Source: Candidatus Angelobacter sp. Gp1-AA117
GTDB taxonomy: Bacteria > Acidobacteriota > Terriglobia > Terriglobales > Acidobacteriaceae
Assembly: GCA_003223515.1 (NCBI GenBank)
Contig: QHVI01000033.1
Location: 1 to 49,900 of the forward strand
DNA: 49,900 nt
Reading direction: 5' to 3'
Of the stretch, positions 1 to 49,900 are shown in pieces; positions within the stretch are counted from its first letter, which is position 1; every line of letters begins with the position of its first letter. The translations under genes and the position numbers were made by a program. The notes under the pieces were generated by a model that saw only the letters and a program-made list of their open reading frames with translations, made no database searches and was not told where the DNA came from.

Positions 1-73
1 GTACGATCTCAGCCAGGGGTGGCAGAGCTTTGGCCAGCTTTTCCCGCGAGCGAAGAACATTCTTGCGCTTCAT
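1..73 (-). CDS. 5' end of an unidentified gene, cut by window edge
   Basis: A minus-strand frame opens with ATG at 71-73 and stays open to base 1, giving 24 residues that begin MKRKNVLRSREKLAKALPPL. The start is basic, followed by an amphipathic Leu/Ala stretch. The piece is too short to assign a family. It is divergent from the glycosylase gene at 380. The reading is supported only by the open frame and the start codon. Confidence 0.4.
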   Translation of the reverse strand, partial: MKRKNVLRSREKLAKALPPLAEIV

Positions 74-144
74 TCTAAGCAATGAAACAACAAACAGTTA
101 ACTGGATCAAGAGTTTACTCAGGGGGAGAATCAACTTTATAAAA

Positions 145-366
145 TTATGTAGAAACTCCAGCGCCAGCTTCGCTGGCTATCCCAAAAATCACACGGTCAG
201 AGCACTCAATGGTATCCTTCGCACCATCCAGATGAATGGAGCCATCGCCGTTGCTAAGCGTCAGCAACCCGCCTCCGCCGTTCAGGGCGGCCGCGGAGGG
301 TATTTGATCGAGTTCGCCCGCTGACAGTGAGAAGCCTGAGTATTGATCGGCACGTTCTGCGGTAAT
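145..366 (-). pseudogene. relic reading frame without a start codon
   Basis: On the minus strand an open frame of 73 codons runs from just after an in-frame TAG (367-369) to a TAA at 145-147. It has protein-like composition (a Gly-rich turn followed by LLTLSNGDGSIHLDGAKD). It has no plausible start codon, and the Mug gene begins immediately upstream, so it looks like the 3' remnant of a gene truncated when its upstream part was lost. No family was recognised. The rest of 74-379 shows nothing else. Confidence 0.22.
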
Positions 367-379
367 CTAATTCTTGTCC

Positions 380-967
380 ATGCATGGCGACCAGGAACAA
401 TACCCCTTCAAGACCCTGCCCGACTATCTTGCACCGGGGCTTGAGTTAGTTTTTATCGGAATCAACCCCGGCCTGTACTCGGTTGAAAAAGGACACTACT
501 TCGCGCGTTCCACCAGCCGGTTCTGGCCTGCATTTTCTGCGTCAAAGCTGAGCACGCGGGTCAGAAAAGGCCTGAACGCCAGCGTGCTTGGCCCTGAGCA
601 TGATGTAGAACTTCTGCGGTTCGGAATAGGGTTAACTGACACAGTGAAAAGACCCACGGCAAACGCGGCTGGACTAACTCGCACCGACTTCGAGACGTGG
701 ATGCCGATTCTGCTGAAGAAGCTCCAGAGTTACCAGCCGCGTGTGGCCTGCTTTCATGGAATTACCGCGTACAGGCCGTTTCTTGAGTTGGCGTTGCAAT
801 CGCCCGGACGGAAGCCGGTACTTGGCGAGCAACTGGAGAAGGTGGGCCCCACACGGTTGTTTGTAGTCCCCAATCCCAGTCCCGCCAATGCGCACTTTAC
901 CGTGCATGATCAAACTTGGTGGTATGACCAGGTATTCCGATTGCTCGCCGAATTAAAGACTCGGTGA
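380..967 (+). CDS. mug: mismatch-specific uracil/thymine-DNA glycosylase (Mug/TDG family)
   Basis: This base-excision repair enzyme removes uracil or thymine mispaired with guanine. The protein shows the Mug/TDG active-site motif GINPG (about residues 28-32) and the second conserved block NPSPANAHF near residue 165, which binds the lesion strand. At about 195 residues it has the usual single-domain length. The start is ambiguous: ATG at 380 is in frame with a TTG at 374, and neither has a clear Shine-Dalgarno sequence; ATG was preferred. It stands alone, between a relic frame and a palindromic repeat region. The family call is confident; exact substrate preference is not visible. Confidence 0.88.
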   Translation: MHGDQEQYPFKTLPDYLAPGLELVFIGINPGLYSVEKGHYFARSTSRFWPAFSASKLSTRVRKGLNASVLGPEHDVELLRFGIGLTDTVKRPTANAAGLTRTDFETWMPILLKKLQSYQPRVACFHGITAYRPFLELALQSPGRKPVLGEQLEKVGPTRLFVVPNPSPANAHFTVHDQTWWYDQVFRLLAELKTR

Positions 968-1064
968 GTCAGTTCAGAACGCAAAGTCGGCGGTTGAGGC
1001 GTTCTGTTAAAACTGGGCTAACCACAATACTGTTCTTCGCTTACGGAAAATGACGCCTTGAGAG

Positions 1065-1566
1065 TTACGTGTCAGTGTCGCGCCTACGGCGCTCTATGTT
1101 CTGTTTATGACGGTATTCCCAGCCCTTCCGGGCTGGGCTAACTTCTTTCGCGCCTCCGGCGCTGGTCCGGATTTTTTGTCTTTGAATGTTTCCGACCGAG
1201 TGTGGCTTTTGAGCAGCAAATACGATCACGTCGAACAGCCCCCGCACCATAAGAGCGGATGCCTGTACCTCGTAAGCCTTTCCGGTAGCTATGTCGAGGT
1301 ACATGAGATCTTTGACTAGCGGATGAGTTGTAGGCAGTACAGAAACCAGATCGATCTTAGAAGCATTCGCTTTCGAAAGCTGTTTTTGAATGGAAGCAGT
1401 AATGGTCGGAATTACAGCTTGCAGTCCGTCATCGTCAATCCACCTGGCGCTGAGCACCAGGTTCCAGCGGTCGCTCAGTTCCTGTTTCGGAAGGCACGAT
1501 CATTGCAAGCGTAAACTCCCCCTGTTCAGAGGACAGTTTCAGTAAAGCTGAGATGATCTGTTCCAC
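1065..1566 (-). pseudogene. frameshifted gene of unknown family, partner of the HEPN relic
   Basis: Two minus-strand frames join into one protein-like sequence. The first starts at GTG 1564-1566 (VEQIISALLKLSSEQGEFTL) and runs to about 1465. The second continues as LSDRWNLVLSARWIDDDGLQ from about 1483 down to 1065. The switch falls near ...ETGTE/LSDRW, consistent with a small deletion of one or two bases. The residues after about 1210 come from the palindromic repeat region and look non-native. The frame begins inside the 3' end of the HEPN relic (overlap 1526-1566), so the two were probably translationally coupled. The family is not recognised. Confidence 0.5.
1079..1163. repeat. cluster of three short palindromes (REP/BIME-like)
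   Basis: Three hairpin-forming units lie within 85 bp: GCGCC-tac-GGCGC (1080-1092), CCCAGCCC-ttcc-GGGCTGGG (1118-1137, a perfect 8-bp stem) and GCGCC-tcc-GGCGC around 1150-1162. The first and third are the same unit, so the group is a composite palindromic array. It lies at the 3' side of the decayed gene 1065-1566 and encodes the low-complexity tail of that frame. No T-run follows, so it is not an obvious terminator. Confidence 0.6.
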
Positions 1567-2014
1567 AAATGGATTGGTTACACCGTTTTGAAAGCCATGT
1601 TAAAACTCCGTTAGGTTTCGTCCTGATGCTATCCAGTACAGCTTTTGCTGTTTGGGCAGTATGTTGCCCTGGAGCATCGTATCGTTGTTCAGGGTCCCAT
1701 GCCACAATCTTGGACCAATTACTAAATAGGCCGCTATTTTTATTGATGTCTATCTCACGAGTAATGCCTGCCAACACCTTCAATTACTGCAAGTTGTGCA
1801 CTCTGAATGCTTGCTTTGGCTCCAAGGGATATTCAGATAACCCAAGTAAGCGGCAGATCCTCGCTTTTAATGCCAGTTCCACAGCGTACCCGGCCAGGTA
1901 CACGCAACCATCATAGAGTCGTGCACCGTAAAGCGCCTCTGCTTCGCGCAGGCGCAGCCTTGCAAGTTGCTGCAATTGTTGCCGAGGCATCGGGCTTGGT
2001 CGTGCCATTTTCAA
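1526..2014 (-). pseudogene. HEPN-domain protein with an in-frame stop
   Basis: Residues 17-55 (LRLREAEALYGARLYDGCVY and following, VELALKARICRLLGL) match the HEPN-domain pattern of helical proteins, many of which are nucleotide-binding or RNase toxins. After ...FRVHNLQ there is a TAA at 1784-1786; the same frame then continues at once with LKVLAGITREIDINKNSGLF to 1526. A single C-to-T change (CAA to TAA) would explain the stop, restoring ...HNLQQLKVLAG. With the frameshifted partner downstream, this looks like a recently inactivated two-gene module. Readthrough or a sequencing error cannot be excluded. Confidence 0.6.
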
Positions 2015-2079
2015 TACGATAAATGCTTCTATGCACTTCGGCTATCTAAATTCGTGATATACGGAGTTCCAGAAAAATT

Positions 2080-2108
2080 AAAAGCCGCCAGTAACGCTGG
2101 CGGCTTTT
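2080..2108 (-). terminator. intrinsic terminator of clpC
   Basis: A perfect 12-bp inverted repeat (AAAAGCCGCCAG at 2080-2091, loop taacg, CTGGCGGCTTTT at 2097-2108) lies 24 bp beyond the clpC stop. On the minus strand the stem is followed by AATTTTTCT. T/A tracts on both sides could let it also stop rightward transcripts. Confidence 0.8.
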
Positions 2109-2140
2109 GGCTTATTGCTGGCTGTTAGTTGCTAATTGCT
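2109..2140 (-). repeat. word-repeat array over the clpC stop codon
   Basis: On the minus strand the sequence reads as related words: AGCAATTAGCAACTAACAGC, then CAGCAATAAGCC. The clpC stop codon TAG (2132-2134) is inside the first word. It is a single, non-inverted array, similar in style to the other stop-codon-associated arrays in this window. Confidence 0.4.
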
Positions 2141-4588
2141 ATATAACAGCGCGCCTTCAGTCTTTTCCAAACCATCACCGATCTGGCGGTAGAACAGCCG
2201 CTCGCCTTCAAGGTAGACCTCGATGAAGGCCGGCCTGGTGTTGATCGTTCCCTGAATGAGCGCTTCAGAGAGCGGGTCTTCGATGTACCGTTGCAGAGCG
2301 CGGCGCAGAGGACGCGCACCGTAGCTGCGGTCAACCAGGGTCTTGTCGAGCACCCACTTTTTGGCTTCCTCGCTCACGGTGATGGTGATGTGACGCTGGG
2401 CCAGGTTGCCATTGAGCTGCTGCACCAGCAGTTCAAGAATCTGAATCAGATCGGCATCGACCAAGGCATTGAAGATGATCACTTCATCCAGACGGTTCAG
2501 GAATTCGGGATTGAAGGTCTTCTTCACTTCCTGGCGCACCATTTCCTCAACCTTGTCGGTGACCATCTCTTCCTTATCGATCTGGAAGCCGAGTCCTTTG
2601 CGCTTCATCAGGTGACGCGCTCCGATGTTGGAGGTCATGATGATGATGGCGTTCTTGAAGTCCACGGTATTGCCGAGGCCGTCCGTCAACTGGCCATCTT
2701 CCAGCACCTGCAACAGGATGTTAAAGACATCCGGATGGGCCTTCTCGATTTCGTCCAGCAGGACGACCGAGTAGGGCGATCTCTTTACCCGTTCGGTAAG
2801 CTGGCCACCCTCTTCATAGCCCACATATCCCGGAGGCGAGCCGATCAGCTTGCTGACCGAGTGCTTCTCCATGAACTCCGACATATCAAAGCGGATCAGA
2901 GACTTCTCGCTGCCGAACAGGAAATGCGCCAGCGTGCGCGCCACTTCGGTCTTGCCCACACCCGTAGGCCCAAGGAACAGGAACGAACCAATAGGACGGT
3001 GCGGGGACTTGAGTCCGGCACGCGAGCGGCGGATGGAGCGGGCCAGGGCGCTGATGGCCTTGTCCTGCGAAATCACGCGCTTGTGCAGCTCTTCTTCCAC
3101 GCGCAGCAGCTTCTGGGTCTCTTCTTCCTTAATGGAAGTAACCGGAACGCCGGTCCAGCGGCTCACGACTTCCTCAATATCTTCACGGTTGACTACACCG
3201 GTAGCCGACTCATCCAGATGATATTTCTCGCGCAGTCCGCGCAGGTTCTCGCGTTCCTTGCGTTCTTCATCGGAGTAGAAGCGCGCCTTCTCAAATTCAT
3301 GGTTGGCAATCGCATTTTCCATGCGGTGCACAATGAACTTGATGCGTTTCTGCACTTCGGTGATCTCATCCGGCAGCGAAGTCTGGCGCAGCTTTACGCG
3401 CGCACCAGCCTCGTCGAGCAGGTCAATGGCTTTGTCCGGCAGGAACCGGTCAGGGATATAGCGGTTGGAGTGGTACACGGCGAAGTTGATGGCCTCGTCG
3501 GTGTAGCTCACCGCGTGGAATTTTTCGTAACGCTCTTTGATGCCATAGATGATTTTGACCGCTTCATCTTCATTGGGAGGCGGCACCTTCACGGCCTGGA
3601 AACGGCGCTCCAGCGAGCGGTCTTTCTCAATGGACTTACGGTACTCACCGGGAGTCGTGGCGCCAATACACTGTATCTCGCCGCGAGAGAGCGCGGGCTT
3701 CAGGATGTTGGCAGCATCGAGCGAGCCTTCCGCCGAGCCGGCCCCCACCAGCGTGTGCAACTCATCGATAAAGATGATGCAGTTCTGGTTCTCCATCAGT
3801 TCTTTCATGATGGTTTTGAGGCGCTCTTCAAACTGGCCGCGATACTTGGTTCCGGCAACGATCAATGAAAGATCCAGCGCCAGAATGCGCTTGTCCGCCA
3901 GGAATGACGGCACATCGCCATCGGCAATGCGTTGAGCCAGACCTTCAACGATGGCGGTCTTTCCCACGCCGGGTTCACCGATCAGCACCGGGTTGTTCTT
4001 GGTGCGGCGGCAGAGAATCTGGACAACGCGCTCGACTTCGCCTTCACGTCCTACAAGGGGATCGAGCTGGGTATCCATGGCGGCCTGGGTCAGGTCGCGG
4101 GAGAACTCAGCCAGCAGAGAAGATTCACGCGATGAGCCGCGCTGCGGCTGCGCTTTTTCCTGGGTGCTGCGGGCCAGTTCCTCGCGGATGGCGCTCAGGC
4201 GCAGGCCACGCTCATGCAGGATCTCAGCGGCAAAGCACTTCTCTTCACGCAGCAATCCCAGCAGGAGATGCTCCGTGCCAATGTGCTTGTGGCTGAGGCG
4301 CTCGGCCTCTTCGGCGGCGTAGGCCAGCACACGCTTGCACTCATTGCTGAGCGGGAGGTCCACTGAGGTAGAAACTTTCTCCCGAATGGTGGTGTGCCCT
4401 TCAATCTGTTTGCGGATGGATTCGACCGAAGCATGGGACCGCAGAAAGCGGTTGGTCAATGCTTTGTCCTCGCGCAACAAGCCCAGCAACAGGTGTTCGG
4501 TCTCTATATAAGGAGAGCCGAACTGGCTGGCCTCGTAGCGCGCAAAGAATATTACGCGCCTGGCTTTCTCTGTATACCGCTCGAACAT
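2132..4588 (-). CDS. clpC: ATP-dependent Clp protease ATPase subunit ClpC
   Basis: This is a Hsp100 unfoldase that feeds substrates to the ClpP peptidase. Two Clp_N repeats occupy residues 1-145. The D1 AAA+ module has Walker A GEPGVGKT at about 204-211. A UVR-like coiled-coil insert ([20 protein letters not shown]) near 420-450 marks it as ClpC rather than ClpB. The D2 module has GPTGVGKTE and ends with a ClpB_D2-small domain. The 818-residue length is typical. The start at 4588 ([11 protein letters not shown]) was chosen over the ATG ten codons upstream because [10 protein letters not shown] is the family start and GGTGAGGG lies just before it. It is monocistronic, ending in the terminator at 2080-2108. 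No CtsR/McsAB genes are adjacent. Confidence 0.96.
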
Positions 4589-4796
4589 ATTTCCCTCACC
4601 CAGATGCCGCCCAGTCACCTCAGCCGGAAAGCACCTTCTCTTCCCCTGGTCCGAACCCCGGGCCTGCCAGGAAGAAGCTTAAAAGTCTGGCGGCCCTGGC
4701 AACAAATGTAATATCGGCCAGACCAGACCAAATCCAAATACTAACCCGCTAAAAAAATCGGGTACTGCAAAACACGTCCTTCCACGCCCAAAGGCT

Positions 4797-5513
4797 TCAA
4801 CTGGGAAGCGATTGGGGAGGCACCTCCTCAACCTGGCCCTGATTCAGGCGCAACACGCGGTCACAACGCCGCGCGAAATCAAGGTTGTGAGTGACAATGA
4901 GTGAGGTAAGCCGATGCTCGTGGTGAAGTCTCTGAATCAACTCAAAAACCAGTTCTGCTGTCCGGTTATCCAGATCGCCGGTGGGCTCATCTGCCATCAG
5001 GATCTTCGGTCCGGTGATCAAAGCCCGCGCTAACGCGACCCGCTGCTGCTCGCCGCCTGAAAGCTCTCCTGCGCGATGATGCCGGCGGGCACTCAGTCCC
5101 ACCTCATCCAGCCAACCGGACGCTTTGTTCATGGCTTCCTGGTAGGCCATTCCTCGCATCAGGAGCGGCATAGCGACATTCTCCTGGGCCGTAAATTCCG
5201 GCAACAGGTAGTGAAACTGCCAGACAAAACCGATCTCGCGGTTACGAAAATCGGCTGCGTCATCATCGGTCAGTTTCCCCACTGGAATCTGCGCGCAGTA
5301 TACGTCACCTGCGGAAGCCCAATCAAGAGTTCCGAGGATGTGCAACAAGCTACTCTTGCCCGCGCCCGACTCGCCCACGATCGCCAGCATTTCTCCCTTC
5401 CTCATTGTGAAGGACAAATTTTCAAAGAGCACTAAATCCGTTTGGCCCGAACGATAAACTTTCTTCAGCCCGGAGACACGTAGGATTTCAGGTTCCTGCT
5501 CTATTTGATGCAC
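4797..5513 (-). CDS. lolD: lipoprotein-releasing ABC transporter ATPase LolD
   Basis: This is the cytoplasmic ATPase that would power LolC/E-type extraction of lipoproteins from the inner membrane. It has Walker [10 protein letters not shown] (about residues 46-54), Q-loop [10 protein letters not shown], signature [15 protein letters not shown], Walker [14 protein letters not shown] and an H-loop SLIVTHN. The Phe-His-Leu-Leu-Pro-Glu-Phe stretch after the Q-loop is a LolD hallmark. The start is GTG at 5511-5513, preceded by GAGGGG at good spacing. It lies 220 bp downstream of the LolC/E permease on the same strand; that gap shows no promoter or terminator that could be defended. MacB-type ATPases are the alternative, but the adjacent permease favours Lol. 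Confidence 0.9.
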
Positions 5514-5733
5514 TGATACCCCTCATCGGTGCAACACCCCAGCCTGGGCCGGTTCTCCTCGTGATTTGTTTCCAGGAACATACAACCTTTCATCTTAATT
5601 AGAACCCAAAACCAGCCGTTTTGCCCCTATTACTAAAGGGTAAATCGTTCCCCAAAAGCAAACTTTTTTTTCAACCTCAATGAAAGTCCCTCTTCCTTAG
5701 AAAAGGGTGACTCTTCATTAAAATCGGGCTCCT

Positions 5734-6990
5734 TCATTCATAACGCAACGCTTCCGCCGGAACCACGCGGGTTGCCGACCATGATGGATATAGAGTCGCA
5801 ACGAAGGAAATCAGTAAAGCGACTGTTGCAACTGACAGGCCATCCGTGAGGCGCGGCGCAAAAGGAACATAGTCAATCGAGTAAACCTCCGCCGAAAGAG
5901 TAATCAGGTGGTACTTAGCTCCGGCAAACGCTACTCCATATCCAAGAAGCAGCCCTACGACTGTCCCGATCACGCCAATCAGCATGCCCTGCAGCACAAA
6001 AATCCGCCGCACCTGGCGCTTGCGCGCTCCCATGGACATCAGCACCGCAATATCCCTGGTTTTTTCCATCACCATCATAATGAGGGAAATCAGGATGTTC
6101 AGGGCGGCCACCATTACAATCAACCCGATAGTGATAAAGGTGACTACCCGCTCCATGCGCAGCGCACGAAACAGAGCTTTGTTCTGATCCATCCAGTTGG
6201 AGGCCACAAATCCTTTGCCAGCAGCCTTTTCCAGTTCTGTGCCCACATCAGGAGCTTTATAGATGTCGTCGATCTTGAAGTCTATGACAGAGATCACATC
6301 TCCAAGGCTGAAGAGCCGCTGGGCGTCCCCCAGCCGGATAAAGGCCCAGGTGTTGTCATAGTCGTAAAATCCAGAATCAAAAATACCCGCCACCTTGAAG
6401 CTCACGAAGCTAGGTACAGGGCCAAATGGGGTCAGCTCCCCTTGAGGGCTGATGACCCGCACCACTGATCCAACGGCCGCACCTAAGGTGGTCGCCACGT
6501 CTTTTCCTAAAATTATAGGCGGAATTTCGTTGTGGCAGAGGTCGTCCGTCGAGGCGCAGGTGTGCGGGGCGAGTTTCTCCGCAGAGCCAAACCGTATGGT
6601 TTTTAGTAGCTCGCTCACCCGATTTTCATATTCTGGAATTACACCTTTCAGTATCACGCCACTGGCCCGTGATCCCCGCGAGGCCAGCACCTGCTCGTAG
6701 ATAGCAGGGGCGGCCGCTACCACGTGAGGCTGCTTTTCCAGCCGGGCAAGAAGATCATGCCAATTGCTGATGCCGCTGGAGTCCATGCTCTGAAGATTCA
6801 CGTGCGCCGTGGAACCCAGAAGACGATCCTGAAGATCCTGACGAAAGCCGTTGTTGATGGCCAACGCGATGATGAGCGATGCCACTCCCGCTGTCACCCC
6901 GATAATGGAGATGATAGTAATCACACCAACGACGGCCTGGCGGCGCTTGGCGCGAAGATAGCGGGAAGCGACAAAAAGTTCAAACCTCAA
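5734..6990 (-). CDS. lolC: LolC/LolE-family lipoprotein-releasing permease
   Basis: This integral membrane subunit works with LolD. The N-terminus (MRFELFVASRYLRAKRRQAV) is the standard LolC/E opening, followed by TM1 at residues about 20-45. A large periplasmic MacB_PCD-like domain extends to about 270. Three FtsX-type TM segments follow at about 283-305, 330-355 and 385-408. The protein has 418 residues, the family norm. Its ATG (6988-6990) overlaps the TGA of the upstream methyltransferase gene as ATGA, which suggests translational coupling. Only one LolC/E-like gene is present, so the complex may be built from a homodimer, as in many non-enterobacterial diderms. Confidence 0.9.
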   Translation of the reverse strand: MRFELFVASRYLRAKRRQAVVGVITIISIIGVTAGVASLIIALAINNGFRQDLQDRLLGSTAHVNLQSMDSSGISNWHDLLARLEKQPHVVAAAPAIYEQVLASRGSRASGVILKGVIPEYENRVSELLKTIRFGSAEKLAPHTCASTDDLCHNEIPPIILGKDVATTLGAAVGSVVRVISPQGELTPFGPVPSFVSFKVAGIFDSGFYDYDNTWAFIRLGDAQRLFSLGDVISVIDFKIDDIYKAPDVGTELEKAAGKGFVASNWMDQNKALFRALRMERVVTFITIGLIVMVAALNILISLIMMVMEKTRDIAVLMSMGARKRQVRRIFVLQGMLIGVIGTVVGLLLGYGVAFAGAKYHLITLSAEVYSIDYVPFAPRLTDGLSVATVALLISFVATLYPSWSATRVVPAEALRYE

Positions 6991-7589
6991 GCGGTCTCTC
7001 CCGCGCGTTTAGAAAAAAACGGGACCAGGGGCACAGTTCGCTGGTACCGGCGATAACTTTCTCCAAAGCGCTTGATCAACTCTTCTTCTTCCATCCTGAT
7101 CATCAGCGGGAATGTAAGCAGCGTGCTTATGGCCAGCAGTATGAAATCAAGCAGCAGACCGCTGCCCAGCGTCCAGCCGGCAAAGGTGCAGAGATGAGCT
7201 ACATAAATAGGATGACGCATGCGCGCGTGGAGCCCGGTCGTGACTAAGGCGGGCTGCATCTCCTGGGGACGAAGCTCGGCCTCACCGATAAAGTTAGCGA
7301 TGCCAAACTCTGAGCGAATTCGGATGTAAGTGCGCACTCCCATGGAGAAGAACAGGGTAGCAATGAGCCATGCCCAAGGGGTGGAGTAAAGCTGTGCAGT
7401 GCGCCAGGGCGCAGTGATGGCCAGCAGCGAGGCGATGGTCACAATCCAGAGTGGAAGCAGAATGCGGTAAGGCGAGCGCCGCATCCGCCGCCAGCGCGGG
7501 GCTAAAGGATGAATGGCGAACCAGAACAGGGGAATGCTGCTGTAGATGACGGCAATGATCCACGATGTCAGCAGCACGATCTGTTGCAT
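6987..7589 (-). CDS. isoprenylcysteine carboxyl methyltransferase-like membrane protein
   Basis: This 200-residue protein is a four- to five-TM member of the ICMT/PEMT-like family. Hydrophobic segments lie at about 3-25, 45-62, 70-88 and 135-160. The family core is visible as TTGLHARMRHPIYVAHLCTF (about 117-136, the SAM-contacting RHP.Y element) and the late EEEELIKRFGESYRRY motif, which binds the cofactor in ICMT enzymes. The substrate is unknown; bacterial members need not act on prenylated proteins. It is the first gene of a likely operon with lolC (4-bp ATGA overlap) and lolD. Confidence 0.8.
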   Translation of the reverse strand: MQQIVLLTSWIIAVIYSSIPLFWFAIHPLAPRWRRMRRSPYRILLPLWIVTIASLLAITAPWRTAQLYSTPWAWLIATLFFSMGVRTYIRIRSEFGIANFIGEAELRPQEMQPALVTTGLHARMRHPIYVAHLCTFAGWTLGSGLLLDFILLAISTLLTFPLMIRMEEEELIKRFGESYRRYQRTVPLVPFFSKRAGETA

Positions 7590-7670
7590 TAAGGCGATTG
7601 TAACAGCGCAGGAAGAAAAACCTTACCGCTGATGACGCTGATAAAGGGATGAACGCTGATTGGTATTGTG

Positions 7671-7680
7671 ATGCTAAAAT
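7671..7680 (+). promoter_or_regulatory. extended -10 promoter of the toxin-antitoxin pair
   Basis: The sequence TGATGCTAAAAT ends at 7680 and gives a TG-extended -10 box (TAAAAT at 7675-7680) without a good -35. Transcription starting about 7 bp downstream would begin at or next to the ATG at 7688, implying a leaderless antitoxin message. Confidence 0.4.
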
Positions 7681-7687
7681 GTATCAC

Positions 7688-7930
7688 ATGAAAAAAGCTT
7701 CGGTGCGTGACCTACGGTACGACTTCACTAAAATTGAACGGCTGTTACAACAGGGAGAGGAAATCCAAATAACTAAGCGACGCAGGATCATTGCGCGGCT
7801 AGTGCCGGAAAAGGTTGCCGCTCCCAAGGAAATGCCCGACTTCCTAGCGCGGCTACGTGCTATACCCGGGAATAAGGCCCTTAAAATTAGTGGCGCAGAA
7901 CTCATCAGAAAAGATCGGGACAGATATTGA
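7688..7930 (+). CDS. antitoxin of a type II toxin-antitoxin pair (Phd/YefM-like)
   Basis: The 80-residue protein MKKASVRDLRYDFTKIERLL... has the Phd/YefM layout: a short N-terminal strand, then an amphipathic DNA-binding segment with the GEEIQITKRRRIIARLVP block (about residues 24-41), then a variable toxin-neutralising tail. Three in-frame ATGs exist (7649, 7679, 7688). The last was chosen because MKKASVRDLR is the family start and a -10 element overlaps the earlier ones. The stop overlaps the toxin start as TTGA (7927-7930). It probably represses its own promoter. No canonical Shine-Dalgarno sequence precedes it. Confidence 0.82.
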   Translation: MKKASVRDLRYDFTKIERLLQQGEEIQITKRRRIIARLVPEKVAAPKEMPDFLARLRAIPGNKALKISGAELIRKDRDRY

Positions 7931-8355
7931 GAACATATCTTGACGCCAGCTTTCTTGTATCTCTTTACAGCGTAGATGCAAACACGGTGGCAGCAGCACA
8001 AGCGATGCAGAGTTCCAAGGGTGATCACATTGTTAGCACGCTTGCCGAACTGGAATTCGTAAACACCTTGCAATTACGTATCTTTCGAAAAGAGCTTTCT
8101 CCGGCAACAGTCAAAGCAAATCTCGGGCTCTTCAAAGGAGATTTACAATCTGGTGTACTGCAACTCGTATCCTTGCCTCAGCAGGCTTTTGAACGCGCAC
8201 ACCACTTGTCTGTGCAGACTACTGCGCAGTACGGAGTGCGAACAGCAGATCTCATTCACATTGCAGCGGCTCTCGAATTGCAGGCGCAGGCCATCTATGG
8301 TTTTGACCAACAGCAGAGAAGGCTTGCGAAGGCCCTGCATTTACAACTCAACTGA
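7927..8355 (+). CDS. vapC: PIN-domain ribonuclease toxin VapC
   Basis: A PIN-domain RNase toxin of 142 residues. The metal-binding acidic residues are visible: Asp6 in TYLDASFL, Glu41/Glu43 in AELEFVNTL, Asp near 107 in RTADLIHIAAA, and Asp near 128 in IYGFDQQQRRLA. The start is a TTG that overlaps the antitoxin TGA. It ends 18 bp before the convergent AI-2E-type gene, so the pair is a compact insertion between two leftward housekeeping genes. All catalytic residues are present, so it is likely active. The RNA target is not predictable from sequence. Confidence 0.88.
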   Translation: MRTYLDASFLVSLYSVDANTVAAAQAMQSSKGDHIVSTLAELEFVNTLQLRIFRKELSPATVKANLGLFKGDLQSGVLQLVSLPQQAFERAHHLSVQTTAQYGVRTADLIHIAAALELQAQAIYGFDQQQRRLAKALHLQLN

Positions 8356-8373
8356 GAGCACTCGCCAGAAGTC

Positions 8374-9435
8374 TTAACTTCGATGCTTCTGCGGGACTCT
8401 TTCCACAGGCACTGAAGTGGGCGGGTTGCGGTAGAGTTGCCAGGTGTGCCAGAGAATCCTGATGCTGGCGAGCACCGGAATCGAAAGGAAGACGCCTATT
8501 ACTCCGGCCACCTCGCCCCCGGCGAGCACGCCAAATAATACCGCCAGCGGATGCAGTTCCAGCCTGCCGCCCAAGATGCGCGGAGATGTCACGTAATCCT
8601 GTATGCCGCGCCACACCAGCAGAAACACGAGCAGCACGAAAAGATGAGAATAGCTGGAGAGAAACGCCACCGTTAATACCAGCACGATGCCGAGCGCCGG
8701 CCCAACCACCGGAATAAATTCCAGTGCTCCGGCCGCCGGACCGATGGCAAACGCATAAGGTACACGCATGATCGAGATCACAAATGTGACCACCACCATG
8801 GCCAGGGCCGCGAGCAGGAGCTGTGCGCGAATGAAGTGCCCCAGCATGGAATTCATCTCTTCCAGCGTAGAGGCCGCGATCTGGCGGTTGCGCTCGCCCT
8901 GGACCGAGTTGATGATGATCTGGCCGAACTTGCGCCCGTCTTTGAGAAAGAAGACTGCAAGAATAGGGACCAGCAGCAGCCACCACATGTTCTGAAGAGT
9001 CCTGATCGCGCGGAAAACAATCTCCTGAGCGCGGCCTACGATCTCGCCGCGATGAGCGTCCATGTAAGCCTGGATACGTCCAATGGTCAGCTCGCTCCAG
9101 CCATGCTGTGCTCCTACCTGATGGATCTTCTCCGTAAGATGTGGGGACTGCTGCATGAGCGTCTGCACCTCACCTAGGACGGTAGGACCGGCCAGCGCGA
9201 ACACCAGCACCAGCAGGGCAGTGAAGATGGCATAAACCACGGCTATGGCCAGCCCCCGCGAACCGCGGAACCACTGCTCAAGTTTAGATACAGGAGCTTC
9301 CAAAAGGTAGGCAAAGAAGATAGCGAACAGAAAGGCGATGATTACCCGCCATGCCGCATAGAGAAACAGCAAAGCCAAGCCGAAAACCAAGGCCGTAAGC
9401 AGAACCTGGGCGGTCTTTTTATCGAGGAGCTTCAA
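8374..9435 (-). CDS. AI-2E family transporter (PerM-type membrane protein)
   Basis: A 353-residue membrane protein of the PerM/AI-2E exporter family. Two TM segments lie in residues 10-40 (LTALVFGLALLFLYAAWRVI and IAFLFAIFFAYLL), another at about 65-85, an amphipathic soluble part at about 85-145, and further TM segments at about 150-165, 210-245, 255-290 and 305-335. The motif GAALEFIPVVGPALGIVLVL is strongly conserved in the family. Family members have been linked to AI-2 export, Na+/H+ antiport or unknown solutes, so no substrate is claimed. It is leftward, upstream of nothing obvious, and convergent with vapC. Confidence 0.87.
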   Translation of the reverse strand: MKLLDKKTAQVLLTALVFGLALLFLYAAWRVIIAFLFAIFFAYLLEAPVSKLEQWFRGSRGLAIAVVYAIFTALLVLVFALAGPTVLGEVQTLMQQSPHLTEKIHQVGAQHGWSELTIGRIQAYMDAHRGEIVGRAQEIVFRAIRTLQNMWWLLLVPILAVFFLKDGRKFGQIIINSVQGERNRQIAASTLEEMNSMLGHFIRAQLLLAALAMVVVTFVISIMRVPYAFAIGPAAGALEFIPVVGPALGIVLVLTVAFLSSYSHLFVLLVFLLVWRGIQDYVTSPRILGGRLELHPLAVLFGVLAGGEVAGVIGVFLSIPVLASIRILWHTWQLYRNPPTSVPVERVPQKHRS

Positions 9436-9508
9436 GGGCTTAATGTTAGCAGGAGTCGCGGCACATGGAGCCCGAAGCCGGTACTCCGTGAATCAGACGA
9501 GCACAGAA

Positions 9509-9575
9509 ATGGGTAAATGGGTAATTTAAGAAGCATCTCGGATTCCTTTGCGTCCTTCGTGCCTTTGCGGTGAGG
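9509..9575. repeat. solo GGTAAAT word array plus CTTTGCG tail repeat
   Basis: Between the AI-2E-type gene and mqnC sit a short GGGTAAATGGGTAATTTA array (9510-9527) and CCTTTGCGTCCTTCGTGCC followed by TTTGCGG (9546-9571), which is an inverse-orientation copy of the CGCAGAGGACGC tail repeat found elsewhere in the window. No gene is present. Confidence 0.5.
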
Positions 9576-9590
9576 TTCCGGGAAGATAAA

Positions 9591-10637
9591 TTAATTGAGG
9601 AAGAACTGCCGGTAGAGCGTGTCTCTTTGAGCAGGACGGAATCCGGCATCGCGGATGATGCGGCGCAGCTCTTCTTCCGTAGTGCAGTTGGTCACACCGG
9701 CCGAGCGAACCACGTTTTCTTCGAGCATGACCGAACCTACGTCATTGCCGCCAAAACGCAGTCCAAGCTGGCATACCTTCAATCCCTGGGTTACCCAACT
9801 GGATTGCACGTTCTCGAAGTTCGAAAGATAGAGCCGGGAAATCGCCAGCACCTTCAGATATTCGACAGCTGTGGCCTCGTCCCACTGCCTGCCACCCAGC
9901 GCGGTATTTTTTGGCTGGAAGCTCCAGGGAATGAATGCCGTGAACCCACCGGTTTCCTGCTGGAGATCATAGAGCCGCTGGAAATGATTGATGCGATGTT
10001 CATGGCTCTCACCTACGCCGAACATCATGGTGGCCGTGGTGCGCATGCCCAGCTTGTGCGCTGTCCGGTGGACATTCAGCCAGTCTTCGGTAAGACATTT
10101 CAGCCGGGCGATCTTGTAGCGAACCTCGTCGTCCAGAATCTCAGCCCCACCGCCAGGAATGGAATCCAGTCCGGCATCGCGCAGCCGCTTGATCGTGTCT
10201 TCAATGGTAAGCCCGCTCACCTCGGCAAAATGAATGATCTCCGAGGCTGAAAAGCAGTGCAGGTGAATTTTGGGGAAGCGCTGCTTGATGCCGCGCAGCA
10301 TCTCCTCATACCACTCAATCTTCAGGTCAGGATGCAGGCCACCCTGCATCAGCACGCCCGTGCCGCCCAATTCGACCGTCTCGCGGATTTTTTCGTAGAT
10401 TGTCTCAAAATCCAGAACGTAGCCTTTGGAGCGCCCCGGACCCTTTACCGGAGCATAAAAGGCGCAGAAGGTGCAGTATTCGGTGCAGAAGTTGGTGTAA
10501 TTGATGTTGCGGTCGATGATGTAAGTGGCCACGCCTTCAGGATGCAGCTTGCGCCGCAGCGCGTCCGCTTCCATCCCGATGCCAATCAGGTCATCCGACT
10601 GGAACATCTCCAGGGCTTGTTGTTTTGTCAGGGACAT
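9591..10637 (-). CDS. mqnC: cyclic dehypoxanthinyl futalosine synthase MqnC (radical SAM)
   Basis: MqnC is a radical-SAM enzyme of the futalosine route to menaquinone and cyclises dehypoxanthine futalosine. The [4Fe-4S] motif is CTEYCTFC (Cys-x3-Cys-x2-Cys, near residue 52). It is followed by GGLHPDLKIEWYEEMLRGIK, DSIPGGGAEILDDEVR and the C-terminal FGGNDVGSVMLEENVV block, which are typical of MqnC and separate it from MqnE. The length is about 348 residues. The start at 10637 (MSLTKQQALEMF) was preferred; an ATG six codons upstream (10655) is also possible, and neither has a strong Shine-Dalgarno sequence. mqnA lies 1 kb upstream on the same strand, supporting menaquinone-based respiration. 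Confidence 0.93.
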   Translation of the reverse strand: MSLTKQQALEMFQSDDLIGIGMEADALRRKLHPEGVATYIIDRNINYTNFCTEYCTFCAFYAPVKGPGRSKGYVLDFETIYEKIRETVELGGTGVLMQGGLHPDLKIEWYEEMLRGIKQRFPKIHLHCFSASEIIHFAEVSGLTIEDTIKRLRDAGLDSIPGGGAEILDDEVRYKIARLKCLTEDWLNVHRTAHKLGMRTTATMMFGVGESHEHRINHFQRLYDLQQETGGFTAFIPWSFQPKNTALGGRQWDEATAVEYLKVLAISRLYLSNFENVQSSWVTQGLKVCQLGLRFGGNDVGSVMLEENVVRSAGVTNCTTEEELRRIIRDAGFRPAQRDTLYRQFFLN

Positions 10638-10703
10638 TCGTCTTGATTTTAGCATTCAGCCCCGCATTCAAGCGTGATGAAGCTGAGAGAGATGCACGCC
10701 ATG

Positions 10704-10745
10704 AGAATTGGTAATTTGGTAATTTAGTAAATGGGTAATTTGGTG
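10704..10745 (+). repeat. GGTAATTTGG word array
   Basis: Four to five tandem near-copies of GGTAATTTGG / AGTAAATGGG run from 10704 to 10745 in the gap between the VTT gene and mqnC. The array is single and not paired with an inverted partner, although GTTACCC at 10744-10750 could fold back on the GGGTAAT just before it. Confidence 0.6.
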
Positions 10746-10865
10746 TTACCCAACTCCAATGTTCGAGCTATCCAGTTATTAACGAATCACCGTAATCAGC
10801 GTTCATCAGCGGCAAACCAACCTGTATCTGCCAGAATGCACTACCGGTTAAGAAGGATGTTTTAG

Positions 10866-10891
10866 AGGCTAGGAGCTGAATGCTGGCTGCT
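10866..10891 (-). repeat. short AGC-rich word array after the VTT gene stop
   Basis: Right after the VTT gene's TAA (10893-10895, minus strand) come the related words GAGCAGCCAGCATTCAGC and TCCTAGCCTC. It is similar in style to the array covering the clpC stop. It is short and could be chance, but its position next to a stop codon fits the pattern in this window. Confidence 0.3.
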
Positions 10892-10892
10892 C

Positions 10893-11567
10893 TTATGCTA
10901 CCTTCGCTGGTTCGTTTTTAACATCGGGAATCACGGGTTTGCCTGCACGTTTGCGCTTCCATGCCCAGAGCGCCGCTCCCAATCCACCTGCAACTGCAAG
11001 GCCGATGAGCGTCCAGAACAGCGGCTGGTAGAACTTATGGAAGAACCCGAAGATCTGCCTGCTGTAGATCGATCCAAGATAGGCCAGCGCGGTGTAACGA
11101 ATTGCCCGCGCCATTCCCACTGCAACGAAGAATTTGCGCCGGGAATACTTCATGGCTCCAGCAGCAATTAAGAAAGGAGAGTAGGGCACGGGCGGAGGCA
11201 AAAGGCCCGGCACAAAGAGGCTCCAGAATCCGTATTTCTCGAATGTCTTGTAGACCTTCTCCGCCTTCTGTTTAGGGATTTTCTTTTCCAGCGCCTCTTT
11301 GCCGCCTTTCCGTCCCAGGGCATAAGTGACGTAGCCACCCAGCAGGCCACCAATGGTGGCCATCAGAGCGTAATACCACCACCACTCCTTCTCATGGGCT
11401 GAGAGGATAATCGTGGCGGCGTCCATACTGCCGGGCATGGGCACCACAGAGTTGTCGGCCAGCCCCAGGAGGATGAGGCCGACCCCGCCCAGGCGCAGCA
11501 CCCAGCCCCCAAACCCGGTTATCAATACCATGAGCATCCGTATGCTTTGATGCTGCGAAAGCTTCAA
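10893..11567 (-). CDS. VTT/DedA-type membrane protein (YqaA-like)
   Basis: This 224-residue polytopic protein has the VTT/DedA (SNARE-associated) fold: a TM near 14-38, the re-entrant-like segment LADNSVVPMPGSMDAATIIL, then GGLLGGYVTYALGRKGGKEAL, the FVPGLLPPPVPYSPFLIAAG block and MARAIRYTALAYLGSIY. The family is implicated in lipid-carrier recycling and membrane integrity; the substrate here is unknown. The start is TTG at 11565-11567, with AGGAA just upstream; an internal ATG ten codons on is an alternative. It lies between mqnA and mqnC on the same strand. The C-terminal Lys-rich tail faces the cytoplasm by the positive-inside rule. Confidence 0.85.
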   Translation of the reverse strand: MKLSQHQSIRMLMVLITGFGGWVLRLGGVGLILLGLADNSVVPMPGSMDAATIILSAHEKEWWWYYALMATIGGLLGGYVTYALGRKGGKEALEKKIPKQKAEKVYKTFEKYGFWSLFVPGLLPPPVPYSPFLIAAGAMKYSRRKFFVAVGMARAIRYTALAYLGSIYSRQIFGFFHKFYQPLFWTLIGLAVAGGLGAALWAWKRKRAGKPVIPDVKNEPAKVA

Positions 11568-11608
11568 TCATTCCTAAAGAAATGTTGGCTGATTGGAGCG
11601 GTTTGCTT

Positions 11609-12448
11609 TTACGGGTGGCTGGCAAGGCTGGACTGGCCGACAAAGCGCAGCTCCGGCGCCGGGGGCAGCACATCACACTCTGCGGCGTAGCGGTAGAACA
11701 GCCGCAGTCCCTGCAGGTTCTCAGCATCCAGAGAATAATCGATGTTGCTGGTCAGGTATTCACGGATAGTCTTTGCATCGAGGTGCAGCTTCTCTGACCA
11801 GGTGCTCGCGATTTGCGGGATATGCTCCAAGCCCTGATCGCGGGAGTGCTGAAACACGCGGGCGATATTGACCTCGGCTGCGGCATGCTGAAGTGCAGCC
11901 TTACGCACCGCCCAGAAAGCAAAAACGAAAGGCAGATAAGTCCAGCGCCGCCACTCCTCGGCCAGATCATAGACGTGGTAGCCCTGAGTCTCAGCCTGGA
12001 GGGCAGGATCGCCGATCAGCATTCCGGCATCATGCCAGCGCAGCATTTCTTTCAGATGGGGCTGCTGTGGGGTAAACCCGGCATCCACTCCCACGAACTT
12101 TTTCAGAAAGATCTGCACCAGAGCCGCGGAGGTGCGCGACGAACTGTCCATGGCCACGCTGCGGATTTTTTCCACTGGGACTTTGCTCACCAGCAGGATA
12201 GAGCGAACCGCATTCTTCGATGCAATCGCCAGATCGGGAATAATCACCAGATCAGGGATCGAGGTATAGGCCGCTACCGGAATGATTCCAATCTCGGCGG
12301 TCCCGGCCTTCAGTTCTTCCGCGCAATGCGAAGGAATTGTGTAGCTGAATTGAAAATGCTTTTTGAGTGTCTCCGCAGTTTCACCATGCTCAAAGTCCCA
12401 CATGAGGGGAGCGGTATTGAGGAAACTGATGGCTGAAATGCGGAGCAT
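11609..12448 (-). CDS. mqnA: chorismate dehydratase MqnA
   Basis: MqnA catalyses the first step of the futalosine menaquinone pathway, dehydrating chorismate to 3-enolpyruvylbenzoate. The protein opens with the family signature LRISAISFLNTAPLMWDFEH. It continues with a periplasmic-binding-protein-like fold: LKAGTAEIGIIPVAAY, VAMDSSSRTSAALVQIFLKK, then GDPALQAETQ and WTYLPFVFAFW. The length is 279 residues. The start at 12448 (MLRISAIS) was chosen; a longer frame to 12511 runs into a dispersed repeat and adds a non-family N-terminus. Together with mqnC this shows futalosine-route menaquinone synthesis; the other mqn genes are outside the window. Confidence 0.93.
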   Translation of the reverse strand: MLRISAISFLNTAPLMWDFEHGETAETLKKHFQFSYTIPSHCAEELKAGTAEIGIIPVAAYTSIPDLVIIPDLAIASKNAVRSILLVSKVPVEKIRSVAMDSSSRTSAALVQIFLKKFVGVDAGFTPQQPHLKEMLRWHDAGMLIGDPALQAETQGYHVYDLAEEWRRWTYLPFVFAFWAVRKAALQHAAAEVNIARVFQHSRDQGLEHIPQIASTWSEKLHLDAKTIREYLTSNIDYSLDAENLQGLRLFYRYAAECDVLPPAPELRFVGQSSLASHP

Positions 12449-12484
12449 AATTTCATTGTAGCAAGCGGCATTTTGTGCGTGATT

Positions 12485-12722
12485 TACCACAGCGTGGCGA
12501 GCCACAACCAAAGGCTTTTACCGCAGAGGGCGCAGAGGACGCAGAGGAAGCAAAAGTAAGTTTATGTGTATCTGATTTGGCACTGTTTCAGTTCCTTAAG
12601 ACTTTTTCGGTCGCCAAAGCTGGGTTGGAAGGGGGGTAAAAGCAGCATGAAATTCTTCGCAGGAAAACAAAAATTTTGGATATAGCAATGCAAAAAATGC
12701 GAAGGACGCAGAGGTAACGAGG
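12485..12722 (+). repeat. dispersed CGTGGCGAGCC / GCAGAGGACGC repeat, degenerate copy
   Basis: The gap between mqnA and dprA holds TACCACAGCGTGGCGAGCC at 12485, followed by CCGCAGAGGGCGCAGAGG, a decayed version of the 120-bp core seen near marR (AAAGTAAGTTTATGTGT at about 12553) and a second CGAAGGACGCAGAGG tail near 12700. No coding gene is supported in 12449-12786. Short frames here translate the repeat. Confidence 0.65.
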
Positions 12723-12786
12723 CCATCGAAATTTGACATACCCGATTCATTCCGTGTAGATTCCGCGAAGTTCACCAGCAGGGACC

Positions 12787-13947
12787 ATGGCTACAACGAT
12801 TCCGGGAACTTCCAACATTATTTACTGGCTTGCACTGTCTCTTACTCCCGGACTGGGGCCGACTCGCGGGCGTAAGCTGGTGGAGCACTTCAGCAACGCC
12901 CAGGACATCTTCCACGCTTCATTGACCGAATTAGAAGCACTGGGATTGCAGGCCCAGTCGGCACAGGCCATTGTGACGGGAAAATCGCTGGAGCTTGCCA
13001 ACGAAGAATTTGCCAAAGCCGCTTCGGCAAAGATCACATTGCTCAGCCGCGACGACCAGCGCTGGCCTGCCCGCCTGAACGAGATTTACGACCCGCCCAT
13101 TATTCTCTACATTCGTGGCAATGCCGGGATCATTGCGCAGCCCGGAATTGCCATCGTCGGCACGCGGCATCCTACGCCGTATGGCATAGGCATGGCAGAA
13201 CGCCTGGCCTGCGACCTGGCTGCGCGTGGCCTGGTAATTTTCAGCGGCATGGCGCGAGGCATAGACACGGCAGGCCATCGCGGAGCATTGAAAGCACCGG
13301 GCAAGACCGTTGCCGTGTTTGGCACCGGAGTGGACGAGATCTATCCCAAAGAGAACCGCAGAGTGGCGGAGAGTATTCTCTCCTCCGGCGGGGCGCTGAT
13401 CAGCGAATTCTCATTGCAGACATTTCCTGCGCCGCAGAATTTTCCCATCCGTAATCGCATTATCAGCGGGCTCTCGCTGGGCGTGCTGGTGGTGGAGGCC
13501 GCCGAGCACAGCGGCAGCCGCATCACGGCGCGTAATGCGCTGGAGCAAAGCCGCGAGTTATTCGCGGTACCCAGCAATGTGACCTCCCGCAACTCCTGGG
13601 TGCCGAATACTTTGATCAAGCAGGGAGCCAAGCTAACTGCAACATGGGAAGACATTTGGGAGGAACTGCCCGCCACTATCAAGCAGCAACTTGAATCCCA
13701 GACCGGAGGTGCAGCATCAGACAGTAAACCGCAGACCGGCAGCCTATTCGCAGAAGAAAAGCTCTCGCAGGCTGAGAAAAAGGTCCTCGCCGTCCTCAAG
13801 GAACACGAGTCAACCCACATTGACGAGATCATCGAAAAGCTGGAGGGAAAGGTGTCGTCGGCGGAGATTTTTACTGCTCTCTTTGAATTAGAGCTGAGTG
13901 GGAAGATAAAGCAGATGCCGGGGAAGAATTTTGTTAAAAGTTTTTAG
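12787..13947 (+). CDS. dprA: DNA-processing protein DprA (Smf)
   Basis: DprA loads RecA on incoming single-stranded DNA during natural transformation. Residues about 10-75 form a helix-hairpin-helix-like N-terminal domain (LALSLTPGLGPTRGRKLVEH). The Rossmann-like DNA_processg_A domain follows, with AIVGTRHPTPYG (about 120), FSGMARGIDTAGHRGAL, AVFGTGVDEIYPKENR and FPIRNRIISGLSLGVLVVEA. The C-terminal 60 residues (AEKKVLAVLKEHESTHIDEI onwards) are the winged-helix DprA_WH domain. At 386 residues it is full length. The stop TAG (13945-13947) is also the first three bases of the inverted-repeat array that bounds the four-helix-bundle element. This is the only competence-associated gene in the window. 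Confidence 0.95.
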   Translation: MATTIPGTSNIIYWLALSLTPGLGPTRGRKLVEHFSNAQDIFHASLTELEALGLQAQSAQAIVTGKSLELANEEFAKAASAKITLLSRDDQRWPARLNEIYDPPIILYIRGNAGIIAQPGIAIVGTRHPTPYGIGMAERLACDLAARGLVIFSGMARGIDTAGHRGALKAPGKTVAVFGTGVDEIYPKENRRVAESILSSGGALISEFSLQTFPAPQNFPIRNRIISGLSLGVLVVEAAEHSGSRITARNALEQSRELFAVPSNVTSRNSWVPNTLIKQGAKLTATWEDIWEELPATIKQQLESQTGGAASDSKPQTGSLFAEEKLSQAEKKVLAVLKEHESTHIDEIIEKLEGKVSSAEIFTALFELELSGKIKQMPGKNFVKSF

Positions 13948-13970
13948 TACTTAGTATTTGGTACTTAGTA
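13945..13970 (+). repeat. left arm of the four-helix-bundle unit
   Basis: Tandem words TAGTACTTAG-TATTTG-GTACTTAGTA start at the dprA stop codon, so the array and the stop share their first three bases. It is complementary to 14396-14425. Confidence 0.75.
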
Positions 13971-14000
13971 AAACCCGGAAACCCGGAGAAGGTGAGATTC

Positions 14001-14390
14001 ATGCGAAATTACAGAGACTTGCAGGTGTGCGCGAAAGCACATTCGCTGACGCTGGATCTTTATAAAATTTCCCGAGCTTTTCCACGCGAAGAGATGTACG
14101 GTCTCACTGCTCAGCTTCGACGCGCGGCAGCTTCCATCGGGGCTAATCTTGCTGAAGCCTGTGGTCGGCGCACCAGCAGCGAGCTTGCCCGGTTTGTTCG
14201 GATCGCAATGGGTTCTGCAAGCGAGCTTGATTATCATCTGCTCCTGTGCCGCGACTTGGAATTGATGAAAGAAGAGGATTTCAACCGCACAAGCAAGAAT
14301 TTAGTGGAAGTGCGAAAGATGCTCACCGCTTTTTTGAGCAGCATCGAAGAACAAATCGAGGTAAAGGCCAAAGCGGCTGCAAAGGGGTAA
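14001..14390 (+). CDS. four-helix-bundle protein (23S rRNA intervening-sequence S23 family)
   Basis: The 129-residue protein MRNYRDLQVCAKAHSLTLDLYK... carries the family hallmarks: the opening RDLQVCAKAH (usually F-x-x-L-x-V-W/C-x-x-A), YGLTAQLRRAAASIGANLAEACGR in the middle, and SASELDYHLLLCRDLELM before the last helix. These predict an antiparallel four-helix bundle that forms oligomers; the biochemical role is unknown. The start at ATG 14001 is preceded by GAAGGTGAG, and a GTG three codons earlier (13992) is less likely. It is flanked on both sides by inverted word arrays, sits between two housekeeping genes, and has no nearby rRNA gene. Confidence 0.9.
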   Translation: MRNYRDLQVCAKAHSLTLDLYKISRAFPREEMYGLTAQLRRAAASIGANLAEACGRRTSSELARFVRIAMGSASELDYHLLLCRDLELMKEEDFNRTSKNLVEVRKMLTAFLSSIEEQIEVKAKAAAKG

Positions 14391-14395
14391 AGAAG

Positions 14396-14425
14396 CTAAG
14401 TACTAAATACTAAGTACTAAATACT
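14396..14425 (+). repeat. right arm of the four-helix-bundle unit
   Basis: CTAAGTACTAAATACTAAG and the following TACTAAATACT begin six bases after the four-helix-bundle gene stop and are the reverse complement of the left arm at 13945-13970. Confidence 0.75.
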
Positions 14426-14488
14426 CATGGACACGCAGTTTGTGCCCGTGAGTCAATCCATGTTACGAATAGTGAAACGGAAACCATA

Positions 14489-17032
14489 GTGCCAAAGTCC
14501 CTAGTCATCGTCGAATCGCCGGCCAAGGCGAAAACCATCAACAAGTACCTGGGAAAGGACTACGAAGTTGAGGCTTCGCTGGGCCACATCAAAGACTTGC
14601 CTAAAAGCAAGCTGGGTGTGGACATCGAGGGCGACTTCTCCACCGAGTACGACATCATCCCGGGAAAAGAAAAAGTTGTGGCCAAGCTGAAGAAGCTGGC
14701 CAAGACCGCCATTGCCATTTATCTGGCGCCTGACCCGGACCGCGAAGGTGAAGCCATTGCCGCCCATCTTGCCGAAGAACTGCACGATGGAAAAAAGAAA
14801 AAAGACAGCACGCCCATTCACCGTGTCACCTTCAACGAAATCACCAAGAAGGCGGTGCAGGAGGCCTTCCAGCATCCCCGCAAAATTGACCGCCACCTGG
14901 TAGACGCGCAGCAGACCCGCCGCGTGCTCGACCGCATTGTGGGGTACCAGGTTTCGCCGCTGCTGTGGGACAAAGTCCGCCGGGGCCTCTCTGCCGGGCG
15001 CGTGCAGACCGTGGCACTGCGCCTGATCGTGGAGCGCGAACGAGAAATAAAGGCATTCGAGAAAAAAGAATACTGGACCCTTGACGCGCACCTCTCGGCC
15101 AACAAGCCGCCGGCCTTTGATGCCCGCTTTGTGGGGCGTGGCGATGAAAAGACCGAGATTCCCAACGAGGAAGAGGCCACCAAGATCCGCACGGCGCTGG
15201 AAAAGGCGCAGTGGTCAGTCCGCAACGTAGAAAAGAAGGAGCGCCGCCGCAGCCCCGCGCCTCCATTTACCACCAGCAAACTTCAGCAGGATGCCTCGCG
15301 CAAGCTGCGCTTCAGCGTGAAGCGCGCCATGATGATTGCCCAGCGGCTGTATGAAGGCATTGACATCGGCGAAGAAGGTTCTGTTGGCCTGATTACCTAC
15401 ATGCGTACCGATTCAGTGCGCGTATCGAACGATGCACTCACTGAAGTACGCGAGATGATCACTGGCACATACGGCAAAGAGTTCCTGCCGGAAACGCCAA
15501 ATACCTACAAGTCGAAAAAAGAGGCGCAGGAGGCCCACGAAGCCATTCGTCCCACTGCCGTGGCCAAGCATCCTGATGAAATCAAGAAATATCTTCAAGA
15601 AGATGAATACAAGGTCTACAAACTGATCTGGCAGCGCTTCGTGGCTTCGCAGATGAATCCCGCGGTTTTCGATCAGACCAGCATTGATATAGAAGCCAAA
15701 GCGCCAGCCGAGTCCTTCACCTTCCGCGTGACCGGTTCGGTGCTGAAGTTTGAAGGCTTTCTCAAGGTCTACGAAGAATCCAAGGAAGGCAAGGACGAAG
15801 AGGACGAGGCGCTCAAGCACAAACTGCCTCCGATGGAAATCGGACAGAAGCTCACGCTGAAACAGTTGAATCCGGAACAGCATTTCACCGAGCCTCCACC
15901 GCGTTACAACGAAGCTTCTCTGGTGAAAGAGCTGGAAGAGCAGGGCATTGGACGTCCTTCGACTTACGCCACGATTCTTTCGACGATCCAGGAGCGCCAG
16001 TACGTGCAGAAGCTTGGCGGAAAATTTCTGCCGACCGAAATCGGCCTGGTAGTGACCGATCTGCTGGTAGAAAACTTTCCTGATATCTTCGATCCGCAAT
16101 ACACTGCCCGGCTTGAAGAAGAATTAGACGAGATCGGGGAAGGCAAAGAGAAGTGGACTGACGCGCTCGCAGGTTTTTACAAGAAGTTTGAAAAGGACCT
16201 CCGCTACGCTGAAAAGCACATGGAGAACATCAAGCGGATGGAGAAGCCCACAGAAGAGAAGTGCGAGCGCTGTGGCTCTCCGCTGGTGATCAAATGGGGC
16301 AAGCACGGATCTTTCTTTGCCTGCAGCTCTTATAAAAAGGATGATCCTGAGAGCTGCACCTTCACCAAGGAAAATCCCATCGCACTGCCGGAACTGGATG
16401 CGGCAGAGATGCCGGAAACTACCCAGGAGGAATATTGCGAGAACTGCGGGCGCGTGATGGTGCTCAAGCGCGGGCGATTTGGCCAGTTCATGGCCTGCAC
16501 CGGCTATCCGGACTGCAAGACCACGCGCCGTCTCGATGCCGCGAAAAAGGTACCGGATGTCCCTCTGGAGGAGACCTGCCCGAAATGCAACCGCAACATG
16601 GTGCTGCGCCACGGCCGTTATGGGGAATTCATCTCCTGCAGCGGATACCCGGAGTGCAAGTACATCAAGCAGAACTTCATTGGAGTAAATTGCCCGCAGT
16701 GCGCTGACGGCGAACTCGTCGAGAAAAAAGCGCGGCGCCGCGGAAACATTTTCTACGGATGCTCGAATTATCCGAAGTGCGAATTCACATCCGCGTATAA
16801 ACCGGTGGCTGAAAAATGCCCGGAATGCGGCAGTCCGTACCTGCTGGAAAAGCATTTGAAATCCGGGTCGTTGCTGGTCTGCCCGAATAACAATCGCAAG
16901 GCTGCGGACGAGGAAGAGCAGCCCAAATTGAAGAAGCGCGGCAAGAAGGGCAAGGGGGAAGAACCTGCTGTTGCCGCCGCCGTAAAATGTGATTATTCAC
17001 GCCCGATTCCCAAGCCGGAAGCCGTGGCGTAA
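14489..17032 (+). CDS. topA: DNA topoisomerase I
   Basis: This type IA topoisomerase relaxes negative supercoils. The Toprim domain is at the N-terminus (SLVIVESPAKAKTINKYLG, and LAPDPDREGEAIAAHLAEEL with the DxD-like and EG residues). The catalytic tyrosine is Tyr304 in GLITYMRTDSVRVS. The family block HEAIRPT follows. The C-terminal third holds five Cys4-type zinc-ribbon motifs starting near residues 590, 650, 695, 735 and 775; the last lacks its final Cys pair (CPECG...CPNN). The 847-residue length is usual for multi-zinc-finger TopA. The start is GTG at 14489 (VPKSLVIVES); a Shine-Dalgarno sequence is weak. It is followed 13 bp later by a small conserved gene, probably co-transcribed. Confidence 0.96.
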   Translation: MPKSLVIVESPAKAKTINKYLGKDYEVEASLGHIKDLPKSKLGVDIEGDFSTEYDIIPGKEKVVAKLKKLAKTAIAIYLAPDPDREGEAIAAHLAEELHDGKKKKDSTPIHRVTFNEITKKAVQEAFQHPRKIDRHLVDAQQTRRVLDRIVGYQVSPLLWDKVRRGLSAGRVQTVALRLIVEREREIKAFEKKEYWTLDAHLSANKPPAFDARFVGRGDEKTEIPNEEEATKIRTALEKAQWSVRNVEKKERRRSPAPPFTTSKLQQDASRKLRFSVKRAMMIAQRLYEGIDIGEEGSVGLITYMRTDSVRVSNDALTEVREMITGTYGKEFLPETPNTYKSKKEAQEAHEAIRPTAVAKHPDEIKKYLQEDEYKVYKLIWQRFVASQMNPAVFDQTSIDIEAKAPAESFTFRVTGSVLKFEGFLKVYEESKEGKDEEDEALKHKLPPMEIGQKLTLKQLNPEQHFTEPPPRYNEASLVKELEEQGIGRPSTYATILSTIQERQYVQKLGGKFLPTEIGLVVTDLLVENFPDIFDPQYTARLEEELDEIGEGKEKWTDALAGFYKKFEKDLRYAEKHMENIKRMEKPTEEKCERCGSPLVIKWGKHGSFFACSSYKKDDPESCTFTKENPIALPELDAAEMPETTQEEYCENCGRVMVLKRGRFGQFMACTGYPDCKTTRRLDAAKKVPDVPLEETCPKCNRNMVLRHGRYGEFISCSGYPECKYIKQNFIGVNCPQCADGELVEKKARRRGNIFYGCSNYPKCEFTSAYKPVAEKCPECGSPYLLEKHLKSGSLLVCPNNNRKAADEEEQPKLKKRGKKGKGEEPAVAAAVKCDYSRPIPKPEAVA

Positions 17033-17045
17033 TCAGGAGCATATA

Positions 17046-17510
17046 ATGCCAAGTAAAGGTAAACCCACTGCAGCAGATTCACAGCTTATTCTTCGACTTT
17101 ATGATCTTCGCCGCGAAGCCGTGATGCGCAAGGCCCGCGCGTTTCTGACAACCGAGTTCTGGCCCAGCAGTTACGATGAATTCAAGGCCATCGCCATGGC
17201 ATTCGGCACCGAGCACAATGCCTATTTTCGCCAGGTCTTTTCATACTGGGACATGGTGGCAGCCATGGTGCTGGCAGGAACGATCAACGAAGATCTTTTC
17301 TTCCAAACCAATGGCGAGCCGTATTTCTTCTGGGCCAAATACAAAGATTTCGTGCCGCAAACCAGGAAGGACTTTGGGAATCCCGATTTTCTGCAGTATA
17401 TAGAAAAGCTGGCAACCAAATCGACGCAAGCCAAAGAGCGAGTGAAGCGCATTGAAACCATGTTGAAAACTCGCGCCGCCCAGATGAGCGCAGCCAAAGC
17501 AGGGAAATAG
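17046..17510 (+). CDS. conserved hypothetical protein downstream of topA
   Basis: A 154-residue soluble protein. The start at ATG 17046 follows a clear AGGAG. It is predicted mostly helical: a basic N-terminal part (LILRLYDLRREAVMRKARAFL), an aromatic middle (FGTEHNAYFRQVFSYWDMVA; EPYFFWAKYKDF), and a C-terminal Lys/Arg/Ala coiled-coil-like helix (STQAKERVKRIETMLKTRAA). No signal peptide or TM segment is seen. No family was recognised. It lies 13 bp after topA and just before a strong terminator, so it is the last gene of the topA transcript. Confidence 0.8.
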   Translation: MPSKGKPTAADSQLILRLYDLRREAVMRKARAFLTTEFWPSSYDEFKAIAMAFGTEHNAYFRQVFSYWDMVAAMVLAGTINEDLFFQTNGEPYFFWAKYKDFVPQTRKDFGNPDFLQYIEKLATKSTQAKERVKRIETMLKTRAAQMSAAKAGK

Positions 17511-17597
17511 ATTTTCTTTTTTATCGTCGCGAGCGCAACGAGGGAACCCTATGTAACGCAAGCCCTGAAGTACTAAAAAGGTTCTTTCAGTTCAAAG

Positions 17598-17631
17598 AAA
17601 AGGCCGAGTCTCAGCGACTCGGCCTTTTTTT
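17598..17631 (+). terminator. intrinsic terminator after topA and the small gene
   Basis: The sequence AAAAGGCCGAGTC (17598-17610), loop tcagc, GACTCGGCCTTTT (17616-17628) forms a perfect 13-bp stem that continues into TTT. It ends the topA-17046 transcript. The A/T tracts on both sides make it potentially bidirectional. Confidence 0.9.
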
Positions 17632-17938
17632 AATGGGTCAGCAGCTTCCCGATACTCTCTTCTCTCGGATGATGCGATCTCCAGAGAAAGTATGTATCCC
17701 GATCGCGATTGAGCGACCCGTGCTGCATGCCGGTTCTTTCGCTCCGCTGATTACCTTGCAAGCATCATGCGTGCGCTTTCAACAGTTCCGTGAGAACACC
17801 TTGTAACAGTATGGTGGAGCAGACATCCTCGGGGTTCCTCCACTCCGTCCTCCCTCCTACGTCGGTCGGACTGCGGCCGGAATGACAAGAGGGGTGTGAA
17901 TTCCCTACACCTCAACCTAAAATGCTCTAAAGGCCTCT
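17632..17938. other. gene-free gap between terminator and mlaF
   Basis: The 307 bp between the terminator and the end of mlaF hold no credible gene on either strand. A short TCGGTCGGACTGCGGCCGG stretch at about 17860 is GC-rich and partly palindromic and resembles decayed intergenic repeat text. Nothing else was seen. Confidence 0.4.
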
Positions 17939-18763
17939 TCACGATATATATTCGCGAATATACGCATTCTCGATATGGCCCAGATCCACAGCGGTTCCAT
18001 CGAAGATCACTTTGCCGTCGCGCAGGATCAGGAAGCTGGTATGCACGTCACGAGAGACGGCGCCATCGAGCGGTACCATGTGCTTGGCTTCGGGATCATA
18101 ACGATGGGTGGCCAGGGTGAATCCGTCCTGAAGGCGGTGTGTGACCAACAGCGCGCTGGTCTTATAAACGTCGCGCTGCTTCATGATGAGTTCAATGATG
18201 GTGGTAGAGGTGATTGGGTCAAGGCCACCCGTAGGCGAGTCGTAGAGCAGCACTTCGGGATGCGTGATGATGGCGCGGGCAATGCCTACGCGGCGGCGCA
18301 TGCCTCCGGAAAGCTCTGATGGAAGCATATCCATAGTGTGTTCCAGTTCCACAAAGCTCAGCGCCTCGCGCACCCGCTTTTCAATCTCATCTTCAGGCAG
18401 CTTCTCCTCCATCAGCCGGAAGGCCACGTTTTCGCGCACGGTGAACGAATCGAAGAGAGCGCTCTCCTGAAAGACGATTCCGACCTGGTTGCGCAAATCA
18501 AACAGCTCTTCTTCGGTCATGGTGGTCACATCGTGTCCAAGGACATAGATGTGTCCGCGGTCCGGCTTCATCAGCCCCAGAGCAAGCTTCAGGATCGTGC
18601 TTTTACCCGAGCCAGCTACGCCGAACAGCACCTTGGTCTCGCCACGTTTGAGCTCAAACGAGATCCCATCGAGCACGACCTGGTCTTCAAAGGCGATGGC
18701 CACATCGTCAAAGATGATGGTCTTGTGGATCGTATCTATCGGGAGGTGATTGCTAGCTGCCAT
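17939..18763 (-). CDS. mlaF: Mla-type phospholipid transporter ATPase
   Basis: This is the ATPase of an MlaFE-like complex that moves phospholipids across the envelope. It has Walker A GVAGSGKST (about residues 49-57), Q-loop VFQESALFDSFTV (the SALFDS motif is typical of MlaF), signature LSGGMRRRVGIARAI and H-loop ALLVTHRLQDGF. An oddity is that Walker B reads VLLYDSPTGGLDP: the usual catalytic Glu after Asp is Ser. The C-terminus has a 30-residue extension relative to E. coli MlaF. It lies 8 bp downstream of the permease gene mlaE on the same strand. No MlaD-type MCE gene follows within the window. Confidence 0.9.
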   Translation of the reverse strand: MAASNHLPIDTIHKTIIFDDVAIAFEDQVVLDGISFELKRGETKVLFGVAGSGKSTILKLALGLMKPDRGHIYVLGHDVTTMTEEELFDLRNQVGIVFQESALFDSFTVRENVAFRLMEEKLPEDEIEKRVREALSFVELEHTMDMLPSELSGGMRRRVGIARAIITHPEVLLYDSPTGGLDPITSTTIIELIMKQRDVYKTSALLVTHRLQDGFTLATHRYDPEAKHMVPLDGAVSRDVHTSFLILRDGKVIFDGTAVDLGHIENAYIREYIS

Positions 18764-18771
18764 GGGAAGAA

Positions 18772-19545
18772 TCAGGCAAAGGACAAGAGCAGTTTGGTGA
18801 GAACCACGTCTACCGCCAGGATCAGCACTGAAGCGGCAACCACGGCCTGGGTGGTCGAGCGGCCCACCCCCTGGGTGCCTCCACGGGTACTCAGGCCGTA
18901 ATAGCAGCCCACCGTGGCAATGATGAACCCGAAGAAGAGCGGCTTGATGAGGCCGGTAATCACATCGTTGTACTTGAGCGCCTGGTAAGCGCTGTTCCAG
19001 TACTGGAAGGTGTCGAGACCGAGAAGAAGGAACGAAATAATGTAGCCACCCACCAGCCCTACCAGGTCAGAGATGATGGTCAGAAAGAACATCATAAAAA
19101 CCGTGGAGGTTACCCGTGGAGTGACCAGCTTCTTATAGGGATCAGTGCCCAGCGCCCGCATAGCGTCAATCTGCTCGGTTACCTGCATGGAGCCCAATTC
19201 GCTGGCCATGCCTGAGGCATTTCTGCCGGCGACCATGAGGCTCGTAAGCACCGGTCCCAGTTCTCTGACCATGGAGACAGAGACCAGTTGGCCGGTCAGC
19301 GACAGAGAGCCAAACTGCTGCAGGGTGGCCGAGGTATTCAGGGCAAGCACCATTCCGGTGAACGTTCCCGTAAGCACGACAATGGGAAGCGAACCGACCC
19401 CGATCAGGTCAGCCTGCTGAATGATATCTGCCAGGTAGAGAGGACGCCGGAAGAGATTCGCAATGGAGCGTGCAGACAGATGGGCATATTCCTGCACCGC
19501 CAGCGCGTTCTTTTTGGCTATAGCTGTGGGAGAAAGAAGCTCCAT
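18772..19545 (-). CDS. mlaE: Mla-type phospholipid transporter permease
   Basis: A 257-residue MlaE permease. The family core is visible: an amphipathic start (LSARSIANLFRRPLYLADII), then GVGSLPIVVLTGTFTGMVLALNTSATLQQFG, the long VRELGPVLTSLMVAGRNASGMASELGSMQVTEQIDAMRAL block with the conserved E-x-GP and S/A-x-ELG elements, and TM helices at about 150-180, 195-220 and 235-255. It is translated just before mlaF. The upstream region carries an inverted pair of GATCGGGTG arrays (19582-19771). Confidence 0.93.
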   Translation of the reverse strand: MELLSPTAIAKKNALAVQEYAHLSARSIANLFRRPLYLADIIQQADLIGVGSLPIVVLTGTFTGMVLALNTSATLQQFGSLSLTGQLVSVSMVRELGPVLTSLMVAGRNASGMASELGSMQVTEQIDAMRALGTDPYKKLVTPRVTSTVFMMFFLTIISDLVGLVGGYIISFLLLGLDTFQYWNSAYQALKYNDVITGLIKPLFFGFIIATVGCYYGLSTRGGTQGVGRSTTQAVVAASVLILAVDVVLTKLLLSFA

Positions 19546-19581
19546 CTATCAGGAATATAACAGAGCAGAGCGGGATATGTA

Positions 19582-19771
19582 ATCGGGTGATCTGGTGACC
19601 GGGAGATCGGGTGATCGGTACGCGAAGGATACTCCATCGTGAACCGCCGAAAGCATTTTGCCTACACAAAGTCACAACCCGCGCAGAATCACGCGGGCTG
19701 CAGGTGAAATCAATTTTGGAGCACTCCGGCTTTTCAGATCTCCCGATCACCGGATCCCTCGATCCCCGATT
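19582..19771. repeat. inverted pair of GGTGATCGGG word arrays with 116-bp core
   Basis: The left arm (19582-19618) reads as tandem ATCGGGTG / ATCTGGTGACC / GGGAGATC words. The right arm (19735-19771) carries the reverse complement words (GATCTCCCGATCACCGGATC). The core 19619-19734 has no gene. The right arm ends 5 bp from the response-regulator stop codon, and the left arm lies upstream of mlaE. The layout equals that of the four-helix-bundle unit but without the gene, as expected for a solo or MITE-like derivative. Confidence 0.6.
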
Positions 19772-19774
19772 CTT

Positions 19775-21211
19775 CTAGGCTCCGTGTTCCTTTGCTCGCT
19801 TCCTGATCTCTATGTTCAGCCGCTTGATCTTCTGGTTCAGCGTTGAGAGCGGGATGTGGAAACGCTCAGCGGCGTCGGTCTGGTTCCAGCCGCATTTTTC
19901 CAGCATCTCGAGGATAATGCGCCGTTCGCAATCTTCAATAATCTCAAACAGAGAGGCATCAGGACGGTGCTCGAGCAATTTGCTGCTTGCGCCGCGGCCT
20001 ACGATCTGGTCAGGCAGAAGATCAATGCCGATGACCGGACTATTGGACAGCACTACTGCCCGTTCGATCACGTTTTCCAGTTCGCGCACGTTGCCGGGCC
20101 AGCCACAGTCCATGATCGGCCGCAGGGCTTCCGGCGATATCTGGCGCACCGACTTATCGTTCTCGCGGGCAAACTTGATCAAGAAGTGGTTTACCAGCAG
20201 CGGGATGTCTTCACTGCGGCTGCGCAGCGGCGGCAGATCGACGGTGATCACGTTGAGGCGATAGAACAAGTCTTCCCGGAAGCGGCCTTCACGCACCAAG
20301 GTACGCAGATCGATGTTGGTTGCGGCAATCACGCGCACATCCACCTGTATCTCATGGATGCCGCCCAGGTGCATGAACTTCCGGTCCTGAAGCACGCGCA
20401 GAATCTTCGACTGCGTCTCCAAGCTCATGGTGCCGATTTCATCGAGGAAGATGGTGCCGCCGTCGGCAACTTCAAACAGGCCCTTCTTGGAACTTACGGC
20501 ACTGGTGAACGCCCCCTTCACGTGCCCGAAGAGCGTTGATTCAAGCAGATCGGTGGGCATGGAGCCGGTGTTGACCGGAACAAACGGACGGTTCCTACGC
20601 GGAGAGTTGGCGTGGATGGCCTTGGCAATCAGTTCTTTGCCTGTGCCGCTCTCGCCCTGGATGAGCACCGTGGAGCGGCTGGGCGCAACCTGCGAAACCA
20701 AGTCGAAAATCTTGAGCATGGGTTCGCTCTTGCCCACGATGTTCTCGAAGTTGTAGCGCTGCTTGAGGGCACGCTTCAGTTGCTCATTTTCTTCTTCAGC
20801 GCGGCGGCGGCCCACGGCAGCGCGCACATCAGCCAGCAGTTTCTCGTTGTCCCAGGGCTTCTGGATGAAATTGGTGGCGCCGTTCTGCATGGCACGCACG
20901 GCGTTGTCGACGGTTCCGTAAGCGGTAATCATGATCACCGCCAGTTGGGGATCGCGGTCGCGAATGTCGGCGAGAATCTCCAGACCGTTGCGATCAGGCA
21001 AGGCAAAATCCAGCAATATCAGGTCGAAAGGACGCTCGCCCAGCTTCACCAGCCCCTGCTCGCCGGTCTCAGCGGACTGCACGGAATAACCTTCAAACTC
21101 CAGCAGCGTTTCCAGCGATTCGCGAATCGCTGCTTCATCATCAATAATCAACACCGAACCTGAGTGTGTTGTCTCCACTGGGTGGCGGCTCAAAACGGCG
21201 ACTTCAGACAT
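19775..21211 (-). CDS. sigma54-dependent response regulator (NtrC family)
   Basis: The receiver domain covers residues about 18-130, with the phosphoacceptor Asp68 in LILLDFALPDRNG and an acidic pair at 24-25. The AAA+ sigma54-activator domain has Walker A GESGTGKE (about 172) and Walker B GGTIFLDEIGTM. The sigma54-contact loop reads GAFTSA instead of GAFTGA. A Fis-type helix-turn-helix closes the protein (LEKCGWNQTDAAERFHIPLSTLN, about 440-465). Its start overlaps the end of the large histidine kinase gene by 8 bp, so the two form a coupled two-component system. Target promoters are unknown; no -24/-12 promoter was confidently seen nearby. Confidence 0.93.
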   Translation of the reverse strand: MSEVAVLSRHPVETTHSGSVLIIDDEAAIRESLETLLEFEGYSVQSAETGEQGLVKLGERPFDLILLDFALPDRNGLEILADIRDRDPQLAVIMITAYGTVDNAVRAMQNGATNFIQKPWDNEKLLADVRAAVGRRRAEEENEQLKRALKQRYNFENIVGKSEPMLKIFDLVSQVAPSRSTVLIQGESGTGKELIAKAIHANSPRRNRPFVPVNTGSMPTDLLESTLFGHVKGAFTSAVSSKKGLFEVADGGTIFLDEIGTMSLETQSKILRVLQDRKFMHLGGIHEIQVDVRVIAATNIDLRTLVREGRFREDLFYRLNVITVDLPPLRSRSEDIPLLVNHFLIKFARENDKSVRQISPEALRPIMDCGWPGNVRELENVIERAVVLSNSPVIGIDLLPDQIVGRGASSKLLEHRPDASLFEIIEDCERRIILEMLEKCGWNQTDAAERFHIPLSTLNQKIKRLNIEIRKRAKEHGA

Positions 21212-24200
21212 TTACAGCCTTTCTCATCAAAGGAAATTCAAGGTGAAACGTGGTGCCCTGGCCATGATGGCTTTCCACACGGATTTTTCCGGCATGTTCC
21301 TGGATAATGCCGTAAGTTACTGAGAGACCCAATCCTGTACCGCGCGACTGGCCTTCACGTGGAGAGGTCTTGGTGGTGAAGAATGGGTCATAAATCTTGT
21401 TGATATGCTCGGGCGCAATGCCTGAACCGGTATCGCTGATGCTGATGTTCACGCCCGCGCCGTTGGCGGTCTGGATGCGCAAGGTTCCACCGCTTCCGGC
21501 CATGGCGTCTTTGGCATTCAAGAAAAGGTTGAGGAAGACCTGCTGCAACTTGCCCGCGTTACCATGGATCGCCGGCAGGCCGGGATACAGATCGGATTCG
21601 ACCTTGATGCGCGAGGTCTTGAACTGGTGCTCCAGCAGCGCCAGCGTATCAGAGATGATCTTGTTCACGCTGATATCGCTGAACTCCGTCCCGCCGGTGC
21701 GCGAGAAGTTCAGCAGGTTGTTCACGATCTCTGAAGCACGGAAGGTCTGGCGGGTAATCTTGTCCAGCAGCCCTGAGAGCTTCTCATCTTCTTTCACCTG
21801 CTTGAGCAGCATCTGCGCGTAGCTGGAGATCACCGCCAGGGGCGTGTTGACCTCATGCGCAACACCTGCTGCCAGCAAGCCGATGGATGACATCTTTTCC
21901 GCCTGGCTCAGTTGTGATTCCAGTTCAATGCGCTCGGTGATATCATCCACGATGATAAGGCGGCCAATCACGCTGAACTTGCGCGTTACCAGCGGCGCAA
22001 TGGCGATGTTGGCGGTGCGTGTGTCGCCCGCCGGGGTATGCAGCCGGAATTTATATAAGTTATGGATGCCGGGGTTCTGGCGCACGCGGTAGAAGTCTTC
22101 CATGAACTCGGCCGGGAAGACGTCGCTCAGCTTTTCGCCCAGCACCTGCGCGCGCGACATGGCATACATCACTTCCATCTGCGCGTTCCAGGATTCAACG
22201 CGGTCTTCAAGGTCCACCGCCAGCACGCCTACGCTGATCGATTCAACAATGTTTTCGTTGAAGTCCTTGAGGCGCTCGTACTCGGCGGCCTTCTGTTCCA
22301 GCGAGGCATACAGGCGGGCGTTCTGGAGGGCAATGCCGATGTAGCCGGCCAGCGTCTCCAGTAACTCAATGTCTTCGCTGGAGAGAAAATCCCCTGCCAT
22401 GGTCTTGCCCAGCCCGAGCACGGCAATCGTGCGATTTTGCACCGTGCAGGGAATGTAGTAGTTCAAATCGAGCTTGGCGATAGTTTCACGCGCGGTCACG
22501 CTCTCGCGCAGCGCCTTGCGGGTATTGTCGAAGAAGATGTGCCCGGCGTAGTACTCGGGCCGCTCTACCGCCATGAAGCTCAGATCGAGCGCGCCGGTGT
22601 AAGAAATCCCGAACGACTTCTCCATCCCAAATTCTTCGGTATTTTCAGGATTCGCCAAGAAGATGGCAATGCGGTCCACCAGCAGCGTGCGGGAGAGACG
22701 GTCGATCACCGAGGTGAGCATGGCGCCCAGATGGGTTTCAGAACTCAGTTCGCGTCCGAACTCGATCAGCGTGCGGCGGTAGTCATAACGCTTGCGATAG
22801 AAGAACCGGTCTACGCGCTCCTGGAACCAGTTCTTCAACGGCTCGAAGGCCAGCGCGGTAATGATGATCGCGGCGATCATTCCGGCGGTGCCCACGTTGG
22901 GCAGCTTGGTATGAACGGCTTCCGCCAGCGTGCCTACAGTTACGAAATAGCCACCGACAATCGCGCCCGTGGCCAGCGTATAAGCGACGCCCCGCTTGAA
23001 GATGATGTCTACGTCCATGAGGCGGTAGCGCACAATGGCGTAGCCGAAAGTAAGTGGCAGGAAGACCAGCGAGAACGCCGAGATCTTCATCGCCGGTGTA
23101 GCCAGCGCGCCACGCAGGAATGGGATCACGTAAAACAACGTGAATGGAGCAATGGCCAGCACGGTGCCGCGGGAGATCCACTTCATCTGCTGGCGCAGAA
23201 TGGGAATGCGGGCCTTGCGGTAGGTATCCCACAGGATGGCTGCCGCAAGGCTGAAGTAAACCGTGAGATACAGTATCTGCAGGCGATCAAGGTTCCAGAG
23301 CAAAACTTCCGTGGCTTCAAACTGCACGATGGCCCAGACCTCCACCAGAAGCAGCGCCACGCCGGGCAGGTAGGTGAGCGGCAGGAGCCATACACGCTTC
23401 TGCACAAATCGCTTGTTTTCAGGGAACGTCAGGGCGAAATGCAGGAACAGGGCGGGTTGCAGACAAGCTGCTACCGAGTTAGCCCAGAAGATGATCAAGT
23501 CAAAGGCGTTGAACTTGCCGGTAAAGTGGAATGAATAAAGGACAAATGAAACCAGGCAGAAGAGGTAAAAATGCGTCGACTTGGGAGCCGTCCAGCGGCG
23601 CAACAGTACGTAGATGCCGATTCCGAGATAGATCAGCGCAATCAGGCGCAGGCCCAGATTGATGGATTTATCTACCGGGGCAAGAATCACCTCGGTGGTT
23701 ACGCTCACGCCATTGCGATCAAGCTCATACTTCGGTTTTTGCCACACGCCGCTTCTGTAGAGTTGCCGTTCAAGATGCGCAGAATTCTTCAGGGGCTCGT
23801 CCGCGATAGCCAGGAGGTGGTCGCCAACTTTGATTCCAGCTCGATCCGCGGGCCCGTCCGGCACAATGCGCTTGGCCCTGAATACGCAGCTCCAGGACAC
23901 CCCGTCTTCAGGTTGTCCTTCACGGTCAGAGATCAGCTTTATCGTAATGGAACCAGTGGCGCTGCTCGTCTGGCTGTCGTTATTGCGGCTGATCTCGTAA
24001 TGCGCAACCGACCCTGCGCCAATTTTGTTCCATTGCTCCCGGAGGTCGTTATACGACGTAACAGCATGGCCATTTACGCTCAGGATACGGTCACCGGGCT
24101 TGATTCCCGATCTTTCGGCAGGACTGCCTGCTGGAACGTGGTGAACCTGGATCGCGCCGGTTTCGACCCACAGCGCGCCATCCTGCGGAATAGGGAATTG

Positions 24201-24380
24201 CCCTTCCTTGCTGAAATTGATGCCGGCAAAGACCACCGCCGCGACCGTCACAAAGGCCAGGATCAGCGCTGAAATCCGGAACTGGAAGTCTTTTCGCATC
24301 CGTTGTGTCGTAAGACGATTTACTCCCGTAGAGCCGAAAGCAGTCGTCTTCTCCGGTAATTGAAGCAACTCAGATGCCAT
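21204..24380 (-). CDS. large membrane histidine kinase with two PDZ domains, multi-TM, GAF and PAS
   Basis: The sensor kinase has 1058 residues. Order: TM1 (about 35-55); PDZ-like domain 1 (VHHVPAGSPAERSGIKPGDR, about 80-125); PDZ-like domain 2 (IVPDGPADRAGIKVGDHLLA, about 170-215); about nine TM helices (about 235-510); a GAF domain (about 550-700); a PAS domain beginning ENIVESISVGVLAVDLEDRV (about 715-830); HisKA with the phosphorylated His in AAGVAHEVNTPLAVISSYAQ; and HATPase_c with FLNLFLNAKDAM, ISDTGSGIAPE and GTGLGLSV. The start at ATG 24380 was chosen over an upstream TTG at 24395. It overlaps the response regulator by 8 bp. PDZ domains outside the membrane suggest sensing of protein C-termini or envelope stress, which is an inference. 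Confidence 0.92.
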   Translation of the reverse strand: MASELLQLPEKTTAFGSTGVNRLTTQRMRKDFQFRISALILAFVTVAAVVFAGINFSKEGQFPIPQDGALWVETGAIQVHHVPAGSPAERSGIKPGDRILSVNGHAVTSYNDLREQWNKIGAGSVAHYEISRNNDSQTSSATGSITIKLISDREGQPEDGVSWSCVFRAKRIVPDGPADRAGIKVGDHLLAIADEPLKNSAHLERQLYRSGVWQKPKYELDRNGVSVTTEVILAPVDKSINLGLRLIALIYLGIGIYVLLRRWTAPKSTHFYLFCLVSFVLYSFHFTGKFNAFDLIIFWANSVAACLQPALFLHFALTFPENKRFVQKRVWLLPLTYLPGVALLLVEVWAIVQFEATEVLLWNLDRLQILYLTVYFSLAAAILWDTYRKARIPILRQQMKWISRGTVLAIAPFTLFYVIPFLRGALATPAMKISAFSLVFLPLTFGYAIVRYRLMDVDIIFKRGVAYTLATGAIVGGYFVTVGTLAEAVHTKLPNVGTAGMIAAIIITALAFEPLKNWFQERVDRFFYRKRYDYRRTLIEFGRELSSETHLGAMLTSVIDRLSRTLLVDRIAIFLANPENTEEFGMEKSFGISYTGALDLSFMAVERPEYYAGHIFFDNTRKALRESVTARETIAKLDLNYYIPCTVQNRTIAVLGLGKTMAGDFLSSEDIELLETLAGYIGIALQNARLYASLEQKAAEYERLKDFNENIVESISVGVLAVDLEDRVESWNAQMEVMYAMSRAQVLGEKLSDVFPAEFMEDFYRVRQNPGIHNLYKFRLHTPAGDTRTANIAIAPLVTRKFSVIGRLIIVDDITERIELESQLSQAEKMSSIGLLAAGVAHEVNTPLAVISSYAQMLLKQVKEDEKLSGLLDKITRQTFRASEIVNNLLNFSRTGGTEFSDISVNKIISDTLALLEHQFKTSRIKVESDLYPGLPAIHGNAGKLQQVFLNLFLNAKDAMAGSGGTLRIQTANGAGVNISISDTGSGIAPEHINKIYDPFFTTKTSPREGQSRGTGLGLSVTYGIIQEHAGKIRVESHHGQGTTFHLEFPLMRKAVNV

Positions 24381-24562
24381 GCGTAGCGAGGTCAACTTGC
24401 TGATAAATCTTGTGAATTCAGTATTTAGAAAATTATAAAGAGAGGCGCAGGTTGATGCTACAAATTTTGGAATTAAGGTGTGATTTTTTGTATTTATGTA
24501 ATCTGGACTAAGGGTATTCCCGTACAGCCGGGGGCGGTTGTGCCAGACGAATCTTGGGCATT

Positions 24563-24594
24563 AAAAAATCGCGGGACGTCTTTCAACGTCCCGC
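24563..24594 (-). terminator. orphan intrinsic terminator upstream of the kinase gene
   Basis: GCGGGACGT (24571-24579), loop ctttca, ACGTCCCGC (24586-24594) is a perfect 9-bp stem. On the minus strand it is followed by GATTTTTTAA, giving a leftward terminator. No leftward gene lies just upstream, so it could be an attenuator in the kinase mRNA leader, the end of a small RNA, or a barrier to antisense transcription from the hydrolase region. The remainder of 24381-24669 shows no gene. Confidence 0.6.
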
Positions 24595-24669
24595 ATTCAG
24601 AAGCGACAGAGGCGATATCTAATAAGTTGGAATAGCGCAGCACCGCGCCGGTTGCCCTGCTCAGGAAAT

Positions 24670-25545
24670 ATGCCGACCCAGGAATCTTGGATAGAAATCG
24701 ACGGACATAACGTGCGCTACCTCCGCGCAGGCGGCGGCCCTCCGCTGGTGCTTGTGCATGGGTTGGCTGGAGGCTCGTTTTGCTGGCGTTTCAATATCCC
24801 TGCCCTGGCTGAACATTACACGATTTATGCCGTTGATCTACCCGGCAACGGCCTCTCTGACGCTCCCGCAAACACAGATTGCGGCATGCAGCCCCAGGCC
24901 GAGCGGCTGAACGAGTTCCTGGAAAAGCTGCGGCTGGAAGAAGTGAATGTGGCCGGCTCCTCTTTCGGAGGAGGTATTGCCATGTTCCTGGCTGCCCGCC
25001 ATAAAAGCCGGCTGCGTTCCCTGGTGCTGGCTGCTCCTGTGAATCCCTGGTCTGCTTTGGGACGAAGACGAATTGCCCTTCTTAACACTGCTCTCGGAGG
25101 ATACTTGCTGCGCCTGGCCATGCCGCTTTCCCGGCCGGTGCATCGCATAGCGATCAATCGCCTGTATGGTGACCCCAGGCGCATCCGAGCGGGGACGGTA
25201 GAGAGCTATGGGCGGCTTCTCCAAATGCCGGGAAGAGTGGCCAACGTGCTCAGCATGCTGAAGAATTGGCAGAGAGACATGCAGGAATTAGAGGCAATCA
25301 TTCCTCAAATTGAACTACCCACATTATTAGTATGGGGAACCCGGGACGGCGCGGTAGACCTGCGCTCCGCCACGATTCTAAAACAACATCTCTCGAAGGC
25401 CGAATTGATCACGTTACCTGAGATTGGCCATATTCCACCGGAGGAAGTGCCGGAGGAGTTTAACCACATGGTGATGGAATTTGTCTCGCATCCCGAGCGC
25501 CATGACCTGCTCTCAGGCACGGATCGCACACAGCAGCGCCTTTAG
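24670..25545 (+). CDS. alpha/beta hydrolase fold protein
   Basis: A 291-residue alpha/beta hydrolase. The oxyanion segment VLVHGLAGGSFCWRF is at about 29-43. The nucleophile elbow GSSFGG (Ser near 100) sits in NVAGSSFGGGIAMFLA. The acid Asp is in WGTRDGAVD (about 232), and the His is in EIGHIPPEEVPEEF (about 260). A complete catalytic triad is therefore present, with a cap-domain insert between about 130 and 210. The substrate is not predictable. The start at ATG 24670 has AGGAAAT before it; an upstream in-frame TTG (24652) is less likely. Its last four bases overlap the convergent Ser/Asp-rich gene. Confidence 0.87.
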   Translation: MPTQESWIEIDGHNVRYLRAGGGPPLVLVHGLAGGSFCWRFNIPALAEHYTIYAVDLPGNGLSDAPANTDCGMQPQAERLNEFLEKLRLEEVNVAGSSFGGGIAMFLAARHKSRLRSLVLAAPVNPWSALGRRRIALLNTALGGYLLRLAMPLSRPVHRIAINRLYGDPRRIRAGTVESYGRLLQMPGRVANVLSMLKNWQRDMQELEAIIPQIELPTLLVWGTRDGAVDLRSATILKQHLSKAELITLPEIGHIPPEEVPEEFNHMVMEFVSHPERHDLLSGTDRTQQRL

Positions 25546-26018
25546 CTATCACTGGAACTGGAATCGTCGCCACCACCGTCGAATGAACTGCTGTCACTTG
25601 AATCCGAGGAGCTTCCGCTGTCGTCAGAAGTGTCGGTCTCTGTGGAGCATGAATCACTGGAAGAGCTATCGCTGTCCATCTGGCAGCTATCATCTGCCGA
25701 TTGATGGTCACCGCAACTCTCATCCGTTGATTGGCTTTCGTTACAGGAGCAGGTGTCCGTGTCTGAATCGCTGACCGCAACGGAACTCGTGTTGCGGTAC
25801 CGATTGCTGTCGGTAATCCGGTTTATGGCCTCATAGGTAACCAAGTCGCTCACAAAGCTGTTGGAATTGCTGACCGAAATGTAATTATCTGGATAGCTGC
25901 GCGCCGGGGGAGTGATGAGATCGGTCATTGGCTCCTGCTGCCGCCTGCGCAGTACCACACTCGCAGCTACGACGATTACCAATAGCGCGACCAGAAAGAT
26001 CCAGATAGTGGTGTCCAT
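25542..26018 (-). CDS. membrane-anchored Ser/Asp-rich protein
   Basis: A 158-residue protein with one N-terminal TM helix (residues 4-23) followed by RRRQQEPM. There is a middle part (about 35-75) of ordinary composition (YISVSNSNSFVSDLVTYEAI). The final ~80 residues are almost only Ser, Asp, Thr, Gly and Cys, ending in a DSSSSDS-like run. It has two CxC/C-containing spots (DTCSCNE, ESCGDHQ) but no sortase motif. By the positive-inside rule the tail would be cytoplasmic. A good Shine-Dalgarno sequence (GGAAGGA) precedes the ATG. It is convergent with the hydrolase gene and overlaps its stop by 4 bp. The family is not recognised; the acidic tail could bind cations, which is an inference. Confidence 0.7.
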   Translation of the reverse strand: MDTTIWIFLVALLVIVVAASVVLRRRQQEPMTDLITPPARSYPDNYISVSNSNSFVSDLVTYEAINRITDSNRYRNTSSVAVSDSDTDTCSCNESQSTDESCGDHQSADDSCQMDSDSSSSDSCSTETDTSDDSGSSSDSSDSSSFDGGGDDSSSSDS

Positions 26019-26137
26019 GATTGTCCTTCCAGGAGAAATTCAGCTTTCACTATCTTGTGAAAACTGCGGGGACGGCGTTTCAATTTTTTTTCGAAATATA
26101 AGGGGGTGTTGGTATGACGTGTTGGTAATAATCACCG

Positions 26138-26151
26138 AGTACTAAATGCTG
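26138..26151 (-). repeat. solo TAGTACT word at a stop codon
   Basis: On the minus strand AGCATTTAGTACTCGG contains the TAG stop of the 51-residue membrane protein as part of ATTTAGTACT, the same word that forms the arms of the four-helix-bundle unit. It is short and could be chance. Confidence 0.3.
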
Positions 26152-26297
26152 ATTTTGATGACTTTGATCAATAGTCCCAGCAGCAGCAGGCAAAATCCCG
26201 CATAAGCCAGGCGCATCATCCATTTGCGCTCATCAGGCCTGGCGATGAGCATGAGCACAAAGGCAGCAAGCCACAGCAGTAAGGCAATTTTGATCAT
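26142..26297 (-). CDS. small two-TM membrane protein, 51 aa
   Basis: A minus-strand frame from ATG (26295-26297) to TAG (26142-26144) encodes MIKIALLLWLAAFVLMLIAR-PDERKWMM and then a second hydrophobic helix ending in IKVIKISI. Two TM segments (residues 3-19 and 31-47) joined by a charged cytoplasmic-type turn give a classic small membrane hairpin. A good sigma70-like promoter (TTGTAG-N16-TATAAT) lies immediately upstream; no strong Shine-Dalgarno sequence is seen. It is divergent from the 26343 gene. Function is unknown. Composition and the promoter make it likely to be real. Confidence 0.6.
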   Translation of the reverse strand: MIKIALLLWLAAFVLMLIARPDERKWMMRLAYAGFCLLLLGLLIKVIKISI

Positions 26298-26307
26298 GAG
26301 TAAAAGG

Positions 26308-26335
26308 ATTATACGTCTTCAGCCTGCTGCTACAA
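26308..26335 (-). promoter_or_regulatory. sigma70-like promoter for the 51-aa membrane protein
   Basis: On the minus strand TTGTAG (26330-26335), a 16-bp spacer and a perfect TATAAT (26308-26313) lie just upstream of the small gene. The predicted start leaves a very short leader. Confidence 0.55.
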
Positions 26336-26342
26336 TCCCCGC

Positions 26343-26708
26343 ATGACCGCCCGGACCGTGATTGGCATCATTGCAGGAAATGTCATCTTCATCGCGTCAA
26401 CGCTGCTGCTTTTTTACCTGGCTCGGGTCGATCCTCATGCTTCCGCCAGCCCGCGATTCATGGTTCTTGCGATTGTCTACGGTGTGGCTTTTGCGCTGCT
26501 CTCCGGCTTTGTTGCCGGATGGATCGGCAAGCGGGCCGACATCATCACCGGATTGGTGCTCGCCTGCATCATTGCTGTCCCTGCCGCAATCACGGTGATC
26601 AGCCGCCCCGGCGAAGGTGCGGTCTGGTCGCAGACAGCCGCTCTGTTCCTGATGGCTCCTGCTGCCCTCATGGGCGACTGGATACGTAAAAATCGCCAGT
26701 TCTCCTGA
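26343..26708 (+). CDS. small four-TM membrane protein
   Basis: A 121-residue integral membrane protein with hydrophobic helices at about 5-27, 39-62, 67-88 and 96-112. It starts with ATG at 26343, 45 bp from the divergent 51-aa gene. The loop GKRADI and C-terminal IRKNRQFS suggest both ends in the cytoplasm. The pattern resembles small conserved membrane proteins of unknown function. No catalytic motif is visible. Confidence 0.7.
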   Translation: MTARTVIGIIAGNVIFIASTLLLFYLARVDPHASASPRFMVLAIVYGVAFALLSGFVAGWIGKRADIITGLVLACIIAVPAAITVISRPGEGAVWSQTAALFLMAPAALMGDWIRKNRQFS

Positions 26709-26785
26709 AAGTTCAAGCTGTTTATACACTTACTATCAGCAACCCGCGGGTATTTACTTACTTCTAACCAACTAAGTTTCTGGGT

Positions 26786-27532
26786 ATGGTGGGTATGCGT
26801 CTGTTTACATGGATTTTAGCTGTGGTTGTGTCCTCTTCTTCGGTGCTGGCACAGGAGACGTCCAGTTCCTTTCAATTAGCAAAGTCTGATAACCCGGCCG
26901 CTCCTTCCTCAGGAGCTGTCTCCGGCCAGCAACTCCAGGCGGTCAAGCGCCTGATCAAGCGCGAACTGAAGAAGGCCATTGATGGCCGACCGTACCCACT
27001 GGCACAAGAGTGGCGGCCACTGACTACACGGGAGAAGTTCAACGTCTTTTTGAAGCGCACCTATTCTCCCGGCACTTTTGCCGGAGCAGGCATTGATGCA
27101 ATGAAAGATGACTTCCGGCACAGAAATTCAGAGTACGAACGAGGCTGGCGCGGATTAGGACAGCGCACCGGAATCGAGCTGGCCACCAGCGAATCAGACG
27201 TCTTCTTTCAGCAGTTCCTGATTCCTGCGCTGCTGAAACAGGATCCCCGGTATTTCCGCAATCCCAGCCTGCCGTTGCCGAAACGCGCTCTGTACTCGAT
27301 GAGCCGGGTGGTGATTACCCATGCGGATGATGGACACAGCACATTCAACGCCTCGCGCATTGCCGGTGGAGCGATATCACAGGCATTAAGCGACTTGTAC
27401 GTGCCAGGGCTGCGCCAGGGAATGACTCCCATCTGGAGCCGCATCAGCTTCAATCTGGTCCGCGATGCAGGCTTCAATCTGGTACATGAATTCTGGCCTG
27501 ACTTGAGGAAGAAGCTGCTTCCCAAGTGGTAG
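26786..27532 (+). CDS. exported protein of unknown function
   Basis: A 248-residue protein with a clear signal peptide (MRLFTWILAVVVSSSSVLAQ, cleavage after LAQ). The mature part is basic and aromatic. It has an N-terminal Ala/Ser-rich linker, then a helical region with EWRPLTTREKFNVFLKRTYS, a Gly-rich SPGTFAGAGIDAM, DPRYFRN, FNASRIAGGAISQALSDLYV and a C-terminal HEFWPDLRKKLLPKW. The small-residue helices may associate with the outer membrane, which is an inference. Two close in-frame ATGs (26786, 26795) are possible. The family is not recognised by name, but the layout is typical of conserved acidobacterial exported proteins. Confidence 0.75.
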   Translation: MVGMRLFTWILAVVVSSSSVLAQETSSSFQLAKSDNPAAPSSGAVSGQQLQAVKRLIKRELKKAIDGRPYPLAQEWRPLTTREKFNVFLKRTYSPGTFAGAGIDAMKDDFRHRNSEYERGWRGLGQRTGIELATSESDVFFQQFLIPALLKQDPRYFRNPSLPLPKRALYSMSRVVITHADDGHSTFNASRIAGGAISQALSDLYVPGLRQGMTPIWSRISFNLVRDAGFNLVHEFWPDLRKKLLPKW

Positions 27533-27599
27533 ATGCACGCAGCAATCAGCCCCTGAGCGTCCTTCCACAGCGAAGTTCCATGAGACAGATCAAGCTCTT

Positions 27600-27805
27600 C
27601 ACCACAGCGTGGCGAGCCACAACCAAACGGCTTTAACCGCAGAGGACGCAGAGAACGCAAAGGACGCAAAGGACGCAAAGGCAACAAAAGTAGTTGATGT
27701 GTATTGAATTTGGCGGTGTGTTGCTCCCTATGGAACGCACCCATCCTTGGCTGCGCGGGAGAATTCGTCGCAAGCAGAGAAGAATTCGAATGTTAGTAAT
27801 GCAGA
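27600..27805 (+). repeat. long dispersed repeat, copy left of marR
   Basis: The unit starts with ACCACAGCGTGGCGAGCC at 27601, continues with ACAACCAAACGGCTTTAACC and CGCAGAGGACGCAGAG tails, then a ~120-bp core (27685-27804) that recurs 976 bp to the right at 28661-28780 with about six differences by eye. A further tail (CAGAGGACGCGGAG) and an inverse copy (CTCTGCGCTCTTTGCG) fill 27800-27875. Frames here translate as Ala/Glu/Arg-rich repeat text and are not genes. Confidence 0.8.
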
Positions 27806-27945
27806 GGACGCGGAGAACGCAGAGATTTTTTTTGCAATCCTCTGCGCTCTTTGCGTTCTCTGCGGTTATTCACATCTGTCCTGCATAATCGAGCCTCCGC
27901 TTTTGAAGAATGTTTCACGGGGGTGCGTGCTCGAAATTACTTGCA

Positions 27946-27977
27946 TAGACAAATAATTGTGAGGCCTATATAATTAT
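27946..27977 (+). promoter_or_regulatory. marR promoter with overlapping candidate operator
   Basis: TAGACA (27946-27951), a 17-bp spacer and TATAAT (27969-27974) form a strong sigma70-like promoter. An interrupted palindrome ATAATT (27953-27958) ... AATTAT (27972-27977), with AGGCCT near its centre, covers the spacer and -10 box, as expected for MarR autorepression. The predicted transcript start (~27981) is next to the TTG start codon. Confidence 0.55.
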
Positions 27978-27982
27978 CCGGT

Positions 27983-28450
27983 TTGCAGAAAAGCACATCC
28001 AAAGCCGCCATTCGCTCCGTTTTTGTTGGGCGGCTGCTTCTACCCAAACTGGTTGCGAGACTCACTGAGGCGCACGACCATGCGCTGGCTTCCACAGGTC
28101 TGACTACAAAGCAGGCATCGATTCTGCTGAGTTGCGACCTGCAGGAAGCCAACACGCCTGTCGACCTTGCCCGCCTGCACGGATTGGAGGTTTCCTCCAT
28201 CACCCGCATGGTGGAACGTCTGGAAAGAAAAGGATTGTTGAAGTGTGTCCGCAATCGTGAAGACCGCCGGCAGGTGATCGTGCAGATCACCCGTAAAGGC
28301 AAGGATGCCCTGCAGCAGGCGCTGCCGATCGCGAGCCGGGTGGCGCACCATGCATGGAAGGGTGTAACAAAAAAAGAAAGAGTGGTTTTGGAGAAGATCG
28401 CCGCCAGGGTGATGAGCAATCTAGACCACAGCGTGGCGAGCCATAACTAA
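27983..28450 (+). CDS. MarR-family transcriptional regulator
   Basis: A 155-residue winged-helix regulator. Its recognition region is DLARLHGLEVSSITRMVERLERKGLL (about 60-85), with the wing NREDRRQVIVQITRKGK (about 90-106) carrying the conserved D-R-R. N- and C-terminal helices would form the dimer interface. The start is TTG at 27983, with the promoter -10 box only 9 bp upstream, so translation may be leaderless. The last residues (HSVASHN) are encoded by the dispersed repeat CCACAGCGTGGCGAGCC at 28427, so the native C-terminus has been replaced or extended. It is flanked by two copies of a 120-bp repeat. The regulated genes are unknown; autoregulation is likely. Confidence 0.87.
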   Translation: MQKSTSKAAIRSVFVGRLLLPKLVARLTEAHDHALASTGLTTKQASILLSCDLQEANTPVDLARLHGLEVSSITRMVERLERKGLLKCVRNREDRRQVIVQITRKGKDALQQALPIASRVAHHAWKGVTKKERVVLEKIAARVMSNLDHSVASHN

Positions 28451-28781
28451 AACCTTTTACCACAGCGTGGCGAGCCACAACCAAACGGCTTTAACCGCAG
28501 AGAACGCAGAGGAAGGCAAGTAAGCCGCGAATGACGCGAACTGCGCGAATCTCGCGAATCAGAAATGGGACTAGCATTTAGCTGCCCAAGCAGAATTCTT
28601 CGCGGCTTGAGACGAATTTGATTGTTAGCAATGCAGAGAACGCAAAGGGCGCAAAGGTAACAAAAGTAGTTGATGTGTATTGAATTTGGCGGTGTGTTGC
28701 TCCCTATGGACCGCACCCGCCCTTGGCTGCGCGGGAGAATTCGTCGCAAGCAGAGAAGAATTCAAACGTTAGTAATACAGG
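28427..28781 (+). repeat. long dispersed repeat, copies right of marR
   Basis: Two CCACAGCGTGGCGAGCC starts lie in tandem: one at 28427 inside the marR 3' end and one at 28459. The second is followed by CGCAGAGAACGCAGAGG, a non-matching stretch (AAGCCGCGAATGACGCGAAC and a degenerate core near 28590), and then the ~120-bp core 28661-28780 matching 27685-27804. The 28451-28829 gap holds no gene apart from this repeat text. Confidence 0.8.
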
Positions 28782-28829
28782 GGACCCCATGAATCAGCAA
28801 ATTGAACAGATATAGTAAGGAGAATTAAG

Positions 28830-29084
28830 TTGTCACAGCAATTCGTTTCTGCTGAGGGCGCCGATCCCCGTTGCGAAGAACTGAAGGCGGCCCTTAAGTT
28901 AGTCAGTGTTTATTCCCACCAGATCAACAATCAGGTCACTGTCATTGTAGGAAATTCTGAACTGGTCTACGACCTGCTGCCTCCTCACACTCCGGCCCAG
29001 GAACGCCTGGAAGAGATTGTTCGCTCAGCGCGAAGAATCGCTTCGGTTACGCAAAAGCTGTTGTCTGTGAAAATTCCGGAGTAG
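28830..29084 (+). CDS. stand-alone histidine-kinase DHp-like protein
   Basis: The 84-residue protein looks like the dimerisation/phosphotransfer half of a histidine kinase. LVSVYSHQINNQVTVIVGNS (His30) matches the H-box pattern H-x-x-N-N-x-L-T/x-x-I-x-G-N-x-E seen in HisKA domains. A second helix follows, LEEIVRSARRIASVTQKLLS. No ATP-binding domain follows, and the next gene is convergent. The start is TTG at 28830, with AAGGAG 8 bp upstream. It could be a phosphotransfer protein or a kinase relic; the short, cleanly bounded frame with a good ribosome-binding site favours a functional small protein. Confidence 0.65.
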   Translation: MSQQFVSAEGADPRCEELKAALKLVSVYSHQINNQVTVIVGNSELVYDLLPPHTPAQERLEEIVRSARRIASVTQKLLSVKIPE

Positions 29085-29107
29085 CTTTCCCCGAACATAG
29101 CTGGCTT

Positions 29108-29177
29108 CCGGACACCTTCCATAAGGTGCCCGGGAGCAATAGCTAATAGCACTCAGGGCGCAGAGAACGCAGAGGAA
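29108..29177. repeat. hairpin and repeat tail between convergent genes
   Basis: CCGG-a-CACCTT-ccat-AAGGTG-c-CCGG (29108-29133) forms a strong hairpin with no T-run. CAGGGCGCAGAGAACGCAG at 29155 is a tail of the dispersed repeat. They separate the DHp-like gene from the convergent MacB-like permease gene and may act as a weak transcription stop. Confidence 0.4.
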
Positions 29178-29194
29178 TGCGTCGCGAGGCAGCC

Positions 29195-30415
29195 TCACTC
29201 ATAGCGTAAGCTTTCAATGGGATTTAATTGCGCCGCTTTGCGCGAAGGATAGTAGCCGAAGAAGATGCCGGTACCCGCGGCGAACAGGCTGGCAAACACC
29301 ATGATCTGGGGTGAAAGCTGCAACTGCCAGTGCAGTGTGTTTTGCAGCACTGACGAAGCCAGTATCCCGACAATCACACCCAGAATCCCGCCTAACATGC
29401 TGATAATCACCGCTTCGCTCAGGAATTGAAGCTGCACGTCACCTTCTGTGGCGCCAATGGCCATGCGGATGCCGATCTCGCGCGTGCGCTGCGTAATGGA
29501 GACCAGCATGATGTTCATGATGCCTACCCCGCCCACGAGCAATGAGAGGGAGGCGGTGCTGGCCAGCAGCAAGGTAAGAAGATGGCTGGCCTGCAATTGT
29601 GCGCGGATCAACTCTTCCGGAGTGCGCAGATTGAAGTCGTCTGGCTCGCCCTGGCGCAGGTGATGACGCTCGCGCAGCAAGCCGATGATTTCCTGCGAGG
29701 TTGGCTGCATGGTGTCCGCAGACGCTGCAGAGACGAAGATGTCATCCAGCCAGAATGTCCCCGTGAGTCTCTTCTGCACCGTGGTGTAGGGCAGAACGAT
29801 GAAATCATCCTGGTCCTGCCCGGTAGATGACACTCCTTTAGCAGCAAAAACGCCGATGACGCTGCAAGGCAGATTATTCAGGCGAATCGTCTTGCCGATG
29901 GGATTCTCCTGCCCAAAGAGATTATCCACAACCGTTTGCCCGATGACGCAAACGGGGCTGGCCCGCTCCACGTCTTCCCGGGAAAAGAAACCGCCGAGGC
30001 GAACGTCCCAGCGTCGCACTTCCAGAAACCCGGGTGTTACTCCGCGATACTGAGTACCCCAGTTCAGGTTCCCATAGACCGCCTGCATACGTCCGTCTAC
30101 GTTGGGCACCACCTGCTTGATTCCGCGTATCTGTCGCTCAATGGACAGGGCATCTTCGACGATGAGAGTTCGCGAACCGCGCGAACCTACGCGGACACCG
30201 CTCTTGGCGCGGCTGCCCGCCTCGATCCAGATCATGTTATCGCCGAGGTTATGAAGCTGTTCCTCGATTTTGGCCGAGCCGGCATCTCCAATGGCTACAA
30301 CGCAGATAAAGGCGGCAATGCCAACCGCTATACCCAGAATGGTGAGCGCGCTGCGGATCTTATTGCGTCCAAGCTCGCGAAACGCCTCGGCAAAAACTGT
30401 GCGCAGGTAGTGCAT
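29195..30415 (-). CDS. MacB-like ABC transporter permease
   Basis: A 406-residue permease of the MacB/FtsX class. It has the N-terminal EAFRELGRNKIRSALTILGI with TM1 at about 20-42, a periplasmic MacB_PCD domain at about 45-245, and three C-terminal FtsX TM segments at about 280-305, 330-358 and 370-390. The family end PSRKAAQLNPIESLRYE is intact. It would pump peptides, lipids or drugs, or transmit mechanical signals, with a partner ATPase; no ATPase gene is adjacent, so the partner must be elsewhere. It is preceded by a 200-bp divergent region shared with the 30615 gene. Confidence 0.88.
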   Translation of the reverse strand: MHYLRTVFAEAFRELGRNKIRSALTILGIAVGIAAFICVVAIGDAGSAKIEEQLHNLGDNMIWIEAGSRAKSGVRVGSRGSRTLIVEDALSIERQIRGIKQVVPNVDGRMQAVYGNLNWGTQYRGVTPGFLEVRRWDVRLGGFFSREDVERASPVCVIGQTVVDNLFGQENPIGKTIRLNNLPCSVIGVFAAKGVSSTGQDQDDFIVLPYTTVQKRLTGTFWLDDIFVSAASADTMQPTSQEIIGLLRERHHLRQGEPDDFNLRTPEELIRAQLQASHLLTLLLASTASLSLLVGGVGIMNIMLVSITQRTREIGIRMAIGATEGDVQLQFLSEAVIISMLGGILGVIVGILASSVLQNTLHWQLQLSPQIMVFASLFAAGTGIFFGYYPSRKAAQLNPIESLRYE

Positions 30416-30614
30416 GGGCTCCTATCCATAATACAAAAGGAATGGCAGTTTTGATCCTGGCCGGGCAAAGCGGGATAGCATCTTCCCGCGCAGGCCAATC
30501 TGCGGTAACCCCATCTTCGTACCAGAAGGCCACAGCCTTTTTGTAATCTCGTTGGCTGTTTCTAATAGGTACATAATTGCTGCTCTTTCTACAGAGCCTA
30601 AACAGGAGGAAGCG

Positions 30615-31061
30615 ATGGAAAAGATCAATTGGCGCCGGGTACTGCTGGGAGGAATGCTTGCCGGGATTGTGCTCATCGCCCTGGCAGCCGCTTCTACGGC
30701 GATTTTTATGGGGCCCCAAAAGCTGCAAGCGGTTATGCAAGCACTTCGTCCATCCACCAGTGGCAGCATTGCGCTACTCTTCTCCATTTTTGTGTTTCTT
30801 GTTCTCGGCATCCTGATGATTGGGGCGTATGCGGCGATTCTGCCACGCTTCGGACCCGGCTCGAAAACCGCCGCAGTGGCCGGTTTGTCGGTGTGGTTGA
30901 TTGGTGTATGGCTGAGTGCCGTCGCCTTCGTCCTGAAGAGCATAGTTCTGGGTGAGCCCTTTCCGCTGCCTTCCGGACCGATGTTGCCCTGTATGTATCT
31001 GGCAATGATGATTATCAGCACTCTGGCTGGCGCTTCCGTCTATCAGGAACAGCGGAGCTAA
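30615..31061 (+). CDS. small membrane protein of unknown function
   Basis: A 148-residue membrane protein starting at ATG 30615 with a strong AGGAGG upstream. The frame extends upstream, but that part is not protein-like. Four TM helices are predicted at about 10-32, 55-78, 88-110 and 120-140. The protein starts MEKINWRRVLLGGMLAGIVL. No motif was recognised. It is followed by a 16-bp tandem duplication (GGGAATGCACTGAAC twice, 31079-31109) and then the ABC exporter gene, possibly in the same transcript. Confidence 0.75.
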   Translation: MEKINWRRVLLGGMLAGIVLIALAAASTAIFMGPQKLQAVMQALRPSTSGSIALLFSIFVFLVLGILMIGAYAAILPRFGPGSKTAAVAGLSVWLIGVWLSAVAFVLKSIVLGEPFPLPSGPMLPCMYLAMMIISTLAGASVYQEQRS

Positions 31062-31183
31062 CACGCAGAATACCTGGCGGGAATGCACTGAACCGGGAAT
31101 GCACTGAACAGAGCAATAGGCGGAATTTTGTGGGCGTTTTCTGCTGCTCTGGGCTGCATCTTATAGTTCAGGAGGCATCCTCT

Positions 31184-33085
31184 TTGTCCGCGGAGCAGCA
31201 AACTGCCAGCCTGGTTCCCGAGGAAACCCGCAGCTCGGTCAGTCTCAAAGCTCCTGAACTGTCCAGACGGCGCAAGCGGTTGAGTATCCGGGAGTTATTG
31301 CGTCCACACAAATGGTCGCTGCTGCTCGGCCTGCTGGCGGTTACGGGCGAAGCGCTGGCCAATCTGCTGGAACCATGGCCGCTGAAGATCGTGGTCGATT
31401 ATGTATTCCGCTCCCGTGATTCCAGCGGCGCTCTAGCTGGTTTCGTGAATTCATGGTTCGGCTCTGACAAGCTGGCCCTCGTCAAATTTGCCTGCTTGGC
31501 CGTGCTGCTGATTGCCGTGCTCGATGCACTCTCGACTTATTGGGAGAAGTACCTCACCACCAGCATCGGGCAGTGGATTTCCTATGACCTGCGCCGCACA
31601 CTCTATGCCCATATCCAGCGCCTCTCGCTTGCATTCCACGACGAGAAGCGCACCGGAGACCTGATCAGTCGCGTTACCAGTGACGTAGATAATATCCAGA
31701 GCTTTATCACCTCAGGATTGCTCAGCACCTTCATCAATGTAATCACCCTGGTGGGCATGGTTGCAGTCATGTTCTGGCTCAATTGGCAATTCACCTTGAT
31801 CGCCCTGTCGGTTGCCCCGGTGCTATTCATGGTGGTCTATACCTACACGCGGCGCATCAAGAAGGCCTCCCGCGCGGTGCGCAAAAAGGAAAGCCAGGTG
31901 TTTTCAGTAGTGGAAGAGGTGCTCTCTTCCATGCGCGTGGTGAAAGCCTTTACGCGTGAAGACTACGAGCAGAAACGGCTGGAGAAAGCCAGCCTCGAAG
32001 AAGTGGAGAGCGCGTTAAAGGCGCGCAGCCTCAAGGCCAAACTTACTCCCCTGGTGGACGTAATCGTTGCCGTGGGCACCTGTCTCACGCTCTATTTCGG
32101 TGCACGCCTGATTTTGAATCAGGCTTTATCGGCCGGTTCGCTGGTGCTCTTCTACCAGTATCTGACCAAGATGTATAAGCCCATGCAGGAACTCTCGAAG
32201 ATGACTGACACCTACTCCAAGGCGGCTGTCGGGTACGAGCGCATCCAGGAGGTACTGCAAACTGATAAAGAGGTCCGCGATCTTCCCCGGGCCAAACGCG
32301 CACCTGAATTAAAAGGAAAGATCGAATTCGAGCATGTGTCTTTCTCTTACTCGCCTGACCAGCCCATTCTCAATGACATGAGCTTCACCATTGAACCAGG
32401 ACAGGTGGCTGCAATCGTGGGGCCCACTGGAGTGGGCAAAACCACTATCGCGAGTATGATTGCCCGCTTTTATGATCCAGTGGAGGGCGTGGTGACAATC
32501 GACAGCACGGATATCAAGCTCTTCAAGCAGAAAACCCTGCGCGAGCAGATGAGCTTTGTGCTGCAGGAAAACGTGCTCTTTCACGGCACCATCTGGCAGA
32601 ACATTGCTTATGGCAAGCCTGAGGCAACGCGCGAAGAGATCATCCGCGCGGCAGAACTGGCGAATGCGGTGGAATTCATCGAGAAGATGCCGGAAGGTTA
32701 TAACAGCCTGGTAGGTGAGCGCGGCGTGACTCTTTCAGGCGGACAGCGCCAGCGCATTGCCATTGCGCGCGCCATCATTCGCAATACGCCGATCCTGATT
32801 CTCGATGAACCCAGCTCCGGCCTAGATGCCGCCTCAGAAAAGCTGGTGTTTGAAGCGCTCGATCGCCTCATGGAAGGCAAGACAGCCATTGTGATCGCCC
32901 ACCGGCTGGCCACAATTCAACGCGCCGACTTGATTCTGGTGGTGGAGGATGGGGCCATTGTCGAGAGCGGCAAACATGACGAATTGCTCAAACAGGGCGG
33001 CCTGTACGCTGAACTGCATGAATTGCAATTCAATGTTGCAGAAGAGACTGAGAAGCCTCCGAAGCAGCGCCGCCGCGCTTCATAG
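31184..33085 (+). CDS. MsbA-type ABC exporter (fused TM and ATPase domains)
   Basis: A 633-residue half-transporter. An exporter TM domain with six helices spans about 55-340 and carries the coupling-helix text RVTSDVDNIQSFITSGLLST. The ATPase domain has Walker [10 protein letters not shown] (about 415), Q-loop VLQENVLFHGTIWQNI, signature LSGGQRQRIAIARAI, Walker B ILILDEPSSGLDA and H-loop IVIAHRLATI. It is an exporter of lipids, drugs or peptides; MsbA-like lipid A export is possible but not provable. The start was set at TTG 31184 because AGGAGG lies 8 bp upstream. A GTG start at 31130 would add 18 residues of poor quality. It ends convergent with the exported kinase-like gene, overlapping by a few bases. 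Confidence 0.9.
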   Translation: MSAEQQTASLVPEETRSSVSLKAPELSRRRKRLSIRELLRPHKWSLLLGLLAVTGEALANLLEPWPLKIVVDYVFRSRDSSGALAGFVNSWFGSDKLALVKFACLAVLLIAVLDALSTYWEKYLTTSIGQWISYDLRRTLYAHIQRLSLAFHDEKRTGDLISRVTSDVDNIQSFITSGLLSTFINVITLVGMVAVMFWLNWQFTLIALSVAPVLFMVVYTYTRRIKKASRAVRKKESQVFSVVEEVLSSMRVVKAFTREDYEQKRLEKASLEEVESALKARSLKAKLTPLVDVIVAVGTCLTLYFGARLILNQALSAGSLVLFYQYLTKMYKPMQELSKMTDTYSKAAVGYERIQEVLQTDKEVRDLPRAKRAPELKGKIEFEHVSFSYSPDQPILNDMSFTIEPGQVAAIVGPTGVGKTTIASMIARFYDPVEGVVTIDSTDIKLFKQKTLREQMSFVLQENVLFHGTIWQNIAYGKPEATREEIIRAAELANAVEFIEKMPEGYNSLVGERGVTLSGGQRQRIAIARAIIRNTPILILDEPSSGLDAASEKLVFEALDRLMEGKTAIVIAHRLATIQRADLILVVEDGAIVESGKHDELLKQGGLYAELHELQFNVAEETEKPPKQRRRAS

Positions 33086-34084
33086 CTGATTCAATTCCGC
33101 AATCCGTTTTTGCAGCACTGCGCTATAGGCTTCGATTTTATCCGGTGAGTACCCTCCGGCTCTGAACGCATCGTGAATCTGCTCCGGAGTAAGCTGGGCG
33201 AGAAGTGAACCGATCCACTTCGCATCCTGGCGTGGAATATGCTTTCCCACCCATCGAATACGAATTTCATGAGAGTAATAAGGGAAAGCGAATACATACA
33301 ACAGTGGCGGCAGGTGCGGGTAATCGAAATCCACGTATGTGGGGGTGATCTTGGATATGAACTTCTGTTTGCGGTACTCCTTCAGATTGTTTTTCGAGGG
33401 AGCATCACGATAACGTCTTCCGGGCGTGCCAAAAGAAGATCCTACGTCGGTCACTTCATAGAATTGCTCTCTGGACGATTCGTCCTCATAGATGGCATTG
33501 TTATCGTCTTTCAGGTCCCAATTGCTGATAAGGGCCATCATCACTCTCAGGCCATTAAACTCCCGCGTATCTAGAAAGCGGTTCTGCCGCCAATTCCACG
33601 TGCCGGCTTTTTTTTCATGCTTCGGATGGCGCTGCAGCCTTACACTTTTCACGTGTCCGGGTGCGGTCACGAACTCCTGGCCGCGGGTGAGATGACCGGG
33701 CAGGTTGGTCACAGTCATTTCCGGAAGGTAATAATTTTCGTTGGTAAAATAGCCCACGGCCCATAGCAGGCGCGTCGCTACCGGTTCCGGCTGCGCTTCA
33801 GCGCCCATCTTGGCCCGCCATGTCTTGCCGTTTTCATCTTCAACATCAAGTTTGGGACTATGGGCGTGCTTATCCTCTTTGATGAACTTAAAGGTTCCAT
33901 GCGGCTCGTCCTTCTTGCTGCCAGGACCATAGAACAGGTCTTTTGACTTGATGTCACCAGGGTCTTCCCAGATGATGGCGGACCCGGCTGTCTGCCGGGC
34001 GCCCTTTTTATCTTGAGCAGGAAGCTGGATTGAGACGAGAAAAACGACTAGCAGGATTGCCGGCAGGCTCGGGCAACGTCGCAT
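33080..34084 (-). CDS. exported protein with atypical-kinase-like motifs
   Basis: A 334-residue protein with a signal peptide (residues 1-23, LLVVFLVSIQLPAQ). The mature part carries a motif order that fits a protein/lipid-kinase-like fold. A Gly-containing strand FYGPGSKKDEPHGTFKF is followed by a candidate strand-3 Lys92 (WRAKMG), Glu100 in the next helix (PEPVATRLLWAVGYF), a catalytic-loop-like N-W-D190-L-K192-D-D-N195 and a metal-site D213-V-G followed by SSFG. This resembles the D..N and DNG..FG elements of Fam20-like kinases more than HipA. The helical C-terminus is typical of the same unknown acidobacterial family. Kinase activity is only an inference. The start is ATG 34084; it is divergent from the PLD gene. 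Confidence 0.75.
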   Translation of the reverse strand: MRRCPSLPAILLVVFLVSIQLPAQDKKGARQTAGSAIIWEDPGDIKSKDLFYGPGSKKDEPHGTFKFIKEDKHAHSPKLDVEDENGKTWRAKMGAEAQPEPVATRLLWAVGYFTNENYYLPEMTVTNLPGHLTRGQEFVTAPGHVKSVRLQRHPKHEKKAGTWNWRQNRFLDTREFNGLRVMMALISNWDLKDDNNAIYEDESSREQFYEVTDVGSSFGTPGRRYRDAPSKNNLKEYRKQKFISKITPTYVDFDYPHLPPLLYVFAFPYYSHEIRIRWVGKHIPRQDAKWIGSLLAQLTPEQIHDAFRAGGYSPDKIEAYSAVLQKRIAELNQL

Positions 34085-34199
34085 GGTTAGGGTCTCCGGA
34101 GGCGGCCACGGATGCTCTGCCGCAGTTTGCTATATTGTACCCGCGCATGAAGATAGCAACCGTGCCGCATCTAAGAACTGTCTGCGCAAAGGAGCGGGA

Positions 34200-35297
34200 T
34201 TGAAACTTATCATCCAGCCGGGCGACGGTACGGCACCCCTGATCAAGGCCATCAAAAAAGCCAGGAAAAGTGTTGAGATCGTCATCTTCCGGTTCAATCA
34301 GGTCGAACTCGAGAAGGCGCTGATCGATGCCGTGGAGCGCGGTGTCTTCGTCCATGCCTTGATAGCCTTTACCAACCGTGGCGGGGAAGAAACCTTGCGC
34401 AAGCTGGAGATGCGTTTCCTGGCCAAAGGCATTACCGTGGCCCGTACCGCCGATGACTTAGTTCGCTATCACGGCAAAATGATGCTGATCGACCGCAAGG
34501 AGTTGTTTGTTCTTGCCTATAACTTCACTCACCTCGACATGGACCGCAGCCGCAGTTTTGGCATTGCCACCAAAAACCGCGACCTGGTGCAGGAAGCCGG
34601 CAAACTCTTCGATTGTGATACCAAGCGCCAGCCCTATAAAGCCGGGTGCGCCAAGTTTATTGTGAGCCCGGTCAATGCGCGGCAGCAGCTCACAGCTTTC
34701 CTGAAGGGGGCGAAGCAGGAACTGATGATTTATGACGTAAAGGTCAGCGACCGGGCGATCCTGCGGGTGCTGGAGGAGCGTTACCGGGCCGGTGTCAGGA
34801 TTCGGGTGATCGGCGAGATAGCGCGCACCAAGGAACTGGCAGTGCGCCGCCTGCAGGGCATGCGATTGCACGCCAGGGTGATTGTCCGTGACTGTAAGAC
34901 TGCCTTTCTCGGAAGCCAGAGCCTGCGCAAGCTGGAACTGGAATCGCGCCGCGAAGTAGGCATCATTGTGGGAGGGGCGAAGGTGGTGAATGCGATCGGC
35001 GGTATTTTTGAGGAAGATTGGAAGCATTCTGCTCCGGTCAAAGCCGGCCGCAAACAGGCTGAAACCCAAGCAAGAGAGCGTGTCGCCAGAAAGATGGTCA
35101 AAGCGGCAAAGAAGAAAATGCCGGTTGCACCGGTGGTGAAGCAGGTAGTTACAGCTCTCAAGAAGCAGGCCAACCTTCCTGTAGACCATAAGCACGTAAA
35201 GAAAGCCGTGGAAACCGAGGTCAGAGCCGCGCTCAACAAAGCAGTGAAAAAAGCCGCCATGAAGGTAGTTCATGAAGGCGGGGAAGAAGTGCACTGA
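34200..35297 (+). CDS. phospholipase D-like protein with Lys-rich tail
   Basis: A 365-residue protein with two PLD-like halves. The first catalytic motif is complete: YHGKMMLIDRKELFVLAYNF (H-x-K-x4-D). The second reads LHARVIVRDCKTAFLGSQSL, with Arg in place of Lys, so it is degenerate. The last ~110 residues (from about 260) are Lys/Ala/Val-rich and helix-prone, with repeated AAKK-like blocks, and may bind nucleic acid or membranes. No signal peptide is visible. The start was set at TTG 34200, preceded by AAAGGAG; an open frame back to 34083 lacks family resemblance. Cardiolipin synthesis or phosphodiester hydrolysis is possible. Confidence 0.8.
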   Translation: MKLIIQPGDGTAPLIKAIKKARKSVEIVIFRFNQVELEKALIDAVERGVFVHALIAFTNRGGEETLRKLEMRFLAKGITVARTADDLVRYHGKMMLIDRKELFVLAYNFTHLDMDRSRSFGIATKNRDLVQEAGKLFDCDTKRQPYKAGCAKFIVSPVNARQQLTAFLKGAKQELMIYDVKVSDRAILRVLEERYRAGVRIRVIGEIARTKELAVRRLQGMRLHARVIVRDCKTAFLGSQSLRKLELESRREVGIIVGGAKVVNAIGGIFEEDWKHSAPVKAGRKQAETQARERVARKMVKAAKKKMPVAPVVKQVVTALKKQANLPVDHKHVKKAVETEVRAALNKAVKKAAMKVVHEGGEEVH

Positions 35298-35376
35298 ATA
35301 AGGCCACCACTTCTTTTTGCCAGTATGCAAGTCCGGAAATGGAGCGGATTTGATGCTCAGAACTGTTGCAGCTTCG

Positions 35377-35404
35377 TTGACACTCTCTCTAACTGAATGA
35401 TAAC
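35377..35404 (+). promoter_or_regulatory. predicted promoter of the ATP synthase operon
   Basis: A perfect TTGACA (35377-35382) is followed after 16 bp by GATAAC (35399-35404), a 4/6 match to the -10 box. The spacer and the region after it carry a 7-bp inverted repeat (ACTCTCT ... AGAGAGT, 35382-35412). The first ATP synthase gene starts about 45 bp downstream. Confidence 0.5.
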
Positions 35405-35455
35405 TTAGAGAGTTTGCTGGTCGCTTGCATATCTGCCCTATTCACTTACAGCTCA

Positions 35456-35917
35456 ATGGATACGACACTCAGACAATTAGGCGAATTACTGCTCTCCTCC
35501 GTTCCTACCATTATTCTTTTGCTTATTGTCTGGGCCGCTTACCGTCTTATCGTCCATAAAAAGCTGGAGCAGGTGCTGGCCCAACGCCATAGCCTGACTG
35601 AGGGCGCTATCCAGAAAGCCCAGCAGGAGATTGCAGCGGCAGAAGCGCGCACCAGCGAGTACGAGCAGCGGCTGCGTGATGCCCGCTCTATTGTTTATAA
35701 AGCTCAGGAGGCCCGCCGCCAGCAGATCATGGAAAAACATACTGCGGCGCTGGGGCGGGCGCGTGCCCAGGCTGAAGAGATGCTCAAGCAATCGCGGGCT
35801 GCACTCGAAAAAGATATAGCTGCCGCCAAGCTGATGTTGCACCAGCAGGCCGACTCCCTGGCGAAGGAAATCATTGATTCCATTCTCAAACCCGCTGTGG
35901 CCGTGGGAGGCAGGTAA
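35456..35917 (+). CDS. atpF: ATP synthase F0 subunit b (first, shorter copy)
   Basis: The stalk subunit b has one TM helix (residues about 10-27, SSVPTIILLLIVWAAYRLIV) followed by a long Ala/Glu/Gln-rich coiled coil. It is 153 residues, the normal length of b or b'. The start is ATG 35456 (MDTTLRQLG). It precedes a second, longer b-type gene by 4 bp, so the peripheral stalk is probably a b/b' heterodimer, as in phototrophs and other Acidobacteriota. It opens the operon. The a and c subunit genes (atpB, atpE) are not here. Confidence 0.87.
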   Translation: MDTTLRQLGELLLSSVPTIILLLIVWAAYRLIVHKKLEQVLAQRHSLTEGAIQKAQQEIAAAEARTSEYEQRLRDARSIVYKAQEARRQQIMEKHTAALGRARAQAEEMLKQSRAALEKDIAAAKLMLHQQADSLAKEIIDSILKPAVAVGGR

Positions 35918-35921
35918 CACC

Positions 35922-36671
35922 ATGCTGTCCCGCCTGACCAAACTGTTTCCTGTGGCTGTGCTGGCCTTTGTCCTGGTATTTCCTGCCAGCCTCGTTTCTG
36001 CCCAGGAGCCGACTGCCCCTAAGAGTGAAAACAGCGCCGGCGCCGTGACCCAGGAGCAGCCAGCACATGCTTCCGACGAGGGTGGAGGCCGTGAAGGCAA
36101 AGAGGGCAAAGAAGAGAGTAAGGAAGAAGATAAAACCGCAGCGTTTCGCCATTCTGCGGCCGTGAAGGGAATTGCCCGCATTACCGGCCTGGATGAAAGC
36201 ACGGCCTACTGGTTGAGCGTTGTCCTGAATTTCCTGATCGTCTTCATCCTTCTGTGGTTCATGATGAAGAAGACCCTGCCGGGCATCTTCAGAAATCGCA
36301 CCGGGACCATCCAGAAACGCATGGAAGAAGCGCGGAAGACGAGTGAGGACGCGCGCCGCCGGCTTTCCGATGTAGAAGGCCGTCTTTCCCGTCTTGACGC
36401 TGAGATTGCCCAGATGCGCAGCGAAGCCGAAACGGCAGCCAAGACCGAAGAAGAGCGCATGATGGCAGCGGCTGAGGAAGAGCGCCGCCGGATCGTGCAA
36501 TCGGCAGAGCAGGAAATTGCCATGGCCGCCAATGCTGCCCGCCGCGAACTTAAGGCGTACGCCGCAGATCTCGCGGTCGATCTTGCAGAGAAGAACATCC
36601 GGGTAAACCAGACTGCCGACCAGGTGCTGGTGCGCGAATTCACCACCCAACTGGGAAAGGACGGTAAGTGA
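35922..36671 (+). CDS. atpF: ATP synthase F0 subunit b (second copy, with signal peptide and acidic linker)
   Basis: A 249-residue b-type subunit. It begins with a hydrophobic signal-like segment (LFPVAVLAFVLVFPASLVSA, residues 7-27). A ~50-residue Glu/Gly/Lys-rich linker follows (EGGGREGKEGKEESKEED), then the TM helix YWLSVVLNFLIVFILLWFMM (about 100-118) and the stalk coiled coil with RMEEARKTSEDARRRLSDVE. The N-terminal addition is outside the usual b architecture and would lie in the periplasm if the first segment is cleaved or spans the membrane. The start at ATG 35922 follows GGGAGG. It overlaps atpH at TGATG. Confidence 0.87.
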   Translation: MLSRLTKLFPVAVLAFVLVFPASLVSAQEPTAPKSENSAGAVTQEQPAHASDEGGGREGKEGKEESKEEDKTAAFRHSAAVKGIARITGLDESTAYWLSVVLNFLIVFILLWFMMKKTLPGIFRNRTGTIQKRMEEARKTSEDARRRLSDVEGRLSRLDAEIAQMRSEAETAAKTEEERMMAAAEEERRRIVQSAEQEIAMAANAARRELKAYAADLAVDLAEKNIRVNQTADQVLVREFTTQLGKDGK

Positions 36672-37207
36672 TGGCTGTTGCCAGCCGCTACGCCCGTGCC
36701 TTTGCCGAGGTGGTAATGGACCGCCGCATCGATCCGAATACGGCTATTCAGGAATTGGAAACCATGGCTGAACTGATGAAGTCCAGCCCGGAGCTGCGCA
36801 ACGTGCTGCAGAACCCGGCGGTGCCTCATTCGCAGAAGCTGAAGCTGCTGGATGCCCTGATTGCCCGTATTGGCGGCTCAAAGATATTGCGCAACTTCAT
36901 TGCTGTGCTGATCGACCACCATCGCGCCGGGCAGCTTCATGAAGTTGCCGAACAGTTCAAGCATGAGTTGAATCAGCGGCTGGGAATCGCCGAGGCTCAG
37001 GTCCGCTCGGCCCGTGAACTTATGCCAGAAGAAAAACAGCAGCTCGAAAAGCAGATGACTGCAATCACCAGCAAAGTAGTGCGCGCAACGTATACGCGCG
37101 ATGCCCGACTGCTGGGCGGGGTGATCGTGCGCATCGGCAGCACCATCTATGACGGCTCGGTGCGCGGACAGTTACAGAGAATCAAGCAGCAGATAGTCTC
37201 AGCATGA
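36671..37207 (+). CDS. atpH: ATP synthase F1 delta subunit
   Basis: AtpH links the peripheral stalk to the F1 head. The 178-residue protein opens with AVASRYARAFAEVVMD. It carries the helical OSCP domain (PELRNVLQNPAVPHSQKLKLLD; LRNFIAVLIDHHRAGQLHEV) and ends with the typical DARLLGGVIVRIGSTIYDGSVRGQLQRIK. The start ATG 36671 shares a base with the stop of the upstream b gene (TGATG). It is separated from atpA by 158 bp of repeat sequence. Confidence 0.93.
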   Translation: MAVASRYARAFAEVVMDRRIDPNTAIQELETMAELMKSSPELRNVLQNPAVPHSQKLKLLDALIARIGGSKILRNFIAVLIDHHRAGQLHEVAEQFKHELNQRLGIAEAQVRSARELMPEEKQQLEKQMTAITSKVVRATYTRDARLLGGVIVRIGSTIYDGSVRGQLQRIKQQIVSA

Positions 37208-37212
37208 ACATA

Positions 37213-38910
<1,698 letters not shown>

Positions 38911-38926
38911 CTGGAGGCCGGCAACT

Positions 38927-39961
38927 ATGGCAAACCTTCTCGATATCCGGCGGCGCATCCGCAGCGTGAAAAACACGCGGCAGATCACCAAGGCCATGCA
39001 GATGGTCTCGGCAGCCAAGCTGCGCCGCGCGCAGGAACGTGCCCTGGCGGCGCGTCCGTATGCGCAGATGCTCACCAGCGTGCTGAAGTCGCTGGTATCA
39101 CGCGCCGAGATTTACGATCCCAATACCGGAGAAGCCCGGCATCCGCTGCTGATCCGGCGTGAGGAGAACAACATCACGCTGATCGTGGTTTCCGGCGAGA
39201 AGGGGCTCGCGGGCGCATTTAACGCCAACATCCTGAAGGCGGCTTGGAGTTTCATCGCTTCCAAGCCAGGCAAGAACATTGACATTATTGCCGTCGGACG
39301 CAAAGCGCGCGAGTACTTCCGCCGCCGTTATCCCTCAGGGAAGCAGGGAGAAGAGCGTCGCGGGCAGATTCAGGTTGTGGCCGAATATGTTGGGTTGCTG
39401 AATCGCGTGCAGCCCGCCAGTGCGCGTGAGATTGGCCAGTTTGTGGTTGACAGCTATTCCAACGGCGAGACGGACGCTGTTTACCTGCTCTACAACGAAT
39501 TCAAATCAGTGATTTCGCAGCGGCTGGTGGTGGATCACATCCTGCCTGTGGGCAGAATTGGCCATGAAATCCACGAGGTCACGGAAGAGTTGAGCGAGGA
39601 GCAGCGCAAGCATCACATCGAGGCTGCCAAACATACCGGTGTAGGTGTGCGTCCGGCAGACACCAGGGAGATGGACCAGCGGGCTGCAACCTTTGGCGCT
39701 GCGCGCGTGGATTACATCTACGAAGAAGATCCGGCAGAGTTGTTTGCCCGGTTGCTGCCCAGATATGTGGGAGTTCAGCTCTACCGCGCCATGCTGGAAT
39801 CAGAGGCCGCCGAGCACGCTGCGCGCATGACTGCCATGGATTCGGCGACGAACAATGCCGCCGACATGATCGATGCGCTCACGCTGGCCATGAACCGGGC
39901 GCGCCAGGCAAAGATTACGCGCGAGATCATCGAGATCGTAAGCGGCGCTGCCGCGCTGTAA
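38927..39961 (+). CDS. atpG: ATP synthase F1 gamma subunit
   Basis: The rotary shaft subunit begins MANLLDIRRRIRSVKNTRQITKAM with the long N-terminal coiled-coil helix and ends with the C-terminal helix TDAA-like text NNAADMIDALTLAMNRARQAKITREI. At 344 residues it is about 50 longer than the usual 290. The extra length is mainly an insertion at about 215-265 (EELSEEQRKHHIEAAKHTGV to AATFGAARVDY). The start was moved to ATG 38927, which has GGAGG upstream and starts the family N-terminus. A 229-bp repeat-bearing gap separates it from atpD. Confidence 0.94.
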   Translation: MANLLDIRRRIRSVKNTRQITKAMQMVSAAKLRRAQERALAARPYAQMLTSVLKSLVSRAEIYDPNTGEARHPLLIRREENNITLIVVSGEKGLAGAFNANILKAAWSFIASKPGKNIDIIAVGRKAREYFRRRYPSGKQGEERRGQIQVVAEYVGLLNRVQPASAREIGQFVVDSYSNGETDAVYLLYNEFKSVISQRLVVDHILPVGRIGHEIHEVTEELSEEQRKHHIEAAKHTGVGVRPADTREMDQRAATFGAARVDYIYEEDPAELFARLLPRYVGVQLYRAMLESEAAEHAARMTAMDSATNNAADMIDALTLAMNRARQAKITREIIEIVSGAAAL

Positions 39962-40004
39962 GGTGAAACAGAGTTTTTAGAGCTATCACAGGCGAGACAG
40001 GTAA

Positions 40005-41639
<1,635 letters not shown>

Positions 41640-41644
41640 CATAA

Positions 41645-42073
41645 ATGGCAGATACCATCCAACTCGAAATCGTCACTCCGGAGCGGCTGGTGGTGAACAC
41701 CCAGGCCGAGGAGATCCAGATACCCGGCAAGACGGGGTATCTGGGCGTCCTTCCGGGCCACGCGCCTCTCATTACCGAACTTGCCGTAGGCGAGATTTCC
41801 TACCGTACCGGCAGTGACACCAGGCGGCTTGCAGTTGCCTGGGGATTTGCGGAAGTCCTGCCGCACAAGGTGACGATACTGGCAGAGACGGCAGAAAAGG
41901 CCGAGGACATTGACGTGGCCCGCGCGCGCGCCGCCCGGCAGCGCGCCGAAGAAGAGCTGCGGAAGGCCGGTACAGGTGGCGATCCGGAAGCCCAGGCCGC
42001 CCTGCAACGCGCCACTGCCCGTATAGAAGTAGCTTCCAAGCTGAATGGACAATTGGCGAACTTCACGCCGTAG
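41645..42073 (+). CDS. atpC: ATP synthase F1 epsilon subunit
   Basis: The regulatory epsilon subunit has 142 residues. Its beta-sandwich N-terminal domain is ADTIQLEIVTPERLVV... with GKTGYLGVLPGHAPLITEL (the GxxGxxGxLPGHAPL motif). The C-terminal helical hairpin ARARAARQRAEEELRKA is Ala/Arg/Glu-rich. It starts 5 bp after atpD and is the last gene of the operon; no clear terminator follows. Confidence 0.94.
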   Translation: MADTIQLEIVTPERLVVNTQAEEIQIPGKTGYLGVLPGHAPLITELAVGEISYRTGSDTRRLAVAWGFAEVLPHKVTILAETAEKAEDIDVARARAARQRAEEELRKAGTGGDPEAQAALQRATARIEVASKLNGQLANFTP

Positions 42074-42100
42074 CAGTCAGCCATTTGAATTTTGGTGCTT

Positions 42101-42238
42101 ATGAAGAAGCATGACTCAATAGACGATGCATTTGCTGGAATGGCCACAGATGCCAATTATCAGCAACTCACGGAGCAAATATCCACTGAATTTGGAAATA
42201 GCGATTTGCATGCCTTGCATCAAATGGAAGAGAAATAG
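42101..42238 (+). CDS. possible small protein, 45 aa
   Basis: ATG 42101 to TAG 42238 encodes a 45-residue, acidic, soluble frame (MKKHDSIDDAFAGMATDANY...LHALHQMEEK). It lies 28 bp after atpC and convergent with the DUF72 gene. The codon pattern looks plausible and a run of Asn/Gln/Glu suggests a small regulatory or antitoxin-like fragment, but no ribosome-binding site is seen and no partner follows. It could be noise. Confidence 0.3.
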   Translation: MKKHDSIDDAFAGMATDANYQQLTEQISTEFGNSDLHALHQMEEK

Positions 42239-42277
42239 CTGCGCTGCTGAGACTGTGCCCAGTGCTGGTAGCTTTCT

Positions 42278-43030
42278 TTAGGCCGCACGCGCAGATTGTC
42301 CCAGCACCATCCGCTGCAATGTAATTGCATTATGCGCCGCATACCCGGCCTGGTCGTTGTCGAAATAGACATAAACTGCTTTGAGCTTTTTTGCCTGCTC
42401 TTCAATCCACTTGGCCCACTCGCCTAGCCGCTCATCGCTGTAGCTGCCCTGGTATTTCCCGGCAGCGGGGCCGTGCAGGCGCACGTATGTCCAGTCGGCG
42501 GTGATGTGGAGTGGCGTGTGGTAGCCTGCCAGTTCGTAAATGCAGAAGGCTGCCTTGTACCGTTCCAGAGTGCGGTTGATCTCCGGCGTGAGCCATGTGA
42601 GTTCGCGGAATTCGAAAGTGTAGCAGTGCTCCGGAGGCAGAATTTCCAGCAGTTTTTCCAGTCGCTCGGCGTTGATCCTCCATTTGGGCGGCAGTTGAAA
42701 CAAGATCGGCCCTAATTTTCTGCCCAAATTTTCGGCGCGGGGCAGCAGGTTCTCCAGCGCATTCTCCGGGTCTTTCAACTTTTTGTTATGGGTAATGAAG
42801 CGGCTGGCCTTTACGGCATAAACGAAGTTCTCCGGAACAGAGTCTCTCCAGCATTCGAAGGCAGCCACCGTCGGCAGGCGGTAGAAGCTGTTGTTCAGTT
42901 CGACGGTATCGAAATGCCGGATGTAATACTCCAGCATCTTCGCTGCTGAAGTCTTCGGCGGATAGAAAGTTCCCACCCAGTGCTTGTAATGGTACCCGGA
43001 GGTGCCGATGCGGATGTCGCAGGTCATCAC
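42278..43030 (-). CDS. DUF72-domain protein (YecE-like)
   Basis: A 250-residue DUF72 protein, a TIM-barrel-like family of unknown function. The signature IGTSGYHYKHWVGTFYPPKTSAAKMLEYYIRHFDTVELNNSFYRLP spans residues 6-52. VKASRFITHNKKLKD, LGPILFQLPPKWRIN and the late VYVYFDNDQAGYAAHNAI are also diagnostic. The start is the first of two ATGs (43028-43030). It is the last gene of a leftward group that begins at 47542; an inverted repeat array separates it from the BNR gene. Confidence 0.9.
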   Translation of the reverse strand: MMTCDIRIGTSGYHYKHWVGTFYPPKTSAAKMLEYYIRHFDTVELNNSFYRLPTVAAFECWRDSVPENFVYAVKASRFITHNKKLKDPENALENLLPRAENLGRKLGPILFQLPPKWRINAERLEKLLEILPPEHCYTFEFRELTWLTPEINRTLERYKAAFCIYELAGYHTPLHITADWTYVRLHGPAAGKYQGSYSDERLGEWAKWIEEQAKKLKAVYVYFDNDQAGYAAHNAITLQRMVLGQSARAA

Positions 43031-43090
43031 ACAGTGCGATGATGTTGTTCATTGCGGTGTTGCCGGAGGAAGGACCTCGATGCCAAGGGG

Positions 43091-43201
43091 AATTTGGTAA
43101 ATGGGGAATTTGGTAAGTGGGTAATTGAAGACCAAAAATGCCGCTGCAGCCGCAGCCTTTCATTTATTCAATTACCAAATCACCCATTTACCAAATCAAT
43201 T
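43091..43201. repeat. inverted pair of GGTAAATGGG arrays with 39-bp core
   Basis: The left arm (43091-43128) reads AATTTGGTAAATGGGGAATT, TGGTAAGTGGGTAATTGA. The right arm (43168-43201) is its reverse complement (TTCAATTACCAAATCACCCA, TTTACCAAATC). The core 43129-43167 contains only GCTGCAGCCGCAGCC-type text. On the minus strand the right arm starts at the stop codon of the BNR-repeat gene (AAT-TGA-TTTGG), so stop and array overlap. Confidence 0.7.
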
Positions 43202-44515
43202 AAAGTCCGCCACTCCCACCCGCACCGCCGTTCTTGTTCGTTTCTCCCGCTCGGTTTGGGCTGGCGCCTGAGTCTGGTGCGCCCAGGCGGCAAAGACTTT
43301 GTTGCCATACGCGGCTATGCCCAGATAATCGCCCAGGAAATCTCCTTCGGCTGCGAAGGATTCATCATCCAAGCTGTAATTCTGAAAAGTTTTGCCGCCG
43401 TCAATAGAACGTGCCAGTGTGACTGTTGTCTGCTTGTTGTCGCCGCGACGATCGTAGAAGACCAGGTTGACTGCGCCGCTCACCGGATCGACTGCCATCC
43501 ATTGAAAAAACTGATCGGCGCCGTTATGAACAATGTCGTTATTCACTCGCACCGGCTTACCCCAGGTCTGGCCATGATCGCTGGACGAGGAGACAAATAC
43601 ATCCACGTCTCCATTGCTGTAGTCGCTCCAGGCTACGTAGAGGTCCCCATTGCGCGGATCAATGCCAAGCTGTGGGAATCCATTGGAGCGGGAAACGCCG
43701 GTCAACTGGAAAAAACCCGGTCCGGTTTCAAGAATGCGCCGTTCTTTGCTGAATGAAACACCGCCATCTTTGGAGACGGCCATCATGATTCCGTCTTTAT
43801 CATCCCAGATGGCGTAGAGGGTACCGTCCGGTCCGACGATTCCGTAGAAGCCTTCAAGAGCGCCGTTGTCATCACGCGGCAGGCCGGAAGCACTGCTGAG
43901 CTTGATAGGCTTCGACCAGGAGACGCCATCATCGGTGGATCGGGAGAACAGCAACTCAGTGGTTGAAAGCGTGAACTGCGTCCAGCCGATGTAGAGATCA
44001 CCGGCATGCGGCCCGGAAGTAGCGGCCACGATCGAAGGTTTGTCTTCAAAGGGAATGCCGGCAGTGGAATCGTGAGCGATGACAGTAGATGGATGAGATT
44101 CCCAGGTGCGTCCACCATCGGGAGATCGCCGCACAAAGATGCCGTTGCGGGTGGCGCCATGTGCCCAGTACTGGCTGGTGCCGAGTTTGTCGAAAGCGAT
44201 GTAGCAGAGCAGAGCGTGACCAGCCGCATCATAGGCAAGGGAGACGTCTCCGGAAACGCGGTAATCCTTAGGCGCAGTGCCTTCCGCAACAATCCATGTC
44301 AGGCCGCCATCGGTGGAATAAGCGGCGCTGGCATTCACCTGCCAGACAACGGTGACCTGTTGCAGGTTCTTGGGATTCACCGCAATGGCCGGCTCGTTGA
44401 AGTATCCCGGCTTGGAGTTGATAGTGCTGACATGCAGTTTCGGCGCAGGCGGAAGTTGCTGCGCGAATGCGCCAACGGTTATGAATACGCAGAGAATACC
44501 GGCACGCAGATTCAT
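43196..44515 (-). CDS. exported BNR/Asp-box repeat protein (sialidase-like propeller)
   Basis: A 439-residue protein with a signal peptide (residues 1-19, LRAGILCVFITVGAFAQ). The mature protein has at least five Asp-box repeats, S-x-D-G-G-x-T/S-W: SPDGGRTW, STDDGVSW, SKDGGVSF, SSDHGQTW, SIDGGKTF. This predicts a six-bladed beta-propeller as in sialidases, but the catalytic Arg triad and Tyr/Glu pair cannot be verified, so enzyme activity is not claimed. Its stop codon TGA overlaps the GGTAAATGGG array. It lies 12 bp after gluQ. Confidence 0.82.
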   Translation of the reverse strand: MNLRAGILCVFITVGAFAQQLPPAPKLHVSTINSKPGYFNEPAIAVNPKNLQQVTVVWQVNASAAYSTDGGLTWIVAEGTAPKDYRVSGDVSLAYDAAGHALLCYIAFDKLGTSQYWAHGATRNGIFVRRSPDGGRTWESHPSTVIAHDSTAGIPFEDKPSIVAATSGPHAGDLYIGWTQFTLSTTELLFSRSTDDGVSWSKPIKLSSASGLPRDDNGALEGFYGIVGPDGTLYAIWDDKDGIMMAVSKDGGVSFSKERRILETGPGFFQLTGVSRSNGFPQLGIDPRNGDLYVAWSDYSNGDVDVFVSSSSDHGQTWGKPVRVNNDIVHNGADQFFQWMAVDPVSGAVNLVFYDRRGDNKQTTVTLARSIDGGKTFQNYSLDDESFAAEGDFLGDYLGIAAYGNKVFAAWAHQTQAPAQTEREKRTRTAVRVGVADFN

Positions 44516-44527
44516 AAGACCAACATT

Positions 44528-45436
44528 TTAGATGTTTGTTTTCGCCGTGTCTCCGTGACTCAGTGTCTTTGTGGTGTATGTCATCTCCGCTGCAAATTGG
44601 CGCTGTAGTTCTTCTGGTTTGGCTCCCTGCGCTCGCAAGGTCCTCAAACTGAACGCATCATTGCGCTTGGCCAGCCTTACATGGTTCTCATCGCGCATCA
44701 GCGGACAGTGAAAATATTGTGGCGGCAAATGTCCTAACGCTCGAAAGAGCAGCAGTTGCCGCGCCGTGCTTTTCAGCAGATCGGCGCCGCGTACTACCTC
44801 TGTGACCTGCATAGCTGCGTCATCGGCCACTACAGCAAGCTGGTAGGCAGGTATGTCATCGCGCCGCCACACCAGGAAATCAGAAAAGTCACGGCCAGCA
44901 GTGAACGTCTGTCTGCCAAAAAATAAATCATCAAACGTGATCGTCTGGTTGTCGGGAACGTGAAACCGCCAGCTTGTTCCCGCCGGGCTTTCCCAATCTT
45001 TTGCGCTGGAGATCCGGTTGTGGCAGGTTCCTGGATAAGGCATCTCATCATCGTCATCTTCATGCGGAGCCTGCAGCGCGCGTTCCTGGTCTTTGCGCGA
45101 ACAGGAGCATGGATAAATGAATTGACCGTCCCGCAACTGCCGCCAGCATTGCAGATAAATATTGCGGCGCTGGCTTTGTGAATAGGGAGCGAAGGGGCCG
45201 CCCACATCCGGACCTTCATTCCAGTCGAGTCCCAGCCAGCGCAGGTCTGCGTACATGGCGTTGACGAACTCAGGCTTGCAGCGCTGGTAGTCCAGGTCTT
45301 CATTGCGGAAGACCAGCGTGCCCTGAGCGGCGCGGGTACGCTGGTGCGCAATCCAGAAGGTGCGGGCGTGCCCCAAGTGCAGGTATCCGGTAGGAGAAGG
45401 AGCCAGCCGGCCACGGTACGAGCGCTGATGGTCCAT
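44528..45436 (-). CDS. gluQ: glutamyl-Q tRNA(Asp) synthetase GluQRS
   Basis: The enzyme attaches glutamate to the queuosine base of tRNA-Asp. It has the class I HIGH-type motif PSPTGYLHLGHARTFW (about 12-27), a Cys/Tyr zinc site (YPCSCSRKD...YPGTCHN) and a KMSKS-like RLAKRNDA. It lacks the C-terminal anticodon-binding domain of GluRS, as expected. The protein is 302 residues. The last ~15 residues (TYTTKTLSHGDTAKTNI) are encoded by a copy of the CACGGAGACACGG dispersed tail (44536-44575), so the native end has been altered by the repeat. It starts 24 bp after the lipoprotein gene. Confidence 0.9.
   Translation of the reverse strand: MDHQRSYRGRLAPSPTGYLHLGHARTFWIAHQRTRAAQGTLVFRNEDLDYQRCKPEFVNAMYADLRWLGLDWNEGPDVGGPFAPYSQSQRRNIYLQCWRQLRDGQFIYPCSCSRKDQERALQAPHEDDDDEMPYPGTCHNRISSAKDWESPAGTSWRFHVPDNQTITFDDLFFGRQTFTAGRDFSDFLVWRRDDIPAYQLAVVADDAAMQVTEVVRGADLLKSTARQLLLFRALGHLPPQYFHCPLMRDENHVRLAKRNDAFSLRTLRAQGAKPEELQRQFAAEMTYTTKTLSHGDTAKTNI
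44536..44580 (-). repeat. CACGGAGACACGG tail inside the gluQ 3' end
   Basis: On the minus strand ACACCACAAAGACACTGAGT, CACGGAGACACGGCG resembles the tail at 37270-37291 in the atp operon (CCACGGAGGCGCGGAGACAC). It encodes the last residues of GluQ. Confidence 0.55.
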
Positions 45437-45460
45437 GCCGGCCCTGGCTTGATGAATGAA

Positions 45461-47542
45461 TTATTTTGGCCTGACAACAACCAGGTTGGGCGCCACCGCT
45501 GTGCTATCGGATTTCTTGAATGGCGAGGCCACCTGGAGAATGTCTGTGTTGGTGTTCAAGTCAATTAAATCGATGGTGTTGGTTCCCGCAACTGACACCC
45601 AGGCGCTGTTGCCATCCAGCAGCATGCCACCTGAAAACGGTTCAATGGCGCCCGCCGGTAAAGAAACAGTTGCCGCAACCGGAGAACCGGGAAGACCATC
45701 CGCAATCAGGATTTTGTTGAGTCCGGCGGGCAGCACCATGGCGCGTGAACCATTGGATGCCACTGCCAATTGGCGGGCGGTGAATGAGCCTACGCCGAAA
45801 TTCAGCGGGGCAACACTATGCGCAGGGCTAGGAGGCGGACAGAACTGTGTCCCCGATGTAGGTGTGACCGTGACCGTATCGATGTCCAACCCAGTGGAGC
45901 TTACGGCCACCATCACATCCTGGTTCAGTATTGGAGCTACCTTCTGATGGGCCGTGGCCAGTGCCGATGATTGCACACTGTTGTTGCAGGTGGTTACTAC
46001 GTCGAGACTGCCGGAATTGGCAAAAAAGTTGAAATCCATGGAGGCCAGCGAGGCAACATCGACAGGGCTGCCGCCCAGTACGAAATTCTGCAGGCCAAAG
46101 AAGGTAGAGAACACGTAAACATTCCCATCATTGGCGGCGATGTATGCCTTGAAGTTGTCTGGATCAAACGATGCCGCCACCGCACCTGCCCGGGTGATGG
46201 TTTGAAGCACGCGAGTGGAAAGATCAAATACCCAGATTCTCTGTTTAGTTGGATCAGGTTCAATCGGTACACCGAAACCAGGATCGTTGGCCGCATTCGA
46301 AACAATGGTGCGATTCCCATCAGAAGAAACCGCCAGCACCTTACCGACCGCGTCCGGAGCTACAAGCGTGACTTGGGCGGCGGCGGGGTCCAGGGTAGCC
46401 AGTCCGGCTGTCGTTCCCAGCCATGCGCGTGTTCCCTGGCTTCCAAAGACTAATGAGTTAGGGACGGCAGGCAAGCCGATCGCCGTACCCACGGCGTGTG
46501 TTCCCGTGTCGATGGGAATCATAGTCGCTGAGGTCCCGCTGGGTGGAGCAAAAGAACTGGTTGCGTAAACCGTGGTCGAGGGACTCGTTCCGGTTACATT
46601 GACGCTGAACAGGTTGCTGTAAACCGGGCTGTTCACGCCATTACCGCAGGCAGGCGGAATGCATACGGCGACAATACCTGCACCGCCCGGTGAAACTGCG
46701 GTGATGGTCAGATTGTTCACCGTGGCGGACGGAATGTTGTTGCTGATTTTGGAAAAGGGGTCACCGGTAAGAATGGTAATCCCGTTTTCATCATCGAAAT
46801 CGATTCCCAGTGCCTGCGTCTGGGTGGTGCTTAGAGTGGCGGAAGTGGTGCTAGCATTGGCAGAAGTATGCACGCGGATGCGTACAGGCATGCATGTCCT
46901 GTAAGGAGCCGGGGTTGAGGTTACGCTGGCAATGCCGGCAAAGATGCCGGTTACACCAGGGTTCCTGGCGGTCAGCACGCCATTGGTATCCACTGTGGCT
47001 ACAACCGGATCAAGTGATGTCCATGTGAATGGCCCTACCTGGTTCGTGATCTCCACTCCATTACTGAACGCATGGGCGGTCAGTGGCCGCGTCTGGGTCA
47101 TTGAAGCGCAGAACACAGGCAGCCCGTCTACGGTGACAGCCGTGACTTTTGGGTGGACCGATACGGTTACCGCATTACTTGTTACCCCGCCGGCAATGGC
47201 TGTGATGGTAGCGGTGCCTGAAACAAAGTTGCCGCCACTCAGGCCGTTACAAACAATGAAGGTGGCATCCCAGGTGCCGCCACAGATCTCGCCCGCGGTC
47301 GAGACCGAAGCGATATTGCTGTTGGAAGACTTGTAAGTAATAGTCGCTGATACAGAGTTACCGGCCGAATTTTGGGCCGAGGCGCCGAGCTGGACGACCT
47401 CACCGGCATTGACTGACACATTGGAGGGGCTGAGAACAACTTGTGTAACTGTCTGGTTGGAAGAAGAGGAACCTCCGCCGCAACCCGTAAGAATGAATGT
47501 AAGGAACAGGATGAACCCTGTGGTGATGGCAAACTGCCGCAT
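45461..47542 (-). CDS. exported lipoprotein with Ig-like (BIG2) and beta-propeller parts
   Basis: A 693-residue lipoprotein. The signal peptide MRQFAITTGFILFLTFILTG ends in a lipobox LTG-C followed by GGGSSSSN. Two Ig-like Big_2-type domains follow (TQVVLSPSNVSVNAGEVVQL; ITYKSSNSNIASVSTAG, and about 115-205 FTWTSLDPVVATVDTNGVLT). A long NHL/YVTN-like propeller region from about 290 has repeats such as VFGSQGTRAWLGTTAGLATL and AVSSDGNRTIVSN. It is probably outer-membrane or surface-anchored. The start ATG 47542 is preceded by GGGGAGGG; frames extending to 47833 cross intergenic repeats. It heads the leftward operon with gluQ and the BNR gene. Function is unknown. Confidence 0.85.
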   Translation of the reverse strand: MRQFAITTGFILFLTFILTGCGGGSSSSNQTVTQVVLSPSNVSVNAGEVVQLGASAQNSAGNSVSATITYKSSNSNIASVSTAGEICGGTWDATFIVCNGLSGGNFVSGTATITAIAGGVTSNAVTVSVHPKVTAVTVDGLPVFCASMTQTRPLTAHAFSNGVEITNQVGPFTWTSLDPVVATVDTNGVLTARNPGVTGIFAGIASVTSTPAPYRTCMPVRIRVHTSANASTTSATLSTTQTQALGIDFDDENGITILTGDPFSKISNNIPSATVNNLTITAVSPGGAGIVAVCIPPACGNGVNSPVYSNLFSVNVTGTSPSTTVYATSSFAPPSGTSATMIPIDTGTHAVGTAIGLPAVPNSLVFGSQGTRAWLGTTAGLATLDPAAAQVTLVAPDAVGKVLAVSSDGNRTIVSNAANDPGFGVPIEPDPTKQRIWVFDLSTRVLQTITRAGAVAASFDPDNFKAYIAANDGNVYVFSTFFGLQNFVLGGSPVDVASLASMDFNFFANSGSLDVVTTCNNSVQSSALATAHQKVAPILNQDVMVAVSSTGLDIDTVTVTPTSGTQFCPPPSPAHSVAPLNFGVGSFTARQLAVASNGSRAMVLPAGLNKILIADGLPGSPVAATVSLPAGAIEPFSGGMLLDGNSAWVSVAGTNTIDLIDLNTNTDILQVASPFKKSDSTAVAPNLVVVRPK

Positions 47543-47849
47543 GCGCCCTCCCCGCATGGGCTCCCACCCTTGCGGATCTCTATGTTTAGAATGATAGGTT
47601 AAAGATTCAGTGTAGTTTCTCATCCAGATTTCTTCAAGGCTGAGCCGCAGGCCGAAATCCTGAGAGCGTAAGCCCGAAGGATCTCCGCCGAAGTGCCGAG
47701 CGCCAGCGAAGGGATCTCGCTTTTCGTTCCTTGTCCGGTGAATCCCTGGAGTCTGAGGCTTTCTGTTATCCTGCTGCATCCAATTTGACACACGCCAGCC
47801 GCAGCAATCCTCCCCGATATCGAAAGAATGCACTGGAAGCAGGAAATTG
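47543..47849. repeat. gene-free stretch with decayed repeats
   Basis: No gene is supported between the lipoprotein start and the terminator at 47850. The text GAGAGCGTAAGCCCGAAGGA followed by TCTCCGCCGAAGTGCCGAGC (about 47660-47700) and CGAAGGGATCTCGC looks like a decayed dispersed repeat; the frames across it are low-complexity. The stretch also contains the 5' leader of the lipoprotein mRNA. Confidence 0.4.
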
Positions 47850-47881
47850 CGCCTTTAGTACTGGGACTAAGGCGTTTTTTT
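47850..47881 (+). terminator. orphan rightward terminator upstream of the str operon
   Basis: CGCCTTTAGT (47850-47859), loop actggg, ACTAAGGCG (47866-47874), then seven T. The stem has a single bulged T. It is an intrinsic terminator for rightward transcripts, but no rightward gene lies upstream. It may end a small RNA from 47543-47850 or insulate the rpsL promoter 44 bp downstream from antisense transcription. Confidence 0.6.
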
Positions 47882-47924
47882 GTAGGTTATCCGCCTGGTA
47901 TATGGCCGAAAGTTTCACTCTGAG

Positions 47925-47953
47925 TTGACCGGGATGGCCGCACTTGTTATATT
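47925..47953 (+). promoter_or_regulatory. strong promoter of the rpsL-rpsG-fusA operon
   Basis: TTGACC (47925-47930), a 17-bp spacer and TATATT (47948-47953) give near-consensus sigma70 elements. The predicted start near 47960 leaves an unusually long 5' leader of about 345 nt before rpsL. Confidence 0.75.
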
Positions 47954-47959
47954 TAAGAG

Positions 47960-48305
47960 GTTCTGCGAGTACAAGTTAGCTTGCCTGTAGAAGCTGTAAA
48001 GATGAAATTGCCCGGGGATTTATCCTTTTATCAGGGCATACCTCGCTGAAACGATCTGCGCTACCTTCCACCAGGAAGGGTATGCAGGTCAGGAAGACGA
48101 AACGGAGCGCCTACTGAAGCAAGCTGGGTGTCACCGTCGTTCTCCCCTCTACCGATAGGTAACCAGAAACTTTCCGCCCGTTATGTGCGGAATCATGGCT
48201 GTACGCAAACAGCCAGTCCCTGCGAATGCGGGATTCAAAAGCAGGCCCGGCGTGCGTGTGCATGGCTGGGGCCGCGTGTGAATTCAGGCTTAATAAAAAG
48301 GAACT
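47960..48305 (+). other. long leader of the str operon with a row of hairpins
   Basis: Between the promoter and rpsL at least six hairpins can be drawn: CCTTCC-acca-GGAAGG (48064-48079 region), CGG-a-GCGCC with GGTGT-ca-CCG (48103-48136), TACC-gata-GGTA (48150-48161), TTCCGC...GCGGAA (48172-48192), GGCTGT...ACAGCC (48197-48214) and TCCC-t-GC-gaat-GC-GGGA (48217-48233). No ORF here is credible. The leader could hold a riboswitch, an r-protein binding site, or an ncRNA. No Rfam-type motif could be matched with confidence. Confidence 0.5.
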
Positions 48306-48677
48306 ATGCCGACATTTAATCAGTTAGTTCGCAAAGGCCGTAAGGCGCCCAATTACAAGACTGCCAGTCCGGCGTTGCAGTCTTGTCCGCAGCGGCGCGG
48401 TGTATGCACCCGTGTTTACACCCAGACGCCCAAGAAGCCGAATTCGGCGCTGCGCAAAGTGGCCCGTGTCCGCCTCACGAATGGAATTGAAGTCACGACT
48501 TACATTCCCGGTGTAGGACACAACCTGCAGGAGCACTCTATCGTGCTCATCCGAGGAGGCCGTGTAAAAGATCTTCCCGGAGTGCGCTATCACGTGGTGC
48601 GCGGCACGCTGGATGCAACCGGCGTCGCCAACCGCAGGCAGGGCCGCTCCAAGTACGGCGCGAAGAGACCGAAATAA
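48306..48677 (+). CDS. rpsL: 30S ribosomal protein S12
   Basis: A 123-residue S12 with all landmarks: [20 protein letters not shown], then [31 protein letters not shown] (containing the streptomycin-determining Lys in TPKKPNS), and [25 protein letters not shown] (with the methylthiolated Asp and second streptomycin site). The wild-type KKPN and GGRVKDLPG residues suggest streptomycin sensitivity. The start ATG 48306 follows AAAAAGGAAC. Confidence 0.98.
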
Positions 48678-48680
48678 ATC

Positions 48681-48760
48681 GCCATAATTGCCAAATTTGG
48701 TAATTGCCAAAATTGAACGGCGAAGTGCGGCAGCAAAATTACGGCAGTTTTGGCAACGAC
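48681..48760. repeat. CCAAATTTGG word array after rpsL
   Basis: Four bases after the rpsL stop begins ATAATTGCCAAATTTGGTAA, TTGCCAAAATT (48684-48714). An inverted word, AGTTTTGGCAACG, follows near 48747. The array fills most of the rpsL-rpsG gap. Confidence 0.55.
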
Positions 48761-48795
48761 GCGAGATTGATAAAGCTTTTGAGGAATTAGAGAAC

Positions 48796-49266
48796 ATGCC
48801 AAGAAAAGGACACATCGGCAAAAAGGAAACGGTCGCTGACCCGATCTATAACTCCACTCTGGTGACCAAGTTCATCAACTCCATGATGTGGGACGGCAAG
48901 CGGTCCACTGCCCAGGGCATCTTTTATGACGCCATGAACAACCTGCAATCGAAGGGTGGCGACGAGGCCATCAAGCTGTTCAAGAAGGCGGTTGAGAACG
49001 CCAAGCCGCTGCTGGAAGTGAAGACCCGCCGGGTAGGCGGCGCTAACTACCAGGTGCCGGTGGAAGTGAATCCCGACAGGCGCACCTCGCTGGCCATCCG
49101 CTGGATTGTGAGTTACGCCCGCGGGCGCGGCGAAAAGGGCATGGTTGACAAGCTCACCAACGAACTGCTGGATGCAGCGAATGGACGCGGCGCCACGATC
49201 AAGAAGAAAGAAGACGTGCACCGCATGGCCGAAGCCAACAAGGCCTTTGCTCACTATCGTTGGTAA
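48796..49266 (+). CDS. rpsG: 30S ribosomal protein S7
   Basis: A 156-residue S7 starting at ATG 48796 ([20 protein letters not shown]). The family signature [25 protein letters not shown] is at about 14-38, and the beta-hairpin and C-terminal helix ([14 protein letters not shown]) are standard. The longer upstream frame to 48688 crosses the CCAAATTTGG array and is not native. A Shine-Dalgarno sequence near GAGG is weak. It is followed by a repeat array and fusA. Confidence 0.98.
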
Positions 49267-49283
49267 CGACAGGAGATGGCGAT

Positions 49284-49379
49284 CACCAAAATTGGTAATT
49301 GCCAAATGAAAGACAAGATTGAAACCCGAATGCCAATTACAGCGATTTTGGCAATGATGGCAACTTTGGCAATTCGGGT
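49284..49379. repeat. inverted word arrays between rpsG and fusA
   Basis: ACCAAAATTGGTAATTGCCA (49285-49304) and the inverse words CCAATTAC, GATTTTGGCAATGATGGC, AACTTTGGCAATTCGGG (49331-49378) form an inverted pair with a ~20-bp core. It lies 18 bp after the rpsG stop. Confidence 0.6.
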
Positions 49380-49399
49380 AAGAAGGATTAAGGAAACAA

Positions 49400-49900
49400 G
49401 TGCCTAGACAGGTCCCATTAGAGCGCTGCAGGAACATCGGCATTATGGCTCACATCGATGCCGGCAAGACCACTACGACTGAGCGCGTCCTCTTTTATAC
49501 GGGCATTACGCACCGCATAGGCGAAGTGCATGAAGGCACCGCCACCATGGATTGGATGGAGCAGGAGCAGGAGCGCGGAATCACCATTACCTCCGCGGCC
49601 ACGACTTGTATCTGGCGTGACATCCGCATCAACATTATTGATACACCCGGCCACGTGGACTTTACCGCCGAGGTGGAGCGCTCGTTGCGAGTACTGGACG
49701 GCGCTGTGGCCGTGTTTGATGCTGTGCATGGCGTCGAGCCGCAGTCGGAAACCGTATGGAGACAGGCTGATAAGTACGGTGTCCCACGAATTTGTTTCAT
49801 CAACAAGATGGACAAAATGGGAGCCGATTTCGAGCACGCCGTTGATACCATCCGCAAACGCCTCAATGCCCGCCCCGTAGCCATTCAGATTCCCATCGGC
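49400..49900 (+). CDS. fusA: elongation factor G, 5' part (cut by window edge)
   Basis: The translocation GTPase EF-G starts at GTG 49400, with AAGGA 8 bp upstream, and runs open to the window end (167 codons). The N-terminus is [20 protein letters not shown]. The G1 P-loop [11 protein letters not shown]2 RGITIT, G3 DTPGHVDF and G4 NKMD motifs are all present. It is the third gene of the str operon. Confidence 0.97.

Follow-up and report, generated by a model that had tools for sequence, protein, structure and literature searches.

The described systems closest to the unit reported here are the intervening sequences (IVSs) of 23S rRNA genes from Coxiella and Leptospira, which were compared by description. 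According to the available part of the source, the Coxiella IVS is 428 nt long, has a 28-bp terminal stem and is cut by RNase III (PMC4990558). Our unit shares with these IVSs the PF05635 protein, the paired terminal inverted repeats and the size of about 0.43 kb, but it is found outside rRNA, near stop codons between protein genes, with a 5-bp repeat at two sites, and its arms are short-period word arrays shared with gene-less arrays.

REPIN-RAYT systems, for which coevolution of protein and repeat has been proposed (PMC3116915, in the excerpt available), likewise have a gene beside dispersed repeat copies and gene-less inverted doublets. Their repeats are single palindromes, whereas those of the unit are tandem 7–9-nt words, and in place of an HUH/Y1 transposase the unit encodes a four-helix bundle of 120–130 aa. 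The Avd protein of diversity-generating retroelements (DGRs) shares this fold (4dwl, 8ub7) and gives weak profile matches, but the scores lie under the Avd cut-offs and a unit of 0.43 kb is too small for a reverse transcriptase. MITEs and small insertion sequences have terminal inverted repeats in common with the unit, whose 5-bp repeats at two sites and gene-less arrays may correspond to their short target duplication and non-autonomous derivatives; the unit encodes no recognised transposase.

The cyanobacterial STRR heptamers, the repeats in the P6b element of the tRNA-Leu intron and the TAACTGA repeats of Beggiatoaceae, all compared by description, are 7-nt tandem words like the arms considered here; STRR1 is taken by us to be CCCCART. 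In the available portions of the sources, the P6b heptamers pair in a stem (PMC4476775), dispersed STRR heptamers serve for strain fingerprinting in cyanobacteria (PMC5088731), and the authors describing TAACTGA in giant sulfur bacteria report no evident transmission mechanism (PMC4679880). As far as these excerpts go, the accounts do not tie the repeats to genes of the S23 family (PF05635, TIGR02436), whereas 19 of 26 cyanobacterial S23 genes are framed by such arms (see below). No report of a mobile S23 word-array unit was found in the open-access journal literature searched. In the portions of that literature available, a link between repeats and S23 genes is absent save for the stem that closes the rRNA IVS, TIGR02436 is not mentioned, and PF05635 appears in the context of DGRs with no function assigned.

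The unit at the dprA–topA junction

The window, i.e. the whole stretch of DNA analysed, comprises 49,900 nucleotides from Candidatus Angelobacter sp. Gp1-AA117. The unit and its neighbours are arranged as follows:

12787..13947, forward strand: dprA, upstream and co-directional, with the unit sitting on its stop codon (neighbourhood compared in 30 genomes)
13939..13968, forward strand: left arm, an array of 7-nt TAYTTRG words, with words at 13948, 13955 and 13962
14001..14390, forward strand: intact four-helix-bundle gene of 129 aa (PF05635 23S_rRNA_IVP, TIGR02436), ATG at 14001, stop codon at 14388–14390
14396..14425, reverse strand: right arm, an inverted array of the same 7-nt word, with words at 14396, 14403, 14410 and 14417
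14489..17032, forward strand: topA, downstream and co-directional (neighbourhood compared in 30 genomes)

A previous reading of the sequence alone (hereafter the sequence-only reading) had placed the arms at 13945–13970 and 14396–14425, with about 26 bp and one mismatch. The inversion holds, and the arms proved slightly longer: 13939–13968 and 14396–14425 are inverted copies of 30 nt, complementary at 28 of 30 positions (93%) and 427 nt apart. Each consists of TAYTTRG words at a period of 7, which bears out the proposal that the arms are built of repeated words. The left arm had been said to begin at the dprA stop codon; its outer part does overlap the 3′ end of dprA together with the stop codon (TAG, 13945–13947), but it starts at 13939, before the stop. 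The right arm begins 5 nt past the S23 stop codon. The arms enclose a single ORF, which is the four-helix-bundle gene named in the sequence-only reading, with scores of 120 bits against PF05635 (cut-off 33.8) and 113.6 bits against TIGR02436 (cut-off 24). The unit is also free-standing as had been supposed: no rRNA was detected in the window with Rfam at gathering thresholds, where the sole match was Acido-Lenti-1 at 1118–1163, so that the unit is located at the dprA–topA junction and not inside a 23S rRNA gene. In the predicted RNA fold of the unit (−177 kcal/mol, z −3.8), a single helix between the two arms closes it.

The AlphaFold model of the protein is a four-helix bundle with a pLDDT of 96. 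Foldseek returned 2gsc and 2rld, followed by the Avd protein of DGRs, as a separate structure and as part of the complex with reverse transcriptase (4dwl, 8ub7; TMq 0.74, E 0.006). The entries 2gsc and 2rld have five chains each, and Avd is a pentamer. Among 20 sequences the invariant polar residues are Y21, Q38, R41, S45, N49, E52, S72 and E75. With Pfam, the window protein matched PF05635 only and a second S23 protein, L384, matched PF05635 and weakly bAvd; no nuclease or polymerase domain was found in either, and no recognised transposase in the unit. The Avd models remained below their curated cut-offs (NF033474, 27 bits against 80; bAvd, 27 against 40 for L384). No PADLOC model pointing to a defence role was matched at E 0.01 by the two S23 proteins tried, and one DNA query, made with a phage origin in mind, had no match in phages.

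Inverted arms at S23 genes of other bacteria

The arm score was defined as the best inverted local match between the 250 bp upstream and the 250 bp downstream of a gene, with a threshold of at least 14. In Acidobacteriota, where PF05635 is present in at least 75 of 149 genomes, arms were detected at 59 of 74 S23 genes and at 6 of 654 other ORFs of the same loci; cross-paired flanks reached the threshold in 40 of 2897 cases and the direct orientation in 8 of 74. These 74 genes are among the PF05635 matches listed, leaving out L037 and L038, which are below the cut-off, and L043, L045, L051, L066 and L078, which lie near contig ends. A set from many phyla, consisting of the best 80 of 584 loci, 77 of them testable (L165, L203 and L207 are too short), gave arms at 50 of 77 S23 genes and 7 of 667 control ORFs, the threshold being reached by 61 of 3000 cross pairs and, in direct orientation, by 7 of 77 genes. 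In the GTDB family of the window 70 of 96 S23 genes are armed. The cyanobacterial set (26 genes among the matches listed, with L374–L378 left out, and with L349 being the same unit as L225 of the many-phyla set) has arms at 19 of 26; cross pairs reached the threshold in 67 of 2000 cases and the direct orientation did so in 5 of 26.

Pooling of the Acidobacteriota, many-phyla and GTDB-family sets gave 163 armed entries out of 228, these entries overlapping partly and including at least two units entered twice (L032 = L108, L106 = L114), versus 5 of 103 control genes of 80–250 aa with intergenic DNA on either side (Fisher p 4e-33). One of the five armed control genes is itself an S23 gene, and 65 of the 228 entries have no arms at the threshold. 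Absence of arms around other family members would have spoken against the sequence-only reading; in these overlapping sets they are present at most of the genes tested (59/74, 50/77, 70/96, 19/26), and the armed S23 architecture is general in bacteria.

Words of the arms and their relation to the protein

The covariation set comprised 161 units with an arm score of at least 14 and a protein of at least 80 aa, identical proteins being merged. The best word period was 7 or 14 in 125 of them, 8 in 29, 9 in six and 6 in one, and the median arm is 29 nt long, or about four words. On the strand reading inward, G exceeds C in 133 units and C exceeds G in 22. The words vary between units, and both arms of one unit share a word, as their pairing requires.

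Protein identity was correlated with word similarity (Mantel r 0.247, with none of 999 permutations as high), compared with r 0.007 in the control with reverse-complement words. Between genomes, the word is shared in 1–2% of pairs at 40–60% protein identity, in 23% at 60–70% and in 63% of the 19 pairs at 70–80%; with reverse-complement words the figure is 0% after rounding in each identity bin. Among 271 protein pairs with at least 60% identity, flank homology was not detected in 176; the word is nevertheless shared by 36 of these 176, and by 38 of the remaining 95. Protein similarity is thus predictive of the word and of its orientation. The sequence-only reading had suggested that the protein may handle the arms, and the covariation fits this; recognition of the words by the protein is what we infer from it, since joint descent of gene and arms could yield the same covariation.

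Dispersed and gene-less arrays

The pattern TAGTACTTAGTA has 34 matches in the 6.48-Mb host genome and one for its reversed control, and a degenerate two-word pattern has 103 against two, some places being counted on both strands, which shows that the word array of the window unit is not due to chance. The sequence-only reading had mentioned gene-less inverted pairs elsewhere in the window, and two were indeed found:

19579..19765, no strand assigned: inverted pair of 8-nt words without an S23 gene, arms at 19579–19617 and 19737–19765
27638..27868, no strand assigned: inverted pair of 9-nt CGCAGAGGA-type words without an S23 gene, arms at 27638–27680 and 27838–27868

The gaps between their arms, 119 and 157 bp, are too short for an S23 gene. 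The 9-nt CGCAGAGGA-type words belong to the class found around GxxExxY genes. Across 336,555 bases of host sequence (the window and 20 contig starts) there are 85 arrays with a period of 7–9; an inverted match lies no more than 700 bp away for 23 of them, two of these being the arms of the dprA–topA unit itself, compared with four in direct orientation and two inverted in a random region. Gene-less arrays outnumber gene-bearing units in this genome.

The word GGTAAWTK has 96 matches in genome G000, 15 in G194 and at most three in each of 28 other genomes, G000 and G194 being the two genomes that contain the S23 subclade of this word. At least 10 matches to GTCGTTN were found in nine of the 10 genomes with its owner clade and in four of the 20 without it, the cut of 10 having been chosen after the counts were seen and the tree lacking some S23 genes of those genomes. 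One exception, G172, has 54 GTCGTTN matches and no owner in the tree.

Placement between genes and copies in the host genome

Placement was analysed for 99 armed units in which the genes on either side could be read, genes being called by a simple ORF rule. The upstream neighbour is co-directional in 87 of the 99, compared with 220 of 344 control genes (p 2e-6). No more than 15 bp separate its stop codon from the outer edge of the arm in 56 of these 87, with a median of 5 bp, and none of the 12 divergent start codons comes that close. On the right side the 15-bp limit takes in 34 of 71 start codons and, among convergent stop codons, 16 of 28; the distances on both sides are raw values. Since the right-hand neighbours are close too, the closeness to stop codons partly reflects tight gene packing.

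The host genome possesses a second unit (C183) whose DNA is 79% identical to the dprA–topA unit (C169) over 426 bp. The alignment begins where the gene does and stops exactly where the right arm ends, the left arms match as words only, and no further alignment was found within 900 bp, the outer flanks being unrelated. The two proteins are sisters in the tree (100/83), and their genes are situated at unrelated places in the genome. Over 110 codons dN is 0.07 and dS 2.7, the latter saturated, which indicates strong purifying selection on the protein; one word has nonetheless been kept in the arms.

Filled and empty sites on cyanobacterial plasmids

A plasmid search with a Mesorhizobium S23 protein as query returned 40 records, mostly from cyanobacteria (16 from Nostoc). 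There are seven sites on related cyanobacterial plasmids where one plasmid carries the unit and the other does not. One site is filled in plasmid C of Trichormus variabilis ATCC 29413, a strain with the S23 protein WP_011316862.1, and in Scytonema NIES-4073 and empty in Nostoc carneum NIES-2107 and Aulosira laxa NIES-50. With flanks 97–99% identical, the Trichormus unit is a clean insertion of 428 bp (414 bp for Scytonema). The gap can be shifted by 5 bp (GTAAT) and no more, and it falls on the stop codon of the gene upstream; in simulated random insertions a slide of at least 5 bp occurred in 0.6% (chance 0.006). Plasmid pE of Nostoc C052 retains the left part of a unit at this very site.

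At a second site, filled in pNsp_a of Nostoc ATCC 53789 and compared with plasmid H of C057, TTCTA stands on both sides of the unit, again at a stop codon, with the right flank one base off the empty site; the same insertion is present on C052 pD. A third site (ATCC 53789 pNsp_c against C052 pA) has a 3-bp repeat, or 5 bp with one mismatch. The remaining four have unclean junctions: Calothrix, Aulosira p2, Nostoc C052 pD/N. edaphicum, which lies beside a gene for a TraM-domain protein, and Anabaena 90, which lies inside a type I-D cas operon. In total, the flanking repeats are 5 bp at two sites and 3 bp at one, with four unclean. The pair Anabaena sp. 90/Dolichospermum (99% identical over the matched parts) had been considered as a clean empty site and was rejected, as the other side carries a different repeat. 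Related units (78–83% identical over about 420 bp) recur elsewhere on different plasmids. The mobility proposed in the sequence-only reading is supported by these filled and empty sites, two of them with 5-bp repeats.

The dprA–topA locus in related genomes

Thirty genomes of the GTDB family, the host included, were compared, representing the best 30 of 57 DprA matches. An S23 gene is present between dprA and topA in 13 of them (11 whole, two frameshifted), and its words vary between genomes. Four loci have remnants, three of which are weak (E 0.001–0.004), and 13 have no S23 trace at E 0.01; the upstream control stretches of the dprA loci gave no S23 match. The inverted score ranges from 11.5 to 25.5 at the 13 loci with the gene, three of them being below 14, and from 6 to 26 at the four remnant loci, among which L124 has practically no arms; it does not exceed 11 at the 13 loci without a trace. 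Persistence of both arms in genomes lacking the gene would have contradicted the sequence-only reading; scorable arms occur only with the gene or a remnant of it, L117 being a caveat.

At L117, a gene-less locus, AGC-type words are visible by eye on both sides, with a score of only 9.5, and so this locus may be another remnant.

In the protein tree, which has few columns for its number of rows, the S23 proteins resident at dprA cluster; the 11 rows from this site need six label changes, of which the starred branches force at least two. In view of this clustering and these label changes, vertical inheritance with loss may explain much of the pattern at the site. The locus was not taken as proof of repeated insertion, as vertical inheritance and loss fit too.

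GxxExxY genes

Arrays of 9-nt CACAGAGGA-type words were expected to accompany GxxExxY genes (TIGR04256), which belong to PF13366 of the PD-(D/E)XK nuclease family. All three such genes of the host genome are armed. Counting these three, arms were detected at 23 of 30 genes in Acidobacteriota and at 2 of 57 controls, L316 and L330 having been left out as cut at contig ends. Cross-paired flanks reach the threshold in 154 of 1987 cases, a high rate due to conservation of the words between units. Word length is mostly 7–8 nt for S23 and, by eye, mostly 9 nt for GxxExxY. In PADLOC the GxxExxY protein gave only a weak match to Cas4b (E 0.0019). The truncated GxxExxY copies of genome G097 were considered as a case of autonomous mobility and rejected: 12 copies lie within a larger repeat, whose near-identity extends about 540 bp upstream and, on the downstream side, about 180 bp, and which resembles an ordinary insertion sequence.

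Interpretation

We consider it likely that 13939–14425 is a copy of a small mobile unit in which an S23/PF05635 gene stands between a word array and its inverted counterpart, and that the protein reads the words. The observations behind this are the general architecture, the presence or absence of the whole block, the two 5-bp repeats, the sense placement near stop codons, the dispersed arrays and the covariation. Against it stands the fact that there is no catalytic domain or reverse transcriptase inside the unit. An Avd-like bundle would bind the word array in the RNA of the unit or in single-stranded DNA, the repeat units facing repeated protomers with one word each, and the arms would pair and close the unit as in the 23S rRNA IVSs. 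Insertion would then be performed by an enzyme in trans, possibly a reverse transcriptase, which is proposed because Avd acts within a reverse-transcriptase complex; the identity of this catalyst is the weakest step and in our estimation rather doubtful. Sense insertion between the genes of an operon probably allows co-transcription and keeps the host operon working, and the gene-less arrays would be non-autonomous derivatives of units.

The arms could instead be selected binding or regulatory sites of a resident S23 gene, such as an operator, an RNA stabiliser or an RNase III target, with the unit itself immobile. Pairing of the arms in RNA, the strong purifying selection on the protein and the covariation of arms and protein would all be expected then, and the stem of the 23S IVS is an RNase III substrate in the available part of PMC4990558. 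Such sites would hardly come and go as whole blocks, in two cases with a 5-bp repeat, nor would close units be expected at unrelated places in one genome and on different plasmids (78–83% over about 420 bp), or dispersed gene-less arrays and inverted pairs, and we regard this explanation as unlikely.

Quite improbable in our opinion is a general dispersed repeat moved by an unrelated enzyme, with S23, like GxxExxY, as passively captured cargo. An architecture common to two unrelated protein families and the excess of gene-less arrays over gene-bearing units in the host are what it would predict, but the identity of a cargo protein should not predict the word, in orientation and even with unrelated flanks, and the word classes differ by protein (mostly 7–8 nt for S23, mostly 9 nt by eye for GxxExxY). 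As short-period arrays abound in the host genome, such intergenic arrays might also pair by accident, making the arms a compositional artefact. This has a negligible probability: chance pairing is ruled out by the cross-paired flanks (40/2897, 61/3000), the direct orientation, the control ORFs (6/654, 7/667) and the genes with intergenic flanks (5/103).

With the mobile unit as the preferred reading, S23 and GxxExxY units can tentatively be suggested, as a possibility somewhat short of an even case, to be two branches of an unrecognised mobile class found throughout bacteria, with ends made of 7–9-nt words read by the encoded protein. Its members would insert in sense at operon stop codons with a 5-bp stagger, probably by way of an RNA that a reverse transcriptase copies in trans, the Avd-like S23 pentamer being the reader; the 23S rRNA IVSs would be one landing site, and STRRs, TAACTGA and CACAGAGGA-type arrays gene-less derivatives. 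A mobile S23 unit may explain the scattered short repeats of several bacterial groups. Dispersed heptamer arrays and PF05635 would thereby be linked, the family would gain a putative role as reader of its own word array, an owner gene would be suggested for word classes, and the 23S rRNA IVSs would become one case of a wider element. If true, short tandem words read by a small protein, with no known transposase, would add a new principle to the mobile DNA of bacteria. A clean empty plasmid site is available for a mobility assay.

Two minor observations made by eye concern the plasmid site beside the TraM-domain gene, where an inverted array of a similar word, lacking an annotated S23 gene, is seen in ATCC 53789 pNsp_c and an inverted array of a different word in C057 H.

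GxxExxY genes between inverted word arrays

The architecture of the S23 units also occurs around GxxExxY genes (TIGR04256, PD-(D/E)XK), where the word is mostly 9 nt long, in Acidobacteriota loci L305-L336 and at three gene copies of the window's own genome (C91, C146 and C196), which carries plentiful arrays of CGCAGAGGA type. When two misplaced loci among L305-L336 were left out, 23 of the remaining 30 GxxExxY genes, a count that includes the three copies of the window's genome, were found to be armed, that is, flanked by inverted word arrays on both sides. Another acidobacterial genome, G097, contains 40 GxxExxY matches, many of which are near-identical truncations of 53 aa; in the 12 copies inspected (L337-L348) the truncated gene is part of a larger repeat, which looks like an insertion sequence carrying a captured GxxExxY remnant.

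An S23 unit in a CRISPR operon

On plasmid pANA02 of Anabaena sp. 90, cas6 and cas4 of a type I-D CRISPR operon are separated by an S23 unit (locus L385, 2983-3351); in Dolichospermum UHCC 0315A a different repeat occupies this place. The 23S rRNA IVP is listed among novel associations in a CRISPR survey (PMC10910872).

Array words and other features of the window

At the dprA-topA junction (L108-L137), the word changes jointly in both arms of the unit between genomes. Gene-less arrays of the host genome can be chimeric, with the word sliding from TAYTTAG through AGCTGCT to GGCTCTT (L004, L011, L029), as if arrays had been inserted into arrays. Further features of the window are listed below.

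Short-period arrays (8- or 9-nt words) and an RNA match in the window
1118-1163, Acido-Lenti-1 RNA (RF01687), 55 bits
9507-9523, short-period array
10708-10743, short-period array
12522-12551, short-period array
28526-28559, short-period array
28630-28667, short-period array
37211-37242, short-period array
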